Below, one piece after another: positions 1 through 64,000 of a stretch of DNA of 64,000 nucleotides (positions within the stretch are counted from its first letter, which is position 1; the number at the start of each line of letters is the position of its first letter). The notes under the pieces are model-generated. The model had not been told where the DNA came from. It saw only the letters and a program-made list of their open reading frames with translations, and ran no database searches. Source of the stretch: Hymenobacter sediminicola (GTDB lineage: Bacteria; Bacteroidota; Bacteroidia; Cytophagales; Hymenobacteraceae); assembly GCF_014250515.1 (NCBI RefSeq), contig NZ_CP060202.1:1237001-1301000 (forward strand), given 5' to 3'. The translations under genes were made by a program, and so were the position numbers.

Positions 1-18
1 TTTTAAGAGTTTTTTCGC

Positions 19-26
19 TAGGTTTG
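19..26 (+). promoter_or_regulatory. -7 promoter element upstream of the susC-like gene
   Basis: TAGGTTTG matches the Bacteroidota -7 consensus TAnnTTTG and lies 49 bases before the SusC start. The matching -33 element would fall at or beyond the left window edge, so the promoter is only half visible. Confidence 0.45.
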
Positions 27-75
27 GCACTAACGTTTTCCGTTCACTCAATTTTCACTCACCAAACACAGCTAC

Positions 76-3000
76 ATGAGAAAGATTCTCTTGAGTGCGC
101 TTTTGGCCTCGCCTATCCTGGTGCAGCAGGTGGCGGCGCAAAACCGCGAGATTACGGGACGAGTTACTGACTCGTCCAATGGTCAAGGATTGCCTGGGGT
201 TACCGTGCTGGTCAAAGGCACGTCCGTAGGGGCATCCACAAACGCTGATGGATCTTTTTCCCTAAGCGTGCCGGCCTCGGCCTCGACTCTGGTATTCAGC
301 TTTATTGGCTACCGCACTACTGAGCAGCCCATCGGCAGCTCAAACTCGTTCAATGTTGCCCTGGCCGTTGACTCCAAGCAACTGAGCGAAGTAGTAGTTA
401 CTGCCCTGGGGCAGGAGCGTACTCGCAACTCGCTGCCCTTCGCTGCTACCCAAGTAGAAGGAGAGCAGATTACGGTTGCACGTAACCCTAACTTCATCAA
501 CGGTCTGTCGGGTAAAGTAGCCGGCTTGAACGTACGCCAGAGCAACACGCTGGGCGGTTCGAGCAACGTAGTTATCCGGGGCACGAAGTCTATCACGGGT
601 AACAACCAGGCTCTGTTCGTAGTGGACGGTGTGCCGATTAGCAATGCCAATACGAACACTACCGGCCAGCAAACTGGTGGCGGCGGTTATGACTATGGTA
701 ACGCTGCTGCTGACGTTAACCCCGATGACATTGCATCGATGACTGTACTGAAAGGTGCAGCCGCTACTGCGCTTTACGGCGAGCGGGCATCGAACGGTGT
801 AATCCTCATTACGACCAAAAAAGGCCGTAAAGGACTGGGTGTTACGATCAACGCGGGTATCACCGGCGGTAAAATCGACAAGAGCACATTCATCAAGTAT
901 CAGAAAGAGTATGGCGCCGGTTATGGCCCTTACTTCGACGAAATTGATGTAAACGGTGACGGTGTGCCGGACAACGTAGTGCAGCTTAGCGCTGATGCTT
1001 CCAACGGCCCACGCTTCGATCCGAATTTGCAAGTGTATCAGTGGAATGCTTTCGTTCCGGGCACTGCAAACTTTGGCAAAGCCACTGCTTGGGTAGCAGC
1101 CGAAAACGACCCTTCTACCTTCTTCCAGAACGCTGTAACGCTGAATAACAGCATCAACGTGGATGGTGGTAACGACAATGGCTACTTCAAACTTGGTTAC
1201 AACAGTGTTCGGGACAAAGGTGTCCTGCCAAATAGCCAGGTAAACAAGAACATCGTCAACTTCGCAGGCTCGTTGAACCTCACGCCCCGCCTGACGGCCA
1301 GCGCTTCGGTTAACTTCTCGCAGGTATCCGGCAAAGGCCGTTATGGTACCGGTTACAGCGGTGCAACCAGCGAAAACCTGATGACGAACTTCCGGCAGTG
1401 GTGGCAGACGAACGTCGACCTGAAGCAGCAGGAAGAAGCTTACAACTTCCAGAACCAAAACGCGAGCTGGAACCTGTCAAGCCCAACTTCTTCGAGCGCT
1501 GAATACTGGAACAACCCCTACTTCTCCCGCGCGAAGAGCTTCGAAACTGACTCGCGGTATCGTACGTTCGGCAACGTTGCCGCGACTTACAAAATCACAG
1601 ATTGGTTTAACGTACTGGGTCGGGTAACGCTCGATACCTACGACGAACTGCAGGAAGAGCGGTACGCTTTCAGCTCGGTAGGTGTACCTAGCTATGGCCG
1701 TTACAACCGCAACGCCCGTGAGGCCAACTTCGACCTCATTGGTAACTTCTCGGCAAACATCACCAGCAACCTGAACTTCAAAGGTCTGATTGGTGCCAAC
1801 TTGCGTCGTGAAAATTCTACTTCCGTACGGGCTGTTACCAATGGTGGCCTCGTAATTCCGGAACTGTATACTCTGTCTAACAGCGTATCCGCTATATCTC
1901 CACCTGTGGAAACGGAACTCCGTCGTGCTGTCGATGGTTTGTTTGCCAGTGCCACATTCGGCTTTAGAGATATGGTGTTCTTGGACCTGACCGCAAGAAG
2001 AGACAAGTCGTCGACGCTGCCAGAAGCAAACAATGCTTTCTTCTACCCTTCGGCAGCATTGGGCTTTGTATTCTCTGAGTTGGTTAAGGAAACAGCGCCT
2101 TGGTTGTCTTATGGTAAGGTTCGTGGTAACTACGCTGAAGTTGGACAAGGTGCTCCTATCTATAGCGTATCGGATTCGTACGACAAGCCTACTGCTTTCG
2201 GCTCTGTAGCACTGTTCTCTGTTCCGAACACGAAAAACAACTTGGACCTGAAACCTGAGCGTACTAAGAGCGGCGAAGTTGGCCTGGAAATGGCCTTCCT
2301 ACAGACGCGCCTTGGTTTCGACGCAACGGTTTACCAGTCTAACTCCATCGACCAGATCATTCCGGTTAACGTTTCGACTGCTTCCGGTTACAGCTTCCGC
2401 TACGTAAACTCCGGTAACGTTCGTAACCGTGGTGTAGAACTCTCCGGTTTCGTTTCGCCAGTTCGGAATGACAACGTTACCTGGACGATCAACGCCAACT
2501 GGACGAAAAACAAGAACGAGGTTATCTCTCTCTACGAGGGCACGGATAACTTAGTAATTGCTTCCTATCAGGGCGGTGTAACCAGCAACGCTACTGTTGG
2601 CAAGCCATTCGGCAGCATCCGCGGCTCTAACTTCGTTTACCTGAATGGCCAGAAAGTAGTTGGCGAAGACGGTTACTACGTGAAGAGCGCCACTGCCAAC
2701 GAAGAAATTGCCAACCCTAACCCAGACTGGACGGCTGGTATTTCCAACACGGTGTCGTACAAAGGTCTGTCGATGTACTTCCTGGTTGATATCCGCAACG
2801 GAGGCCAGGTGTTCTCGCTTGACCGCTCTTACGGCTTGGATACGGGCCTGAGCCCAGAAACTGCTGGTCTAAACGACCTCGGCAATCCTTCCCGCAACAG
2901 CCTCGACGATGGTGGTGGGGTTATCTTCCCAGGTGTACAAGCTGACGGTTCGGTAAACACCGTTCGTGCTGACAACAGCACGGAAGATGGTTCAACTGCT

Positions 3001-3291
3001 TACGGTACTACGCACAACCCCGCAGCTGCTTTCGTATACGATGCTAGCTTCGTGAAACTGCGCGAAGTGTCGCTGACCTATGCTTTCCCAAAAACACTGG
3101 TATCCAAAATAGGTGGTGTGAAAGGTGTTGATTTCTCCATCGTAGGTCGTAACCTGTGGATCATCAACAAAAACCTTCCTTACGCTGACCCAGAGGACGC
3201 AGTTAGCTCGGGCAACTTCGGCCAAGGCTACTCGACGGGCTCTTACCCTGCTGTTCGCACCCTCGGTGCTAATCTTCGTCTTAGCTTCTAA
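76..3291 (+). CDS. SusC/RagA family TonB-linked outer membrane transporter
   Basis: TonB-dependent outer-membrane channel that with its SusD partner imports oligosaccharides, peptides or other nutrients into the periplasm. The 1071-residue product begins with a signal peptide (about 1-21, ending AAAQ-like), then a carboxypeptidase-regulatory-like beta-sandwich (about 24-105, GRVTDSSNGQGLPGVTVLVKG region), the plug domain with the family motif VVDGVPISN near residue 180 and LKGAAATALYGERASNGVIL after it, and a long beta-barrel ending in an aromatic residue (LRLSF). Length is normal for SusC. The gene is followed six bases later by a SusD gene, the usual pair. No glycoside hydrolase, peptidase or regulator of the locus is visible inside the window, so the substrate is unknown. 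Confidence 0.95.
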   Translation: MRKILLSALLASPILVQQVAAQNREITGRVTDSSNGQGLPGVTVLVKGTSVGASTNADGSFSLSVPASASTLVFSFIGYRTTEQPIGSSNSFNVALAVDSKQLSEVVVTALGQERTRNSLPFAATQVEGEQITVARNPNFINGLSGKVAGLNVRQSNTLGGSSNVVIRGTKSITGNNQALFVVDGVPISNANTNTTGQQTGGGGYDYGNAAADVNPDDIASMTVLKGAAATALYGERASNGVILITTKKGRKGLGVTINAGITGGKIDKSTFIKYQKEYGAGYGPYFDEIDVNGDGVPDNVVQLSADASNGPRFDPNLQVYQWNAFVPGTANFGKATAWVAAENDPSTFFQNAVTLNNSINVDGGNDNGYFKLGYNSVRDKGVLPNSQVNKNIVNFAGSLNLTPRLTASASVNFSQVSGKGRYGTGYSGATSENLMTNFRQWWQTNVDLKQQEEAYNFQNQNASWNLSSPTSSSAEYWNNPYFSRAKSFETDSRYRTFGNVAATYKITDWFNVLGRVTLDTYDELQEERYAFSSVGVPSYGRYNRNAREANFDLIGNFSANITSNLNFKGLIGANLRRENSTSVRAVTNGGLVIPELYTLSNSVSAISPPVETELRRAVDGLFASATFGFRDMVFLDLTARRDKSSTLPEANNAFFYPSAALGFVFSELVKETAPWLSYGKVRGNYAEVGQGAPIYSVSDSYDKPTAFGSVALFSVPNTKNNLDLKPERTKSGEVGLEMAFLQTRLGFDATVYQSNSIDQIIPVNVSTASGYSFRYVNSGNVRNRGVELSGFVSPVRNDNVTWTINANWTKNKNEVISLYEGTDNLVIASYQGGVTSNATVGKPFGSIRGSNFVYLNGQKVVGEDGYYVKSATANEEIANPNPDWTAGISNTVSYKGLSMYFLVDIRNGGQVFSLDRSYGLDTGLSPETAGLNDLGNPSRNSLDDGGGVIFPGVQADGSVNTVRADNSTEDGSTAYGTTHNPAAAFVYDASFVKLREVSLTYAFPKTLVSKIGGVKGVDFSIVGRNLWIINKNLPYADPEDAVSSGNFGQGYSTGSYPAVRTLGANLRLSF

Positions 3292-3297
3292 TCAATC

Positions 3298-4761
3298 ATG
3301 AAAAATCTACTTATTGCAGGTGCGTCCGCTCTGATGCTGACAACCGCTTGCGTAGGCTCGTTGGACGACGACTACAATGTCGATCCGAAAAGCCCTACAT
3401 CTGCGCTTGCTTCTGGCTTCATTGCCAACGCAGAGCGCAACTTGGTTCGTACTGTTGTCAGCACGAACGTAAACATTAACCCTTTCCGCTTCTACGTGCA
3501 GTATTGGGCTGCTACCGACTATCCTACGGAGAGCCGGTATGACCTCAATACCCGTAACATTCCAGCTAACTTCTGGAACCCGCTTTATCGGGATGTGATC
3601 CGTGATTTGCGTGAAGCAAAAACCAACATTGCTGCTGACATTAACCTGAGCGCGGCCACAAAGGCTAACCAAACGGCTGTAGCTGAAGTGCTGGAAATCT
3701 ATACCTGGACTGTTCTAGTAGAGACATTCGGCAATATCCCTTATAGCCAGGCTCTTGATTTCGCTAACTCGCGTCCTAAGTACGACGATCAGGCAGCTAT
3801 CTACTCTGACCTGATTGCTCGTCTGGACGTAGCACTTGGTCAATTCGTTGCTGCTACGCCTACTGGCTTGGGAGCTAACGACTTGATCAACGGTGGTAGC
3901 ACTGCTTCGTGGATCAAGTTTGCCAACTCGATGAAGCTCCGTATGGCTCTGACGCTAGCGGATGTGGACCCAGCTAAAGCTAAAACGTTGGCTGAGTCGA
4001 CGGTTGGTAAAGTATTGGCTTCGAATGCTGACGTTATTGACCTGACGTTCAACGGTACGTTCCCGAACACCAACCCGCTGTACGAAGACTTAGTTAGAAG
4101 CGGCCGTACCGACTTTGCTGGTACCAGCTTCTTCATCAACCGTCTGAAAGGCACGGATGGTCCGGTATCGGGTGGCGTTGTTGACCCACGTCTGAACGAT
4201 TACTTCAACCCAGCTACTAACGGTGGTTCTTTCACCGGCGGCAACTACGGTTCGACCAACAGCAAGAGCACCAACTCACTCCCCGGAGCTAAGTTGCGCG
4301 TTCAGACGCTGCCTGGCGTGCTGATGTCGTATGCTCAGGTTGAGTTCATGATTGCTGAAGCAATTGCCCGTGGCTACAGTGGCTTCACTGGCACGGCAGC
4401 TTCGCATTATGATGCTGCAATCACTGCTTCTATTCTGGAGTGGGGTGGCACGGCTGCTGAAGCCACCGCTTACTTGGCTCAGCCAGGTGTAGCCTATGCT
4501 ACTGCTCCCGGCGACTACAAGCAGAAAATCGGTTACCAGAAGTGGATTGCGCTGTATAACCAGCCTACCGAAGCTTGGAAAGAGTGGAGAAGACTCGACA
4601 CTCCTGTTCTGACTGCTCCGGCAACCGCCATTTCGGTTATTCCAGTACGCCTGTTGTACCCCGTTGTTGAGCAAAACATCAACGGTGCTAACTATAGCGA
4701 AGCTGCTTCCGCTATTGGTGGCGACGTTGTAGGCACGAAACTATTCTGGGATAAATTCTAG
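3298..4761 (+). CDS. SusD/RagB family outer-membrane lipoprotein (SusD-like 2 type)
   Basis: Surface lipoprotein that caps the adjacent SusC barrel and binds its substrate. The 487-residue product has a type II signal with lipobox LTTAC near residues 14-18, followed by the acidic stretch DDDYNVDPKSPTSA typical of the SusD-like 2 group (outer-membrane-sorting acidic residues just after the lipidated Cys). The C-terminal region with QKWIALYNQPTEAWKEWRR is the conserved helix block of the family. It starts six bases after susC and shares its transcript; a strong terminator follows. Substrate cannot be told from sequence. Confidence 0.93.
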   Translation: MKNLLIAGASALMLTTACVGSLDDDYNVDPKSPTSALASGFIANAERNLVRTVVSTNVNINPFRFYVQYWAATDYPTESRYDLNTRNIPANFWNPLYRDVIRDLREAKTNIAADINLSAATKANQTAVAEVLEIYTWTVLVETFGNIPYSQALDFANSRPKYDDQAAIYSDLIARLDVALGQFVAATPTGLGANDLINGGSTASWIKFANSMKLRMALTLADVDPAKAKTLAESTVGKVLASNADVIDLTFNGTFPNTNPLYEDLVRSGRTDFAGTSFFINRLKGTDGPVSGGVVDPRLNDYFNPATNGGSFTGGNYGSTNSKSTNSLPGAKLRVQTLPGVLMSYAQVEFMIAEAIARGYSGFTGTAASHYDAAITASILEWGGTAAEATAYLAQPGVAYATAPGDYKQKIGYQKWIALYNQPTEAWKEWRRLDTPVLTAPATAISVIPVRLLYPVVEQNINGANYSEAASAIGGDVVGTKLFWDKF

Positions 4762-4782
4762 TATTCCAGAACTATAAGTTAG

Positions 4783-4817
4783 AAAAAGAGGCTGTCGATA
4801 TCGACAGCCTCTTTTTT
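4783..4817. terminator. Bidirectional intrinsic terminator between susD and prfB
   Basis: A perfect 16-base inverted repeat (AAAAAGAGGCTGTCGA / TCGACAGCCTCTTTTT) with a two-base centre ends in a T-run on both strands. It sits between the convergent susD-like gene and prfB. Confidence 0.9.
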
Positions 4818-4858
4818 GTTAAGGTTATCCAATAAGCACAGAATATGCCGGAAGGAGC

Positions 4859-5936
4859 TTAATTTTGCATCAGATACCCCTTGATATACTCGTCTAGGTC
4901 ACCGTCCAGTACGTTCTGCACATCGGTGCGCTCTATGCCAGTACGCAGGTCTTTGATGAGCTTGTAGGGGTGAAGAACGTAGTTGCGTATCTGAGAGCCG
5001 AAGTCGATGCGCTTCTTGCCGGCTTCCACTACGTCGCGGGCAGCATTGCGCTTATCCATCTCAATTTGGTATAGACGCGACTTGAGCATCCGGAGGGCAT
5101 GCTCCTTGTTCATGAGCTGGCTTCGCTCGATCTGTACGGCAATGATAATACCGGACGGGGCGTGCGTGAGTCGAACGGCCGTTTCCACCTTGTTTACGTT
5201 CTGCCCACCGGCTCCACCAGCCCGGAAAGTGTCCCAACTAATGTCCGCTGGGTTTATTTCGATTTTGATGGTGTCGTCAATGACCGGGTATGCAAACACG
5301 GAAGCAAAGGAGGTGTGCCGACGCCCGCTGCTGTCGAAAGGAGACATGCGGACGAGCCGGTGCACTCCGATTTCACTTTTGAGGTAGCCATATGCGAACT
5401 GCCCGTCAATCTCCAGAGAAGCCGACTTGATGCCAGCGCCTTCCCCGGGTTGGTAGCTCACCTGGCGTACACTGAAGCCATGCTTCTCACCCCACATGAT
5501 GTACATGCGCATGAGCATCTCGGCCCAGTCTTGGCTTTCGGTGCCGCCAGCGCCGGGGTTTATTTCGACAATGGCTGAAAGCTGGTCTTCTTCGTCGGAG
5601 AGCATACGCTTGAATTCAAGCTGCTCTACAGCCTGCTGCGCAGTATTGAACTCCTGCTCCATTTCGGCTTCGGTAGCTTCGCCTTCGCGGTAGAAATCGA
5701 ACAACACTTCTACGTTGCTGACGGCTTGCTCTACAGCTTCGTAATCGTCGGTCCAGACCTTCACAGTCTTGATTTCTCGGAGTACAGTCTCGGCTTTTTT
5801 GGAGTCATCCCAGAAGTCGGGAGCAGTAGTTTGTGCTTCAGTGGCTAGTACTTGGGCTTTGCGGTTATCGTAGTCAAAGATACCTCCTCAGGGCCTCTGC
5901 GCGGCCCTTCAATTCCTTCACCTGGTCGTGGGTCAT
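4859..5936 (-). CDS. prfB: Peptide chain release factor 2, with programmed +1 frameshift
   Basis: Class I release factor reading UGA and UAA. The gene is in two frames: an ATG at 5936 opens 20 codons that end at an in-frame UGA (5876-5874), and a +1 shift at CTT-TGA-C joins it to the main frame, giving about 358 residues, the normal length. The main frame shows the catalytic GGQ loop ([15 protein letters not shown]) and the SPF recognition tripeptide in [14 protein letters not shown]. An annotation that begins at the in-frame GTG at 5764 would lose about 57 N-terminal residues. The gene lies downstream of ilvE on the same strand, separated by a weak terminator, and converges with susD. Confidence 0.95.
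5873..5888 (-). promoter_or_regulatory. prfB: prfB programmed +1 frameshift site
   Basis: On the minus strand the sequence reads AGGAGG TAT CTT TGA C: an internal Shine-Dalgarno-like AGGAGG three bases before the CTT shift codon, then the UGA stop with a following C that weakens termination. This is the classical RF2 autoregulatory arrangement: low RF2 lets the ribosome slip forward and make more RF2. Confidence 0.95.
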
Positions 5937-5991
5937 TAGGAAAGGTTAATGGGTGAATGTTAAAAATGGAAAATGTAAAGGTCGGTAAAAG

Positions 5992-6021
5992 AAAACAGCC
6001 GGCCCCATCAGGAGTCGGCTG
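5992..6021 (-). terminator. Weak terminator downstream of ilvE
   Basis: Minus strand reads CAGCCG, a 14-base loop, CGGCTG, then TTTTC. The stem is short (six bases), so it may be leaky and allow read-through into prfB. Confidence 0.5.
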
Positions 6022-6049
6022 CTTGTTATTTAGATGAAGAGTAAGGCGC

Positions 6050-7114
6050 TTAAACCACCACCATCCAGCCATGTGTATCAGGGGCCTGGCCAGTACGGAT
6101 AGCATGTAGCGTGGCGCCGGCACGCAGTGAGAAGGCATCTTCGCCGGGCGTAGGCAGTTCGTGGTCATGGCCTTGGTAGCCGATAACGGAAATAGACGCA
6201 ATGGTAGCTGCAGTACCTACCCCAAATGCTTCCTGCAGGCGGCCTTCTGAAAGGGCCTGCATTACTTCTACTGCCGAAACTTTACGCTCTTCTACTGTCA
6301 TACCCCAGTCGCGGGCCAGCTGTAGCACGCTGCGGCGCGTGATCCCATCCAGAATAGAGCTGCTAAGCTCAGGCGTTATCAGCTTACCATCAAGGATGAA
6401 GATGGCATTCATGGTGCCGGATTCCTCTACATAACGATGCTCCGAGGCATCGGTCCAGATGAGCTGATTGTAGCCTTCCAACTGGGCCAGTTTGGTAGGA
6501 TACATGGCAGCGCCATAGTTACCGGCATTTTTGGCGTAGCCAGCGCCACCTTCCACTGACCGCACATACTTCTCCTCGAAACGTACCCGTAGCGGCTTGC
6601 TGTAGTAGAGGCCCACTGGGCAGGTGAAGATCAACAAGCGGTAGTTTTCTGATGGACGGACGCCAATGAAACCATCCGTGGCAAACATCAGCGGACGGAT
6701 GTACAGGGCGCTGCCTTGGGTATTAGGCACCCACTCGGCATCGAGACGGATCAGTTGGGTGAGTCCCTGCATGAACAGTTCTTCAGGAATCTGGGGCATG
6801 CACATCCGTTCGGCCGAGGCATTGAGACGGTGCAGATTATCGTGAGGACGAAATAGCGTGATGTCACCGTCGGCGTTCTTGTAGGCTTTCATACCCTCAA
6901 AAATGGCCTGCCCGTAATGTAGCGCCGAATTAGCAGGACTTACGGAAATATCGCCGTAGGGCAGTAACTGCGCGTCCTGCCACTCCCCGTCGCGGTAGTC
7001 GACCACAAACATGTGGTCGGAGAAGATTTTGCCGAACTCAATATGTTCGGGGTCTAGGTGTTGCAGACGAGAAGCTGAAGTACGCTGGGTCCGGATGGTC
7101 ACGGTGTCGAGCAT
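6050..7114 (-). CDS. ilvE: Branched-chain amino acid aminotransferase
   Basis: Pyridoxal-phosphate enzyme that interconverts leucine, isoleucine and valine with their 2-oxo acids using glutamate/2-oxoglutarate, in the cytoplasm. Product is 354 residues from the ATG at 7114 (MLDTVTIRTQRT), the usual length of the BCAT type II family; an upstream in-frame ATG at 7216 would add 34 residues of low-complexity sequence and is not favoured. Visible landmarks are YGQAIFEGMKAYKN, the PLP-lysine segment GGAGYAKNAGNYG, VEESGTMNAIF, and EGRLQEAFGVGTAATIA near the C-terminus. It lies 138 bases downstream of the adenosyltransferase gene on the same strand. Confidence 0.93.
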   Translation of the reverse strand: MLDTVTIRTQRTSASRLQHLDPEHIEFGKIFSDHMFVVDYRDGEWQDAQLLPYGDISVSPANSALHYGQAIFEGMKAYKNADGDITLFRPHDNLHRLNASAERMCMPQIPEELFMQGLTQLIRLDAEWVPNTQGSALYIRPLMFATDGFIGVRPSENYRLLIFTCPVGLYYSKPLRVRFEEKYVRSVEGGAGYAKNAGNYGAAMYPTKLAQLEGYNQLIWTDASEHRYVEESGTMNAIFILDGKLITPELSSSILDGITRRSVLQLARDWGMTVEERKVSAVEVMQALSEGRLQEAFGVGTAATIASISVIGYQGHDHELPTPGEDAFSLRAGATLHAIRTGQAPDTHGWMVVV

Positions 7115-7252
7115 AGAAAGGAGAAAAGGAGGATGGGGAATTTGGGGAAAGAGGACAGAGCGTGGTACTGAAACGGGAGCAGGTAAAAGGCGGTTGAGTG
7201 CCGGAGTATGCAGCACCTCAAGTAGCGGGAAATAGCTACAGCCGGCTGGAAA

Positions 7253-7801
7253 CTACATGCGAGGCTGCCATGCCACTTCTTCTGCGCCGAGGTCGTGGCC
7301 CATTTGCCGACTGAGCACAAACAGATAATCGGAGAGTCGGTTCAGATACATGACTACCAAGTCGGCTACAAATGAGGTTTCGCGCAACTCAATTACCAGT
7401 CGTTCGGCGCGGCGGCACACACACCGGGCCACGTGTGCAAACGATACCGACTGATGGCCGCCGGGCAGAATGAACACGCGCAACTCGGGCAGATGCGTGT
7501 TCATCTGATCCATTTCGGCTTCCAAGAGCGTTACGTCAGCCTCATGCAAATCCGGAATTTTCATCTTTGATTTCTCCGGATCGGAAGCAAGGGAAGCCCC
7601 AATCGTGAACAACCGGTCCTGAATTTCTTTGAGCAGGTCGCGGCGCGGCGCATTCACATCCTGGTCGCGTAGCAGGCCGATGTAGGAATTAAGTTCGTCA
7701 ACGGTTCCGTAGCAGTCGATGCGGAGGCTAGACTTCGGAACACGCGTGCCACCGATAAGGGAGGTAAGGCCTTTGTCGCCGGTCTTGGTATATATTTTCA
7801 T
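7253..7801 (-). CDS. PduO-type ATP:cob(I)alamin adenosyltransferase
   Basis: Transfers the adenosyl group of ATP to cob(I)alamin, forming coenzyme B12. The 182-residue product from the ATG at 7801 opens with MKIYTKTGDKGLTSLIGG, the hallmark N-terminus of the PduO/MMAB family, followed by YGTVDELNSYIGLLRDQ, ILPGGHQ, the RRAER helix and YLNRLSDYLFVLSRQ. A longer reading from 7909 adds 36 residues unlike the family and would start inside the hairpin element. No other B12 gene is next to it; the upstream neighbour is an ABC ATPase. No B12 riboswitch motif was found in the 165-base leader. Confidence 0.93.
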   Translation of the reverse strand: MKIYTKTGDKGLTSLIGGTRVPKSSLRIDCYGTVDELNSYIGLLRDQDVNAPRRDLLKEIQDRLFTIGASLASDPEKSKMKIPDLHEADVTLLEAEMDQMNTHLPELRVFILPGGHQSVSFAHVARCVCRRAERLVIELRETSFVADLVVMYLNRLSDYLFVLSRQMGHDLGAEEVAWQPRM

Positions 7802-7841
7802 GAAAAGCAGATCAGGCAAGAAGAAACAGACCGAAAGCAAA

Positions 7842-7944
7842 ACGTCATCTGCGCCGCCGGGCGGGCGTCGGCCGCTTTGTTGTCGTGGCAAAGCTACCAC
7901 ATCAAGCAAAAGGGAGACGCCCGGCCAAGTGCCGCAGATGACGT
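7842..7944 (-). repeat. Long nested inverted repeat before the adenosyltransferase gene
   Basis: Perfect 12-base arms ACGTCATCTGCG (7842-7853) and CGCAGATGACGT (7933-7944) enclose a second complementary pair (CGGGCGTC / GACGCCCG) and an apical GTGG/CCAC, so the minus-strand RNA can fold into one roughly 100-base hairpin. It lies between the ABC ATPase gene and the adenosyltransferase gene and is followed by TTTTGCTTT on the minus strand. It could be an oversized terminator, a leader element or a small repeat. Confidence 0.6.
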
Positions 7945-7966
7945 AAAATACAGGCCTCAGCCGAAA

Positions 7967-8689
7967 CTACTTGGCTAGCTGCTCGTGGTGCGTGGCTATA
8001 TCCGTGTTTTCCTGGTCGGATTCCACCAGTCCGTCGCGGAGGCGCACAATGCGGTGGGCGTAACGGGCTATATCCTCTTCGTGGGTCACCATGATGATAG
8101 TGTTGCCTTTCACGTAGAGAGCCTCGAACAGGTCCATGATTTCGTGGCTGGTCTTGGTATCGAGGTTACCGGTAGGTTCATCGGCCAGAATAATGCTGGG
8201 GTCGTTAACAAGGGCTCGGGCAATAGCCACGCGCTGCCGCTGACCACCCGAAAGCTCGTTAGGGCGGTGCTTGGCGCGCTCGGCTAGGCCCACACTGCGT
8301 AGTGCAGCCATGGCCTTTTCTTCGCGGTCCGACTTGCTGTAGCCCGCATAGATGAGCGGGAGAGCCACATTATCGAGAGAGGTGGCGCGGGGCAGCAGGT
8401 TGAACGTCTGGAAAACGAAGCCGATTTCCTTGTTGCGCACATCTGCCAACTGGTTGTCGGTCATGCGGCTTACATCCTTGCCATTAAGAATGTAGCGGCC
8501 ACCGGTAGGCGTGTCGAGGCAGCCGACGATGTTCATGAGCGTAGACTTACCGGAGCCGGAAGGACCCATGAAGGCAACGTACTCGCCGCGCTGGATGGTG
8601 ATGGTAACCGAGCGCAAGGCATGGATTTCCTCGGTGCCCATGCGGTACATCTTCGAGATGTCGTGGGTGTCGATAACGGGGTTCAGCAT
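7967..8689 (-). CDS. ABC transporter ATP-binding protein, MacB/LolD type
   Basis: ATP-hydrolysing subunit of an ABC system, 240 residues from the ATG at 8689. Walker A is [12 protein letters not shown], the signature is [15 protein letters not shown], Walker B is [11 protein letters not shown] with the following D-loop, and the switch His is in [14 protein letters not shown]. This motif set and length are typical of MacB, LolD and FtsE-like ATPases that drive membrane-anchored extruders rather than classical solute transporters. No cognate permease is adjacent: the upstream neighbour is a 1034-residue membrane/TPR protein 12 bases away, with which it is probably co-transcribed. Confidence 0.93.
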
Positions 8690-8701
8690 AGCCGGGCCGG
8701 G

Positions 8702-11700
8702 TTAGTTCCAGGGGGCGGCCGCCGCAGCCTGAGCGGCACGACGGGCGTCATACAGTGTACGAAAGGTAGCGTATTCGGCCGGGGAAAGCAATGGGCGCAA
8801 TTTGTCCAGCGACGCCGTTGCATATTCACTCAAACCGGCAGGTATGGCGGCCAGCGCATACGCCTTCAACAACGGTACAGACTCCGGACTGACCTCCAGG
8901 GCTGCTTGCAACGCGCCGTACGCTCCCAGGTAGTCTTGTTGCCGCGTATAGAAATCAGCGGCGGCCAGCATTCCGGTTTCCAGGAAAGGAGCTTCCTGGG
9001 TTAGCCGGCGGTAGAGCTGGGTTGCCTGTTTGGGTTGCTGGCGGTAGTCGGCCAAGGCGGCTTGCAGGTAGAGGCGGTAGGGTTGCTCGGCCGGCAGGAA
9101 GGTAGCCGAATCCAGCAGGGTAGACAGTTTCTTAAAGTAAGTAGGGCTCAGGGCTGCGCAGCCCAACAGCGCCCGCCCATACACGATATTGCGCTGCGAA
9201 GCTAAGTCGGGCGCAGAAGTGCGGAGCGGATGAGCTTTCAAAATGCCGGCTGCTTCCGGGGCGTGAATACTTGCCACCCGGGCAGCTTGGGCTAGCAATG
9301 CCACATCGTAGGCTGTAGGAGAAGCTATTTTTTCGATATAATAGCCGTACCAACTATATCCGTCTAACTCTTGTAGCATCTGCTGCCCGCGCAGTACTAG
9401 AAACTGCGCTTTCAACGAGTCGGAGCTAGCCTGAAAAGCCCGGTAATCTTTGTTGAAATTCGCGGCTAGCACTTGTTGCAAAGACTTCGCCACGGGCAGC
9501 AAAGCCAAGTCGAGACTTTTCACAACGGCTGCCACTTCTGCTTGCGCCGAATCTAGCTGCTCATTCAAAGCCAAAGCATACGCCCGATTCAGGCGGGCTT
9601 CGGGGTAGCCGGGGCCGGTGCGGGCTGCAGCGGCGAAGCCGGTAGCCGCCGCGCCGGGCGCGTGCATTTCCAGTAGCCACAGCGCCGCCAGGTTTTGGTA
9701 GTAAGCCGCACTGAGTGTGTTGCCGGCCATGAGAGGGGCCAAAGTGACCCGCGCAGGCATGGCTTGTCCACCGTAGTGCTGCGTCAGAGCTTGCAGAAAC
9801 GTTAGCTGCTCGAAATACGACTCGTTGCTGGGCCGCTGCACCAGTTTCGTGAGAGCCAGTAGGTACGTAGTATCGTGGGCTGTAGCCCGGCGCAGAGCAG
9901 CATGGTAAAGGCGTGCAAACTCTGGCACAGTCAGGTTGGCCGCGGAATCAGGTGCAGGCAGCTTCGGTAACTCTACTTTTACGGTAGGGGCTTCTTGAGC
10001 TAGCAGCAGTACGTTGCTCTGCCAAGCCGCATCGGTTTCTGTCGGGGTGGCCTGGACCAATTCCCGTGCTGCGCTGAATTGCTTGTTCTGCAGCAGGAAA
10101 GCCAGCCGGTTTGTCTGGATTACTGCGCTGCCTGGGTCAGCGGCTTCGGCCCGGTTTAGGTACCAGTTTACTGAGTCGGAGAGGGTGGAGCGGGAGTAGA
10201 GATGAGCGAGGTCGTTGTTAAGACGCGCGCTGGTAGGCGCACTTTTCAGTCCTTCCCGCAACGCGGCCAGCCGGTCGAAGAAGTCAGTAGGCTCGTTGTA
10301 GAGCGAGGCGAGGCGTAGGGAAATCTTTTCGGATGGCCGCCTGCTCAGGGCCCGGCGCAGAATATTGATTTCATTCTGACGCTGCAGCCGGAACCGATAC
10401 AGCGCGGCGCGACCCAGGCTAGCCTTGTGGTTGTGTTCGTCCAGAATGTCGCTCTCGGCGTAGTAGCGCTCCGCCAGCAGGGCTAGTGCGTCGCGGTTCG
10501 GTTCTAGCTCACTCTGTAGGCGGGTCAGGTCGCCGAGGTTGTTGTAGTAGCCGGCCTGCACCTGATACACCGTTTCGGTGTTGTTGCGCAGATCTACCGC
10601 TATTACAGCCCCAACTCCGATTACATACACGATGAAAAATGGCAACCGGCGCGGGGCATATACCACCCGATATACCCGCAGCCGCTGCCGGATGAGCGGC
10701 GCATAATTGAGCAGGATATACGCCAGATATGCCAGCCCACAAGTGAAGAGTGCTAACGCCGTAAAATGGCGGGCCGCCAGCAGGAGTGGGTCGTTGGCGG
10801 TGGCGAAGGCATAGCCAACAAAGGCCGCTGCCAGCAGCACCAGCACCAGGTACAGATACGCCGCGCCGGGCTTGTAAGGCAGCCAGTCGCCGTAAGACGC
10901 CTCGCGCCGCTGCAGCCCCAGCCACCCGATAGCCACGGCAGGCAGCAGCAGAACCAGCGGGTCGAGGTGAACACCCGGCAGAATCAGCAGCTCGCCGCCG
11001 TTCCACAGATACAAGCCCAGCGTGCCCAGATACAGTAGGCTCGCCAGCACAAATGGCAGCAGCCCGAAGCGGCTGCCCGGGTTTTCGGCCTGGGTATTAA
11101 ACCATAACAGCCCGTTGATATTCTCTATTGCTACCCACAGCACCAAGAGGGCCGTGATAATAGCCCCACCATTCGTGGTGAAGCTGGCCAGATGCAGGGC
11201 AGTAGCCTCCAGCGGCAGTTCGGACCGGGAAAGCAACAGCGCAGCCAGCCCGGCCACCAGCACCAGGAATACCAGCAGACGGCGACCCAGCGGTATAGTC
11301 TCCCAAAAAGCATGGAAAGCGTAGGCTGGCAGCCCCAGTACCAGCAGCATCAGGATCAGGAAATACTGGTGCTGAGAATTGAAAATGCCCAGCAAATCAG
11401 CATTTAGCGACATGAGCAGGAAAATCAGCCCTGCCATGCCTGCCACAAACGCCATACGCGGCAGCGTGCTGACGACAGTCAGGAAATAGACCAGCGCCCC
11501 GGCCAGCAGCAGCAACAGGGCATAAGCCGCTTCTGGCCGAACGTAGGGCCCCACCAAGTCGTGGGTTTGGGTAAGTAGATATCCATTCACGCGTACCGGC
11601 AGTGCCGCCACGCCTACCCGTACCTGCGACAGCACAGTAGGCACTGGTTTGAGCTGGGCTACCGCCTCCACGGGCAAGGCCGCGTCGTCGCCAGTGAAGT

Positions 11701-11806
11701 AATGGTAGATGGCCAACAGCACAGCCAGCGCCGTCAGCAGAAAAAGGCCCAGCCACAACGGGCTGCGCCACAGGGTGGTGCGAGGAGCAGGAAGAGAAAC
11801 CGGCAC
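8702..11806 (-). CDS. Large polytopic membrane protein with C-terminal TPR-like half
   Basis: Not assigned to a named family. The 1034-residue product starts at a GTG (11806) six bases after gatC. Residues about 15 to 415 hold roughly ten hydrophobic segments (for example SPLWLGLFLLTALAVLLAIY, YALLLLLAGALVYFL, FFIVYVIGVGAVIAVDL). From about 430 to the end the protein is helical and soluble with repeated A/L/Y-rich pairs (ALSRRPSEKISLRLASLY, NNDLAHLYSR, ARLNRAYALALNEQLDSAQ), consistent with TPR repeats. It is followed 12 bases later by a MacB-type ABC ATPase, so a role in or near an envelope machine is possible but unproven. Confidence 0.75.
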   Translation of the reverse strand: MPVSLPAPRTTLWRSPLWLGLFLLTALAVLLAIYHYFTGDDAALPVEAVAQLKPVPTVLSQVRVGVAALPVRVNGYLLTQTHDLVGPYVRPEAAYALLLLLAGALVYFLTVVSTLPRMAFVAGMAGLIFLLMSLNADLLGIFNSQHQYFLILMLLVLGLPAYAFHAFWETIPLGRRLLVFLVLVAGLAALLLSRSELPLEATALHLASFTTNGGAIITALLVLWVAIENINGLLWFNTQAENPGSRFGLLPFVLASLLYLGTLGLYLWNGGELLILPGVHLDPLVLLLPAVAIGWLGLQRREASYGDWLPYKPGAAYLYLVLVLLAAAFVGYAFATANDPLLLAARHFTALALFTCGLAYLAYILLNYAPLIRQRLRVYRVVYAPRRLPFFIVYVIGVGAVIAVDLRNNTETVYQVQAGYYNNLGDLTRLQSELEPNRDALALLAERYYAESDILDEHNHKASLGRAALYRFRLQRQNEINILRRALSRRPSEKISLRLASLYNEPTDFFDRLAALREGLKSAPTSARLNNDLAHLYSRSTLSDSVNWYLNRAEAADPGSAVIQTNRLAFLLQNKQFSAARELVQATPTETDAAWQSNVLLLAQEAPTVKVELPKLPAPDSAANLTVPEFARLYHAALRRATAHDTTYLLALTKLVQRPSNESYFEQLTFLQALTQHYGGQAMPARVTLAPLMAGNTLSAAYYQNLAALWLLEMHAPGAAATGFAAAARTGPGYPEARLNRAYALALNEQLDSAQAEVAAVVKSLDLALLPVAKSLQQVLAANFNKDYRAFQASSDSLKAQFLVLRGQQMLQELDGYSWYGYYIEKIASPTAYDVALLAQAARVASIHAPEAAGILKAHPLRTSAPDLASQRNIVYGRALLGCAALSPTYFKKLSTLLDSATFLPAEQPYRLYLQAALADYRQQPKQATQLYRRLTQEAPFLETGMLAAADFYTRQQDYLGAYGALQAALEVSPESVPLLKAYALAAIPAGLSEYATASLDKLRPLLSPAEYATFRTLYDARRAAQAAAAAPWN

Positions 11807-11812
11807 TTGACG

Positions 11813-12100
11813 CTATTCCAGCACTTTTGGTACGCGGAAATAATCGGAATCCTTACGCGGCGCGTTGCGCAGGCCTTCCTGGTGGCTCACCGTGTTCTGC
11901 GGCTCATCGGGGCGCAATACGTTGATTTCGTGCGACAGATGGACCAGCGGTTCCACATCGGTAGTGTCGAGCTGGCGCAGGTGGTCTACCCAATCCAGAA
12001 TTTTGTTCAGCTCGCCAAGCAGTTGCTGCTCTTTGGATTCGTCGAGTTCGAGGCGGGAAAGGTGGGCCAGTTGGCGCAGGGTGGCTATGTCGGTGCTCAC
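11813..12100 (-). CDS. gatC: Asp/Glu-tRNA amidotransferase subunit C
   Basis: Small subunit of the GatCAB complex, which converts misacylated Glu-tRNA(Gln) (and Asp-tRNA(Asn)) to the correct aminoacyl-tRNA. The 95-residue product (GTG start) has the family pattern LRQLAHLSRLELDE near the N-terminus, LNKILDWVDHLRQLDT in the middle and TDVEPLVHL, then the C-terminal LRNAPRKDSDYFRVPKVLE (D..FRVPKV is characteristic). gatA and gatB are not in the window. It is 27 bases downstream of plsC. Confidence 0.92.
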   Translation of the reverse strand: MSTDIATLRQLAHLSRLELDESKEQQLLGELNKILDWVDHLRQLDTTDVEPLVHLSHEINVLRPDEPQNTVSHQEGLRNAPRKDSDYFRVPKVLE

Positions 12101-12127
12101 AGTTGAGGAAAGAATTAGAAGTAAATA

Positions 12128-12973
12128 TCAGGAATTGGAGCTGGCCAACTCAGATTCTTTTTTTGCAGCCGGTTGCTCTACCGCTGGAACTGCCACTGGC
12201 CGCCGCCAACTGCTCTGTTCCGGAATGCCTTTGGCTGTGGCCCGAAAACCGCTGGCAATAACGTCGTGGGCACGTTGGCGGAGCGCGGGTGCGTCGGCGG
12301 CAGTAAGGCCAGTAGTTGGAATCGGCTCGTGTAGCGTGATGGCCAGCGGCGAGTAGCGCACCCGCAGGCCGTCAACATCGGGCATGAAACGGTGGTTCAG
12401 CGGCATGGTAATGGGCACGATGGGGACGCCGGTAGCAATAGCCAATTGAAAAGCCCCATCCTTGAACTCGCCCATTTCCTCACCGGGTTTCTTGGAAATC
12501 GAGCCTTCCGGAAAGATAACCACTGAGCGGCCGGCTTCCAGCGTGCGGCGTGCCTGCACCATGGCCCGGCCCCGGCTGATGGCGTTGTCCCGGTCGACGG
12601 TGATGTAGGCCCGCCCGAAAATAGGCCCCCAGACCGGCACCTTGGCCAGAGAGAGTTTGCCCATGATGTTGAGCCAGCCAGGAATCGTGCGGAACAGCAG
12701 CGGAATATCGATGTAGGAGCTGTGGTTGGCCACGTATACGCAGGGCTGGCCAGCAGGCAGCGGGTTTTTCCTCACCGTTTCTACCGGCATGCCCCACATA
12801 AAAATGAACAGCTTACTCCAGTAGCGGTTCAGGGTATGCAGGTGTCGGTGCCACTGCGGTTTCTTGCTTAGAGCCAGCTGCAGCGGATACGTTACCACAA
12901 AGGGCATAACGAACCAGAACGTGGCCCACGTGGTGTAAAGCCGATGACCGATGTAGCGCAGAAGGTACCGCAT
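12128..12973 (-). CDS. plsC: 1-acyl-sn-glycerol-3-phosphate acyltransferase
   Basis: Acylates lysophosphatidic acid to phosphatidic acid at the inner membrane. From the ATG at 12973 the product has 281 residues. The acyltransferase catalytic motif H(X4)D is NHSSYIDIP, the phosphate-binding motif is VIFPEGSISK, and a later conserved stretch is GVPIVPITMPLNHR. An N-terminal hydrophobic segment (ATFWFVMPFVVTYPLQLA) anchors it. An upstream in-frame start at 13057 is disfavoured because a TACCTTTG promoter element lies between it and 12973. The last residues are Ser/Glu-rich and not conserved in the family. Confidence 0.92.
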   Translation of the reverse strand: MRYLLRYIGHRLYTTWATFWFVMPFVVTYPLQLALSKKPQWHRHLHTLNRYWSKLFIFMWGMPVETVRKNPLPAGQPCVYVANHSSYIDIPLLFRTIPGWLNIMGKLSLAKVPVWGPIFGRAYITVDRDNAISRGRAMVQARRTLEAGRSVVIFPEGSISKKPGEEMGEFKDGAFQLAIATGVPIVPITMPLNHRFMPDVDGLRVRYSPLAITLHEPIPTTGLTAADAPALRQRAHDVIASGFRATAKGIPEQSSWRRPVAVPAVEQPAAKKESELASSNS

Positions 12974-12978
12974 GGGTA

Positions 12979-12986
12979 CAAAGGTA
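12979..12986 (-). promoter_or_regulatory. -7 promoter element abutting plsC
   Basis: Minus strand TACCTTTG matches TAnnTTTG and ends only five bases before the plsC ATG. No clear -33 TTTG is seen at the expected distance. Confidence 0.5.
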
Positions 12987-13109
12987 AAATTCAAATGCTG
13001 AAGTGGCGGACTTGTAAGGCCGCGCGCCAGGACACTACTGGTTTTAGGGGCGTGCAAGTCACAATAGCCTAGCGCGATATTTAAGAGGGAAAGGCTGTTT
13101 TATGCCCTC

Positions 13110-13688
13110 TTATTGTTTGCGGCTGGCCAACACCTTTTCCGCTTTCAGCAACCCCGCCACACTCACGGCATCCGTAATACGGTTGTCCATCACCATCTGC
13201 ACGGCATCGGCCAGCGGCAATTTCCAGAGGCGTAGGTCCTCGGTTTCTTCGGGTTCTACTTCGCCGTACTCTAGGTCCTCGGCCAGAAATACGAACCCCT
13301 CTTCATCGGTCACGGAGTTGGAAGTATGCAGGCGCGCAATATTGGTCCAGCGGCGGGCCAGCAGGCCGGTTTCCTCGCGCAACTCACGTTGCGCCGATTC
13401 CAGCGTGTCCAACTCTACTGGGCCGCCGCCCATCGGAATTTCCCAGCTATACTCGCTGAGTGGGTAGCGGTATTGGCCCACCAGCCACGTATTGCCGTCC
13501 GCATCAACTGGCACAATTCCCAGTGCCTTGTTTTTCATCGTCACGACGCCATAGATGCCCCGGCCACCGCTCGGGTTGAGGACTTGGTCTTCACGGACAC
13601 TGATCCAGGGGTTGTGGTATTTGACTTCGGTGCTGAGCACCTGCCAGGGGTTGTGAGTTTCGTCGAGCGAATCGTCAGGGTAGCGCAT
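13110..13688 (-). CDS. Nudix hydrolase, ADP-ribose pyrophosphatase-like
   Basis: Probably hydrolyses a nucleoside diphosphate linked to another group, such as ADP-ribose. The 192-residue product starts at the ATG at 13688 (MRYPDDSLDET); a longer reading from 13796 adds a non-conserved hydrophobic leader. The Nudix box is MGGGPVELDTLESAQRELRE followed by ETGLL: the catalytic REL-REE core is intact, but the first conserved Glu is shifted by one position relative to GX5EX7REUXEEXGU. The upstream GQYRYPLSEYSWEIPMGGG fits the ADP-ribose pyrophosphatase group. It is the first gene of the minus-strand run, and is separated from plsC by 136 bases. Confidence 0.88.
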   Translation of the reverse strand: MRYPDDSLDETHNPWQVLSTEVKYHNPWISVREDQVLNPSGGRGIYGVVTMKNKALGIVPVDADGNTWLVGQYRYPLSEYSWEIPMGGGPVELDTLESAQRELREETGLLARRWTNIARLHTSNSVTDEEGFVFLAEDLEYGEVEPEETEDLRLWKLPLADAVQMVMDNRITDAVSVAGLLKAEKVLASRKQ

Positions 13689-13825
13689 GCAGAATAGAAG
13701 AAGAGCAAACTGTAAAAAGTAAAGATAAGGCCGCGGGGGTTGGGCATCCATCGGGCCAAGTGGCAGATTGGTCGGCAGAAATAGGCAGTTGGCCAAATAA
13801 AATGGGGCAAACTTCTGGTTGTGAG

Positions 13826-13833
13826 TAGCTTTG
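13826..13833 (+). promoter_or_regulatory. -7 promoter element for candidate small RNA
   Basis: TAGCTTTG matches TAnnTTTG. The -33 region is not convincing. It sits a few bases before a set of stem-loops ending in a terminator. Confidence 0.4.
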
Positions 13834-13839
13834 TTTCAT

Positions 13840-13984
13840 CAATACAAGGTGTGAGGGCGTTTTGTGGAAAGGAAGGCCTCTCTTACACCGTGCCGGATTG
13901 ATGCTAGGAGTAGGGTGGATGATTACTTATTCAACCGGCACCGTATTTAAAAAGACCGTTGCGGGATGCGACGGTCTTTTTGCG
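13840..13984 (+). ncRNA. Candidate structured small RNA with intrinsic terminator
   Basis: The 407 bases between the nudix gene and the small ORF at 14096 have no plausible gene. They hold, in order, a -7 element, stem I (GGTGTGAG 13848-13855 with CTTACACC 13882-13889, one G-U pair), stem II (GTGCCGG 13890-13896 with CCGGCAC 13935-13941, extended by TTGA/TCAA after a bulge) and a perfect terminator hairpin at 13949-13981. There is no ORF of note inside. This fits an independent RNA of about 145 bases or a riboswitch-like leader; I do not recognise a known family (it lacks the SRP tetraloop region, a B12 box or 6S layout). Confidence 0.5.
13949..13981 (+). terminator. Intrinsic terminator of the candidate small RNA
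   Basis: Perfect 11-base arms AAAAAGACCGT and ACGGTCTTTTT around an 11-base loop, ending in a T-run. Confidence 0.85.
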
Positions 13985-14060
13985 TTTTAGAGGCTGAAAA
14001 ACTGGAGGCGCCAAGATTCTGTTTCAACCTCCCGCCCGGCTGCGCCGTACCATTTCAAAG

Positions 14061-14093
14061 CCGACCGTTCACCTTCCGGTCGGTTCTGTTTTT
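14061..14093 (+). terminator. Terminator-like hairpin just before a small ORF
   Basis: Perfect seven-base arms CCGACCG (14061-14067) and CGGTCGG (14077-14083), followed by TTCTGTTTTT. It ends three bases before the ATG at 14096, so it may stop upstream transcription or form part of that gene's leader. Confidence 0.5.
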
Positions 14094-14095
14094 CT

Positions 14096-14347
14096 ATGGC
14101 CAACCAACCCAAAAACCAGTCTAGCCAGAATCACAACGCCCAGCCCGGCGACCCGCTGTTCAATCTTAAGCATGCGCAGGCCGAATCGGAGCTGAGCGTA
14201 CAGACCAACGGCCTCGGGCCAATTAGCAACGTATATGTGAGCTCCGATGAGGACGAAGAGCTTGATGAAGGACCACGCGACAAGCAAGGCCTGCGCCGTG
14301 GAGAAACGCCCCCCAGCGACGGTTCTGCTGCTGGCAGCCACAAATAG
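14096..14347 (+). CDS. Small hydrophilic protein of unknown function
   Basis: An 83-residue product with no recognised domain. It is rich in Asn, Gln, Ser, Asp and Glu, with an acidic patch SSDEDEELDEG near residue 50, and is predicted to be disordered. Support for it being real: an ATG start after a hairpin, no stop for 83 codons, and a well-formed terminator just after its stop. Two overlapping minus-strand frames of similar length exist, so the assignment is not secure. Confidence 0.5.
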   Translation: MANQPKNQSSQNHNAQPGDPLFNLKHAQAESELSVQTNGLGPISNVYVSSDEDEELDEGPRDKQGLRRGETPPSDGSAAGSHK

Positions 14348-14380
14348 ATACTTGTAATATTGTTTTAGATACTACCTAGA

Positions 14381-14421
14381 AAGGCCTCTCCGGGTGCTAA
14401 GGCCACCGGGGAGGCCTTTTT
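14381..14421 (+). terminator. Intrinsic terminator upstream of rnhB
   Basis: AAGGCCTCTCCGG (14381-14393) pairs with CCGGGGAGGCCTT (14406-14418) with one G-U, followed by a T-run. It ends the small ORF transcript. Confidence 0.85.
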
Positions 14422-14452
14422 GTGTGCGGGGTATCTGTTGGCGCTATCTTTG
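14419..14452 (+). promoter_or_regulatory. rnhB promoter
   Basis: TTTG at 14419-14422 (inside the T-run of the preceding terminator) and TATCTTTG at 14445-14452, 22 bases apart, approximate the Bacteroidota -33/-7 pair. The -7 element ends four bases before the rnhB ATG, so the message may have almost no leader. Confidence 0.55.
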
Positions 14453-14456
14453 TCGC

Positions 14457-15032
14457 ATGTTGCTCGCCTCCCATACCGGTCTTCCGCTCGAAGCGGGGCT
14501 CGATGAAGCCGGCCGGGGCTGCCTGGCTGGTCCTGTTTTCGCCGCCGCCGTCATTCTGCCTCCTGATTTCTCACCGGCTTACCTCAACGACTCCAAGCAG
14601 CTCAGTGCCCGCCGCCGCACCGCCTTGCGCGCCGATATATGCCGCGAAGCAGTGGCTTGGGCGGTTGCTGAGGCCTCGCCCGAAGAAATAGCGGCTATCA
14701 ACATTGCGCAAGCCAGTTACTTGGCCATGCACCGGGCTGTCGATGCTTTGGCTGTGCGCCCGAGCCACTTGGCTGTTGATGGGAACCGGTTCCGGCCATA
14801 TGCTGGTCTGGAGCACACCTGCCTCATCAAAGGCGATGCGCATTACCGTCATATTGCGGCAGCCTCCATCCTGGCCAAAACGTTTCGGGATGAGCGTATG
14901 AGTGAGCTAGCCTTGCTCTACCCACATTATGGTTGGGAGCAAAATGCCGGATATCCTACTACTCGCCACCGCACCGCTATCCGGCAGCATGGGCCTACCG
15001 AACACCACCGTATGGGCTTTCGGTTGCTGTGA
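14457..15032 (+). CDS. rnhB: Ribonuclease HII
   Basis: Endonuclease that removes RNA from RNA-DNA hybrids and misincorporated ribonucleotides. The 191-residue product starts at the ATG at 14457; a frame extension to 14394 crosses the terminator and promoter and is rejected. Motifs: LEAGLDEAGRGCLAGPV (the DEAGRG active-site Asp-Glu), YLNDSKQLS, HLAVDGNRF (third acidic residue), KGDAHYRHIAAASILAKTFRD and LYPHYGWEQNAGYPTTRHR. It converges with the response regulator gene across a shared terminator. Confidence 0.95.
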   Translation: MLLASHTGLPLEAGLDEAGRGCLAGPVFAAAVILPPDFSPAYLNDSKQLSARRRTALRADICREAVAWAVAEASPEEIAAINIAQASYLAMHRAVDALAVRPSHLAVDGNRFRPYAGLEHTCLIKGDAHYRHIAAASILAKTFRDERMSELALLYPHYGWEQNAGYPTTRHRTAIRQHGPTEHHRMGFRLL

Positions 15033-15040
15033 ATAGAGTA

Positions 15041-15090
15041 AAAGGCAGAACGCCGGCCCGTACAAAGTACAGGCCGGCGTTCTGCTTTCT
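15041..15090. terminator. Bidirectional terminator between rnhB and response regulator
   Basis: GCAGAACGCCGGCC (15045-15058) and GGCCGGCGTTCTGC (15072-15085) form a perfect 14-base stem with flanking A and T tracts on both strands. Confidence 0.85.
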
Positions 15091-15105
15091 TTGAGGCGTT
15101 GCTCG

Positions 15106-15531
15106 CTACTCTTTCATCTTCAGCAGGTCTAGAAAGAGGCTGAAACCATCGACGGTAGTGCCGCCTTCCCCGAAACTATCGAAACTGAGCGGCTTGATGA
15201 TATAGCCGCTTACAGCCAGTTCCTGCGCTTTCAGCCGTTCCGAATCCAAATCGGAGGTTGTCATGATAAACACGTTCAGGCTGACAAATTCCGGGTCTGA
15301 GCGGAGCTGCTCCAACAGTTCCAGGCCGTTCATACGCGGCATGTTAATATCGAGCATCACTACGCTCGGATGCTCTATCTTAGGCTGTCCAGCCTCGCCA
15401 CGCAGCATATTAAGGGCTTCGCGGCCATTGCGGGCAATGTGCAGCGGTACGTCGACGTTGTTCTTGCGAAGTTCGCGCTGCACGTTCATGATGTCCATCT
15501 GGTCGTCTTCGACCAAGAGAATACTGGGCAT
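15106..15531 (-). CDS. Single-domain response regulator (CheY/Rcp1-like)
   Basis: Receiver-only signalling protein of 141 residues. Acidic pocket residues E8, D9 and D10, phospho-acceptor D61 in VVMLDINMPRMNG, the conserved Thr in FIMTTSD and Lys in GYIIKPLSF are all present. There is no DNA-binding or enzymatic output domain, so it acts through protein contacts or as a phosphate sink. It follows a CHASE3 histidine kinase on the same strand (57-base gap) and is most likely its partner. Confidence 0.92.
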   Translation of the reverse strand: MPSILLVEDDQMDIMNVQRELRKNNVDVPLHIARNGREALNMLRGEAGQPKIEHPSVVMLDINMPRMNGLELLEQLRSDPEFVSLNVFIMTTSDLDSERLKAQELAVSGYIIKPLSFDSFGEGGTTVDGFSLFLDLLKMKE

Positions 15532-15588
15532 GTCAGGTGCGGATTGAGTGGATAAAAGTAACCCAGGCAGGCAAGCTGCTGGCTTAGG

Positions 15589-17139
15589 CTATACGGCAGA
15601 GGTCGATTTTGGTGCCGATATAGTGGCAGTGTTGCGTTTTTCTGGCACTGGCCGAGGTTGACGAGGCCATGTGAAAATGAACGTAGCACCCTTGCCTTCC
15701 TCCGATTCGACACGGATGGTGCCGCCCTGCCGCTCCACTATTTTTTTCACAATAGCCAAGCCTACACCAGTGCTTTCCAGCGTGTCGCGCTCCGTCAGCG
15801 TCTGAAAAATGACAAAAATCCGCTCGTGATATTCCGGCGCAATGCCCGGGCCATTATCAGCGACAGAAAACGTGAAAAAGTCCTTGTCCTCTACGCACCC
15901 AATGCGCAACAGCGCCGCTTCGGGCTGATGATGATATTTGACAGCGTTGCTGATAAGATTGGTAAACACCTGCTGAAGCTGCACGCGGTTGGTGACCAGG
16001 GTTGGCAGATAAAAGGGAAGCTCCACTTCGAACCCATCTGGCAGACTCAGCGAGTCGATGATTTCGCGCAGCAGTTGCCGCACAAACACTGGCTCGTCGG
16101 CCTGGGCGGCGCGGCCTACCCGGGCCAGATCCAGAATGCCCGTGATGAGGTGCTCCATGCGGCGCACACGCTGGCGCATCAGAAGCAGAAATTCTCGGAT
16201 GTGGGGCGGAGTATCCTTGCCCATATCCTCCTCAATCCAGCGCGAAGCACTTTCGATACCCCGCAATGGTGCTTTCAAATCGTGTGATACGACGTAGGCA
16301 AACTGGTCTAGCTCCTGATTGCGGCGTTCCAGCTGGTTGATGTTGCCGTTGATGGTAATGGCCATCTGATTCAGGGACGCGGCCAGCTCACTCAACTCGT
16401 CATCCTCAGTCTCATGCAGCTGGGTGTGGTAGTGGCCCGCCGCAATCCGCGCCGACATCGAAACCATGGTTTGAATACGGCGGCCAATGAGGCGGACTAC
16501 ATACGCGGCCCATACCAGCCCGAGCAGAATAGCTAGCAGCGTGATGCCAATAGAAATCTGGCGGGTTTCGCGGATACTCTGCTGCAGCTTGACAGCCTGC
16601 TTTTCGCGCAGCTTCAGCTCTTCCCGGTCGAAGGCCGCAAACAACACCCGAATCTGGTCCATGAGGCGCTTGCCCTGCAGGCTCTCGGCCAGTGCCCGGT
16701 GCTCTACTCCCTGCAAGCCGGCCTGGTTGGGCAGGCGGCGGCGTGCTTCCCGCTTCTCGCCCACAAGCAGGTGCGAATAGTCGAGCCACTCGCGAAAAAG
16801 CTGCCGGCCCCGCACAATGCGTGCCCGTTGCCCAGACGAGGGCTCCAGCGTAGTAAGCAGATGCTCGAAATGCCCCAGCAAATACCGCTCGCCTTGGTGG
16901 TAGGGCTCCAGAACTTCTTCCTTGCCGATGAGCATGTAGCCCCGGAAGCCGGTTTCCATATCCACGATGTTGCGCATGAGCGTAGCTGCTTCGGCCGACG
17001 TACGCTGGGAGAGTTGCACCCGGCGGGCATTGCGCAGCACTTTGCGGGAAAGCTGGTAGTTGACGACTACCACGCCCACAAACAGCAGCGAAATCACCAA
17101 AAAACCAGCAAACAGCTTCGTAGAAATCTTCAGCTTCAT
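15589..17139 (-). CDS. CHASE3-HAMP sensor histidine kinase
   Basis: Inner-membrane sensor kinase of 516 residues. Layout: transmembrane helix 1 (about 9-28), periplasmic CHASE3-type sensor (about 36-190, with the family stretch MRNIVDMETGFRGYMLIG), transmembrane helix 2 (about 195-215), HAMP (to about 268), HisKA with phospho-acceptor H286 in YVVSHDLKAPLRG, and HATPase with N box NLISNAVKYH, G1 VADNGPGIAPEYHERIF and G2 STGVGLAIVKKIVERQGG. It lies 33 bases after a CZB-domain gene and 57 before the receiver gene, forming a three-gene signalling operon. Confidence 0.95.
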   Translation of the reverse strand: MKLKISTKLFAGFLVISLLFVGVVVVNYQLSRKVLRNARRVQLSQRTSAEAATLMRNIVDMETGFRGYMLIGKEEVLEPYHQGERYLLGHFEHLLTTLEPSSGQRARIVRGRQLFREWLDYSHLLVGEKREARRRLPNQAGLQGVEHRALAESLQGKRLMDQIRVLFAAFDREELKLREKQAVKLQQSIRETRQISIGITLLAILLGLVWAAYVVRLIGRRIQTMVSMSARIAAGHYHTQLHETEDDELSELAASLNQMAITINGNINQLERRNQELDQFAYVVSHDLKAPLRGIESASRWIEEDMGKDTPPHIREFLLLMRQRVRRMEHLITGILDLARVGRAAQADEPVFVRQLLREIIDSLSLPDGFEVELPFYLPTLVTNRVQLQQVFTNLISNAVKYHHQPEAALLRIGCVEDKDFFTFSVADNGPGIAPEYHERIFVIFQTLTERDTLESTGVGLAIVKKIVERQGGTIRVESEEGKGATFIFTWPRQPRPVPEKRNTATISAPKSTSAV

Positions 17140-17172
17140 GCGCTAAACAACAGGGTGGGCAAGCAGAATAAC

Positions 17173-17538
17173 TCAGTGACCCGTACGCAGCTTCTGTTCC
17201 ATAGTTTGCAGCAACTGGGTAATGTGCTCGGCCAGTCTGTCGATGGTCGGCAGCCCGGCCAAAGCAGCATCCGTTCGGCCCTGTTTGTGCAGGTCCATGA
17301 GGCGGTTGGCTTCTTCGTGCACCTGAATATGCAGCCGGTCCAACTCGTGCGACTCAGGCAGGTGCTTATAGGGGCCCAGTGCTCGGTCCCGGATCCAGTG
17401 CCCAAAATTGCACTGGTGCGGGTCGCGGATGGGTCCTTGGCTGATGCCGCTGCCATAGAGGTAGGAGCGGAGCTTGGATTTGAACAGCAAATGCTTCACC
17501 ATGCCGGATTCAAAATCCTGCTTCAGTTCGTCAGTCAT
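17173..17538 (-). CDS. Stand-alone CZB (zinc-binding chemoreceptor-type) domain protein
   Basis: A 121-residue soluble protein that looks like a single CZB domain, normally found at the C-terminus of chemoreceptors or on diguanylate cyclases, where it binds zinc through three His and one Cys. The likely ligands here are H16 (VKHLLFKSKLR), C43 (CNFGHW, the family CxFGxW signature), H70 and H74 (LHIQVH). It is the first gene of an operon with the histidine kinase and receiver gene, suggesting zinc or redox (hypochlorous acid) input to that pathway; this last point is inference. Confidence 0.8.
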   Translation of the reverse strand: MTDELKQDFESGMVKHLLFKSKLRSYLYGSGISQGPIRDPHQCNFGHWIRDRALGPYKHLPESHELDRLHIQVHEEANRLMDLHKQGRTDAALAGLPTIDRLAEHITQLLQTMEQKLRTGH

Positions 17539-17632
17539 ACAGTAAAATAGCAGAAGGAAGCGTCCCGGTCAGACGGCGTACCGGCCGCTCTGCAAGCAGC
17601 CACGCATAAAAAAAGTAAAAGCATACGCCCAG

Positions 17633-17640
17633 CAAAGATA
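17633..17640 (-). promoter_or_regulatory. Possible -7 element for the CZB/kinase operon
   Basis: Minus strand TATCTTTG, about 95 bases before the CZB start; no clear -33 element. The remainder of the 184-base divergent gap to gcvT shows nothing else. Confidence 0.35.
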
Positions 17641-17722
17641 CTACATGCATAGTGCCGCGCGGAAATGGCTAATTTCGCCGGGCCAACTTCCCCGGCCCAC
17701 CACTACTCCCACAGTTCTTCCC

Positions 17723-18829
17723 ATGAGCGAAACTCTCAAGACCGTTGTCCTGAATGATGTGCACCAGCAGCTAGGTGCCAAAATGGTGCCTTTTGCCGGC
17801 TACAATATGCCTGTGCGCTACTCCTCCGACCTCGACGAGCACCACACGGTACGCCGCGCGGTTGGCATCTTTGATGTATCGCACATGGGCGAGTTCCGGG
17901 TGCGCGGGCCGCATGCGCTTGACCTGATTCAGCGCGTGACCAGCAACGACGCCAGCAAGCTGCAGGATGGCAAAGCCCAGTATTCGTGCCTGCCCAACCA
18001 AGAAGGCGGCATCGTGGATGACTTGCTGGTGTATAAGATGGCCGATGAGGACTACCTGCTGGTTGTCAACGCCTCCAACATCGACAAAGACTGGAACTGG
18101 ATCAGCCAGCACAATACCAATGGCGCCGAAATGAAAAACGTTTCGGACGAAATCAGCCTGTTTGCGGTGCAGGGGCCCAAAGCCCAGGCCGCCTTGCAAG
18201 GCCTCACCGACACAGATCTGAGCAGTATTCCGTACTATTCATTCGTGCAGGGTACGTTTGCCGGGGCTCCTGATGTCATTATTTCGGCTACGGGATATAC
18301 TGGTGCGGGTGGCTTCGAGCTGTACGTGCCCAACCAATATGCCAAGCAGGTGTGGGACAAGGTGATGGAAGCCGGCCAGCCCTACGGCCTGAAACCCATT
18401 GGCTTGGGTGCCCGGGACACACTCCGCCTGGAAATGGGCTATTGCCTCTACGGCAATGATATCGACGACCAGACGTCGCCGCTGGAAGCTGGCTTGGGCT
18501 GGATTACTAAGTTCACCAAAGACTTCACCAACGCCGATAACCTCAAAAAGCAAAAAGAAGCTGGCGTAGAGCGTAAGCTGGTAGGCTTCCTGATGGACGG
18601 GGCCGGCATTCCGCGTGGCCACTACGAGCTGGTAAACGAAGCCGGTGAAAAAATCGGGGACGTGACGAGTGGCACCCAGTCGCCTAGCCTGAGCAAAGGC
18701 ATCGGGATGGGCTACGTGAAAACTGAGCTGAGCACGCCGGGTAGCAAGATTTTTGTGCTGGTGCGCGGCAAGCAACTGCCGGCCACAGTTGTGAAACTGC
18801 CTTTCGTGAAAGGCACCGAGGAGGCGTAA
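17723..18829 (+). CDS. gcvT: Aminomethyltransferase (glycine cleavage T protein)
   Basis: T protein of the glycine cleavage system, transferring the aminomethyl carbon from the H protein to tetrahydrofolate with ammonia release. The 368-residue product starts at the ATG at 17723 ([20 protein letters not shown]); the frame extends upstream to 17645 without homology. Landmarks: [78 protein letters not shown] (folate-site Asp region) and the C-terminal [16 protein letters not shown]. gcvH and gcvP are not nearby. Confidence 0.95.
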
Positions 18830-18878
18830 GCATCAACCGGCTTTGTTGTCGTCAGTTCTCTACTGTCATTTATCTACA

Positions 18879-18994
18879 CTGTCATCCTGACTGTCATCCT
18901 GAGCAGCGCGAAGGACCTTCTTACGTCAGCACGAGCCGTTTCAATAGGTATCGTTTGCACGTAAGAAAGTCCTTCGCGCTGCTCAGGATGACAG
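18879..18994. repeat. REP-like long palindrome with tandem half-copy
   Basis: A 36-base arm at 18891-18926 (CTGTCATCCTGAGCAGCGCG...) is the inverse of 18959-18994 with one mismatch, around a 32-base loop, followed by TTTTTC. The first 12 bases are directly repeated just before (18879-18890). It lies between gcvT and comB, 22 bases before the comB ATG. The form suggests a dispersed REP/BIME-type element that could also act as a gcvT terminator. A degenerate copy of its core is found after comB. Confidence 0.75.
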
Positions 18995-19016
18995 TTTTTC
19001 TTCGCTCAGTTTTCGC

Positions 19017-19730
19017 ATGCCGACTCTTGATATCTGCTTCTCACCGGAGCTGCTGCCTCTCTACAACCTGACCGGCCGCGTGGCCGTGGTGGTAGACATT
19101 CTGCGGGCCACTTCTTCCATCGTGACAGCGCTGGCACAAGGTGTTGCGCATTTGGTACCGGTAAGCGAGCTGGCCGAATGCCGGGCGCTGGCTGCCAGCG
19201 GCTACCTAACCGCCGCCGAGCGTGATGGGCGGCAGGCAGAAGGTGTAGACCTGGGCAACTCGCCCTTCGGCTACTTGGATGGCCTTGTGCTGGTGCGCGG
19301 CCGCAAGGTGGCCATCACCACTACCAATGGCACCCGTGCCCTGCACCTGTCGCAGACGGCCGATACGGTAGTGGTAGGGGCGTTTCTGAACTTGGCGGCA
19401 GTAGTAGCGTTTCTGCGCCAACAGAACAAAGATATAGTGGTGGTGTGCGCCGGGTGGAAGGGCAAGTTCTGCCTCGAAGACACGCTCTATGCCGGAGCGC
19501 TGGCCGCGCGTCTCGCCGATACCTTCGATACAACGGACTCAGACGCTACACTAGCTGCTCTCGACCTGTGGCACACTGCGGCGCCCGATGTGGCAAGCTA
19601 CCTGCTCAAATCGTCGCATGTGCGTCGCCTCAATAGCCTGGAGTCGCACAAAGACATGGAGTTCTGCGTGCGGCCGGATGTTTACGACATCGTGCCCGTA
19701 TTCCAGAATGGTCGGATTGAGCTGCTGTAG
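19017..19730 (+). CDS. comB: 2-phosphosulfolactate phosphatase family protein (ComB)
   Basis: Member of the ComB family, whose characterised archaeal form dephosphorylates 2-phosphosulfolactate during coenzyme M synthesis. The 237-residue product shows the family motifs VAVVVDILRATSSIVTA, EGVDLGNSPF, ITTTNGTRAL and CAGWKGKFCLEDTLYAG. No other sulfolactate or coenzyme M gene is present; ComB homologues occur in many bacteria without coenzyme M, so the true substrate in this organism is open (sulfonate or sulfonolipid metabolism is possible). It starts shortly after a REP-like palindrome. Confidence 0.88.
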   Translation: MPTLDICFSPELLPLYNLTGRVAVVVDILRATSSIVTALAQGVAHLVPVSELAECRALAASGYLTAAERDGRQAEGVDLGNSPFGYLDGLVLVRGRKVAITTTNGTRALHLSQTADTVVVGAFLNLAAVVAFLRQQNKDIVVVCAGWKGKFCLEDTLYAGALAARLADTFDTTDSDATLAALDLWHTAAPDVASYLLKSSHVRRLNSLESHKDMEFCVRPDVYDIVPVFQNGRIELL

Positions 19731-19738
19731 CACGCTAC

Positions 19739-19770
19739 ACAGTCATCCTTTGTGCTGCTCAGAATGGCAG
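19739..19770. repeat. Degenerate copy of the REP-like element
   Basis: CAGTCATCCT followed by GTGCTGCTCAGAATGGCAG (19752-19770), the latter matching 16 of 19 bases of the right arm at 18976-18994. Located just after comB. Confidence 0.45.
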
Positions 19771-19796
19771 ATTGATGTGTATAGCGGCTGCTTTGC

Positions 19797-20123
19797 CTAA
19801 AGTAGTTTCTCATTGTTGCGGTGGCGGTCCGCGTCACGCATGGTTTTCTTGGCAAGGTTGCGCCGGAGGGCTTCAGTCAGGTCGACGCCGGTCTGGTTGG
19901 CCAGGCAAATAACCACGAACAACACGTCGGCCAGTTCATCGGCCAGGACTTTGTCCTTATCCGATTCCTTGAAGGACTGCTCACCATACTGCCGGGCAAT
20001 AATGCGAGCTACTTCGCCGACTTCCTCCGTGAGCATGGCCATGTTGGTTAGCTCGTTGAAATACCGGACGCCGGTCGTCTGAATCCACTGGTCAACAGTT
20101 TGCTGAGCTTCTTCGATGGTCAT
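19797..20123 (-). CDS. MazG-like nucleotide pyrophosphohydrolase
   Basis: All-alpha NTP pyrophosphatase, 108 residues. The metal-binding pattern ExxE...ExxD is seen as LTEEVGEVARIIARQYG followed by LADELADVLFVVICLAN. This short single-domain form is the MazG-related group common in Bacteroidota rather than two-domain MazG; it likely hydrolyses a non-canonical or excess nucleotide. It is 89 bases downstream of dtd on the same strand, and the two may form an operon. Confidence 0.9.
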   Translation of the reverse strand: MTIEEAQQTVDQWIQTTGVRYFNELTNMAMLTEEVGEVARIIARQYGEQSFKESDKDKVLADELADVLFVVICLANQTGVDLTEALRRNLAKKTMRDADRHRNNEKLL

Positions 20124-20212
20124 GGTGGTAGATTGGAGGGTTTTAAATTCTGACAGCGCCTTCTGTATAGACGAGGATAACCAAGCGGCAAGCTTGCTAT
20201 TCCATTAAGCCG

Positions 20213-20659
20213 TTATTCCGGTGAGTCCAGTACAATGGTGACGGGACCGTCGTTCAGCAGCTGAACCTGCATATCTGCCCCGAACTCGCCGGTAGCAACC
20301 GGCTGACCGAGTAGCTGCTCCAGTTGCCGCACAAACTGCTCGTAGAGCGGAATAGCAATAGGTGGCGGTGCGGCCCCAATGTAGCTGGGGCGGTTGCCTT
20401 TGCGGGCATCAGCCAGCAGCGTAAACTGGCTGACGACCAGCACCTGCCCACCTACATCATGCACCGAGCGGTTCATTTTGCCTTCCTCATCGGAAAAAAT
20501 GCGCAACTGCGTGAGCTTCCGCGCCATCCAGTCGAGTGAGCTGGATGTATCAGTAGGAGAGAAGCCGGCCAGCACCAGCAGGCCGGGGCCAATCTGGCCG
20601 GTAATGCGGCCTTCTACGGTGACGCTAGCGTTGCTGACTCGCTGTATAACAGTGCGCAT
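20213..20659 (-). CDS. dtd: D-aminoacyl-tRNA deacylase
   Basis: Removes D-amino acids (and glycine from tRNA-Ala) from mischarged tRNA. The 148-residue product has the N-terminus [17 protein letters not shown], the catalytic [17 protein letters not shown] motif and the C-terminal [11 protein letters not shown] (the usual Gly-cisPro motif is NxGPVT). Length is normal. It starts at the ATG at 20659 and diverges from the membrane protein gene at 20733. Confidence 0.95.
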
Positions 20660-20732
20660 AAGAGGAAATCAGAGTATATAGCGAGCAGCGCCAAGGCTTC
20701 CGCTGGCTTTCTTCACGGGTAAAACTAGCATC

Positions 20733-22280
20733 TTGCAGCCTCTCTTGCCGCTTTTGATTGTGCAACTAGTTTCCCGCTTCTCTGCTTTCTGGCTTCCGCT
20801 GCTGGCGCTGGCAACTCTTGTAGTGGTGCGCCTGCACGGCCTCACGCTGGCTGCCTTGCCTGATTATGATTCGGTACGGAACTGGGAGATTGTACGTGAA
20901 GTAGCTACTGGCAACCTGCAGAACCTGTTTCACCACGGCAGCCCGGGCTTTTCGCTGGTGTATGCACCTGTCGCCTGGTTCACTGCCGACTATCGTGTGT
21001 TTCAGCATCTGAATGCGCTGGTGGCCGTAGCGGCGCTGGCTTGGCTGGTGCAGTTTGTGGCCCGGGAAGTCCGCTTGGCGGCGTGGGAAGCGGCGCTGTT
21101 GCTACTTTTTGCGGGCACTTCGGTGTTCCTTACTTTCTCCGGACGCGACTTTACGGCCGGCTCCTGGAGTCTGCTGCTTTTTGTGGGACTATTGCGGGCA
21201 CACTACCAGCGGCTGCAGCAGCCTAGCCCTACAACAATAGTCCAAGCAGCAGTATGGCTGGCGCTAGGCCTCAGTATCAACTATAAATTCCTGCTGACAC
21301 TCCCAATTCTGCTGCTGCTGGAGTTGCTGTACGGTGGCCGGCTGCTGTGGCAGCCTCGCACGCTGTGGCGCGTAGTGGCGGTGCTGCTGGCGCCCTACGC
21401 TGTGCTTGGCTTACTGGGAATGGCAGGTGGAGTGCCCTGGTACCGTTGGGAAGCAGTGTACTACAATCTGGTGTTTCCGGGAGCCAGCAACGCCGCTGGC
21501 CGTGCCGGTCATCTGCGCTTCGACGGACTGTATTATCTGCGCTTCCTCTGGGACTTTGAGTCGCCGGTAGTGCTGCCTGTGCTGGCAGTGGGGGTGGCGT
21601 GGCTGGGGTGGCGCTACGGGCGGCGTTGGGAGCTACTACGGCTAACGCTTGCTTGGTATCTGGCGGTATGGGCCAGCTGTTTTCTGCTAGGAATGTCGTT
21701 GCTGCTGAAGGCGCCCCGTGGGTTGCTGCTGGCGTACCCACTATTCTACATGCTGGCGTTTCTGCTACTACGGTGGGCACTTCGTAGTCGGTTCGGGTTG
21801 GCTGGCACGATGATACTGGGAACGGTAGCTGCCTTGGCTACTGGCTTCAACCTATACCGGGTGCAGCAGGAAATATATGCGTACCTGCCTACCCACTACG
21901 GAAAGGTAGCCACTTGGCTACACCAGCAGCAGCGTGGCCGCGTGCGGATAGCCAGTACTGTTAGCCTGGGCCTACGCCCGTTTTTGCAGGACACGGATAC
22001 GGTAGCGGTTGCCATGAGCGACGTACAACTGCAGGAGCTGAGGCAGAAGGGGTATCGTTTCGTGCTGCTCGATGCGGCTTGGCGCGTGGCCGGAGCAGCT
22101 CCTTTTACTTCCCTTGCACACTACACTCCGTTGGCAACCTGGTCTGAGCCGCTGCTGACTTCGCCGCTGCTTTTCCTGGAGCATTCGGAGTATACGGGCT
22201 TAGGGTACAGCGCCACCCTGGCCCGGCAACGTGCGGCCCGCCTCGATTCGGTGCAGCTGCGCCTGTACCGTTTGCCGTAG
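20733..22280 (+). CDS. Polytopic membrane protein, GT-C glycosyltransferase-like
   Basis: A 515-residue protein with about ten hydrophobic segments (for example LPLLALATLVVVRL, LLLFVGLLRAHY, FLLTLPILLLLELLY, RGLLLAYPLFYMLAFLLL) and a soluble C-terminal domain from about 390. An acidic motif LPDYDSVRNWEIV in the first extracytoplasmic loop and a following GSPGFSLVYAP resemble the catalytic loop of PMT/ArnT-like GT-C glycosyltransferases that use polyprenyl-phosphate sugars. The assignment rests on architecture, not on a diagnostic motif. The start is a TTG at 20733 and is uncertain; no ATG precedes the first membrane helix in frame. Confidence 0.6.
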   Translation: MQPLLPLLIVQLVSRFSAFWLPLLALATLVVVRLHGLTLAALPDYDSVRNWEIVREVATGNLQNLFHHGSPGFSLVYAPVAWFTADYRVFQHLNALVAVAALAWLVQFVAREVRLAAWEAALLLLFAGTSVFLTFSGRDFTAGSWSLLLFVGLLRAHYQRLQQPSPTTIVQAAVWLALGLSINYKFLLTLPILLLLELLYGGRLLWQPRTLWRVVAVLLAPYAVLGLLGMAGGVPWYRWEAVYYNLVFPGASNAAGRAGHLRFDGLYYLRFLWDFESPVVLPVLAVGVAWLGWRYGRRWELLRLTLAWYLAVWASCFLLGMSLLLKAPRGLLLAYPLFYMLAFLLLRWALRSRFGLAGTMILGTVAALATGFNLYRVQQEIYAYLPTHYGKVATWLHQQQRGRVRIASTVSLGLRPFLQDTDTVAVAMSDVQLQELRQKGYRFVLLDAAWRVAGAAPFTSLAHYTPLATWSEPLLTSPLLFLEHSEYTGLGYSATLARQRAARLDSVQLRLYRLP

Positions 22281-22301
22281 AGCAGCCGGCCAACTAGGTA
22301 A

Positions 22302-22339
22302 AAAAGAAGCGCGGCACCTTCAGGAGCCGCGCTTCTTTT
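22302..22339. terminator. Bidirectional terminator between convergent genes
   Basis: AAAAGAAGCGCGGC and GCCGCGCTTCTTTT form a perfect 14-base stem with a 10-base loop, with A/T tracts at both ends. Confidence 0.9.
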
Positions 22340-22359
22340 GCCAAACAAAGGTGCCGCGC

Positions 22360-23724
22360 TTACGGGTTTACTTTGGTCGGAAGGTTATTGACATTCAGGA
22401 GTGGGATATTCGCATCGTATGTGCTATTGATGACACGTAGAAAAGTGTTAGCCAACAACGCATTGCCGCGCGGCGTGAGCGAATAACCATCAAGCGAGTA
22501 GAAGTTGCCACGTACCAGCTCCGACGTATACAACACGCCATTTACGTTAATCTGGTCCGCTACCTGCTGAAACAGCGCGTCGTTCACATCAATAAGCGGC
22601 TGCTTGAAGGTGGTCTGGTTACGGGTCCGCAGCTCGTCGCGGTAAAGCGTCATGGCCCCGTTGATGCGTGCAAACTCAATGTAGTCCAGCACGTCGCTGC
22701 CGCTGATAGGGTTCTGCTCGTCACCGTAAGGCACGGTCTGCGGAGCGCCCGTCACCGACTCCAGACGGCCAATGCGGCGCTGACCAGCCGGCAGAATGTA
22801 GTCGTCGTTGGACACTGGTTGTAGTGCGCCATTAAATGCCCGAACGTAGAGCGTGTAGGTCGGACGGTTGGAGCTGACTCGTAGGCGTTCCTGCAAGGCC
22901 ACGCCATTGCTGAGTCGCAGTAGGGGCAGTGTCGTCAGGGCCGGAGGCAGGGCAATAACCCCGTTGCGGCCGTTGGCGGTTAGCTGCGTAAGCAGCTGGC
23001 CGGCGTTCTGGGCCATGGTGCTACCCGATGGCAGCGGACCGCAGCTTCCACCACTCAGCAGATAGGGCAGCATGTCATCGAGGCCCGCAAAGAAAGTGAA
23101 GAACGTAGCGTTGGGGCTGGCCGTCGTTACTACCTGCAGATACGTACTGTTGCTATTGGCTGGCAGAATACGCTCAAAATACGGATTGAATAGTCCTACA
23201 CGGGTCAGATTTGCCGCATTGCCAAGTCCTGCCGTTGCAATCTGCGTCAGGCGCAGGCCCGGTACGCCCAGGTTCTGGGGCAGCGTAGTAGCAGCCCGCG
23301 GGTATTGGTATACCGTATCGGCTCCGTTGCAGCCGGCAACATTGATGAAGCGCCCCAGTGTGGTAGCGGCCGGAACCTTGCGTGTAATGGGCAACCCATT
23401 ATCCTGCAGACCCACCAATGTCAGATAGCCCGTGCCCGCGCCATCCTCCAGCAGAGGCAGCGAAAATTCTGCTTCCGTATTTACCAGTGCAAACTGGTTG
23501 GCCAGCATGTTGGCGTAGGAGTACGTCTGGCTCTGACGCGTGAGGCCGCCATCAGCGAAGCCGGCCGTATAAGAGTCGCCAACGGCGAGGTAGCAGGTCA
23601 GGTTGAGGCTGCCGCTGCTGGGAGCCGGCTCAGTCTGATCAGGCGAGCAGCCAACGAACGTAAGCAGGGCCGTAGCAACGGTTGGAAGAGCTACACGGCC
23701 GAAAGAGAAGGAGAAGTTGCGCAC
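22360..23724 (-). CDS. SGNH/GDSL-family lipoprotein
   Basis: Predicted outer-membrane or periplasmic lipoprotein of 454 residues (GTG start at 23724), with lipobox FVGC at about residue 26 and the GDS motif in YLAVGDSYTAGFADGGL. SGNH hydrolases act as esterases or lipases; the C-terminal catalytic D-x-x-H is not evident, although DGYSLTPRGNALLAN near the end occupies the place where it would be. It follows a FadL-type porin gene by 49 bases, a pairing seen repeatedly in Bacteroidota, so a joint role in uptake or processing of hydrophobic compounds is likely. Confidence 0.82.
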   Translation of the reverse strand: MRNFSFSFGRVALPTVATALLTFVGCSPDQTEPAPSSGSLNLTCYLAVGDSYTAGFADGGLTRQSQTYSYANMLANQFALVNTEAEFSLPLLEDGAGTGYLTLVGLQDNGLPITRKVPAATTLGRFINVAGCNGADTVYQYPRAATTLPQNLGVPGLRLTQIATAGLGNAANLTRVGLFNPYFERILPANSNSTYLQVVTTASPNATFFTFFAGLDDMLPYLLSGGSCGPLPSGSTMAQNAGQLLTQLTANGRNGVIALPPALTTLPLLRLSNGVALQERLRVSSNRPTYTLYVRAFNGALQPVSNDDYILPAGQRRIGRLESVTGAPQTVPYGDEQNPISGSDVLDYIEFARINGAMTLYRDELRTRNQTTFKQPLIDVNDALFQQVADQINVNGVLYTSELVRGNFYSLDGYSLTPRGNALLANTFLRVINSTYDANIPLLNVNNLPTKVNP

Positions 23725-23773
23725 TGGTAGGCAGGCGTTAGATTGAGATGGAAACGAGCCTCAGCCCGGACTA

Positions 23774-25027
23774 CTACTGGCCAGCGCGCGTTGCGCGGCC
23801 ACCAAACGAATATGAAAGACCTACTGCCGCCGTGTGCACAGCCGTACGATAGGACCCATCAATACTGCTGACAACGTCGCGCGAGATATTGACGCGTGCC
23901 CGCCGCTCACCGCCCTGCGAGTAGCTATAGCCCATATCAAGAAGCAGATTAGGCTTGATGGCGAGGGTTAGGCCCAGTGAGCCACCCAGCAGGTTGGCAT
24001 CGGGCAGGTCGGCATTGATGTATTCGTCGCGGACGGGAGTTTCGTCGTAGCTCACCCCGGCTCGTACTGTCAGAATGGGTGTGGCCGTGTACTCTGCGCC
24101 CACCCGGAAGGCCATGGCATCTTCGTAGCGGCGGCCAGCTGTTACGCGGGTTGCGTTATCCATTTCGAAGTTGAGCGAATCGTAGCGGCTCCAGCTGGTC
24201 AGGTTGAAATCGAAGGTGACCAGCAGGTTTTTGGTCATGCGGTCCGCCAGACCCACCGACAGTGTAGAAGGCAATTCTATGTCGGTCCGGAAGCCCATGG
24301 AAGCAGGGTAGAGGGCGGCGTCGCGTTCCAGAACACCCGAATATGCGGCTTGGCCATTGTCCACTTTCAGCGTGACCGGTGTACGGTAGCTGATGCCGAA
24401 CGAGAGGTCATCGGCGGTGCGGCCGTACAGTCCGATGTTGGCTCCGTAGCCTCTCCCGCTACCCTCAAATCGGGCCTGGGCGCTCCGGTCGTCATATTGG
24501 CCCAGGGCCCGTTGCTGCTGCAAGTCGCCGTAGGCATAAATAAACCCGGCTCCAACGCTGAAATTGTCGTTGATCTGGTATGCCACCGTCGGCTGCACAT
24601 ACACAGTGGAGAGGCGGGATTCCTGCACTACACTGCGCCCTTCCCAATCAGAAGGCCAAGTAGTTTTATAGCCGAAAGGCTGGTTCACGCTCAGGCCTAT
24701 ACTCACCTTGGGAGCCACCCGCGCTGCCGCATAGAGGTAGCCCGATGGTTGCGGCTCCAGCTCCTGGCGCGTCTGCCGCCTAGAGTCGGTGCCCACAAAT
24801 GAAGATAGCCGTGCTGTGCCCATTCCGCCCACGCTCACATGAATCAGCGAATCGAGGTGCCCGATAGCGCCGGGATTGTAGTACATCACCGCAATGTCGC
24901 GGGTGTAAGCAGTGCTGGCCCCACCCAGGCCCAGGAGCCGCGCACTCTGCGGCCCCGACTGGAAACCGCCCGCTGTGGCGGACATCGAAAGAAACAGTAA
25001 ACCAGAAAAAAGGTAACGACGCGTCAT
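23774..25027 (-). CDS. OmpP1/FadL family outer-membrane transporter
   Basis: Beta-barrel that admits long-chain fatty acids or other hydrophobic compounds. The 417-residue product from the ATG at 25027 has a signal peptide (RRYLFSGLLFLSMSATAGG), then the family N-terminal stretch GPQSARLLGLGGASTAYTRD and AVMYYNPGAIGHLDS, which forms the plug hatch, and alternating amphipathic strands up to the C-terminal AVGLSYSFGGRA. The upstream in-frame ATG at 25057 would place non-signal residues in front. It is the promoter-proximal gene of a two-gene unit with the SGNH lipoprotein. Confidence 0.9.
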   Translation of the reverse strand: MTRRYLFSGLLFLSMSATAGGFQSGPQSARLLGLGGASTAYTRDIAVMYYNPGAIGHLDSLIHVSVGGMGTARLSSFVGTDSRRQTRQELEPQPSGYLYAAARVAPKVSIGLSVNQPFGYKTTWPSDWEGRSVVQESRLSTVYVQPTVAYQINDNFSVGAGFIYAYGDLQQQRALGQYDDRSAQARFEGSGRGYGANIGLYGRTADDLSFGISYRTPVTLKVDNGQAAYSGVLERDAALYPASMGFRTDIELPSTLSVGLADRMTKNLLVTFDFNLTSWSRYDSLNFEMDNATRVTAGRRYEDAMAFRVGAEYTATPILTVRAGVSYDETPVRDEYINADLPDANLLGGSLGLTLAIKPNLLLDMGYSYSQGGERRARVNISRDVVSSIDGSYRTAVHTAAVGLSYSFGGRATRAGQ

Positions 25028-25150
25028 GCAGGCTGGGTTTCGGACAATAGGCCGCAAAGGTAGCGCAATGGCGGGATTAAGTGATTAAGTAATTGAGGTA
25101 TTAAGTGGGTGAAAAGCGGCTCTGCTTTAGGAGTAACCAACGCCAGCAAA

Positions 25151-26212
25151 TCACCGCTTCACTCCCAGGCTGTCGAGCGTGTGTTGATAGCGGCGGGCGT
25201 TGCGCTTGTGGTCGGCGTACGTTTCAGCGAAATCGGAAAATCCGCTTAGGTCCGGGCGCGCGCAAAAGAATAGGTAGCGGTGCGCGGCCGGCTGCAACAC
25301 GGCATTCAGGCTCTGGCGGTTGGCCGAGGTAATGGGGCCGGGTGGCAAGCCTTTGTGCTTGTATGTGTTGTAGGGCGAGTCCACGAGCTTGTCGCGGTTG
25401 AGCACGCGCTTCACGCCGAAGTTGCCAATAGCCCAGAGCAGCGTGGGGTCGGCCTGCAGGCGCATACCGCGCCGCAGCCGGTTCAGATACACGCCCGCAA
25501 TAAGGGGTTTGTCTTCTTTCTTGGCCGTTTCGCGCTGCACAATGCTGGCCAGTATGTGCACTTCCACGGGCGAAAGGCCCAGCGAATCGGCGCGCTGCCG
25601 GCGCTGCACCGTCCAGAACCGTTGGTGCGTGGCCGCCGCCGAATCCAGAAACGTGCGGGCCGAGGTGTTCCAGAAGCAGCGGTAGGGCCCGGGCAGAAAC
25701 AGGGTCAGAATGGTGGTGGTATCGAGCTGGTAGCGGCGGCGCAGAAACGCATTGTCCTGCAGCAGCCGGCGCAGTTCCATCGAATCGGCTTCTAGCTGCC
25801 GGCTGATCTGGCGCGTTAGCTGGGGCTTGTATTTAAACGCATCGAGGGTAAAGGCCACCGTTTCCTGGCGGCCAGCCATTAGCATATTCAGCAGTGCGGC
25901 GTTGCTGAGGCCTGCTTCCAGGCGGTAGCGGCCGGATTTCACCTGCCGGGCATAGTCGCGCTGGGCTGCCAGCCACTCGAACGTAGCCGGATCGAGCAAC
26001 AACTCCTGCCGCCGAAGCGAGTCGCGCACTGCCGGCCAGCCCGCGCCCGTCCGGATGTAGAGGTAAGCCGGACCGTACGGCGACTCGGCCACATTGGGCT
26101 GCCACAGCACGCGCCATGCACCATACAGCGCCGCGCTGCCAGCCAGCAGCAGCACAATCAAGAGCCAAAGTACTACACGGCGACGAACAGAGGAACGAGC
26201 GGAAACAGTCAA
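25151..26212 (-). CDS. mltG: Endolytic murein transglycosylase
   Basis: Inner-membrane lytic transglycosylase (YceG family) that cleaves nascent peptidoglycan and ends glycan strand growth. The 353-residue product has one N-terminal membrane helix (VVLWLLIVLLLAGSAALYG), then the family core: LASIVQRETAKKEDKPLIAG with the catalytic Glu, VYLNRLRRGMRLQADPT, DSPYNTYKHKGLPPGPI and NRQSLNAVLQPA. It lies downstream of the ScfR-type regulator on the same strand, separated by a hairpin, and is probably transcribed separately. Confidence 0.95.
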   Translation of the reverse strand: MTVSARSSVRRRVVLWLLIVLLLAGSAALYGAWRVLWQPNVAESPYGPAYLYIRTGAGWPAVRDSLRRQELLLDPATFEWLAAQRDYARQVKSGRYRLEAGLSNAALLNMLMAGRQETVAFTLDAFKYKPQLTRQISRQLEADSMELRRLLQDNAFLRRRYQLDTTTILTLFLPGPYRCFWNTSARTFLDSAAATHQRFWTVQRRQRADSLGLSPVEVHILASIVQRETAKKEDKPLIAGVYLNRLRRGMRLQADPTLLWAIGNFGVKRVLNRDKLVDSPYNTYKHKGLPPGPITSANRQSLNAVLQPAAHRYLFFCARPDLSGFSDFAETYADHKRNARRYQHTLDSLGVKR

Positions 26213-26243
26213 ATGAACAGGATAAGCAGGTAAGGCAACGCCA

Positions 26244-26278
26244 TAAAGATAACGGCTACCCCGGGGAGGGCAGCCGTT
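26244..26278 (-). promoter_or_regulatory. Hairpin and -7-like element before mltG
   Basis: AACGGCT (26251-26257) and AGCCGTT (26272-26278) form a short stem with an inner ACCCC/GGGG pair, a possible terminator for the upstream regulator gene. It overlaps minus-strand TATCTTTA (26251-26244), one base off TAnnTTTG, which could be the mltG promoter. Confidence 0.4.
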
Positions 26279-26332
26279 TGAGCGGGTTGTGAAAACTTGG
26301 GAAGGAGGCTACGCCCTTATACCCAGGGCCAG

Positions 26333-27817
26333 TTAGCCGCCATTCACTAATGCCGCAATAGCGTCGGCGGCTTCGCGCTGGCGCTGGCGGCGCGCTATTT
26401 CCACGGGCGGTGCTGCCCGGACTTCGCAATCCGGAATGGAACACCGTTCACACGTTTCATTAACGCGCTTTTGAATAATGGCCGGATCATCGAGGAACTG
26501 CACTTTTTGGCGCAGGTTATCGTCGCAGAGCAGGCCCACGGTTACGCTCACGGCCGGTTCGCCAGGGGCCCCGGCCCGCGCCAACGACAGACACAGGTAC
26601 TCGTCCTCGTTGGGGTAGCGCGAGCGTTGGGCACCCATACTGAAAGCAGGCGTTTCAAGTTGCGCCTTGTGCCGGGCCTCCTGAATCAGCCAGATGGCAA
26701 TCCAGCGGCGGCAATAGTGCTCATGCAGTTCGTTGCCGTGCGGGTTGTGCAGGCGAGAGAGGTGCAACTCCTTGCTCAGCAAGTATGCCGCTTCGGCATC
26801 AGGCTGGTCGAAGCGCAGGAAAAACAAGCTCTGGATACCGAAATAGCGTGGCAGCAGGTTGGTGATGCGCTGCATGAACATCTCCGGCGACACATCATAC
26901 TTCGTGAGCATGGCTTGCAGGCGGGCCGGCTGCCAGGTGGTTTGCCCGAAAAAGTCCTGCAGGTCGCGCACTAGGCTTTCTTCTTCCATCAGCAGCGCGC
27001 CGGCAAAGTAGGAGGCCTTGAAGTTGTTGAGCACCTCATCGAACGAATGTACCGGGAAGGTGGCATTCACGTAGGGCCGCTCCTTAAGGCCGAGGTAATT
27101 GAAGGCAACTTCGCGGCCCAGTACGAAGGCTTCCTGCGCTTTGCTCAGGCCCGGCCGCAGCAGCAGCGTGCGGGTTTTGGGCTGAAACACCGACCGGAGC
27201 CGTCCCAATGAGGCGTACTCGGCCAGCTTCTGCCGGTTGAGTGTGTAGCCATACTTCTCCACCAGCACCCGTTCCAGTTGCCGGGTATCGAAGGGGGCCT
27301 GCGTATTAAGGTTTTGCTCGCCGCAGAAAGTGCGCACATCCTGCTCCAGTTCCTCAAAATAGTTGTCGTGCATTTCCTGGTAGGAGCGCAGCGCTGCCAG
27401 AAAGAAGCTTTCCTGGCGCATTTCGTAGTTGCGGGCTATTTCGAAGATGGTGCTGATGAAGGCGTTCATCTTGGCCGGCGCATCGGCAATCAGCTCCACG
27501 ATGCGCAACGGGTCCAGCCCGAACATCTCCAGTGGAAACTCCTTCAGCAGATCCGACTGCAGCAGCTCCGAAATCGGCTCCAGCCGCCGGCTTAGCGTCA
27601 AGGAAGTCAGCTGGTCGTAGCTAACGCCCAGTACCTTGCTCAAACCCAGTATTTTATCGGCTTTCGGGTACTTTTTGCCCTTCTCTATCTCATTCAGGTA
27701 GGATACCGATACGTCGCAGGCGCGGGCCAACTCAGCGGGAGTAAATCCGCGTTCCTGGCGCAATTCGCGCAGTTTCAATCCAAATATCAACCGGACAACC
27801 TGGCTGTGGCTTAGCAT
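26333..27817 (-). CDS. XRE/ImmA-like regulator of the ScfR/RamB type
   Basis: Transcription factor of 494 residues from the ATG at 27817. Residues about 11-65 are an XRE helix-turn-helix (LKLRELRQERGFTPAELARA, VSVSYLNEIEKGKKYPKADK). The middle resembles the ImmA/IrrE peptidase fold, but the expected HExxH is replaced by FVLGREVAFNYL, so metal-protease activity is unlikely. The C-terminus carries the short-chain fatty acyl regulator signature ETCERCSIPDCEVRAAPP. Members of this family such as corynebacterial RamB control acetate and glyoxylate genes; here it is divergent from aceB and aceA, which fits that role well. Confidence 0.85.
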   Translation of the reverse strand: MLSHSQVVRLIFGLKLRELRQERGFTPAELARACDVSVSYLNEIEKGKKYPKADKILGLSKVLGVSYDQLTSLTLSRRLEPISELLQSDLLKEFPLEMFGLDPLRIVELIADAPAKMNAFISTIFEIARNYEMRQESFFLAALRSYQEMHDNYFEELEQDVRTFCGEQNLNTQAPFDTRQLERVLVEKYGYTLNRQKLAEYASLGRLRSVFQPKTRTLLLRPGLSKAQEAFVLGREVAFNYLGLKERPYVNATFPVHSFDEVLNNFKASYFAGALLMEEESLVRDLQDFFGQTTWQPARLQAMLTKYDVSPEMFMQRITNLLPRYFGIQSLFFLRFDQPDAEAAYLLSKELHLSRLHNPHGNELHEHYCRRWIAIWLIQEARHKAQLETPAFSMGAQRSRYPNEDEYLCLSLARAGAPGEPAVSVTVGLLCDDNLRQKVQFLDDPAIIQKRVNETCERCSIPDCEVRAAPPVEIARRQRQREAADAIAALVNGG

Positions 27818-27828
27818 AAGCAATAGGA

Positions 27829-27846
27829 CGTGCAGCTGACTGCACG
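27829..27846. promoter_or_regulatory. Candidate operator upstream of the ScfR-type gene
   Basis: Perfect inverted repeat CGTGCAG-CTGA-CTGCACG, 11 bases before the regulator's start codon. Its symmetry and place suggest a regulator binding site, perhaps for autoregulation. Confidence 0.4.
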
Positions 27847-28001
27847 CATGAGGAACAACAAACGGGAAACAGAGGCGCTGAGCACTAGTAGTTGTGGTAG
27901 GAACAGCTTTGCTACAAGGAACGAAAATTCAAAAGCTTTCAGAGACTGATACAGGCACAACCCCGCAAATCAACGCAAAATCAAGGGTTTATAAAAACTA
28001 G

Positions 28002-28043
28002 CGAAAATTCGCTTGTTTGATAAAATTCGCTGATGTATGTTTG
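28002..28043 (+). promoter_or_regulatory. aceB promoter with repeated AAAATTCGC sites
   Basis: TTG at 28013-28015 and TATGTTTG at 28036-28043, 20 bases apart, fit the Bacteroidota -33/-7 pair. AAAATTCGC occurs twice as a direct repeat (28004-28012 and 28022-28030), flanking the -33 and lying inside the spacer; CGAAAATTC also occurs at 27922-27930 and 28002-28010. These repeats are candidate operators for the divergent ScfR-type regulator. Confidence 0.55.
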
Positions 28044-28095
28044 ATGCATCCTCCCGAGGCAGTTCCTTTTCGGTCACTTTCACCTTCTCAGTTCT

Positions 28096-29727
28096 ATGTC
28101 GCCTTTTACTGATACCCAGCCGGCCGTGGCCGCACCCCAGTTTCTGACGCCGGAGCGCGTGAAAATCACGGGTAAGTATTCGCCGGAGTTTGCTGAAATC
28201 CTGACGCCATCGGCGCTGGCTTTCGTGGCCGAGCTGCACCGCCGCTTCGACCATACGCGCCGGGCGTTGCTGCAGCGCCGCGAGGAACGGCAGCGGGAAT
28301 TCGAGGCCGGAAAGCTGCCCGACTTTCTGCCCGAAACCCGCCTGATCCGGGAAAAGCCCTGGACAGTAGCACCTATTCCGGCAGATCTGCAGGACCGCCG
28401 CGTGGAAATTACGGGACCCGTAGAGCGCAAAATGATTATCAACGCGCTGAACTCCGGGGCCAAAGTATTTATGGCCGACCTGGAAGATTCTAACTCGCCG
28501 ACTTGGGCCAACGTGGTAGAAGGCCAGCGCAACCTGCGCGACGCCGTGCGCCGCACCATTTCACTGAGCACGCCGGCCAAAGAGTATAAGCTGAACGAGC
28601 AGACGGCCGTGCTGATGGTGCGTCCCCGTGGCTGGCACCTGCTGGAAAAGCACATGCTGGTAGATGGGGAGCCGGTTAGTGCCTCGCTGTTCGATTTCGG
28701 GTTGTATTACTTCCACAACGCCCACGAGCTGTGCGCCCGCGGCACCGCACCCTACTTCTATCTGCCCAAAATTGAGAGCCATCTGGAGGCGCGCCTCTGG
28801 AACGACGTGTTTGGCTTTGCGCAATGGTCGTTGAAGATGCAGAAGTGCACCATCAAGGCCACGGTGCTGATTGAGACGCTGCCGGCCGCTTTCGAGCTGA
28901 ACGAAATCCTGTATGAGCTGCGCGAGCATAGCGCCGGCCTCAACTGTGGCCGCTGGGACTATATTTTCAGCTACATCAAGCGGCTGGGCCTCAAGCCCGA
29001 GTTCCGGCTGCCCAACCGCGCTGAGGTGACGATGGCCGTGCCGTTTATGGCCGCCTACTCGCAGCTCGTTATCCAGACCTGCCACCGCCGCGGCGTACAC
29101 GCCATTGGCGGCATGGCCGCCCAGATTCCCATCAAAAACGACCCTGAGGCAAATGAAGCCGCGCTGGAAAAGGTGCGGCTGGATAAAGTGCGGGAGGCCA
29201 AAAACGGCCACGACGGTACCTGGGTAGCCCATCCGGGCCTGGTGCCGGTGGCGTTGGCCGTGTTCGATGAGCTGATGCCCGAACCCAACCAGATAGCCAA
29301 CAAGCGCGAAGACCTGACTGTGACGGCCGAAGACCTAGTGCGTGCGCCCAAGGGCCACATCACCGAAGAAGGCCTGAAGCTGAACATCGACGTGGCCGTG
29401 CAGTACCTAGAATCGTGGCTGGGTGGCAACGGCTGCGTGCCGATCTATAACCTGATGGAAGACGCCGCTACTGCCGAAATCAGCCGGGCGCAGGTGTGGC
29501 AGTGGCTGCACACGCCCGGCACCACCCTCGATGATGGCCGCCCCGTGACCGTGGAGCTGTATCGTAGCCTGGTGCCCGGGCAACTAGAGAAAATTAAGGC
29601 GTTGGTAGGGGAGGAGCGCTACGCCGCCGGCCGCTACCTCGAAGCCACCCGCCTCTTCGACCAGCTCGTGACCAGCCCCACGTTCATCGAGTTTCTGACC
29701 GTGCCGGCCTACGAGCAGCTGGCGTAA
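28096..29727 (+). CDS. aceB: Malate synthase A
   Basis: Glyoxylate-shunt enzyme condensing glyoxylate with acetyl-CoA to malate, allowing growth on acetate and fatty acids. The 543-residue length matches the A isoform. Motifs include [20 protein letters not shown] (metal/glyoxylate region), [45 protein letters not shown] and the signature [17 protein letters not shown] followed by [12 protein letters not shown]. It is first in a two-gene unit with aceA, 258 bases upstream, and is divergent from the ScfR-type regulator. Confidence 0.97.
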
Positions 29728-29740
29728 GGACCTGCGCCTG

Positions 29741-29837
29741 GAAGTGGTGCTCCTGGCCCTGCGCTACGGCATCCGGAACCGTGCCGTGGGGGCCCGCCGG
29801 AAGGTCTGCTACTGCTAGCGGGCAGGAGCGCCACTTC
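29741..29837 (+). repeat. Intercistronic stem-loop between aceB and aceA
   Basis: GAAGTGGTGCTCCTG (29741-29755) pairs with CAGGAGCGCCACTTC (29823-29837) through 15 positions including one G-U, enclosing 67 bases with further GC-rich pairing. A pyrimidine-rich tract follows. It could attenuate or process the aceB-aceA message. The remaining gap to aceA shows a second weaker GCCGGC pair and no ORF. Confidence 0.5.
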
Positions 29838-29985
29838 AACGCACCTTTTCTTTCCTTCTTCCCGATTTCAAAACTGGCTTCGGGCCGGCTGGGCAGCGCC
29901 TTGCCTTTAGCGCCGGCTATCCTATTCCCTTCTTTTTTTTCTCCAACCAGCGGCCTGTTTCAGGTCTGCACAATCTTCTATTGCC

Positions 29986-31266
29986 ATGAACAAGCAGGAA
30001 CGCATTGCCGCCATTAAGCAGGAATGGGCCACGAACCCACGCTGGAAAGGAATTAAGCGGCCTTATTCGGCCGAGGATGTAGTGAAGCTGCAGGGGTCGG
30101 TGCAGATTGAGTATTCGCTGGCCCGGCAGGGAGCCGAGCGGCTGTGGCACCTGCTGCACACCGAGGAGTACGTGGCCGGCCTCGGGGCTCTCACCGGCAA
30201 CCAGGCCGTGCAGGAAGTGCAGGCGGGCCTGAATGCTATTTACCTGAGCGGCTGGCAGGTGGCGGCCGACGCCAACGGTGCCGGCCAGATGTATCCCGAC
30301 CAGAGCCTGTACCCCGTCGACAGCGTACCGGCCGTGGTGAAGCGCATCAACAACGCCTTGCTGCGCGCCGACCAGATTCAGAGCGTATCGGGCGAGGGCA
30401 ACGTGCACTGGCTAGTGCCGATTGTGGCCGATGCCGAGGCCGGTTTCGGGGGCAACCTGAATGCGTTTGAGCTGATGAAGATGATGATTGAGGCCGGCGC
30501 GGCGGGCGTGCATTTCGAGGACCAGCTGTCGTCGGCGAAGAAGTGCGGGCACTTGGGCGGCAAGGTACTGGTGCCCACGCAGGAGGCCATCAATAAGCTG
30601 GTAGCGGCCCGCCTGGCCGCCGATGTGCAGAGCGTGCCCACGCTGGTAGTGGCCCGCACCGACGCCGATGCCGCCGACCTGCTCACGGCCGATGTGGACC
30701 CGCGCGACCAGCCCTTCATTCTGCAGGAAGCGGAGCGGACGTCGGAAGGGTTTTTCCGGGTGCGCTGTGGCGTGGAGGCCGGTATTGCCCGCGGCCTGGC
30801 TTATGCGCCCTACGCCGACCTCATCTGGATGGAAACCTCGCACCCCGACCTGGAGCAGGCCCGCCAGTTCGCCGATGCCATTCACGCGAAATTCCCGGGT
30901 AAGCTGCTGGCATATAACTGTTCCCCTTCCTTCAACTGGGCCGCCAAACTGAGCGTGGAGCAGATGGAAACCTACCGCGAGGAGCTGGCCGCTATGGGTT
31001 ACAAGTTTCAGTTTATTACGCTGGCTGGCTTCCATGCGCTCAACACCAGCATGTTTGAGCTGGCGCTGGCATACCGCGACCGGGGCATGGCTGGCTACTC
31101 GGAGCTACAGGAGCGCGAGTTTGCGCTGCAGAAGCACGGATTCAAGGCCGTAAAGCACCAGAGCTTTGTGGGCACCGGCTACTTCGATGCCGTGCAGAAC
31201 GTGGTAACCAGCAACCTTACCAGCACTGCAGCCCTTGTCGGCAGCACGGAGGAAGCACAGTTTTAG
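29986..31266 (+). CDS. aceA: Isocitrate lyase
   Basis: Cleaves isocitrate to glyoxylate and succinate, the first step of the glyoxylate shunt. The 426-residue product carries the catalytic motif [16 protein letters not shown], the N-terminal [23 protein letters not shown]-type segment beginning [10 protein letters not shown], the metal-binding [11 protein letters not shown] and [19 protein letters not shown], and [12 protein letters not shown]. Length fits the bacterial short form. It follows aceB and ends at a very strong terminator. Confidence 0.97.
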
Positions 31267-31278
31267 AACGCTGATTCT

Positions 31279-31328
31279 GACGACAGAAAAAGAGGCTTGC
31301 CAAACGACAAGCCTCTTTTTCTGTCGTC
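31279..31328. terminator. Strong intrinsic terminator after aceA
   Basis: A perfect 21-base stem (GACGACAGAAAAAGAGGCTTG and its complement at 31308-31328) with an eight-base loop; A-rich and T-rich tracts inside the stem make it work on both strands between convergent aceA and rnd. Confidence 0.92.
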
Positions 31329-31392
31329 AACTCGTCAACTAACCGGTAGACAAATAGTCGCCGAAATTCGACTAGTCCGCAAAAATCACCAG

Positions 31393-32562
31393 TTAGAAAG
31401 GAGTAGCTATCTGCTGATAATCTAGGCCGTGGCGCTCAGTGGCTTCCTGCAATATGGTTTTCTGCCAGGGACGCAGCACCTGTTCAGTTCCCAGCTCGAT
31501 GATATCGGCTACGAGGCGGTTAGACAACACCAGGTTGGCGACGTAGCCGTTGATGTCGTCGGTGATATGGGTTTTGAGTTGTAGCAGGAGTTGCTCACGA
31601 GCATCGGCACGGGCAGCTTTGTCGCCACTGAGGCGCCGTCGGAACGGGAAGCGGCGCTGCTCACCGGCTTGGGCTGGTTCGGGCACCGCCACAAAGTTCT
31701 CAGGCGAAAGGGCCGAGAGTTGCTCCAGATACGGTGGGCGCTTTAGCTCCGGATGCAGGCCGCGGGCGGCCTTCCAGTCGTTGAGGTTGCGGGGCGTGTC
31801 GCGTACCAGCTCCGAAAGCCGGTCGTTGGCAAATACCATGTAAGGCGGCCGGTCGAGCTGGCGGGCTACTTGGTCACGCAGTAGATACAAGTCGCGGAAG
31901 AGCGGCAATTCCTGCGGCATGATGCGGTATTTGCCCGCAATGCGCAGGTAAGGCCGTTCGTCGCGGCTGTAGCGCACTTCTTCCAGAGCAGCGTTTTCTT
32001 CATCGGCCCAATGCTGGCGCCCCAATGCTACCAGCTTGTCGCGTAGCCGGTCCGTCAGCTCAAACAGGTACAGCACATCGTTAGCGGCGTAAAGCTTTTG
32101 TGCTTCTGTGAGCGGACGTTTCAGCCAGTTAGACTTCTGCTCGCCCTTATCTACCTCCAGCCCCAACTCGGCCTGAATAAGGCGTCCCAGGGAAATGTTG
32201 TTGTCCGATTCGCCGAGCAGCGTGTATTGTACGCTGGTATCAACGATGTTGCGCACATGCACGCCGTACACTTCATCCAGCAGCAAAATATCCGACTTGC
32301 AGCTGTGAAAGACCTTGGCTACCGCCGGCTCGCGCAGAATAACCCAAAGCGGCTCCAAGTCGTGGGCCGGATTGGTGAGCGGCAGCGGGTCGATGAGGTA
32401 CACTGTTTGCCCATCAAACACCTGAATCAGAGCCAGATTACGGCCGTAGCGGTGCCGCATGTCATCAAACTCCAGGTCGATAGCAATACGTGGGGCAGCG
32501 GCGAGTGTGTGCGCAGCTTGCTGCACTTCGGCAGCCGTAGTTAAGTAGTGAATGGTAGACAT
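31393..32562 (-). CDS. rnd: Ribonuclease D
   Basis: 3'-5' exoribonuclease of the DEDD-y group involved in tRNA and stable RNA 3' maturation. The 389-residue product starts at the ATG at 32562 (MSTIHYLTTAAEVQQ); a longer frame to 32706 adds an unrelated leader. ExoI IAIDLEFDD holds the DxE pair (the usual second acid is present), ExoII is VFHSCKSDILLLDEVYG, ExoIII is LYAANDVLYLFELTDRL with the Tyr and Asp. A C-terminal HRDC domain (RDLYLLRDQVARQLDRPPYM through LHPELKRPPYL) follows. It converges with aceA. Confidence 0.92.
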   Translation of the reverse strand: MSTIHYLTTAAEVQQAAHTLAAAPRIAIDLEFDDMRHRYGRNLALIQVFDGQTVYLIDPLPLTNPAHDLEPLWVILREPAVAKVFHSCKSDILLLDEVYGVHVRNIVDTSVQYTLLGESDNNISLGRLIQAELGLEVDKGEQKSNWLKRPLTEAQKLYAANDVLYLFELTDRLRDKLVALGRQHWADEENAALEEVRYSRDERPYLRIAGKYRIMPQELPLFRDLYLLRDQVARQLDRPPYMVFANDRLSELVRDTPRNLNDWKAARGLHPELKRPPYLEQLSALSPENFVAVPEPAQAGEQRRFPFRRRLSGDKAARADAREQLLLQLKTHITDDINGYVANLVLSNRLVADIIELGTEQVLRPWQKTILQEATERHGLDYQQIATPF

Positions 32563-32751
32563 TCGGGGGCGGAAAAGGGGCGGCTGGTACTGGATGACGC
32601 CTAGATAGGAATAAAGCCAACCAGAGTAAAGGTAAGTAGACCGGGCGGGCAAACCCAATGATGGCCATACCAAAACAGTAGGCGTGCCGAACACTCGGCC
32701 GGCCAATATAGCCAGTAGGGCGGAAGCCAGCCTGAAAACCGGATTCAGAAG

Positions 32752-33222
32752 CTAGTCTTCGTCTTCCTCGTCGTCGCGGGTGAAGTCCAGCTCGAGGGCC
32801 AACTGCAGAGCCTCCTGAATTGTGCTGTCCATAAGCGGTTGCGAGTCAGCATCGAGGGTGCGTTCGAAGAGGTTGAGCAGCAGTTCGCCTTCTTCGTTCA
32901 CGTAAAGATTCGTGTAAAGCCGTTCGAATGCTTTAGCCTCTTTGTGCATCACGGCATCTATTTCACTGATGGAACGAGCCAGAAGGGCACGGTGTAGGGC
33001 TTCCACTACTTTGCGGCTGTCGTCATGGTCGCCAAGGTCGGCCAGCAGCTGCAGAATGCTCATGGCTGTGCCCAGGCGCACTCGCTCAAACCGGAACGAT
33101 AGGTCGTTGGCGGAGGCGCGCTGGAAATCGGAGTAGGCAACCAGTGTGGAAGGCGTCAGGAAGCGGGCAGGGTCAGCTACCCGGCTAAAGGCTTCACGTA
33201 GTAGTTCTTCGTAGGCAGACAT
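32752..33222 (-). CDS. Small acidic protein of unknown function
   Basis: A 156-residue, mainly helical, acidic protein with the C-terminus FTRDDEEDED. No signal peptide, membrane helix or known motif was recognised. Codon use and a clean ATG with an upstream promoter-like TACCTTTG support it as a real gene. It lies 189 bases upstream of rnd on the same strand, so the two may or may not share a transcript. Confidence 0.7.
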   Translation of the reverse strand: MSAYEELLREAFSRVADPARFLTPSTLVAYSDFQRASANDLSFRFERVRLGTAMSILQLLADLGDHDDSRKVVEALHRALLARSISEIDAVMHKEAKAFERLYTNLYVNEEGELLLNLFERTLDADSQPLMDSTIQEALQLALELDFTRDDEEDED

Positions 33223-33323
33223 AACAGCAGAAAAGGCGGCGAACAGGCGGCTTTGTGAAAGCCAGCGGCTGATAGTGAGAGGAAATCCGACGGGAAGCAG
33301 TAATTTTCTGAAACCCTAGAAGG

Positions 33324-33331
33324 CAAAGGTA
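33324..33331 (-). promoter_or_regulatory. -7 promoter element for the small acidic protein gene
   Basis: Minus strand TACCTTTG, about 100 bases before the ATG at 33222. No clear -33. Confidence 0.4.
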
Positions 33332-33419
33332 CGATTGGAACGTACGCTCTCTAGTGCGACTCAGCCTGAGTTTCCCGTTTGCCCTACCTGTTCACTCTGC
33401 TCTCAAATTCCTCCTTGCC

Positions 33420-33689
33420 ATGACGCATAAGAAAAAGTGGTTGCTATTCGCCCCGGCCGGGCTGGTGGTTGTTGGTTTCGGTACTTGCCTTGTGCAATGG
33501 GCTGCCAGCAAAAAGGAACGCGGCGCACCAACCGGCGAATGGGTAGCGGCCGGCACCCTAGCCTTGGGTGTGTTCAATACCGGGCTGAGCCTATTGGGCC
33601 GGGGTATCGTAGAAAATGTGCTGTACGAAGTGCGGGAGAAGGAAACGGAGAGTCAGGATTTCGACTACAGCAACGTAGCGCGGTTTTAG
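33420..33689 (+). CDS. Small membrane protein of unknown function
   Basis: An 89-residue product from the ATG at 33420 with two hydrophobic segments (KWLLFAPAGLVVVGFGTCLV and WVAAGTLALGVFNTGLSLLG), so likely a two-helix inner-membrane protein, with an acidic tail. A longer frame from 33354 is possible. No family was recognised. A strong terminator follows. Confidence 0.65.
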   Translation: MTHKKKWLLFAPAGLVVVGFGTCLVQWAASKKERGAPTGEWVAAGTLALGVFNTGLSLLGRGIVENVLYEVREKETESQDFDYSNVARF

Positions 33690-33698
33690 CCTATCACA

Positions 33699-33743
33699 AA
33701 ATACAAAAGGCCTGTCAGATGCTTCTGATGGGCCTTTTGTATT
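33699..33743 (+). terminator. Intrinsic terminator after the small membrane protein gene
   Basis: AATACAAAAGGCC and GGCCTTTTGTATT form a perfect 13-base stem; an inner TCAGA/TCTGA pair continues it. Confidence 0.85.
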
Positions 33744-33866
33744 CGTGGCTGCTGTGGTCCAATTTGGCGGTTGCTGTTCGGGCCACAGCTAAGAAGTAGA
33801 TACGGTGGCGTCTGGGCAAACGGCAGCCGCCTGCTTACCTTTCGTCTTCGATCTACTGCCTGTCTG

Positions 33867-36458
33867 ATGAGAAACAAATACTACTGTAGGCCCTGGCGGG
33901 CATATCTGGGGATGGTGGCGCTACTCTGGCTGCTGCGAAGTGCGGCGCCAGTACAAGCGCAAACCACTGCTACTGAAACCGGACCGCTGCTGACACCCAC
34001 TCAATTTTTGGGCTATGAGCTAGGAAGCCGCTTCACACCGCATGCCACGCTTCTACGCTATGTAGAGCATGTAGCGGCTCATGCCGCAGGCCGGATGCGG
34101 GTGCAGCCCTACGGCAGCACCTACGAAAACCGGCCGTTGGAGGTAGTGCAGATTGGTACCCCCGAAAATCTGGCCCGTCTTGACGATATCCGACAGAACA
34201 ACCTGCGCCTCGCAGGTTTGGCCAGCGGGACTGCCCGCACCGATGCTCCCGCCATAGTCTGGCTCAGCTACAACATTCATGGCAATGAGGCCGTGTCGTC
34301 GGAAGCCGTGATGCAGGTGCTATACGATCTGGCCAATCCGGAGAACCAGGAAACCCGGCAGTTTCTGCAGCACACCGTGCTACTCGTGGACCCCTGCGTG
34401 AACCCCGACGGGCATGAGCGGTACGTGCAATGGTACAACCGCGTGCGGGCCCAGGTGCCCAATGCCTCGCCCTACGCCTGGGAGCACCGGGAGCCTTGGC
34501 CCGGCGGCCGCTTCAACCATTACTATTTCGACCTGAACCGTGACTGGGCCTGGCAGACGCAGCAGGAAAGCCGCCAACGGCTGGCACTCTATAACCAGTG
34601 GCTGCCGCAGGTGCACGCCGATTTTCACGAAATGGGCCCGGAAGACCCGTACTACTTTTCGCCGGCGGCCAAGCCTTTCCACGAGGACATTACCAACTTC
34701 CAGCGCAAGTTTCAGGGCATTATCGGGGATTATAACCGCGCCGTGTTTGATAAAAACAACTGGCTCTATTTCACCCGCGAAACCTACGACCTGTTTTACC
34801 CCAGCTACGGCGACACGTACCCATCCTTCAATGGCGCCATTGGCATGACCTACGAGCAGGGTGGCTCCGGCCGGGCTGGTGTGCGCTATGCCAAGTCCGA
34901 CGGTGACACCCTGACGCTGGCCCAACGCATCAGCCATCACCACGCAGCTAGTCTGGCTACCATTCGGGCCGCTTCGGAGCGGCAAACGGAGTTGGTTAAG
35001 GAGTTCAAGAAATACTTTGATGAAGCCCGCACGGCTCCGCGTGGCGCTTATAAGTCGTACGTGGTGGCTGGTTCCGGCGACCCTGGCCAGTTGCGCGCTT
35101 TCACGGAGTATCTGCAGCGCCAGCAGATTCAGTTTGGCTATGCGCCGCGCCGCCAGCGCCTGCGGGGCTTCAACTACTTTGCGGGCCGCGAAGAAACGGT
35201 ACAGGTAGAAGCGCAGGATGTGGTCATCAGTATGTATCAGCCCAAATCAACACTGGTGAAGGTGCTATTTGAGCCACGACCCGCACTGGAAGATTCGCTT
35301 ACCTACGACATCACCGCGTGGGCGCTTCCCTATTCATTCGGGCTGAAAGCCTACGCCCTGAAAGACCGGATAGCGGCCAACGGCCAGGCCGCCAATACGC
35401 CTACTGTTGTCGCCGCCTCATCGGCCGCACTGAGCCAGCCATACGCGTATGTGGCCCGGTGGAATAATCTGCAGGATGTGCGTTTCCTGAGCCGGCTACT
35501 GCAGCAGAAAGTGAAGGTGCGCGTTGCAGGCCGGGCTTTCGAGTCGGAAGGGCAGAAATACCTGCCGGGCACGCTCGTCATCACGCGCAACGGCAACGAA
35601 GCGTTGGGACCAAAATTCGACCAGTTAATCCGGAGCCAGGCCGATTCGGCTGGCGTGATGGTACGGGCCGTGCAGTCGGGCTTCTCTACCTCCGGCGCCG
35701 ACCTCGGCTCGGGCTATGTGCGCAACGTGGCGCGGCCCAACATTGCGGTGGTGGCTGGCAATGGTGTCTCGCCAACTGCTTTTGGTGAGGTCTGGCACTT
35801 TTTCGAGCAGCAGATTGGCTATCCGGTGACTGTACTGGGTACTGACTATTTGCCTTCGGTGCCGCTGGCTAAGTTCGATGTACTGATTCTGCCTGATGGC
35901 GACTATTCGGAGGTGTACAGCGAGCGGCAGCTGGAAGCCCTCAAAACCTGGGTGCGCGGCGGTGGCCGCCTGATTGCAATGGAAGGCGCGGCGGCTTTCC
36001 TGTCGGGCAAGAAAGATTTTCTGCTGAAAGGAAAGCCCGCCGACAGCACCGCTGCCCGCAAAGCCGACCCTTACCGCCTGCTCAAGCCCTATGCCAATGC
36101 CGAGCGGGAACAGATTGGGGAGCGGGTGCAGGGTAGCGTCTACCGCGTACTACTCGACAATACCCACCCGTTGGCCTTTGGCTATGGCAGCACTTACTTT
36201 GCCCTCATTCGTGATACGCTCAACTACCGCTTCTTAGGCGAAGGAGGCTGGAACGTAGGCGTGCTCAAGCGCGACAACTATGCCGCCGGGTTTGCCGGCC
36301 GCAATGCCCGCCGAAAGCTCAACGATACTTTTGTGCTGGGTGCGCAGGATATGGGCCGGGGCCAGGTCATTTACCTTGCCGATAACCCCTTGTTCCGGGG
36401 CTTCTGGCAGGGAGGGAAGTTGTTATTCGGAAACGCACTGTTCTTTGTGGGCCAATAG
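33867..36458 (+). CDS. M14 family zinc carboxypeptidase with C-terminal GATase-like domain
   Basis: Secreted zinc peptidase of 863 residues from the ATG at 33867. Residues 1-31 form a signal peptide ending VQAQT. The M14 domain covers about 45-400: zinc ligands HGNE (H138, E141) and a downstream His in VHADFHEMGPED, the substrate-binding DLNRDWAWQTQQE, and the catalytic Glu in MTYEQGGSGRAG. A second region (about 600-863, FDVLILPDGDYSEVYSE, LKTWVRGGGRLIAMEG) resembles class I glutamine-amidotransferase-like folds often attached to these peptidases. An in-frame start at 33771 would precede the signal peptide and is rejected. Confidence 0.93.
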   Translation: MRNKYYCRPWRAYLGMVALLWLLRSAAPVQAQTTATETGPLLTPTQFLGYELGSRFTPHATLLRYVEHVAAHAAGRMRVQPYGSTYENRPLEVVQIGTPENLARLDDIRQNNLRLAGLASGTARTDAPAIVWLSYNIHGNEAVSSEAVMQVLYDLANPENQETRQFLQHTVLLVDPCVNPDGHERYVQWYNRVRAQVPNASPYAWEHREPWPGGRFNHYYFDLNRDWAWQTQQESRQRLALYNQWLPQVHADFHEMGPEDPYYFSPAAKPFHEDITNFQRKFQGIIGDYNRAVFDKNNWLYFTRETYDLFYPSYGDTYPSFNGAIGMTYEQGGSGRAGVRYAKSDGDTLTLAQRISHHHAASLATIRAASERQTELVKEFKKYFDEARTAPRGAYKSYVVAGSGDPGQLRAFTEYLQRQQIQFGYAPRRQRLRGFNYFAGREETVQVEAQDVVISMYQPKSTLVKVLFEPRPALEDSLTYDITAWALPYSFGLKAYALKDRIAANGQAANTPTVVAASSAALSQPYAYVARWNNLQDVRFLSRLLQQKVKVRVAGRAFESEGQKYLPGTLVITRNGNEALGPKFDQLIRSQADSAGVMVRAVQSGFSTSGADLGSGYVRNVARPNIAVVAGNGVSPTAFGEVWHFFEQQIGYPVTVLGTDYLPSVPLAKFDVLILPDGDYSEVYSERQLEALKTWVRGGGRLIAMEGAAAFLSGKKDFLLKGKPADSTAARKADPYRLLKPYANAEREQIGERVQGSVYRVLLDNTHPLAFGYGSTYFALIRDTLNYRFLGEGGWNVGVLKRDNYAAGFAGRNARRKLNDTFVLGAQDMGRGQVIYLADNPLFRGFWQGGKLLFGNALFFVGQ

Positions 36459-36475
36459 CCTAAGGTTTCGGAAGA

Positions 36476-36537
36476 TCACACTTCCATAAAAAAGGCCCCG
36501 CTGACAATTCAGCGGGGCCTTTTTTATGGAAGTGTGA
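36476..36537. terminator. Long perfect palindromic terminator
   Basis: Twenty-nine-base perfect arms (36476-36504 and 36509-36537) with a four-base loop, containing A6 and T6 tracts beside a GC-rich core. It separates convergent genes and terminates both. Confidence 0.93.
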
Positions 36538-36541
36538 TAGA

Positions 36542-36859
36542 CTAGTCTACTACATCTTCAGCTTTGTTCTTCACGGCTTTGGCGCCTTTTTTCACGGCGC
36601 TGCCGGTTTTCTTCGCTCCTTTTTCAACGACGCGGCCCGTTTTCTTGCCGGCGTATTTCACGTCTTCTTTCGTGTTGTAGGCTTTTTGTCCGGCTTCGGT
36701 GCGGCCGGTGCGGGTTTCGGTTTTCACCGTGCCATTGTCACGTACGGAGGTTTCGGTTTTAGCGCCAGTAGTTTCATCACGGACAACTACTTTATCACCC
36801 TGGGCGAAGGCTGCGGTAGAGAAGGCTGCGGCAGCAAGCAGCATGAGCATCTTTTTCAT
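36542..36859 (-). CDS. Secreted Lys/Ala-rich small protein
   Basis: A 105-residue product from the ATG at 36859 with a signal peptide (KKMLMLLAAAAFSTAAFAQG) and a basic, low-complexity mature part with near-repeats such as GKKTGRVVEKG, AKKTGSAVKKG and AKAVKNKAEDV. No known domain. Start at 36874 is also possible. Function unknown; the periodic K-G-A pattern suggests an extended or amphipathic coil in the periplasm. Confidence 0.7.
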   Translation of the reverse strand: MKKMLMLLAAAAFSTAAFAQGDKVVVRDETTGAKTETSVRDNGTVKTETRTGRTEAGQKAYNTKEDVKYAGKKTGRVVEKGAKKTGSAVKKGAKAVKNKAEDVVD

Positions 36860-36945
36860 GAGTTCAGATATCAAGAGAGGTTATAAAACAACCTGAGCCT
36901 TATACGGCGCTGATAAATTTGGTTGCCAAACCGGCTTGTGCAGCA

Positions 36946-38184
36946 CTATGGCAGCAGCAACGAACTGTCGCCGTAACTCAAAAAACGGTACCCATTAGCC
37001 AGAGCATGTTCGTACACCTGTCGCCATCCGGGGCCTACCAATGCGGCCACTAATAGCAGCAGCGTGCTTTCTGGCTGATGAAAATTGGTAATCAGCCCTT
37101 GGATAACCCTGAACCGGTAGCCCGGCGCAATGAGCAGCTGTGTGGTGGCATGCAATGTGTCAAGCTGCTGCTCAAGCATGAAGTCCAGCAATGCCTGCAA
37201 TGAAGCTGCGGTGGCTAATTTGGAACCGGGCTCGTAGGGCTGCCACTGGCCTACGTGCGGCACTATATCACCAGTAAGCTGCCCCTGCGCCGCCTGCACT
37301 CCCAGCCAATATAGGCTTTCCAGACTGCGTAGGCTGGTGGTGCCCACTGCCACAATAGGTCGTGGCGCATGAGCCAGCAGCTGCCGCAGTACTGCCGCCG
37401 ATATGCTAATAGGCTCTCCATGCATAGCATGGCCATCCATCCGGTCGGCCTTCACGGGCTGGAAAGTGCCGGCTCCTACATGCAGCGTCACGCGAACCGA
37501 CTGAATGCCTCGTTGCGCGAGGTCAGCCAAGACTTGGTTGGAGAAGTGGAGGCCGGCTGTGGGGGCGGCCACGGCCCCTTCCTGCGCCGCATACACTGTT
37601 TGGTAGCGTATAGCGTCTACGTCAGTGTCTTCGCGGTTGAGGTAGGGGGGGAGCGGAAGGTGGCCGGCCCCGCGCAATACTTCTGCAAACGGCAGTGCCG
37701 CCGGCTCCCACCGGAAGCGAATCAGGGAATAGCCATCGGCCGTTTCCTGCCGCTCAGCCGTGAGTGTGGCGGCATGGCCCTGTGCCGTAAACTCCAGCGT
37801 CACAGGTCCGCTTTTCCAGCGTTTGCCGTTGCCTACCAGGCATTTCCAGACACACTCGCCAGTTTGCTGCATAGCAGGCTCTATAGCGCGGTGCGGTGCT
37901 ACGGGCTCGAGGCAAAACAACTCAATCAGGCCACCTGTGGGCTTGTGGCAGAAAAGCCGTGCCCGCACCACTTTGGTATCGTTGAAGACCAGCAGCGCAT
38001 CAGTGGGCAACTCTGCCGGCAGACCCTGAAATGTCTGGTCCTGGATGACGCCCTGGCGGTACACGAGCAGGCGCGACTGGTCACGCTGGGGTAGAGGCTC
38101 CGGGGCAATGCGCTCCGGCGGCAGTTGGTAGGTGTAGTCGTGGATAGAAAGCTGGCGTGGGTCAGCGGGCAATGAGGTCGGCAT
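36946..38184 (-). CDS. queA: S-adenosylmethionine:tRNA ribosyltransferase-isomerase
   Basis: Forms epoxyqueuosine in tRNA by transferring the ribosyl part of SAM to preQ1. The 412-residue product from 38184 shows LSIHDYTYQLPPERIAPEPL, RDQSRLLV, LLVFNDTKVVRARLF, QEGAVAAPTAGLHF, LHVGAGTFQPVKAD, AVGTTSLRSLES, and NFHQPESTLLLLV followed by YRFLSYGDSSLLLP. It is longer than the E. coli enzyme (about 356) mainly through insertions. A frame reaching 38310 is rejected because a promoter -7 element lies between. Confidence 0.95.
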   Translation of the reverse strand: MPTSLPADPRQLSIHDYTYQLPPERIAPEPLPQRDQSRLLVYRQGVIQDQTFQGLPAELPTDALLVFNDTKVVRARLFCHKPTGGLIELFCLEPVAPHRAIEPAMQQTGECVWKCLVGNGKRWKSGPVTLEFTAQGHAATLTAERQETADGYSLIRFRWEPAALPFAEVLRGAGHLPLPPYLNREDTDVDAIRYQTVYAAQEGAVAAPTAGLHFSNQVLADLAQRGIQSVRVTLHVGAGTFQPVKADRMDGHAMHGEPISISAAVLRQLLAHAPRPIVAVGTTSLRSLESLYWLGVQAAQGQLTGDIVPHVGQWQPYEPGSKLATAASLQALLDFMLEQQLDTLHATTQLLIAPGYRFRVIQGLITNFHQPESTLLLLVAALVGPGWRQVYEHALANGYRFLSYGDSSLLLP

Positions 38185-38189
38185 GGGTG

Positions 38190-38197
38190 CAAAGGTA
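38190..38197 (-). promoter_or_regulatory. -7 promoter element abutting queA
   Basis: Minus strand TACCTTTG ending five bases before the queA ATG; no clear -33. Confidence 0.45.
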
Positions 38198-38313
38198 GAA
38201 GGTGCCTTCCATTGCATAGCGGCCAACTCCAGAAAAGCTGGATGCTGCACCAACGCAAACCCCCGGTACAAGGATGTATCGGGGGCTATTAATAAGGGCG
38301 GTACAGTCACAGA

Positions 38314-39096
38314 CTATTTTGCGCGCTGGAAAATCAGGAGGTGTTGCTGCGGAAGTGTCTGGCGGTTTTCCACGAACTCCAACCCCACAGCCTGCACTTC
38401 TTTGCGAGCTTGTTCTTCGCTCATCTTATGAATGCGCTTGATGGGCACATTCACGTCTTCGGCCCGATATTCTACCAGCGCCAACCGACCACCAGGGCGC
38501 AGAGCCGCTTTGATGGCCCGCATCATCTCACGCGGATGGTCAAACTCATGATACGCGTCAACAATAAGCACCAGATCTACTCCGCCCGCCGGCAGATTCG
38601 GGTTCTGCACAGTGCCCAGCACAGGTTCCACGTTAGGCGCTTTATTCTGCTCCTTGTTGTCGCGCAAATACTTTATCATCTCCGGCTGGATATCGACAGC
38701 CAGCACCTTGCCTTTGGGCACCAGCGGGCTGATGCGGAAAGAGAAATAGCCGGTGCCGGCGCCTATATCGGCTACCACATCCGTAGGCTTCAGTTGTAGC
38801 TCGCGCAGCAGGATGTCGGTGCCTTCCTCTTCCTGCCGGTCGTTGCGCTCCAGCCAGTCGGCGCCCTCGTGGCCCATTACGTGCGCAATCTGGCGCCCCT
38901 GGTAGTACTTGCCGATACCATTGGGGTCTTGGGGAGCCGCCAGTCGGTAGCCACTGGTGTCAGGAGCCACAGACTGGTCGGACAGATGTCGGTCGGCACC
39001 AAGTGCCGCCGAGCTTTCCATAGGCGTTTGGGTGCAAGCCGTGGGCAAAAGCAACACCAGCATCACCGACGCCTGGAGAAAGGAAGAAGATATCAT
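38314..39096 (-). CDS. Exported lipoprotein with SAM-dependent methyltransferase fold
   Basis: A 260-residue product from the ATG at 39096 with a type II signal (SVMLVLLLPTAC, lipobox PTAC) followed by a class I methyltransferase domain: motif I VVADIGAGTGYFSFRI, acidic loop VLAVDIQPEM, VDLVLIVDAYHEFDHP and LRPGGRLALVEYR. Similar annotated proteins exist in Bacteroidota, but an exported SAM-dependent enzyme is odd because SAM is cytoplasmic, so the true activity or location is uncertain. It lies 129 bases upstream of queA on the same strand. Confidence 0.8.
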   Translation of the reverse strand: MISSSFLQASVMLVLLLPTACTQTPMESSAALGADRHLSDQSVAPDTSGYRLAAPQDPNGIGKYYQGRQIAHVMGHEGADWLERNDRQEEEGTDILLRELQLKPTDVVADIGAGTGYFSFRISPLVPKGKVLAVDIQPEMIKYLRDNKEQNKAPNVEPVLGTVQNPNLPAGGVDLVLIVDAYHEFDHPREMMRAIKAALRPGGRLALVEYRAEDVNVPIKRIHKMSEEQARKEVQAVGLEFVENRQTLPQQHLLIFQRAK

Positions 39097-39291
39097 ACGC
39101 ACAGATGCAAATAAACCGTGTTTCGACAACATCTTAGCCAACATAAGGGTTCGGACCGGCTATACGAGAGCAGCCAGAATTCATTTTGCCAAGCTTAAAA
39201 AAGCAACAAACAGCGCTGGTTTTTCCGCCTTGTTCTAATTTGGCGCGTACAAAGCTCGTTTGAACAGTTTTCACCAACCTTTTCTTCTTCT

Positions 39292-39900
39292 ATGAAGCAC
39301 CTCTTCCACCACCTGCCCAAGCTGGCTGCCATTGCTGCCATTGCCCTGAGTGCCAGCAGCTGCAACCGCGCCGAGTATGCCATGTTGCCCAAAACTTCGC
39401 CGTACCATGCCACCTATCATGGCACGGCTAAGCCCGCACCAGCTCCGGTTGCACAGCAAGAAGAAATTGCCACTGCAGAAGTAATAACGGCTCCTGTAGA
39501 AGAAAAAAATATTGTTGCTGAAACCCCCGCCGCTGTGCCGGCTGTTACACCAGCCGCAACTCCCGCTGCTAAAAGCGCGGCAGTAGCTTCTGCCAAAGCA
39601 ACTAAGCCTGCAGCTACTAGTGCTGCTCCTCGCAAGCTGAATCTGGTAGAGCGTGCTGCATTTAGCAAAGTGACCAAAAAGCTCGACAAACTAGCCAGCA
39701 AAGCACAGCTCAAGCAGCGCTACGAAACTGCCGAAACCAGCAAAATTGGTGGCTACCTGCGCACAGGTATCATCCTGATTCTGGTAGGTCTGCTGATATC
39801 CCTGTTGAGCGGTATCAGCGGTATTTTCGGCCTGATTGGTGGTATCATCTCCATTATCGGCCTGATCTTCATCATCCTTTGGCTCCTCGACGAAGTCTAG
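39292..39900 (+). CDS. Ala-rich protein with N-terminal signal and C-terminal membrane helices
   Basis: A 202-residue product of unknown function. N-terminus KHLFHHLPKLAAIAAIALSA then SSCNRAEYA is a signal with a possible, imperfect lipobox. Residues about 45-115 are low-complexity Ala/Pro/Lys. The last 55 residues form two hydrophobic helices (YLRTGIILILVGLLISLLSG and GLIGGIISIIGLIFIILWLL). The layout is shared with the next gene, which may be a distant paralogue. Confidence 0.7.
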   Translation: MKHLFHHLPKLAAIAAIALSASSCNRAEYAMLPKTSPYHATYHGTAKPAPAPVAQQEEIATAEVITAPVEEKNIVAETPAAVPAVTPAATPAAKSAAVASAKATKPAATSAAPRKLNLVERAAFSKVTKKLDKLASKAQLKQRYETAETSKIGGYLRTGIILILVGLLISLLSGISGIFGLIGGIISIIGLIFIILWLLDEV

Positions 39901-39923
39901 CCTTAGGCTGACTGCCACGATAG

Positions 39924-39951
39924 AAACCCCGGCCGATATGGTCGGGGTTTT
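39924..39951 (+). terminator. Intrinsic terminator
   Basis: AAACCCCG and CGGGGTTT arms with an inner GCC/GGT pair and a short loop, then TTTTG. Confidence 0.8.
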
Positions 39952-40044
39952 TTGTTTCCTACTAGTCTTTTCGTAACGGAGCAGGTAGCAAGATGCTACT
40001 CTGGTTGAATTAGCGTTTCTTGCCGCAACTCATTGCTGCTATCT

Positions 40045-40635
40045 ATGAATCTCTATTCTGGGTTGAGTGGCTACTTCTTGGCCGTTCTGCTGCTTGCCGG
40101 TTGCCAGAGTGCCCGCCCTGTATTTCTCTTGCCCTCTACAGCCAGCTATGTATCGGCTCCGGATAGTCCACAGCACACTGCTGCCACAGTAGCACCAATT
40201 CGTAACGTGCCAGCGGCTTATTCTGTGCCGCCGGAATTAAGTGCTTCGCTGCCAACCCCCGACGCGGATACTGAAATTGTGTCTATTAGCCACCAACGTC
40301 CTGCTCTACCCGTACCCATGCCGGTCTTTCTGTCCAGGCCTGATACCAGCCTAGTTCGGCAACGAGCAACTGGCCCAACGGCCGAGCAAATCAAGGCAGC
40401 TGACACCCGGACCAGTACCGCCAATATTTTTGGTGTGATCCTGCTCCTGTTGGGTACCGGTATGTTGATTGCAGGCATTAGCATAGGTGGCTGGGGCGGG
40501 CTGGCCCTATTTGCTTACGGTTTGGTTCCTATGATTCTCAGTGTCCCACTTATCATATTCAAGAGCAAAAACAGCACGCGTCGCCTTGCGAAAGAAAAGC
40601 TGCGAGCTGAGCGAAAAGCGGCCCAGGCCAAGTAA
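40045..40635 (+). CDS. Lipoprotein with C-terminal membrane helices
   Basis: A 196-residue product (ATG at 40045) with a clear lipobox in FLAVLLLAGCQSARP, a Pro/Ser/Ala-rich linker, and two hydrophobic helices near residues 125-175 (IFGVILLLLGTGMLIAGISI and LALFAYGLVPMILSVPLIIF), then a basic tail RRLAKEKLRAERKAAQAK. No known family was recognised. It resembles the upstream gene in plan. It converges with priA with only 20 bases between stops and no obvious terminator. Confidence 0.7.
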   Translation: MNLYSGLSGYFLAVLLLAGCQSARPVFLLPSTASYVSAPDSPQHTAATVAPIRNVPAAYSVPPELSASLPTPDADTEIVSISHQRPALPVPMPVFLSRPDTSLVRQRATGPTAEQIKAADTRTSTANIFGVILLLLGTGMLIAGISIGGWGGLALFAYGLVPMILSVPLIIFKSKNSTRRLAKEKLRAERKAAQAK

Positions 40636-40655
40636 AACTGCTGGCCCAAGTCGCC

Positions 40656-43253
40656 TTACATGGGGTCGACATCGGTTACGAAGCGCGCCTGTTTGTAGTC
40701 CTTCTGGTCGCGGATGTTGTTGATGGCATCCAGAATATCGGCTTTGGCGGCTTTGAGTACTGTATGCTCCCGGCTAAGCTTGATGGTAATTTCCTGCAGG
40801 TAAAAATTGCGAATCCGGAAGATATAAGGCGCTTCGGGCCCTAGCACCGCCTCGCGGCCCAGCCGGGCCACAAGTTCGCCGGTAAGCAGAATAGCTGCCC
40901 GCTCGGCCAGTACTTGGTCCATGTGCTTCACCGTGAGCCGGATGATACGCATAAACGGCGGGTAGCCATGCTCGCGCCGCTGCGTAATCTCATACTCGTA
41001 GAATTCCAAGTAGTCGTTGCGCATCACCTTGTCGAAGATGACCTGCTGTGGGTCGGCAGTCTGGATGATGACCTTGCCTTTCTTGCCCTTGCGCCCGGCC
41101 CGCCCGCTCACCTGCACAAACATCTGGAAAGCCCGCTCGTGCGCCCGGAAATCGGGATAATGAATGATTGAGTCGGCGTTGATAATACCCACCAAACTTA
41201 CGTTGGCGAAATCCAGGCCCTTTGTCACCATCTGGGTGCCCACCAGCACGTTGGTAGTCTGCTGCTCGAAGTCGGAAATAATCTGTTGATAGGCGTTTTT
41301 GGCGCGCGTCGTGTCGAGGTCCATGCGCTGCACGTTGGCCTGGGGCAGCATCACCTTCAGGTCGTCCTCAATCTTCTCGGTGCCAAACCCCACGGTTTTG
41401 ACGTTACGCGAGCCGCAGGCTGGGCACTGCACCGGCATCCGGTCGTGGTGGCCGCAATAGTGGCAGCGCAACTCGTGGGCCTGCTTGTGGTAGCTCAGGC
41501 TCACAGCGCAGTTCGTGCACTTTGGAATCCAGCCGCAGTCAAGGCAGTTGATGAAAGGGGCATAGCCACGACGGTTCTGGAATAGAATTACCTGCTCCTT
41601 CTGGGCCAGCTTGCTTTCCATTTCGGCCATCAGCTCCGGCGTGAAATGGTTGAGCAGCGTTTTGCTTTCGCGGGCTTTGCGGGTGTCCACCAGCTCAATT
41701 TCCGGCAAACCGGCCTCGCCATAGCGCTTAGTGAGCGTCACGAGGCCATAGCGGCCGGCGCGGGTCTGGTAATAGGTTTCCACAGCTGGTGTGGCCGAGC
41801 CCAGCAGCGTTTTCGAGCCCTGGAAGTTGGCCATCATCAGGGCCACCTCGCGGGCATTGTAGCGCGGTGCCGGGTCGTACTGCTTGTAGCTCGACTCGTG
41901 CTCCTCATCCACAATGGTCAGGGCCAGATTATCAAAGGGCAGGAACACAGAGGACCGCACGCCCACTACCACTTGGAAGCGGCCCGAAAGCACGCCATTC
42001 CATACTTCCACCCGTTCGTTGTCGGAGAATTTGGAGTGGTACACGCCCAGCCGCGAGCCGAATACGCGCATCAGGCGGGTTACAATCTGGGCGGTGAGGG
42101 CAATTTCGGGCAGCAGATACAGCACCTGCCCGCCGCCGTCCAGCGCCTGCCTAATCAGCTCGATGTAGATTTCCGTTTTGCCCGCGCCCGTCACGCCGTG
42201 CAGCAGCACAATGTCCTTGGTCTGAAACTGGTCCAGAATGTCGTCATGAGCCGTCTGCTGCGCTTCGCTGAGCTTGAAGTGCATGTTAGCTTCCGTGGCA
42301 TCGTCCAGCGGAAAGCGCGACACAATCTGGTCGAACTGTTCCAGTACGCCGTTTTTAATGAGCGTATTGACAGCAGAAGGGGAGAGGTGCGGCGCCGACG
42401 TGAGGTAGGCTTTTTCGATACCTGCGTGGTTGGCGTGCTCGTTCTGGTACACGGGCACTTTCTGCAGGTAGCGCATCAGCACATCCAGCTGCTTGGCCTT
42501 GCTGGCCAGTTGCGCAAATAGGCCTTCCAGTGCTGCCTCTGCCACAAAATGGTGGGCCAGCCGCACTTTCTTCACCACTTTCGGCGAGTATTTATCGGCC
42601 AGATGCTCAAACAAGAAGATGACATCCTTGTGCATCAGGCTCTTGATGACCTTGTGAAAGGAGGCAATGCCGAGCACGTCGCCTACTTCCGTGAACGTCA
42701 TAGACTTGCCTTCTTCACCATCGAGCAACGTAGTTACTACTTTCTGCTCCTGCTCACTCAGTGGGTACCGGTCTGCTTCGTCGGTGTTCATCCACACGGG
42801 GTGCAGCTGGATGCGGCTTTCGGAATTAAGCTTGAGAGCGGCAGGCAGCGCGGCGTTTATAACCTCGCCCAGTGTGCATAGGTAATAGTCGGCCATCCAG
42901 CGGAAAAGCTTGAGCTGCGGCTGCGTTACTACCGGCGAGTCATCAATGAACTCCAGAATGTACTTGGCCTGGTAGTCTTTTGGCGGCGTTTCGTGCACAG
43001 CAGCCACAATGCAACTCAGAGTCCGTTTGGCCCCAAACTGCACAATCACGCGCCCGCCAATCACGACCTGGTCGTTCAGCTCGAAGGGCACGCGGTAGGT
43101 ATACAGCTTGGGCAGTGGCAGCGGCAGAATCACGTCGGCGAAGAGCGTGACACGGTCGGCGGCCGGCTCAGGCTGCGGTTGAACAAAGTCGAACGTAAGG
43201 CTCAAAAGGAAATCGGACTGGAAGCGAAAAGTAAAGATAGCACAGCGCGGCAC
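40656..43253 (-). CDS. priA: Primosomal protein N' (replication restart helicase)
   Basis: 3'-5' superfamily 2 helicase that reloads the replisome at stalled forks. Up to 865 residues with a GTG start at 43253; a TTG at 43205 is an alternative supported by a TATCTTTA promoter-like element between the two. Helicase motifs: VLLHGVTGAGKTEIYIELI (Walker A), TIVDEEHESSYKQ (DEEH box), LLGSATPAVETY. Between the RecA lobes are the zinc-binding Cys pairs CLDCGWIPKCTNC and CHYCGH/CPACGS. GTQMVTKGLDFANVSLVG and VSGRAGRKGKKG complete the set. Confidence 0.95.
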   Translation of the reverse strand: MPRCAIFTFRFQSDFLLSLTFDFVQPQPEPAADRVTLFADVILPLPLPKLYTYRVPFELNDQVVIGGRVIVQFGAKRTLSCIVAAVHETPPKDYQAKYILEFIDDSPVVTQPQLKLFRWMADYYLCTLGEVINAALPAALKLNSESRIQLHPVWMNTDEADRYPLSEQEQKVVTTLLDGEEGKSMTFTEVGDVLGIASFHKVIKSLMHKDVIFLFEHLADKYSPKVVKKVRLAHHFVAEAALEGLFAQLASKAKQLDVLMRYLQKVPVYQNEHANHAGIEKAYLTSAPHLSPSAVNTLIKNGVLEQFDQIVSRFPLDDATEANMHFKLSEAQQTAHDDILDQFQTKDIVLLHGVTGAGKTEIYIELIRQALDGGGQVLYLLPEIALTAQIVTRLMRVFGSRLGVYHSKFSDNERVEVWNGVLSGRFQVVVGVRSSVFLPFDNLALTIVDEEHESSYKQYDPAPRYNAREVALMMANFQGSKTLLGSATPAVETYYQTRAGRYGLVTLTKRYGEAGLPEIELVDTRKARESKTLLNHFTPELMAEMESKLAQKEQVILFQNRRGYAPFINCLDCGWIPKCTNCAVSLSYHKQAHELRCHYCGHHDRMPVQCPACGSRNVKTVGFGTEKIEDDLKVMLPQANVQRMDLDTTRAKNAYQQIISDFEQQTTNVLVGTQMVTKGLDFANVSLVGIINADSIIHYPDFRAHERAFQMFVQVSGRAGRKGKKGKVIIQTADPQQVIFDKVMRNDYLEFYEYEITQRREHGYPPFMRIIRLTVKHMDQVLAERAAILLTGELVARLGREAVLGPEAPYIFRIRNFYLQEITIKLSREHTVLKAAKADILDAINNIRDQKDYKQARFVTDVDPM

Positions 43254-43421
43254 TGGCTCCGCAGCCTCAGCGCAAGCAATGTGTGAAGGCTATATTAGGC
43301 CGTAAGCTTTGAAAACGTCCTGACGCGCTGTTGGACTGCACAAACGAAGTAAAACTCGCTGGCACAACAGTGAGTTGCAGGAACAAGCGCTGAGGTGGCA
43401 ACTGAATCTGACTTGAAAAAC

Positions 43422-43449
43422 AAAACCCGGCCGATTAGGGCCGGGTTTT
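43422..43449 (-). terminator. Intrinsic terminator after the GSCFA gene
   Basis: AAAACCCGGCC and GGCCGGGTTTT around a short loop, followed on the minus strand by GTTTTTC. Confidence 0.85.
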
Positions 43450-43459
43450 GAAAAATTAT

Positions 43460-45847
43460 TTACGCGTTTTCCGCAGGTGGGTCCGACGCTGCTGATTTCC
43501 GGCGTGGCGGCCGTTGCCGCTTGGGTGCTACAGGCTTTTCCACAGCGGGTTCTGCTGTAGTGGAGGTAGTAGCAGCTGACTTACGTGGCTTTTTCGCTGG
43601 TGCAGCCGCCACAACGGGTGTTTGCGCGCCCGGAACATCGGCTTTAGGCTTCGCTCGGGACTTGCGAGCTGGCGGTATTGGCGCTGCCAGAGGTGGGGTG
43701 GCTTCTGCAAGAGCAGGAACTGCCGCTGCCAATGGAGCTGCTTTGGATGTAGCCGCCGCCCGCCGCGGTTTGTTTGCTGGCTTCGCTGGCGTTACAGCCA
43801 CTGGTTCCGATGCTGCTTCAACGGAAACTACGTCCGTTGTAGCTGCAGGTGTAGCAGGCTTGGTCTGCGAGCGGGCAGGCCGGTCAGCACGAGTTGCTTT
43901 GCCAGTAGCGCTCAACTGCCCGGATGCTCCTGTGCCTTTCGTGTCTGGTATGGATGAAGTGCCTGAAGCCGCAGAAGCTGCTGACGATACTGCGGGTGCT
44001 ACTGCTTCCGCTACGGGTGGAGTAGGTAAAGCCGACGTATCAGCCTGCTCAGGAGTGGACGCGTCGCTATTGTATAAAGGTTTTGTGCGCGAAGAAGCAC
44101 GGTGCGGCTTGCGTAAAGCAGCAGCACGTTTCTCGCTAGCAGAGCGGCCTGTGCGCTCCGGCCGTCGGTTGTGGCCGGCTTCGGGGCTGAGACTGTCATC
44201 AGTCATTCCACCTGCCGAAGGCACTGCTGGATAAGAATCAGCAGATGCCGGCTGTGGTTCCGAAGGTGTGGCTTGCTGAAAATCAGTTGCCTCTGGCTCC
44301 GGATGTGTCGATTCCGGTTCGGCCAGAACGTTCTGTTCTCCCGATGGTATGTCGGCTGAACGCCGGCCCCGGCCACCTCGACGGGAATTGCGCTTGCGCC
44401 GTTCCATAGCCGTTTGCAGCGGCAGATCTGAGTTGGCTGAAATAACAACGGCTGGCGCTTCCGGTAGCACCACAGGAGTTTCTGGTCCAATTGTGTCAGT
44501 TGCAGGCACTGATAAGGAAACTGCGTCCTCAGCCTCTAATGCAGCAGTTTCGGCGGCTAGGCGGGCAGCGTGCTTCTTCTTGTTACGCTTGGCGCCTCCG
44601 CGGCTACGACGCTTTTTCTTCGCTGGTGCAACCTCATCAAGGAGCTCTGCGGTTTCAGCCTCAGCAGACGCGTACACATCCTCAGATTCAGCTTCTGCTG
44701 GTTCAGAAATCGACTCAAACTCTTCGTATTCCTCGATTTCCTCAGCTACTTCTTCTGGTTTCTGCACTACTGTAGCGCGGCGAGGAGCAGGCATATAGAC
44801 TTCAGCGTCTTCACCTATATCTATCCGTTCCTCATTGTCCTCCACTTCAGGTTCTGCCTGCTTGGGTTCCGGCAAGCTCTCAATCTGGCGGCGTACGTCC
44901 AGAATCTCCATACGCACATCGGCTTGAGCCGAAAGGCGCTCCAGTTTTTCCAGTGTATTCTCCAGAAACTGCCGATGCTCCGGAGATGCTAAGTGTAGGG
45001 GCCGGTGTTGTAAGGCCAAACGTATAGTCTCCCACTCTTTGCGGAAGCGGCCAAAACCTGCATCGAAGTAGGTGCGCGCAAACCGTTCCCAGATGTAGTC
45101 TTCCGCTACTTTCGAAGGATGCAGCATGTCCTCGGCGTAGAAGCGGTAATCCCGCAAATCGTCAAGTAGCAGTTCATAGGCCGGAAAATATGACACATCT
45201 GGCAGCAGCTCGCTGAGGTAGTGGCAGGCCACACGCAGCACCGATTTGCTTACGGCATTCAGTGGCAGCGTATCCTTTACGTGCCGCACCGGACTAACAG
45301 TAAGCACAAAGCGCAGCTTAGGATTGCGCAACCGCAGGTAGGCATGGGTTTCTGCTACCGCATTGATAATCTCATCCGGAGTGAGCAGTTCTTTGTCGAA
45401 CTTCTCAGCCGGTACTTTGTGGCAATTGCTGACCAACTCCCCGGTTTCTTTGAGACGGTGCACCCAAGCGGTGCCCAGCGTGAGTACCACTACATCAGCA
45501 GTGGCCAGAAAAACGCCTGTGTCACGAATAAGCTGCTGTACCTGCTGTAGCAGGTCTACCGGCGAGTCAGCACCTACAGTAGCGTGCAAATCATAGCTCT
45601 GCCAGCGGCCCCGGGCCTCCACTAGGTGCTGTTGCCAATCCATGTCTTCGCCGGCCGCGGCCCGCAACAAGCGGCAAGCCAGCACCGGGTTGAAGACCGT
45701 ACCAAAAGGATTAACCAGTGTATGAACCTTATCAGAAGCTAAGCGGCTACCAATACTGTCCGAAAAGCAAGAGCCTATCGTCAGTACTCGCGCCGAAAGC
45801 GGTAACTGTTGCGGATGCGGGACAAGCGGTAATTCAGTACGAAACAT
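43460..45847 (-). CDS. GSCFA-domain protein with long disordered basic tail
   Basis: A 795-residue product from the ATG at 45847. The first about 320 residues are the GSCFA domain, an SGNH-like fold common in Bacteroidota, with the name-giving motif VLTIGSCFSDSIG (G25-A30 region) and VVLTLGTAWVHRL. From about residue 330 the sequence becomes low-complexity: acidic patches (EVAEEIEEYEEFESISEPAE), two basic islands (KKKRRSRGGAKRNKKKH and ERRKRNSRRGGRGRRS) and a long Ala/Pro/Thr/Lys region rich in AxxPxxK repeats up to the C-terminus. The tail looks like an RNA- or DNA-binding disordered region. Function unknown. Confidence 0.85.
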   Translation of the reverse strand: MFRTELPLVPHPQQLPLSARVLTIGSCFSDSIGSRLASDKVHTLVNPFGTVFNPVLACRLLRAAAGEDMDWQQHLVEARGRWQSYDLHATVGADSPVDLLQQVQQLIRDTGVFLATADVVVLTLGTAWVHRLKETGELVSNCHKVPAEKFDKELLTPDEIINAVAETHAYLRLRNPKLRFVLTVSPVRHVKDTLPLNAVSKSVLRVACHYLSELLPDVSYFPAYELLLDDLRDYRFYAEDMLHPSKVAEDYIWERFARTYFDAGFGRFRKEWETIRLALQHRPLHLASPEHRQFLENTLEKLERLSAQADVRMEILDVRRQIESLPEPKQAEPEVEDNEERIDIGEDAEVYMPAPRRATVVQKPEEVAEEIEEYEEFESISEPAEAESEDVYASAEAETAELLDEVAPAKKKRRSRGGAKRNKKKHAARLAAETAALEAEDAVSLSVPATDTIGPETPVVLPEAPAVVISANSDLPLQTAMERRKRNSRRGGRGRRSADIPSGEQNVLAEPESTHPEPEATDFQQATPSEPQPASADSYPAVPSAGGMTDDSLSPEAGHNRRPERTGRSASEKRAAALRKPHRASSRTKPLYNSDASTPEQADTSALPTPPVAEAVAPAVSSAASAASGTSSIPDTKGTGASGQLSATGKATRADRPARSQTKPATPAATTDVVSVEAASEPVAVTPAKPANKPRRAAATSKAAPLAAAVPALAEATPPLAAPIPPARKSRAKPKADVPGAQTPVVAAAPAKKPRKSAATTSTTAEPAVEKPVAPKRQRPPRRKSAASDPPAENA

Positions 45848-45912
45848 TACTAGAAGATAGGGCCGAAACTGGGCCAACGGACAGGCAACCTACTCAACAT
45901 CGTTGGTTCAAC

Positions 45913-45920
45913 CAAACGTA
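45913..45920 (-). promoter_or_regulatory. -7 promoter element for the GSCFA gene
   Basis: Minus strand TACGTTTG, about 65 bases before the ATG at 45847; -33 not clear. Confidence 0.4.
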
Positions 45921-45973
45921 CGCGAAATAGCACCTCATTCCGGAGATACGAGTAAATGACTGCCACAGGATTA

Positions 45974-46009
45974 AAAAAAAGGCCCGGCTGCGCAAACAGC
46001 CGGGCCTTT
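45974..46009 (-). terminator. Intrinsic terminator of the rpsF-rpsR-rplI operon
   Basis: AAAGGCCCGGCTG and CAGCCGGGCCTTT form a perfect 13-base stem, followed on the minus strand by a run of T. Confidence 0.92.
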
Positions 46010-46025
46010 CCAGAAGCGTAGTTGC

Positions 46026-46469
46026 TTATTCAGCTACTACGTTGAAACGCACTTTGTGCTTCACCTCACGGTGCAGGTCCACAGTAGCGGTGTATTCACC
46101 AGCCGAACTGGGATCCTGGTCGAACGACAGGCGCTTGCGCTCCACGTCAATACCTTTTGCTTTCAGAGCATCAGCCAGCTGCAGCGTGGTTACGCGGCCG
46201 AAAATTTTGCCGCTCTCACCTACTTTAGCTGGGATATCCAGTACTACATCACCGATTTTGTCAGCTACTGCCTGCGCATCAGCTTTCACTTTGTCGGCTT
46301 TGTGCGCAGCCTGACGAATGTTCTCGGCTACAATTTTCTTGTTCGATTTGTCGGCTAGTACAGCCAGACCCTGCGGGAGCAGGTAGTTGCGACCGAAGCC
46401 GGGCTTCACCGTTACGGTGTCGTTCTTGTAGCCCAGGCCCTTTACGTCGTCTTTCAGAATTACTTCCAT
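46026..46469 (-). CDS. rplI: 50S ribosomal protein bL9
   Basis: Large-subunit protein with an N-terminal 23S rRNA-binding domain and long connecting helix. The 147-residue product starts MEVILKDDVKGLGYKND and has the family signature KPGFGRNYLLPQGLA; the middle AENIRQAAHKADKVKADAQA is the helix, and the C-terminal domain follows. It is the last gene of the rpsF-rpsR-rplI operon. Confidence 0.97.
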   Translation of the reverse strand: MEVILKDDVKGLGYKNDTVTVKPGFGRNYLLPQGLAVLADKSNKKIVAENIRQAAHKADKVKADAQAVADKIGDVVLDIPAKVGESGKIFGRVTTLQLADALKAKGIDVERKRLSFDQDPSSAGEYTATVDLHREVKHKVRFNVVAE

Positions 46470-46490
46470 ATCAGTACTACGGTTGGGGGG

Positions 46491-46742
46491 TTACTTCAGC
46501 GAGTCGGTTACATAAGGCATCAGCGCCAGGTGGCGGGCTTTGGCCACGGCCTGTGCCACTTTGCGCTGGAACTTGAGGCTGGTACCCGTGATACGGCGGG
46601 GCAAAATGCGGCCCTGCTCGTTCACGAACTTCAGCAGGAAGTTCGGATCCTTGTAATCAACGTACTTAATGCCGTTTTTCTTGAAGCGGCAATACTTTTT
46701 GCGGGTATCCTGTTTGTGGATACGTTCGTTGGCGAGACTCAT
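46491..46742 (-). CDS. rpsR: 30S ribosomal protein bS18
   Basis: Small-subunit platform protein that pairs with bS6. The 83-residue product from the ATG at 46742 (MSLANERIHKQDTRKKYCRF) is the usual size; the frame also reaches 46763, overlapping rpsF by eight bases, but that adds a non-family leader. Family motifs YVDYKDPNFLLKFVNEQGRI and PRRITGTSLKFQRKVAQAVA are present. Confidence 0.95.
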   Translation of the reverse strand: MSLANERIHKQDTRKKYCRFKKNGIKYVDYKDPNFLLKFVNEQGRILPRRITGTSLKFQRKVAQAVAKARHLALMPYVTDSLK

Positions 46743-46755
46743 CTTCTTAGGCTTA

Positions 46756-47127
46756 CTAGGCAACGGCTTCCGATTGTTTAGCTTTCTGCTGGTTCATTTC
46801 GCCTTTACGGCGACGCTCACCGTAGGCTACGGCGTGCTTGTCCAGAACGGTGGTCAGGAAGCGGATGATACGTTCGTCACGACGGAACGCAAGCTCCAGC
46901 GTGTCTACAATGTTGCCCGTGCCAGTGAACTCCACAAGGAAGTAATAGCCGGTGTTTTTCTTCTGAATCGGGTACGCCAATTTCTTGAGGCCCCAAGCTT
47001 CAGTGTTGATGATGTCGGCGCTATTTTCCTTAAGCACCTGCGAGAACTTCTCGACCGTCTCTTGCACTTGGCTCTCGTTCAGAACGGGAGTCAAAATGAA
47101 GACCGTCTCGTAATTTCTGACTTCCAT
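46756..47127 (-). CDS. rpsF: 30S ribosomal protein bS6
   Basis: Small-subunit platform protein forming a dimer with bS18. The 123-residue product has the conserved N-terminus NYETVFILTPVLNESQVQET, WGLKKLAYPIQKKNTGYY and FRRDERIIRFLTT. The C-terminal extension is short and Lys/Glu-rich. No ssb gene lies between it and rpsR, unlike Firmicutes. It is the first gene of its operon. Confidence 0.97.
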   Translation of the reverse strand: MEVRNYETVFILTPVLNESQVQETVEKFSQVLKENSADIINTEAWGLKKLAYPIQKKNTGYYFLVEFTGTGNIVDTLELAFRRDERIIRFLTTVLDKHAVAYGERRRKGEMNQQKAKQSEAVA

Positions 47128-47172
47128 TACGACGGGGTGAAAATTATTGTGTGAAAAAACTCAATGAGCCGG

Positions 47173-47180
47173 CAAAGATA
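47173..47180 (-). promoter_or_regulatory. -7 promoter element of the rpsF operon
   Basis: Minus strand TATCTTTG, a perfect TAnnTTTG, 45 bases before the rpsF ATG. No clear -33. The surrounding 384-base gap to actA otherwise holds only the act promoter. Confidence 0.55.
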
Positions 47181-47432
47181 CGATTTTTCTCCTGTGCACC
47201 ACACGGCCTAGCTATAAATAGATAGAATATAGTAGCAGGTAAGAACTTGGCTCTCAATCAGCAAAACCTAGTACTATTAGGAGTGGTTGCTTTATAAAGC
47301 AATAAAATCAGTAGTTGATGGAAGCAGCAAATGGGTATCGTTGCAGGACAGCACTATGCTGAGCAGCAGTCGTCGCTTGATTTTAGAATGTTTCTAAGCA
47401 AGGCCAAATGGGCGAAAATTAGCCCAAGCGGG

Positions 47433-47463
47433 TTTGTTCTCTGGGTTTCCCAACCTACATTTG
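47433..47463 (+). promoter_or_regulatory. Promoter of the act (ACIII) operon
   Basis: TTTG at 47433-47436 and TACATTTG at 47456-47463 are separated by exactly 19 bases, matching the Bacteroidota sigma-ABfr consensus on both elements. It lies about 48 bases before the actA ATG and is the best promoter match in the window. Confidence 0.75.
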
Positions 47464-47511
47464 TGGCCTTGAAGCACCCCCCGCGTTTCTTTTTTTCAGT
47501 CAACCTGTGCT

Positions 47512-48852
47512 ATGAATAGCATCCGACTTCGTCCCCTTTCCCGCCTCTTTCTTGCTCTCTTCCTGACGTTTGCTGCCGTTGGCAACACTTCGGCTCAGGA
47601 CGTGGGAGCGGCTCCTGCTGTGAGCAAAGAAGGTGTGGTACCCGGCGCTACGGCTGCCGCCACTCCCGCCACGGCGGCCGCTCCTGCCGCTGGCGGTGGC
47701 GACGCCGCTGCCATTGCCGCTGGTGATGCCTTATTTAAAGGCAACTGCGCCCAGTGCCATGCCATCAATGATGTGGTGGTAGGCCCGGCACTGGCTGGCA
47801 TCACTAAGCGCCGCCCGGTTTCTTGGCTGATTCCGTGGATCAAGAACTCCAGCAAAGTAGTAGCCAGCGGCGACGAGTACGCCGTGAAAATCTACAACCA
47901 GTACCAAAAGCAGCAGATGCCCAGCTTCCAGCTGAGCGACACGGAGATTAACTCCATTCTGGCGTATGTAACGGCTGAAGAAGGCAAGATTGTAGGCCCT
48001 CCTGGTGCTGATACTGGCATTAAGCCTGCTGATGGCGCAAACGCTGCCGTAGATGGTACTGCCGGTGGTGATGCCAAGTACATGGACATCCTGCTCATCG
48101 TGCTGGTTGTGGTGCTGATTGTGCTGGTGGTGACGCTGGTTATCATTGCCAACATCATGAAGGACGTGCTGCGTGGCCGCAAGGACCTCGACGGCCGTGA
48201 TATAGAAGTGCTGGAAACCCGTACCGACTGGACCCGTCTGTATAAGTCGCCGGTTCTGCGCGGTATTGCTGGCGTGGTGTTCGTGCTGGCGGTGCTCTAT
48301 ACCTCGGTGCAGGGCGCTATGGGCGTGGGCCTGCAGCAGGGTTACCAGCCTACCCAGCCGATTGCCTTCTCGCACAAACTGCACGCTGGCGAAAACCAGA
48401 TCAACTGCGCCTACTGCCATACCTCGGTATACAAGAGCAAGTCGGCTAACATCCCTTCGGCCAACATCTGTATGAACTGCCACTCGCAGATCAAGACAGA
48501 GTCGCCGGAAATCAAGAAAATCTACCGTGCAATTGAGCGTAAGCAGCCCATTCAGTGGGTGCGCGTGCACAATCTGCCCGACTTGGCGTATTTCAACCAC
48601 TCGCAGCATACCCAAGTAGGTGGCATCGAGTGCCAGACTTGCCACGGCCCTATCCAGAACATGGAAGTGGTGTACCAGTATTCGCCGCTCACGATGGGCT
48701 GGTGCATCAACTGCCACCGCGAAACGCCGCTCAACACGAAAGGAAACGGCTACTACAATAACCTCGTGAAGCTGCACGACAGCGCCAACGGTGCTGCACC
48801 GTTTACGGTATCGTCGAACGGCGGCACGGAGTGCTCGAAGTGCCACTACTAA
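47512..48852 (+). CDS. actA: ACIII multiheme cytochrome c subunit ActA
   Basis: Electron-transfer subunit of alternative complex III, which oxidises quinol and passes electrons to cytochrome c or oxidase. The 446-residue product has a signal peptide, an Ala-rich linker, one class I-type cytochrome c domain (CAQCH at 79), membrane segments at about 193-215 and 247-265, and a pentaheme part with CAYCH (299), CMNCH (320), CQTCH (374), CINCH (398) and CSKCH (441). That gives six CxxCH sites; the first belongs to an N-terminal domain in addition to the usual pentaheme. First gene of the operon. Confidence 0.93.
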   Translation: MNSIRLRPLSRLFLALFLTFAAVGNTSAQDVGAAPAVSKEGVVPGATAAATPATAAAPAAGGGDAAAIAAGDALFKGNCAQCHAINDVVVGPALAGITKRRPVSWLIPWIKNSSKVVASGDEYAVKIYNQYQKQQMPSFQLSDTEINSILAYVTAEEGKIVGPPGADTGIKPADGANAAVDGTAGGDAKYMDILLIVLVVVLIVLVVTLVIIANIMKDVLRGRKDLDGRDIEVLETRTDWTRLYKSPVLRGIAGVVFVLAVLYTSVQGAMGVGLQQGYQPTQPIAFSHKLHAGENQINCAYCHTSVYKSKSANIPSANICMNCHSQIKTESPEIKKIYRAIERKQPIQWVRVHNLPDLAYFNHSQHTQVGGIECQTCHGPIQNMEVVYQYSPLTMGWCINCHRETPLNTKGNGYYNNLVKLHDSANGAAPFTVSSNGGTECSKCHY

Positions 48853-48859
48853 CCATATA

Positions 48860-48981
48860 GGGTCTTGAAAGGCCGGCACTCAGACCACTTGCTGACGCCG
48901 GCCTCTCAAGACCCCAACCCTTTAAAAGCATACTTAGAGACTAGTTGGAATATCAGAATCCGACGTCCCTAAGTCTCTGAG
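48860..48981 (+). repeat. Stem-loops between actA and actB
   Basis: GGGTCTTGAAAGGCCGGC (48860-48877) pairs with 48897-48914 over 18 positions with one mismatch; a second weaker pair is CTTAGAGAC (48933-48941) with GTCTCTGAG (48973-48981). No T-run follows either, so these look like message-stabilising or attenuating hairpins, not full terminators. Confidence 0.6.
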
Positions 48982-49002
48982 ACCCTAAGTTCCAAAAACA
49001 CG

Positions 49003-52000
49003 ATGCAAGAGTCGCCTAAGTACTGGAAGGGAATTGAGGAACTGGAGAACTCGCCGGAGTTCGTGAAGAATGCATTCACAGAGTTTGCAGACTTCTTGCC
49101 GGTGAAGGAAACCTATGGCTCTTCCGACGCTACGGTAGCGCCGCGCCGCGACTTCCTCAAGCTGATGGGCTTCGGCATTGCCGCTGCCACCCTCGCCAGC
49201 TGCGAAACCCCAATCAAGAAGGCTATTCCGTACCTGAATAAGCCAGAAGAAGTAGACCCAGGTATTGCCAACTTCTACGCTTCGACCTACTTCAACGGTC
49301 AGGATTACAACAGTGTGCTGGTAAAGACCCGCGAGGGTCGTCCGATTAAGCTGGAAGGCAATCCGGAGTCACCCATTACGCGTGGTGGTCTGTCGGCTCG
49401 TGCGCAAGCTTCGGTACTGAGCCTGTACGATGGTGCTCGTCTGCAGCATTTCGCTATCAAAGGCAAGAAAGCAGAGAAAGACCGTGTCGATCAGGAAATT
49501 CGCACGGCGCTGGCTGGCGCTGGCCGCACAGTTATCGTGTCGCCGACTATCATCAGCCCCAGCACTAAGAAAGTAATTGCGGAGTTTGCTTCGCGTTACC
49601 CCGGCACCGAGCATGTCATGTACGACGTGAATTCGGCATCGGGCCTGCTGCGTGCCAATGGTGGAGTACTCCCAAGCTACGACTTCAGCAAGGCTGATGT
49701 GATTGTGAGCTTGGGTGCTGACTTCCTTGGTACTTGGATTTCGCCGGTTGAGTTTGCTCGTCAGTATGTTGCTAACCGCAAGGTGAGCAGCGACAAGCGT
49801 ACTATGTCGCGCCACTTCCAATTCGAAAGCGCCCTCACGCTGACCGGCTCCAATGCCGATGTGCGCGTGCCAGTGAAGCCTTCGGAAATGGGTGCTACGG
49901 CTGTAGCCTTGTACAATGGAGTAGTGGGAGGTGGTGCTGCTGGCAGTGCCCAACTGAAGAAAGCTGCCGCTGAACTGAAAGCAGCTGGTAGCCGTGGTCT
50001 GGTAGTATCGGGCTCTAACGACCCAGCTGTTCAGGCTCTCGTCACAGCCATCAACCAGTCACTTGGTAGTGCTGCAGTAGATGTAGCAGCTCCATCTATG
50101 GTGCGCCAAGGCGACGACGCTCGTATGGAGCGCGCTGTAAAGGATATCATCGGTGGCCAAGTTGGTGCCGTGATTTTCTACAACGCCAATCCGGTGTTCG
50201 ACCACCCAATGGGTGCGCAACTGGGCGAGGCGCTGAAAGGCGGCAAGGTGAAAACCACCATTTCGCTCAATGACCGCCTAGACGAAACCGGCTCGCTCTG
50301 TACTTACGCCGCTCCTGACCATCATTGGTTGGAATCGTGGAATGACTACGAGCCGAAGCGTGGCTTCCTGAGCCTTGCGCAGCCTGCTATTTCGCCGCTG
50401 TTTGCTACTCGCCAAGCACAAGACTCGCTGCTGACTTGGGCAGGCAGTCCAACTAGTTACTACAACTACCTGCGCGCGCAGTGGAAAGCCGTAACCGGCT
50501 CTGATGCAAAAGCATGGGACAAAGCAGTACACGATGGGGTTGCTGCAGGCTCAGCTTTGGCAGCTCCGGCTGCCCAGGTAGGTGCTGCAATGGGTGCTGC
50601 TGAAGCAATTAGCGCCATCAATTCAGCTCCTAAGTTCACAGGAGTTGAGCTCTGCATCTATGAGAAAGTGGGTGTCGGTAACGGCACTGAAGCCAATAAC
50701 CCTTGGCTACAGGAACTGCCCGACCCAGTATCGAAAGCTACTTGGGGCAACTATGTGGCTGTGCCGCGCAAAATGGCCGAAGAAAAAGGCTGGGCGCAGG
50801 GCGACGTGCTGAAGGTTACGGCCAACGGTAAATCCATCGAACTACCTGTGCTGATTCAGCCGGGTCAGGCTGCAGGTTCCATAGCTATTGCGTTGGGCTA
50901 CGGTCGCACGCAAGCTGGCAAAGTTGCAGACAAAGTAGGAGAGAACGTGCTGCCCTTCGCTGTGCTGCGCAACGGCGCTATCATGTACGCCAACTCCGTA
51001 ACGCTGGAAAAAACCGGTGCTACCTCGCCCATCGCCCAGACTCAGACCCACCACACCATCATGGACCGCAAGCCGGTGGTGCAGGAGTCGACGCTGAAGC
51101 AGTACCGCGAAAACCCGAAGGAAGTAACCGAGTACGAAACTATTTCGACCCCCGACGGCCCACAAAAGCCGAACAAGGTGTCCTTGTGGCAGGACTACGA
51201 GTACAAGAATCACCATTGGGGTATGGCCATCGACCTCAACTCCTGCATCGGCTGCGGCTCGTGCGTGGTAGGGTGTCAGGCGGAGAACAACGTGGCCGTA
51301 GTAGGCAAGCAGGAGGTCATCAACCGCCGCGAGATGCACTGGATGCGCATCGACCGTTACTACAGCTCGGATGCCAGCAAAGCCGACTTCGAAACGAAAG
51401 GCAAGCTGGATACTTACGCGGCTATGGAAGACCCTTCCGAGAACCCCTCGGTCATCTTCCAGCCGATGATGTGTCAGCACTGCAACCACGCTCCCTGCGA
51501 AACGGTATGCCCAGTACTCGCTACTACGCACAGCTCGGAAGGTCTCAACCAGATGACCTACAACCGTTGCGTTGGTACCCGCTACTGCGCTAACAACTGC
51601 CCGTACAAAGTGCGTCGCTTCAACTGGTTCTCATACTACTCTAATGAGAAGTTCGAAGCTGTAAACGGCCACATGTTCACCGACCTCGGCCGTATGGTTC
51701 TGAACCCAGATGTAACGGTTCGTGCCCGTGGTGTAATGGAGAAATGCTCGCTCTGCGTGCAGCGTATCCAACTTGGCAAGCTGGAAGCTAAGAAGCAAAA
51801 GCGTCGTCCGAAGGATGGCGAGATTGTTTCGGCTTGCGCCCAGTCGTGCCCTACACAGGCCATCGTGTTCGGTGATATGCGTGACCCAGAGTCGCGCCTG
51901 TCGAAACTGTTGCGCCGTGAAGACGGAGAGCGTGCCTTCCACGTACTCGACGCCATCAACGTGCAGCCGAACATGACCTACCTAACCAAAATCCGTAACA

Positions 52001-52023
52001 CGGAAGAAGTTCGCAACGCCTAG
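49003..52023 (+). CDS. actB: ACIII iron-sulfur subunit ActB (fused B1-B2)
   Basis: Large peripheral subunit of ACIII, 1006 residues. A Tat-type twin-arginine motif is seen at R48-R49 (PRRDFLKLMGF) followed by hydrophobic AAATLASC. The N-terminal about 690 residues resemble molybdopterin oxidoreductases but, as in the family, serve without the cofactor (inferred). The C-terminal part is a ferredoxin-like domain with four Cys clusters: CIGCGSCVVGC (about 748), CQHCNHAPCETVCP (about 825), CVGTRYCANNCP (about 856), and CSLC with CAQSCP (about 915-950), enough for three 4Fe-4S and one 3Fe-4S type clusters. Confidence 0.95.
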   Translation: MQESPKYWKGIEELENSPEFVKNAFTEFADFLPVKETYGSSDATVAPRRDFLKLMGFGIAAATLASCETPIKKAIPYLNKPEEVDPGIANFYASTYFNGQDYNSVLVKTREGRPIKLEGNPESPITRGGLSARAQASVLSLYDGARLQHFAIKGKKAEKDRVDQEIRTALAGAGRTVIVSPTIISPSTKKVIAEFASRYPGTEHVMYDVNSASGLLRANGGVLPSYDFSKADVIVSLGADFLGTWISPVEFARQYVANRKVSSDKRTMSRHFQFESALTLTGSNADVRVPVKPSEMGATAVALYNGVVGGGAAGSAQLKKAAAELKAAGSRGLVVSGSNDPAVQALVTAINQSLGSAAVDVAAPSMVRQGDDARMERAVKDIIGGQVGAVIFYNANPVFDHPMGAQLGEALKGGKVKTTISLNDRLDETGSLCTYAAPDHHWLESWNDYEPKRGFLSLAQPAISPLFATRQAQDSLLTWAGSPTSYYNYLRAQWKAVTGSDAKAWDKAVHDGVAAGSALAAPAAQVGAAMGAAEAISAINSAPKFTGVELCIYEKVGVGNGTEANNPWLQELPDPVSKATWGNYVAVPRKMAEEKGWAQGDVLKVTANGKSIELPVLIQPGQAAGSIAIALGYGRTQAGKVADKVGENVLPFAVLRNGAIMYANSVTLEKTGATSPIAQTQTHHTIMDRKPVVQESTLKQYRENPKEVTEYETISTPDGPQKPNKVSLWQDYEYKNHHWGMAIDLNSCIGCGSCVVGCQAENNVAVVGKQEVINRREMHWMRIDRYYSSDASKADFETKGKLDTYAAMEDPSENPSVIFQPMMCQHCNHAPCETVCPVLATTHSSEGLNQMTYNRCVGTRYCANNCPYKVRRFNWFSYYSNEKFEAVNGHMFTDLGRMVLNPDVTVRARGVMEKCSLCVQRIQLGKLEAKKQKRRPKDGEIVSACAQSCPTQAIVFGDMRDPESRLSKLLRREDGERAFHVLDAINVQPNMTYLTKIRNTEEVRNA

Positions 52024-52036
52024 AAACTGAGCCATA

Positions 52037-52075
52037 GGGGAGGGCTACTTAGTCCACCATCTGGTAGCCCTCCCC
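52037..52075 (+). repeat. Stem-loop between actB and actC
   Basis: GGGGAGGGCTAC (52037-52048) and GTAGCCCTCCCC (52064-52075) form a perfect 12-base stem with a 15-base loop and no T-run. It fills the short gap between the genes. Confidence 0.65.
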
Positions 52076-52100
52076 ATCTACTCCATTAAGTCCAAACACT

Positions 52101-53555
52101 ATGCAGCACGTATCGCCTGTACGGGAGCCGCTCGTAACCGGGGGGAAAACGTACCACGACGTCACCCAAGACGTGTGCCGCCAGGTTGAGGCCGCTCCCA
52201 ACATCCGTTGGATGGCCGCTCTGGCCGTGGCCCTCTTTTTCCTTGGCGTCTTCTTCTACTCCGTTTATCGCACCCTCTGGTACGGTATCGGTGAATGGGG
52301 ATTGAACAAAACCGTAGGCTGGGCCTGGGACATCACCAACTTCGTATGGTGGGTGGGTATTGGCCACGCCGGCACCCTGATTTCGGCAGTTCTGCTGCTG
52401 TTCCGTCAGAAGTGGCGGACCTCTATTAACCGTGCAGCCGAGGCAATGACCATCTTTGCCGTAATCTGCGCCGCTATGTTCCCGGTACTGCACATGGGCC
52501 GTCCGTGGCTGGCTTACTGGGTGTTCCCACTGCAGAATACCTTTGGCTCGCTGTGGGTAAACTTCAACTCGCCGCTGCTCTGGGACGTTTTCGCCATCTC
52601 GACCTACTTCACCGTGTCGCTGGTGTTCTGGTACACAGGTCTGGTTCCTGACTTCGCTACCATCCGTGACCGGGCTAAGGGTCCGATTGCCAAAGTAGCT
52701 TACTCGCTGCTAAGCATGGGCTGGAAAGGCTCGGCTAAACACTGGAGCCGCTACGAAACGGTGTCGTTGATTCTGGCTGGTGTTTCTACGCCACTGGTAC
52801 TCTCGGTACACACGATTGTATCGATGGACTTTGCAACCTCGGTTGTTCCCGGCTGGCACACTACTATCTTCCCTCCCTACTTCGTAGCGGGCGCTATCTT
52901 CTCCGGTTTCGCCATGGTACTCACGCTGATGCTTATCACGCGGGTAGTATTCAAGCTGGAAGATTACATCACGCTGGAACACATTGCCCTCATGAACAAA
53001 ATCATGATGGTAACTGGCTCCATTGTGGGGGTGGCTTATATCACGGAGTTCTTTATTGCGTGGTACTCAGGAGTAGAGTTTGAGCAGTACGCCTTCATCA
53101 ACCGTGCTACTGGTCCTTACTGGTGGGCTTATTGGTCGATGATGACCTGCAACGTTATTTCCCCTCAGCTGGTGTGGTTCCGTCGCATTCGCTACAGCAT
53201 CCCGGCTACCTTCGTGCTGTCCATCATCGTGAACATCGGTATGTGGTTCGAGCGTTTCGTAATTATCGTCACCTCGCTGCACCGCGACTACCTGCCATCG
53301 AGCTGGGCTATGTTCTCGCCTTCTATCATCGACATCGGCATTTATGTTGGTACGCTGGGTCTGTTCTTCACTTTGTTCCTGCTCTTCGCTAAGTTCTTCC
53401 CTGTTATCAACATGGCGGAAGTGAAATCGGTGCTGAAATACACCGTGGACAACGGCCCGACCTACACCGGCCACGACCCAAACCACGCTACTCCTCAAAC
53501 TGCCACCCATGGTGTGCCGGCTTCGGCTCCCGTAAACTACGATAAGCATGACTAA
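52101..53555 (+). CDS. actC: ACIII membrane subunit ActC (NrfD-like)
   Basis: Integral membrane quinol-interacting subunit of ACIII, related to NrfD/PsrC. The 484-residue product has about ten membrane helices (for example [71 protein letters not shown]). It overlaps actD by eight bases (ATGACTAA), implying coupled translation. The family has two homologous membrane subunits, ActC and ActF; this is the first. Confidence 0.94.
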
Positions 53556-54072
53556 GCGCTTCGCCCTCGGCATCTTCGAAGACGAAGACGTGCTGCTGCA
53601 CGCCGTTGAAAACGTCCGCGAAGCGGGCGTGAAAATCTACGAGGTCTTCACACCATTCCCGATTCACGGCATGGACGATGCACTCGGCATCGAACGGTCT
53701 CGTTTGCCTATCGCAGCCTTCTTTTATGGGGTCATTGGTCTGAGCTTCGCTTTGTGGCTGCAGATTTATACTCTCGGTTTCGACTGGCCTATGATTATCG
53801 GTGGTAAGCCGCACATTGCGCTGCCTGCCTTCATTCCAGTTTCCTTCGAGTTGACGGTATTCTTCTGCTGCCATGGCATGGTGATTACCTTCTATACCAT
53901 CAGCAAGCTATATCCGCGTTGGAAAACGCCAGTTCTGGATGTGCGCTCTACAGATGACAAGTTTGTAGTGGCTATTGAGCTGAACGACAAGACCGACTTG
54001 AACCATCTGACGCAGCTGCTGCGCGCCAATGGCGCCTCGGAGGTGAACGAAAAAGAAATGACCAAATTCTAA
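53548..54072 (+). CDS. actD: ACIII subunit ActD (DUF3341)
   Basis: Small membrane subunit of ACIII, 174 residues, DUF3341 family. The N-terminal soluble part ([20 protein letters not shown] and [16 protein letters not shown]) is followed by two membrane helices (about 60-85 and 98-120). It overlaps actC by eight bases and actE by one base. Confidence 0.93.
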
Positions 54073-54821
54073 TGACGCATTCGCTGAAACTAGGTCTGCA
54101 AGCGTCGGCAATCCTGTTTGCCTCGGTGCTGACCACCGGCTGCAACCGCGCCGATGATCCTGGCATTGAGTACGCGCCGGAGATGTACGAGTCTATCCCG
54201 TACGATCCGCTTCGGCAAGTGAATGCCAATACGGTCAATCCGATGGGTATCAATGAGCGCACTCCAGTAGTGGGTACCGTTGCCCGTGGAAAAGCCAACT
54301 ATTATTCGCACATCGCCAAAGAGGATTTAGCAACTGCTGAAACCACATTGCGCAATCCGTATTCCTACTCAAAAGAGAGTTTGGAGGAGGGCAAAGCATT
54401 GTACCTGCGTAATTGCCAGCATTGCCATGGCGAGCAAGGCGACGGCCAAGGGCCGGTAGGCATCAAGTTCAAGGGTGTGCCGAATTACTCGGCAGGCGCT
54501 TACAAAACCATGAACGAGGGCCACGTCTACCATGTCATTCAGTGGGGCAAAGGCCGCATGATGCCACATGGTTCGCAGGTGAACCCCGAGGAGCGTTGGA
54601 AGATTGCCATGTACGTGCGTGTACTTCAAGAAGGCAAAGGCCCCGACGGTGCTGCTGACTTGTTGAAAGCAAAAGGCGCTTCGAGTGCTGGTGTAACTGC
54701 AGCTGACTCTACGCAAACTACTGATACGCAAACGCAGGCGCCTGTTCAAGAGGCGCAAGCAGATAAGGCTTCGGAAACTCCGGGCCAAGGAGACCAGGCA
54801 CGTAACGGAACCGCTAACTAA
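54072..54821 (+). CDS. actE: ACIII monoheme cytochrome c subunit ActE
   Basis: Lipid-anchored monoheme cytochrome of ACIII. The 249-residue product has a signal with lipobox LTTGC near residue 21, a CQHCH heme site (about 115-119) and a downstream MMPHG motif with the likely axial Met. The last about 45 residues are Gln/Thr/Ala-rich and disordered. Start codon overlaps the actD stop by one base, so translation is coupled. Confidence 0.94.
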   Translation: MTHSLKLGLQASAILFASVLTTGCNRADDPGIEYAPEMYESIPYDPLRQVNANTVNPMGINERTPVVGTVARGKANYYSHIAKEDLATAETTLRNPYSYSKESLEEGKALYLRNCQHCHGEQGDGQGPVGIKFKGVPNYSAGAYKTMNEGHVYHVIQWGKGRMMPHGSQVNPEERWKIAMYVRVLQEGKGPDGAADLLKAKGASSAGVTAADSTQTTDTQTQAPVQEAQADKASETPGQGDQARNGTAN

Positions 54822-54827
54822 TCCACT

Positions 54828-56153
54828 ATGGCAACTCTGACGCAACATGAAGGCGTTACGGCGGAATACCTGGAGGTTTCAGCCGGTACTCGTAAAAAAT
54901 TCATGATAATTATCCTGGCTGGCGTATTACTGCTGGTCGTTGGATTAATCGTCGCTTACCTCAACATCGGGGGGGAGCATCATGAAGGTGCAGCTGCTGC
55001 TCATGGCGCGGCTGGTGCCGGTCATGAAGGCACTGGTCATCATGGCAGCCCGCTTTGGCTCAAGCGCCTTATCGTAAGCCTGTGGCACAACAACGTGTTC
55101 TTCACGGGTGTCTCAACCATCGGGACGGTGTTCATGGCTATTCAGTACGTTGCCTATGCAGGCTGGTCAGTACTGATTAAGCGTGTAAACGAAGCACTGA
55201 GTGCTTGGGTAGTGCCCGGTGGCATTCTGATGGTAGTTATCTTCTGCATTGGCCTCATCAACCACGACATTTTCCACTGGACAATGCCGGGTATCATGGA
55301 AAAGGGCAATGCAAACTACGACGCTCTCATTGCTGGCAAATCAGGTTTCCTGAATCTGGGATTCTATCTGGGCCGCATGATTGTCTTTATTGGCATATGG
55401 GCGTATTTCACCAAGAGACTTCGCGACCTGTCGTTGGCTGAGGATCTGAATGGCGGTACTGAATACTTCCACAAGTGCATCAATGTATCGGCCTTGTTCC
55501 TTGTTCTGTACGCGGTATCCTCGTCTATTTCGGCCTGGGACTGGGTTATGTCAATCGACACGCACTGGTTCTCGACGATGTTCGGCTGGTATGTATTCGC
55601 TTCCTGGTGGGTTTCGGGCATTGCGGCCACTACGCTATGCACCATCCTGCTGAAGCAAGCTGGCTATCTGCGTTGGGTACAGGCCGGACACCTGCATGAT
55701 CTGGGTAAGTTCATGTTTGGCTTCAGCATCTTCTGGACCTATGTATGGTTCTCGCAGTTCATGCTAATCTGGTATGCCAACTTGCCGGAAGAAGCCGTGT
55801 ACTTCAACCAGCGTCTCGGTGGATTCAATGGTCAGTATACTTGGCTGTTCTTCTTCAATCTGCTCATCAACTTCGTCTTCCCATTCTTGCTGCTGATGAC
55901 GCGTGATGCAAAGCGTCAGATGATCATGCTCAAGATTGTAACTATTGCCATTCTCATTGGCCATTGGTTCGACTTTTATTTGATGATCATGCCTGCAACT
56001 ATGCAGGAGAATAATGGGTTCATCATTGAGTTCGGTGTTGCACTGGTGTTTTTGGGAAGCTTCTTGCTCCTGATGACCAAACGCCTCGCGCAAGCTTCGC
56101 TGGTGCCGCTGCATCATCCGTTCCTCGACGAGAGCGTACATCATACCACCTAA
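54828..56153 (+). CDS. actF: ACIII membrane subunit ActF
   Basis: Second large membrane subunit of ACIII, 441 residues, about ten helices; a short His-rich loop after helix 1 (GGEHHEGAAAAHGAAG) is unusual. Conserved helices include WVVPGGILMVVIFCIGLINH and IGLRWVQAGHLHDLGKFMFG-like segment LRWVQAGHLHDLGKFMFGFS. It starts six bases after actE and ends the ACIII part of the operon. Confidence 0.93.
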   Translation: MATLTQHEGVTAEYLEVSAGTRKKFMIIILAGVLLLVVGLIVAYLNIGGEHHEGAAAAHGAAGAGHEGTGHHGSPLWLKRLIVSLWHNNVFFTGVSTIGTVFMAIQYVAYAGWSVLIKRVNEALSAWVVPGGILMVVIFCIGLINHDIFHWTMPGIMEKGNANYDALIAGKSGFLNLGFYLGRMIVFIGIWAYFTKRLRDLSLAEDLNGGTEYFHKCINVSALFLVLYAVSSSISAWDWVMSIDTHWFSTMFGWYVFASWWVSGIAATTLCTILLKQAGYLRWVQAGHLHDLGKFMFGFSIFWTYVWFSQFMLIWYANLPEEAVYFNQRLGGFNGQYTWLFFFNLLINFVFPFLLLMTRDAKRQMIMLKIVTIAILIGHWFDFYLMIMPATMQENNGFIIEFGVALVFLGSFLLLMTKRLAQASLVPLHHPFLDESVHHTT

Positions 56154-56169
56154 TTTTAGACATGAGTAT

Positions 56170-56225
56170 TGAGGAGTGAGAAGTTAGACTGAACGGTATA
56201 ACAACATCTCACTTCTGACCTCTCA
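56170..56225 (+). repeat. Imperfect stem-loop between actF and coxB
   Basis: TGAGGAGTGAGAAGT (56170-56184) pairs with 56211-56225 at 12 of 15 positions. No T-run, so the oxidase genes may be read from the act promoter. Confidence 0.4.
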
Positions 56226-56248
56226 AATCTCACCTCTTCCTTTACCTA

Positions 56249-57310
56249 ATGACTGCTCTTGGTATTCTGCTGGTGTTGGTGTTGCTGCTCGTCGTTTTCG
56301 GCTTGCTGTTCCGCCTCCAGATCCTGACCTCGATTTTCTCGGGCAGCTCCGCCCGAGACTTCGGGATGAGCAACCGCGTCAATGCGGTGCTGATGATCCT
56401 GTTTATGATCATCGGTGGTGCGGCCTTCGCTTGGTCGTTCGGCGACAACTTCAACAAAATGAATCCTCCTATTGCGTCGGTCCACGGCCACGCAACGGAG
56501 CGGATGTTCTGGACTACGATGATTATCATCGGCATCGTGTTTGTCCTGACTCAGGTTGCTTTGTTTGTATACTCCTACAAATACCAGCATAAGGAAGGTC
56601 GTCGTGCCTATTTCTTTCCGCACAACAACAAAATCGAAATCATCTGGACGGTGATACCCGCCATCGTAATGGCAGGTCTGGTGTTTGCTGGCTGGAAAGA
56701 GTGGACGCGCATCACTGGTCCCGCTCCTAAGGACTCCGTTGTATTGGAAGTAATGGGCAAGCAGTTCAACTGGCTTGTGCGCTACCCCGGTACCGACCAG
56801 AAGCTGGGTGTTGTGAACTACCGCTTAATTGATGCTACCAACGAATTTGGCTTTGATTTGACGGATAAAAGCGGTTTGGATGACTTTGTTGCTGGTGAAA
56901 TCCATGTACCCAAGGGTCATCCAGTGTTGCTGAAGATCCGCTCGCGCGACGTGTTGCACGCTGTTTATATGCCACATTTCCGTGTACAGATGTATGCTGT
57001 GCCAGGTATGCCTACCAAGTTTTGGTTCACGCCTACCAAGACTACCGACGAGATGCGTGCACAACTCGGCAACCCGAAGTTCAACTACGAGCTAGCCTGC
57101 AACCAGATTTGCGGCCGTGGCCACTTTGCCATGAAACTGAACATTGTGGTAGATGAGCCGGACGATTACGTGGCTTGGTATGCTCAGCAGAAGTCGTTCT
57201 CGGAGCAGAATCCAGATGTATTGGCTTCCTTCAAACAGAAAGAGGAAAAGTTGGTTGTGAAAGAGGCTGCCGCTGCCGTCGCTACGCCCGCTACCAAAGC
57301 TTCGCTCTAA
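56249..57310 (+). CDS. coxB: Cytochrome c oxidase subunit II (CuA)
   Basis: CuA-bearing subunit of an aa3-type oxidase, 353 residues. Three predicted membrane helices (about 3-25, 52-72, 88-110) precede the cupredoxin domain. The CuA ligands appear as the His in VYMPHFRVQM and the CNQICGRGHFAM cluster (two Cys, His, Met). There is no C-terminal CxxCH heme domain, so this is not a caa3-type subunit. It follows actF in the same direction, consistent with an ACIII-oxidase supercomplex. Confidence 0.95.
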   Translation: MTALGILLVLVLLLVVFGLLFRLQILTSIFSGSSARDFGMSNRVNAVLMILFMIIGGAAFAWSFGDNFNKMNPPIASVHGHATERMFWTTMIIIGIVFVLTQVALFVYSYKYQHKEGRRAYFFPHNNKIEIIWTVIPAIVMAGLVFAGWKEWTRITGPAPKDSVVLEVMGKQFNWLVRYPGTDQKLGVVNYRLIDATNEFGFDLTDKSGLDDFVAGEIHVPKGHPVLLKIRSRDVLHAVYMPHFRVQMYAVPGMPTKFWFTPTKTTDEMRAQLGNPKFNYELACNQICGRGHFAMKLNIVVDEPDDYVAWYAQQKSFSEQNPDVLASFKQKEEKLVVKEAAAAVATPATKASL

Positions 57311-57336
57311 TTCAACGCAGTTAATCAACGCTTTTT

Positions 57337-59193
57337 ATGGCTGCTAATCTTTCCACTCAAGTGCAAGGCGGTGTCGGGGTAACCGAGCCGGGCATCTCGC
57401 ACGAAGAGCACTTGCACCACGACGACCATCACCACGACCAGCATTGGCTGTTCAAGTACGTGTTCAGCACGGACCATAAGGTGATTGCCAAACAGTTCCT
57501 GATAACGGGTATTTTCTGGGCTATTCTCGGCGGCACACTTTCCAGCTTATTCCGTCTGCAACTGGGCTGGCCGGAAGCTACTATGGAGTGGCTGACGCCG
57601 GTATTTGGCAAATGGATTGAAGCTGGCAAGCTGAGCCCGGACTTTTATCTGGCTCTGGTGACTATGCATGGTACCATCATGGTATTCTTTGTGCTCACCG
57701 CGGGGCTTTCAGGTACGTTCTCGAATTTCCTGATTCCATTGCAAGTAGGAGCTCGTGACATGGCTTCGGGCTTCATGAACATGCTGTCTTACTGGTTCTT
57801 CTTTGTGTCGGGCATCATCATGTTCAGCTCGATGTTCATTGAAACTGGTCCTGCTTCGGCTGGCTGGACAATCTATCCGCCGCTGAGCGCCTTGCCGCAG
57901 GCTATTCCTGGTTCGGGAATGGGTATGACAATGTGGCTCGTGTCCATGGCTTTGTTCATTGTGTCGCAGTTGCTGGGTGGTGTTAACTACATCACAACCG
58001 TAATCAACTTGCGTACTCGTGGCATGAGCATGAGCAAGCTGCCGCTCACCATCTGGTCTTTCTTCCTGACGGCTGTTTTGGGTTTGCTTTCGTTCCCGGT
58101 GCTTTTCTCGGCTGCTTTGCTGCTGATTTTTGACCGTTCGTTTGGCACTTCGTTCTTCCTTTCGGATATCTACATCGCCGGACAGGCTTTGAACCACACG
58201 GGTGGTTCGCCAGTGCTCTTCCAGCATTTGTTCTGGTTCCTCGGTCACCCAGAAGTATACATCGTTATTATGCCTGCTATGGGTATGGTATCGGAGATTC
58301 TGGCTACTAATGCACGTAAGCCAATTTTTGGCTACCGTGCTATGATTGGCTCACTGCTGGGCATTTCCTTGCTGTCATTCGTTGTATGGGCTCACCATAT
58401 GTTCGTGACCGGCATGAATCCTTTCCTGGGTTCGGTGTTCATGTTCCTGACGCTGATTATTGCGGTGCCTTCCGCTGTAAAGACGTTCAACTGGCTGGCT
58501 ACTTTGTGGCGGGGTAATATCCGGTTCACTACCGCTATGTTGTTCTCAATTGGCTTTGTGTCGCTGTTCATTTCGGGTGGTCTGACGGGTATTATCCTCG
58601 GCAACGCGGCCCTCGATATCCAAATGCACAACACGTACTTTGTGGTAGCTCACTTCCACTTGGTAATGGGTAGCTCGGCCTTCTTCGGTCTGTTTGCTGG
58701 TGTGTATCACTGGTTCCCGAAAATGTTCGGTCGTATGATGGACGAGAAGCTCGGTTACATCCACTTCTGGTTGACGTTCATTGGGGTGTACTTGGTGTTT
58801 ATGCCAATGCACTACGTAGGTATTGCCGGTTTCCCCCGTCGTTACTACGCTTGGACTGGTTTTGATTCCTTCAGCCAGTTTGCTGACTTGAACAAGTTCA
58901 TCTCTATTGCTGCAATCTTGGCGTTCTTCGCTCAGTTTGTATTCATCTTCAACTTCTTCTACAGCATCTTCCGCGGCCGTCGTGCTACCGAGAATCCTTG
59001 GCGCTCGACGACTCTGGAATGGACTACGCCGCTACACCCTGGCCACGGCAACTGGCCCGGCGAAATTCCAGCTGTGTACCGTTGGCCATACGACTACAGC
59101 AAGCCTGGTGCTGAAGAGGACTTCATTCCTCAGAACGTGCCTTTCTCGAAAACGCAGTCCTCGAATCTGCCTTACGAGAGCGAAATGGAGTAA
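57337..59193 (+). CDS. ctaD: Cytochrome c oxidase subunit I
   Basis: Catalytic subunit with heme a, heme a3 and CuB, 618 residues, twelve or more helices. Ligands: His in TMHGTIMVFFVLTAGLSG (heme a), HPEVYIVIMPAMG with the His-Tyr crosslink pair, VVWAHHMFVTG (CuB His pair), and VAHFHLVMGSSAFF (heme a3 and heme a His). The N-terminus carries a His-rich stretch (EEHLHHDDHHHDQHWLF). It is followed by a terminator before ctaA. Confidence 0.97.
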   Translation: MAANLSTQVQGGVGVTEPGISHEEHLHHDDHHHDQHWLFKYVFSTDHKVIAKQFLITGIFWAILGGTLSSLFRLQLGWPEATMEWLTPVFGKWIEAGKLSPDFYLALVTMHGTIMVFFVLTAGLSGTFSNFLIPLQVGARDMASGFMNMLSYWFFFVSGIIMFSSMFIETGPASAGWTIYPPLSALPQAIPGSGMGMTMWLVSMALFIVSQLLGGVNYITTVINLRTRGMSMSKLPLTIWSFFLTAVLGLLSFPVLFSAALLLIFDRSFGTSFFLSDIYIAGQALNHTGGSPVLFQHLFWFLGHPEVYIVIMPAMGMVSEILATNARKPIFGYRAMIGSLLGISLLSFVVWAHHMFVTGMNPFLGSVFMFLTLIIAVPSAVKTFNWLATLWRGNIRFTTAMLFSIGFVSLFISGGLTGIILGNAALDIQMHNTYFVVAHFHLVMGSSAFFGLFAGVYHWFPKMFGRMMDEKLGYIHFWLTFIGVYLVFMPMHYVGIAGFPRRYYAWTGFDSFSQFADLNKFISIAAILAFFAQFVFIFNFFYSIFRGRRATENPWRSTTLEWTTPLHPGHGNWPGEIPAVYRWPYDYSKPGAEEDFIPQNVPFSKTQSSNLPYESEME

Positions 59194-59215
59194 CCGCCAT
59201 CTGGCAACAACCCTG

Positions 59216-59250
59216 AAACGGGCCGCTGTACATACGGCGGCCCGTTTTCA
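59216..59250 (+). terminator. Intrinsic terminator after ctaD
   Basis: AAACGGGCCGC (59216-59226) and GCGGCCCGTTT (59237-59247) form a perfect 11-base stem followed by TC. It ends the act/cox transcript at least partly. Confidence 0.8.
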
Positions 59251-59370
59251 TTGTGCACCCACAGAAACTCCCGGGAAGAGTATTACTATGCCCTTAAAAG
59301 TCCTCGCTGTCATTGCTCTGCCTGACGTTCTAAAGTCAGTGCGCCAGAGAAACATGTGCAACAAGTATCT

Positions 59371-60459
59371 ATGAGTCAACCTGCTTTTGTAAGCCGTTTC
59401 CGGTTTTTTGGTATCCTGACCGTTGTGGCAGTATATCTGCTGATTCTGGTAGGAGGTATTGTGCGGAGTACAGGCTCCGGAATGGGTTGCCCGGACTGGC
59501 CGAAGTGCTTCGGAACCTGGGTGCCGCCTACGGATGTGAGCCAACTCCCGGCCAACTACAAGGAAATCTATACCGAGCAGCGAGTTGCGAAGAACCAGCG
59601 CATTGCTAAAACTCTGAGTGGCCTTGGATTCGAAGAGGTAGCCGCTCAGATTTTTGCGCACCCTACGCAGTTCATAGAAACTGATTTTAACGTTACTAAA
59701 ACCTGGATTGAATATGTCAACCGGCTGCTTGGGGCACTAATTGGCGTGTTCATCTTTCTGGCGGTGGTGCTGGCCTTGCCTTACTGGCGTCGCGACCCGG
59801 TAGTGTTCTGGCTCACGTTTGCATCCTTTCTGCTAACCGGATTTCAGGGCTGGCTGGGGTCCTTGGTAGTCTCCACCAACCTGCTTCCAGAAATGGTGAC
59901 GGTGCATATGGCGTTAGCGCTGCTTATTGTGGCACTGCTTATCTATGCCGTAGACCGTTCGCAACTAGCCAGTGAACAGCCAAGTGGAACCATTGAGGTT
60001 ACACCTCAAGTCCGTCTAACGTTCTGGCTATGGGTTGCCCTTTTATTAACGTTTGGGCAGATTATGCTGGGCACCCAGGTGCGGGAGCAGGTTGATGTAG
60101 TGGCATCAGCTGCCAGCTACGCAAACCGTGCGGGGTGGGTAGAGCAACTAGGTAGCACGTTCTACTTCCACCGGTCATTCTCCATCGTGCTGCTGTTATC
60201 GAACCTCTACGTTGCTTCCCAGTTGTATTCGACGCGTAACATCAAGCTGCAGCGGCTAGCCGCTGCTGTGCTAGTGCTGCTAGGCATCGAAATAGTAGCG
60301 GGAATGGTGCTAGCCTACTTCGCATTGCCCGCAGCCGTGCAGCCCGTGCACCTGACAGTTGCAACTGTATTGTTCGGGGTTCAGTTTCTGACCATCATTC
60401 ACTACAAGCGCCAGACGAAAGCTGGGCTTCAGGCCGGTAGTACGAGCGTTGTTGCGTAA
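59371..60459 (+). CDS. ctaA: Heme A synthase
   Basis: Membrane enzyme converting heme O to heme A (COX15/CtaA family), 362 residues from the ATG at 59371; the frame reaches a GTG at 59356. Features: IVRSTGSGMGCPDWPKCFG near the N-terminus, eight hydrophobic helices, and His residues in ARWIEYVNRL-like WIEYVNRLLG, TVHMALALL, FHRSF and VHLTVATVLFGVQF that match the heme-binding pattern. Required for the aa3 oxidase encoded upstream. Confidence 0.92.
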   Translation: MSQPAFVSRFRFFGILTVVAVYLLILVGGIVRSTGSGMGCPDWPKCFGTWVPPTDVSQLPANYKEIYTEQRVAKNQRIAKTLSGLGFEEVAAQIFAHPTQFIETDFNVTKTWIEYVNRLLGALIGVFIFLAVVLALPYWRRDPVVFWLTFASFLLTGFQGWLGSLVVSTNLLPEMVTVHMALALLIVALLIYAVDRSQLASEQPSGTIEVTPQVRLTFWLWVALLLTFGQIMLGTQVREQVDVVASAASYANRAGWVEQLGSTFYFHRSFSIVLLLSNLYVASQLYSTRNIKLQRLAAAVLVLLGIEIVAGMVLAYFALPAAVQPVHLTVATVLFGVQFLTIIHYKRQTKAGLQAGSTSVVA

Positions 60460-60464
60460 CTTTG
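60457..60464 (+). promoter_or_regulatory. Possible -7 element for ctaB
   Basis: TAACTTTG overlaps the end of ctaA and lies 46 bases before the ctaB ATG; no clear -33. Confidence 0.35.
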
Positions 60465-60510
60465 CGGCCCGGTTTGGAGTCCTTCCGCCGTCCGTGTTGT
60501 TCTATTCCTA

Positions 60511-61374
60511 ATGACCAAAGCCAGGGCGTATTTCCAGTTAATCAAGTTTCGGCTGGCACTGACCGTAGCTTTTTCCAGCGCTATTGGTTACCTGCTGGGC
60601 GCTCAGGCTTTTGACTGGGGACGCGCATTGCTGGTAATGGTAGGTGGATTAGCGGTTACCGGTTCCGCAAACACCATCAACCAGATCTATGAGATAGATC
60701 TTGATAAACTGATGAAGCGTACGGCTAAACGGCCGCTGCCATTGGGTATTCTGAGCGTACCCGAGGCTTGGGTGTTTGCAGTCGTGCTGGGAGGGGCGGG
60801 GCTAGCCATGCTGGCTTACTGCTTCAATCCACTGGCCGCGGCACTGTCACTGATTTCGCTCATCCTGTACGGTTTCATCTATACGCCGCTCAAGCAGATT
60901 TCTCCTATCTGCGTGTTTGTGGGCGCAATTCCGGGTGGCCTGCCTCCCTTTATTGGCTGGGTGGCAGCCACCAATGCCCTTGTGGGCGCAGAAAGCGCTG
61001 GTGGCTGGATTCTATTTGGAATTCAGTTTATGTGGCAGTTTCCGCACTTCTGGGCTATTGCGTGGGTTCTGGATGATGATTACCGTGCCGCCGGATTCAA
61101 GATGCTGCCCTCACCGGGCCGCAAGGATCTGCGCACCGCTTTTCAGATCATGACTTATACACTACTCCTGATTCCGTTGAGCCTGCTACCTCTGCAGTTT
61201 GGTATGGCAGGTAAAACTTCGGCTCTGATTGCGGTAGTGTGTGGCGTCTTGTTCCTGATGCAAACCTTTTACCTGATGCGCACTTGCACTAAGAAGGCCG
61301 CCATGCGCATCATGTTTGGCTCTTTTCTGTATCTGCCCATTGTGCAGATAGCCTTGGTTCTCGATAAATTGTAA
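60511..61374 (+). CDS. ctaB: Heme O synthase (protoheme IX farnesyltransferase)
   Basis: UbiA-family prenyltransferase adding farnesyl to heme B, the step before CtaA. The 287-residue product has the Asp-rich motif in NTINQIYEIDLDKLMKRT, RPLPLGIL, FIYTPLKQISP, the second motif region GAIPGGLPPFIGWVAAT, and FPHFWAIAWVLDDDY, with about nine membrane helices. Confidence 0.96.
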   Translation: MTKARAYFQLIKFRLALTVAFSSAIGYLLGAQAFDWGRALLVMVGGLAVTGSANTINQIYEIDLDKLMKRTAKRPLPLGILSVPEAWVFAVVLGGAGLAMLAYCFNPLAAALSLISLILYGFIYTPLKQISPICVFVGAIPGGLPPFIGWVAATNALVGAESAGGWILFGIQFMWQFPHFWAIAWVLDDDYRAAGFKMLPSPGRKDLRTAFQIMTYTLLLIPLSLLPLQFGMAGKTSALIAVVCGVLFLMQTFYLMRTCTKKAAMRIMFGSFLYLPIVQIALVLDKL

Positions 61375-61425
61375 CCCGGTATACCAGTACTCATTACGTA
61401 GTTGGTATCCCATTGCCTGAAACCT

Positions 61426-62013
61426 ATGCAAAGCGTAGAAACTTTGGAAGAAAAAGAACCCGGTACCGGCCTGCATCCTATGCGGCTGCTCCTGATTCTG
61501 ATGATTGTAAGCATCATTATGATGTTTGCAGCCTTTACCAGCGGCTTTATTGTGCGCCGTGAAGAAGGAAACTGGCGCGAGTTCGACCTGCCAATCAGCC
61601 TGCTGTACAACACTATCGTGATTGTGTTGAGCAGCGCGACCATGCAGTGGGCGTATGCCTCGGCTAAGCGCGACGAACTGGGCCGTGTGAAGCTGGCAAT
61701 GGGCCTAACAGTTCTCCTGGGCCTCGCTTTTTTAGCAGGCCAGTGGTTTTCTTGGGGTGATTTAGTGGCTGGCCGGACATATTTTGGGGGCGTAGATGCC
61801 AACCCTTCTGGCTCATTTGTGTATGTATTGATGGGCGTGCATGGTTTTCACCTCATCACCGGGCTGATTTTTCTCGTAAAAACCTACCTGAAAACACTTC
61901 GCTATCAGGTGCATTCGCGGCAAATGATGCCTATTGCCAACTGCACCATCTACTGGCACTTCCTCGGCGCGCTTTGGTTGTACCTGTATTTGTTCCTACT
62001 TTTGAACCACTAG
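61426..62013 (+). CDS. Cytochrome c oxidase subunit III family protein (short form)
   Basis: A 195-residue, five-helix member of the oxidase subunit III family (helices about 17-38, 50-68, 80-100, 122-145, 170-190). Conserved points are RREEGNWREFDLPI, YVLMGVHGFHLITGLIFLV with the His cluster and CTIYWHFLGALWLYLYLFL. It is distinct from the 258-residue subunit III gene that follows 21 bases later. The ATG at 61426 is chosen over an in-frame TTG at 61402. Confidence 0.88.
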   Translation: MQSVETLEEKEPGTGLHPMRLLLILMIVSIIMMFAAFTSGFIVRREEGNWREFDLPISLLYNTIVIVLSSATMQWAYASAKRDELGRVKLAMGLTVLLGLAFLAGQWFSWGDLVAGRTYFGGVDANPSGSFVYVLMGVHGFHLITGLIFLVKTYLKTLRYQVHSRQMMPIANCTIYWHFLGALWLYLYLFLLLNH

Positions 62014-62034
62014 TTTCGTCTTACCCCGCACTTT

Positions 62035-62811
62035 ATGTCCACCATTTCCACGACGCAGCCTCTCACCTCTGTCGATGCCGCTGACCGGCCGCGTAGCGGC
62101 AACTGGGACGGAGGCAATGAGCCCTTCAAGGCCAGCTACGGCAAGCTGATGATGTGGTTCTTCCTGTTGTCGGACGCCTTCACGTTCGCCGCCTTCCTGA
62201 CCACGTACGGCCTGATCCGTCACCGTTATCCAGCTTTTGATGCTGCTGCCGGCAAAGTATTCGAGTTTTCGACGGCTTACTGGCCCGTTCCGGATAAAGT
62301 GTTTGACGGTTTCCCGGGCTTGCACGGACAGAGCGTACCGCTGGGCTTTGTGGCCTTGATGACGATGATTCTCATCTTCAGCTCCGTGACGATGGTACTG
62401 GCCGTAGAGGCTGGCCACCGCATGGACAAGAAGGATGTGCAGAAATGGCTGCTCTGGACGATTCTGTTCGGTGCTACTTTCCTTGGCTCGCAGGCTTGGG
62501 AGTGGAGCCACTTTATCCATGGTACTCAGGAAGGAACCAAGATGTTGGACGGTACTACCGTTTATGGCGCCAATTTGGCTGTCAACCAGTACGGCCCGGT
62601 TCTTTTCGCTGACCTGTTCTTCTTTATTACGGGTTTCCACGGCACACACGTATTCTCCGGCGTCTGCTTGCTGGTCTGGTCTTTCATTGCTACTACCAAC
62701 GGCACGTTCGAGAAGCGCGGCCACTATGAGATGGTAGAGAAAATTGGCCTGTACTGGCACTTTGTAGACCTTGTATGGGTGTTCGTTTTCACCTTCTTCT
62801 ACCTCGTATAA
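62035..62811 (+). CDS. ctaE: Cytochrome c oxidase subunit III
   Basis: Membrane subunit of the oxidase, 258 residues. Conserved segments are KLMMWFFLLSDAFTFAAFLT, SQAWEWSHFIHGTQEG (Glu/His cluster), FFITGFHGTHVFSGVCLLVW and KIGLYWHFVDLVWVFVFTFF. It is the second subunit III type gene in this block and the more typical one. Confidence 0.93.
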   Translation: MSTISTTQPLTSVDAADRPRSGNWDGGNEPFKASYGKLMMWFFLLSDAFTFAAFLTTYGLIRHRYPAFDAAAGKVFEFSTAYWPVPDKVFDGFPGLHGQSVPLGFVALMTMILIFSSVTMVLAVEAGHRMDKKDVQKWLLWTILFGATFLGSQAWEWSHFIHGTQEGTKMLDGTTVYGANLAVNQYGPVLFADLFFFITGFHGTHVFSGVCLLVWSFIATTNGTFEKRGHYEMVEKIGLYWHFVDLVWVFVFTFFYLV

Positions 62812-62889
62812 TTCCACGGGTAGCGGACTAGGTAAGCGCGGCTGGCTAAGCCGTTGTTTTATCTCCGCTCCTCAGTTACTTCCTGCACC

Positions 62890-63231
62890 ATGGCTAATCA
62901 CGTAGGCACCGAGCATACAACACATACCGGCGAGATTCCAAAACCGAATACCGGCTGGATCTGGAAAACCTTCTTTGTTCTGGTAGGTATTACGGCCCTC
63001 GAATTTGTGTTCGTATTCCTGATGGATCCGGGCACGCTTCGTAATTCTATCTTCATTGTTCTCACGATTTTCAAAGCCTTCTTTATCGTGGCTGAATTCA
63101 TGCACTTGAAGCATGAAGTGAAATCGTTGATCTGGACGATCCTCATTCCGATGGCACTGCTGGTGTGGCTGCTTATCGCCCTGATTACCGAGGGTTCTTA
63201 CCAGAACTCGTTCTGGAACGTATTCAACTAA
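62890..63231 (+). CDS. Cytochrome c oxidase subunit IV (bacterial small subunit)
   Basis: A 113-residue protein with three hydrophobic helices (about 20-40, 46-66, 76-97): FFVLVGITALEFVFVFLM, SIFIVLTIFKAFFIVAEFMH, LIWTILIPMALLVWLLIALI. It belongs to the small subunit IV (COX4-pro) group that closes oxidase operons. The start at 62890 is favoured over an upstream in-frame ATG at 62854. Confidence 0.88.
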   Translation: MANHVGTEHTTHTGEIPKPNTGWIWKTFFVLVGITALEFVFVFLMDPGTLRNSIFIVLTIFKAFFIVAEFMHLKHEVKSLIWTILIPMALLVWLLIALITEGSYQNSFWNVFN

Positions 63232-63235
63232 CTGC

Positions 63236-63898
63236 ATGAGGCCCAAACACGTCCTGTTGTTGGGCCTCATTCTGTTGGTCCCGGTGCTGGCTTTCGTGTT
63301 TCTGTACACTTTCGGCACCAACCGTTACGCGCTGCCCACTTTCCTGCCCGACCGTGTCGATTCGACACTGGTGGAAGGAAAGTGGCGGCGCGATACTGTT
63401 TTTCACCAGTTGGCTGATTTTCGGTTTGCTTCACAGTCGGGCCGAGAGATTACGCAGCAGGATGTGGGCGGCGGTGTGTATGTCGCAAACTTCTTCTTCG
63501 CCACCTGCCCCGGTGCCTGCCCCCGCATGAATAGCCAGATGGCCCGGGTACAGGAAAAATTCCGGCACGAGCCGCGCGTGAAACTGGTATCCTATACCGT
63601 TGATCCGGCCCACGACTCCGTAGCGGTGTTGGAACGCTATGCCGAGCAATATGGCGCAATTGCCGGCAAATGGTTCTTCCTGACCGGTGACAAAACCGCA
63701 TTGTATCGGTTAGCTACGGAAGAGTTTCGACTCGATGCTCCCAGTGGGGCCGGACCAGGCATAGTGCATAGCCAGAATCTGTACCTCGTAGACCGGGAAC
63801 ATCGTGTGCGAGGCATCTATGACGGAATGAAACCCAAAGACGTTGAACGTCTGATGACGGAAATCAACGTGCTGTTGTACACCTATGAACACGAATAG
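63236..63898 (+). CDS. SCO1/SenC family copper chaperone
   Basis: Thioredoxin-fold protein that delivers copper to the CuA site of subunit II. The 220-residue product has an N-terminal membrane anchor (HVLLLGLILLVPVLAFVFLY), the copper motif FFATCPGACPRMNSQ (CxxxC) and the third ligand His in GIVHSQNLYLVD. It starts four bases after the subunit IV stop and overlaps the next gene. Confidence 0.95.
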   Translation: MRPKHVLLLGLILLVPVLAFVFLYTFGTNRYALPTFLPDRVDSTLVEGKWRRDTVFHQLADFRFASQSGREITQQDVGGGVYVANFFFATCPGACPRMNSQMARVQEKFRHEPRVKLVSYTVDPAHDSVAVLERYAEQYGAIAGKWFFLTGDKTALYRLATEEFRLDAPSGAGPGIVHSQNLYLVDREHRVRGIYDGMKPKDVERLMTEINVLLYTYEHE

Positions 63899-64000
63899 TC
63901 CTGCCTCTATCCCTGGTAGCACCAAATACAAAGTACTGGCGGCTGTGCTGGGCGCAGTTATTCCCATTGCGGTAGCTGTTCTGTACTATTTCCCCAATGT
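63885..64000 (+). CDS. DUF420-like membrane protein, partial at window edge
   Basis: An ATG at 63885, inside the end of the SCO gene in another frame, opens MNTNSPASIPGSTKYKVLAA followed by VLGAVIPIAVAVLYYFPNV, cut by the window end. The N-terminal helix after a KYK motif is like DUF420 membrane proteins, which often follow SCO genes in oxidase operons. Assignment is tentative because only 38 residues are visible. Confidence 0.6.
   Translation, partial: MNTNSPASIPGSTKYKVLAAVLGAVIPIAVAVLYYFPN

Follow-up and report, generated by a model that had tools for sequence, protein, structure and literature searches.

Identification of the locus

Between a nudix gene and a short conserved ORF, the genome of Hymenobacter sediminicola has a stretch that codes for no evident protein, and the question it raises is whether this stretch holds an RNA gene in its own right or a regulatory leader of a neighbor, and how such an RNA might act. 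Positions below refer to the window, that is, the whole 64,000 nucleotides of DNA analyzed. On its plus strand, from 13826 to 13983, the window carries in 5' to 3' order a TAnnTTTG box, hairpin I, hairpin II, and an intrinsic terminator (table 1). We consider it very probable that this arrangement is a genuine small RNA (sRNA) gene.

Table 1. Features of the sRNA locus and its surroundings, in window coordinates
Feature	Position	Strand	Description
Flanking NUDIX-domain protein gene	13110..13688	-	Pfam PF00293; divergent; adjoins the ancestral copy; synteny
Upstream element	13789..13796	+	TTGGCCAA; family consensus TTGRYCAA, then A-rich; starts 37 nt before the -7 box
-7 promoter element	13826..13833	+	TAGCTTTG (TAnnTTTG, Bacteroidota); from sequence and copy comparison
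Predicted sRNA transcript	13838..13983	+	~146 nt; ends predicted from promoter (5') and terminator (3')
Hairpin I	13848..13889	+	8-pair base, 13848-13855 with 13882-13889, including one G-U; covarying
Loop I	13864..13876	+	GUGGAAAGGAAGG
Hairpin II	13890..13941	+	7 pairs, 13890-13896 with 13935-13941; covarying
Loop II	13906..13922	+	AGGAGUAGGGUGGAUGA
Intrinsic terminator	13949..13983	+	14-pair stem, 5-nt loop, U-run
Flanking 83-aa conserved protein (ORF83)	14096..14347	+	Oriented like the sRNA
RNase HII gene	14457-15032		After ORF83

A preliminary description of this DNA had seen no ORF in the region, and in the ORF list of the window none of 60 amino acids or more overlaps 13826-13985. Among the 64 of 70 aligned homologous copies that have standard loops, the distance from loop I to loop II ranges from 34 to 40 nt with all three reading phases represented. 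Together these two observations indicate that the locus is noncoding. The ORF83 protein has no Pfam match at E ≤ 0.001. Just 5' of the ORF83 ATG lies a further hairpin (14056-14088), whose loop is kept (TTCACMTYCCGG-like) and whose stem varies over six aligned loci, two of them lacking the sRNA; it is possibly a cis-regulatory leader of ORF83.

Distribution in Hymenobacter

When 99 genomes, among them the window's own, were searched by BLAST, 71 had matches at E ≤ 1, mostly short and unrelated; inspection identified 11 loci as true copies (E up to 0.045). All 11 have the gene order nudix (-), RNA (+), 83-aa ORF (+), and RNase HII gene, with RNase HII matching at 78-100% in every case. The covariance model R1, built from these 11 copies, matched 99 of 120 Hymenobacter genomes at E ≤ 1, and R2, built from 70 copies, matched 95 of the 120 at E ≤ 0.01. 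Two to four copies are present in 20 of those 95 carriers.

Beyond the genus, all 94 genomes that R1 matched at E ≤ 0.1, among 204 of the family, belong to Hymenobacter, and so do all 40 stretches returned by a scan for the two-loop pattern across 84,980 species, each represented by one genome. Over 390 genomes of the order, R2 matched 43, of which 39 belong to the genus and the other four score 22-30 bits. These four were set aside as chance matches, the two alignments inspected sharing only a simple hairpin and part of loop I. BLAST of the window's copy found no match in phages or plasmids, and the loop pattern none in viral contigs. As far as searched, with stricter filters that lose weak matches applied to the large genome sets, the sRNA family thus appears to be confined to Hymenobacter.

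Promoter, upstream element, and terminator

The preliminary description had credited the element with its own promoter-like sequence and terminator, and the homologous copies bear this out. In 69 of the 70 copies TAnnTTTG precedes the start of the model by 17-24 nt, compared with 12 of 3,500 shuffles, the exception (L084) carrying GTACTTTG; a terminator is present in all 70 copies compared with 12 of 350 shuffles. The terminator had also been called perfect: its 14-pair stem stands, and the adjective holds only if a G-U pair is counted, as the arms (13949-13962 and 13968-13981) form 13 Watson-Crick pairs and one G-U. Scanning 12800-15200 for the sigma-70 consensus found no promoter, and the simple terminator scan likewise did not list the sRNA terminator.

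The Bacteroidota promoter box is placed at -12 to -5 in two reports (PMC9723704, PMC6847099), so that transcription would be expected to begin near 13838 and to yield an RNA of the length given in table 1. For Flavobacterium johnsoniae promoters the latter report describes G as virtually absent at -10 and a -33 motif as little evident (PMC6847099). A G occupies the -10 position in 23 of the 70 sRNA copies, including the window's, and no TTG-type element is conserved among the 70 at the usual -33 position. Instead, a TTGRYCAA-like element lies ~37 nt before the box, with at least seven of eight letters in 50 of 69 scored copies and in 1.3% of shuffles, a comparison in which the consensus comes from the very copies scored and relatedness is uncorrected. 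Given its position, and since nothing of the TTG type is conserved at -33, this element is probably an activator site. The main sigma factor would then transcribe the sRNA with the help of an activator bound there.

Conserved stems and constant loops

Both stem-loops of the preliminary description, one of 8 bp and one of 7 bp extended after a bulge, were recovered from the sequence and from the folds. In hairpin II the one-base bulge is followed by four further pairs (13898-13901 with 13931-13934). The window's own minimum-energy fold adds weak pairs that close part of both loops and are absent from the consensus. On the plus strand the region folds with z = -4.27, none of 200 shuffles being as good, and the minus strand folds almost equally well (z = -4.14), so the strand cannot be read from folding energy. 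The plus strand is favored by the excess of G-U over A-C among stem cells of the 70 copies (210 vs. 39), by the promoter box, and by the U-run.

RNAalifold on the 11 sequences returned 22 pairs, 14 of them with double changes. For the distinct sequences among the 11, in a MAFFT alignment but with the structure derived from the same sequences, 88.4% of cells were paired compared with 75.5% in shuffles, and 15 of 22 pairs had double changes; sliding the partners by one to three columns lowered pairing to 38-44%. Over the 70 copies (68 distinct), whose alignment was fitted to the covariance model and so leans the counts toward structure, the corresponding values were 85.5% of cells paired, double changes in 20 of the 22 pairs, and 28-53% paired after sliding. 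Four of five covariation measures were reached by none of 500 shuffles in either set, and the fifth, which counts further pair types, was weaker, being reached by 58 of 500 shuffles with the 11 sequences and by 3 of 500 over the 70 copies. Stems I and II are therefore kept as stems while their letters vary. Conservation and compensatory change, whose absence the preliminary description had named as fatal to its proposal, were thus both found, in stems that covary and in a gene carried by 95 of the 120 genomes of the genus.

The loops present the opposite picture: both are purine rich and nearly constant, their letters fixed where the stems vary freely. All 70 aligned copies contain UGGAAAGGAA in loop I, and 68 contain UGGAAAGGAAG. 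In loop II, 52 copies have GUAGGGUGGAU, 11 have GUGGGGUAGAC, three have AUAGGGUGGAU, and four have other sequences (L080, L089, L094, and L095). Where GUGGGGUAGAC occurs, variable stems close the motif into a little hairpin whose loop has 7 nt. Only one clade shows a clear apical helix in loop II, and the general model therefore omits it. Among weaker copies outside the 70, L199 and L200 break the loop I rule. A natural loop variant is found in genome G031, where copy L203 keeps loop I and has loop II rewritten to GTGGAAAGGGAAAG-like. The constant loops, like the upstream element and the paralogues and gene-less clades considered below, go beyond the preliminary description.

Copy placement, paralogues, and probable losses

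Of the 70 copies, 48 occupy the nudix/ORF83/RNase HII site and 22 lie elsewhere, the latter not being an unbiased paralogue fraction, as loci were chosen to favor multicopy genomes. The copy between the nudix gene and ORF83, beside the RNase HII gene, is the ancestral one. Two groups of paralogues keep neighbors of their own: seven copies lie behind aspartokinase-like (AA_kinase plus ACT) and diaminopimelate decarboxylase-like genes, and six lie between a CarboxypepD_reg-like gene and a helix-turn-helix gene. These paralogues are therefore stably placed, and the comparison of copies shows that the promoter box, RNA, and terminator move together as one cassette. In the four-copy genome G120, one of the extra copies L083 and L084 has an ORF with integrase-core (rve) domains at a distance of 1.4 kb and the other adjoins a phage-integrase-like ORF, hinting at mobility in that clade.

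We also examined 20 genomes at the weak end of the distribution, namely G031, which has a weak match, and 19 of the 25 that the model did not match at E ≤ 0.01. All 20 keep the nudix gene. In the 19 without an sRNA match neither loop motif occurs in the stretch upstream of that gene, and ORF83 follows, as judged by eye in all 19 and confirmed by tblastn for the 18 placed in a tree. At L217-L219 the intergenic stretch is still ~290 nt long and could contain a decayed remnant of the sRNA. The tree, inferred from nudix plus ORF83 (at most ~275 residues, midpoint rooted), includes 18 of the 19 cassette-less loci, L218 having been dropped at the length or ORF83 filter. They form two clades of 13 and five members, each beside carriers, with local supports of 0.997 and 0.965 and deeper nodes mostly at 0.77-0.87. 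Two clades so placed are most simply interpreted as two losses of what would be a dispensable gene.

These patterns bear on whether the element is a 5' leader of ORF83, such as a riboswitch or attenuator with a regulated terminator. The preliminary description had dismissed a leader role on the grounds that the element lies between divergent genes. That geometric argument fails, as the sRNA and ORF83 point in the same direction, and a shared strand together with the gene order kept in 48 of 70 copies is what a leader would predict. The conclusion itself survives on other grounds: neither nudix nor ORF83 was found at the 22 copies located elsewhere, and the 19 cassette-less genomes show no sRNA yet keep nudix and, on visual inspection, ORF83 with the leader hairpin directly before it. 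A leader of ORF83 is consequently very unlikely, and the independent sRNA remains the preferred reading.

Target and partner searches

We somewhat favor the view that this is an independent ~146-nt Hymenobacter sRNA, aided by an activator, that acts in trans via its loops and probably pairs with mRNAs through short seeds without Hfq. The two hairpins would present the two nearly constant purine-rich loops as the working parts. Since copies occur at unrelated places, the loops may act in trans, and, with less certainty, they could form short-seed pairs with C/U-rich stretches of several mRNAs with no involvement of Hfq. For mRNA pairing as the main mechanism we see an even chance; we rank it first and protein binding second, as constancy over 10-11 nt of loop would also fit the latter.

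Complements of the loops were counted in 14 genomes. For loop II (15-mer, up to two mismatches, the 14 sRNA genes removed) 74 were found, near the 65 of a reversed-pattern control, and for loop I (11-mer) the count of 74 is a modest excess over the control value of 46. No conserved long antisense target was found among the loop complements of the 14 genomes, 16 sites of which were inspected. Of the 10 non-self sites examined in the window's genome, nine fall within sense ORFs of 80 amino acids or more and one falls in none. Three sites are common to this genome and its closest relative (G007), all inside ORFs. When 30 loop I sites were compared by tblastx, six fell into one group and two formed a pair; judged by their place, five or more of the six (L157, L163, L164, L174, and L179) are the sRNA locus itself. 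Of the six sites in G007, three (L233, L236, and L238) precede ORF starts by 10, 55, and 15 nt, a position to be expected of a target, and none of these is shared; they possibly represent species-specific targets, or chance.

Profile searches for RNA-binding partners found neither CsrA (PF02599; positive control in three of 14 named genomes) nor RRM_1 (control positive in two of 14, including Bacteroides ihuae) in the window's genome, and no Hfq (PF17209) in any of 120 Hymenobacter genomes (control positive in five of 14 named genomes). An sRNA dependent on Hfq was rejected on the latter result, and a CsrA sponge was rejected for want of a PF02599 match in the window's genome.

The loops could alternatively bind an RNA-binding protein, the RNA serving as a sponge or scaffold with no mRNA pairing. 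Loop letters that are almost fixed beside freely variable stems would suit this role, as would the richness of both loops in GGA or GG, the near-control number of loop II complements, and the one to four copies per carrier, which a titrating RNA could show. The search results above oblige the partner to be a protein other than CsrA, an RRM_1 protein, or Hfq, and we regard protein binding as a real but clearly less probable option than mRNA pairing.

A further possibility is that the RNA pairs with the anti-Shine-Dalgarno tail at the 3' end of 16S rRNA through GGAAAGGA or AAAGGAG and so modulates ribosomes. With a 16S rRNA tail of CACCUCCUUUCU, alignment by hand with GGAAAGGA of loop I would give eight paired positions, one of them G-U. 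Outside that segment loop I has no partner in the tail, however, and neither does most of loop II; the window's loop II keeps only AGGAG, and short purine matches of this sort are likely to arise by chance. Bacteroidota mRNAs lack Shine-Dalgarno sequences while their ribosomes keep the anti-Shine-Dalgarno, according to PMC6847099, and even so we judge this pairing improbable. The preferred reading remains short-seed pairing with mRNAs.

Relationship to known RNAs

No Rfam 15 family was matched at its gathering score in the window or in 20 homologous loci, in agreement with the preliminary description, which could name no known family; matches in the region below that threshold were to unrelated families (best E 0.063). 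A limited open-access literature search by genus name found no report of a Hymenobacter RNA of this kind. Broad conservation inside one genus might also be expected of a housekeeping RNA (6S, SRP RNA, or tmRNA) so diverged that Rfam misses it. In addition to the Rfam result, ARAGORN found no tmRNA in the window, and absence from 19 examined genomes would be unexpected for SRP RNA or tmRNA. The architecture of 6S RNA is not one of two side-by-side hairpins, which sets it apart from the fold found here. A diverged housekeeping RNA is thus the least credible of the alternatives, and the comparisons point to an uncatalogued family of independent regulatory sRNAs, a type of RNA already known.

The sRNAs of the CsrB/RsmY/RsmZ type titrate a CsrA-type protein and display GGA segments in hairpin loops. 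The Hymenobacter RNA is similar in having GGA-containing segments in hairpin loops and differs in having two distinct constant motifs of 10-11 nt rather than one short repeat.

In kind, the closest analogue is FopS of Bacteroides thetaiotaomicron, which shows that multicopy sRNAs acting by base pairing occur in Bacteroidota (PMC11697453). FopS comprises 14 paralogous sRNAs, nine intergenic, four antisense, and one derived from a 3' UTR, with canonical sigma-ABfr promoters, a Rho-independent terminator, and a common conserved exposed segment (PMC11697453). These RNAs of ~65-70 nt consist of a single-stranded 5' seed stretch and a terminator hairpin, and associate with RbpB, an RNA-binding protein of the RRM type (PMC11697453). 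FopS and GibS (PMC11697453) resemble the present family as multicopy paralogous sRNAs of Bacteroidota with promoter and terminator. FopS differs in architecture and partner: the Hymenobacter RNA, at a predicted ~146 nt, has two covarying loop-presenting hairpins before its terminator, and the partner RbpB of FopS contrasts with the lack of an RRM_1 match in the window's genome. Rfp18 and other Rfp RNAs of Flavobacterium psychrophilum are independently transcribed sRNAs, some of them structured and conserved in their genus (PMC9723704). They are likened here by description only, as newly described independent sRNAs from another genus of Bacteroidota (PMC9723704).

Implications

The locus defines a well-delimited sRNA family in a large genus of environmental bacteria whose examined genomes gave no Hfq match. 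The covariance model locates the sRNA in 95 genomes, and relatives that lack it provide controls. The paralogues, the predicted activator site, and the two constant loops, which could be used as bait for a partner, are assets of the family. Tentatively, and with slightly less confidence than we give to protein binding as such, it may be a genus-wide RNA that captures an RNA-binding protein via its two loop motifs under the control of an activator. If true, this would make it a post-transcriptional hub in bacteria with no Hfq match in 120 genomes and, in the window's genome, no match to CsrA or RRM_1.
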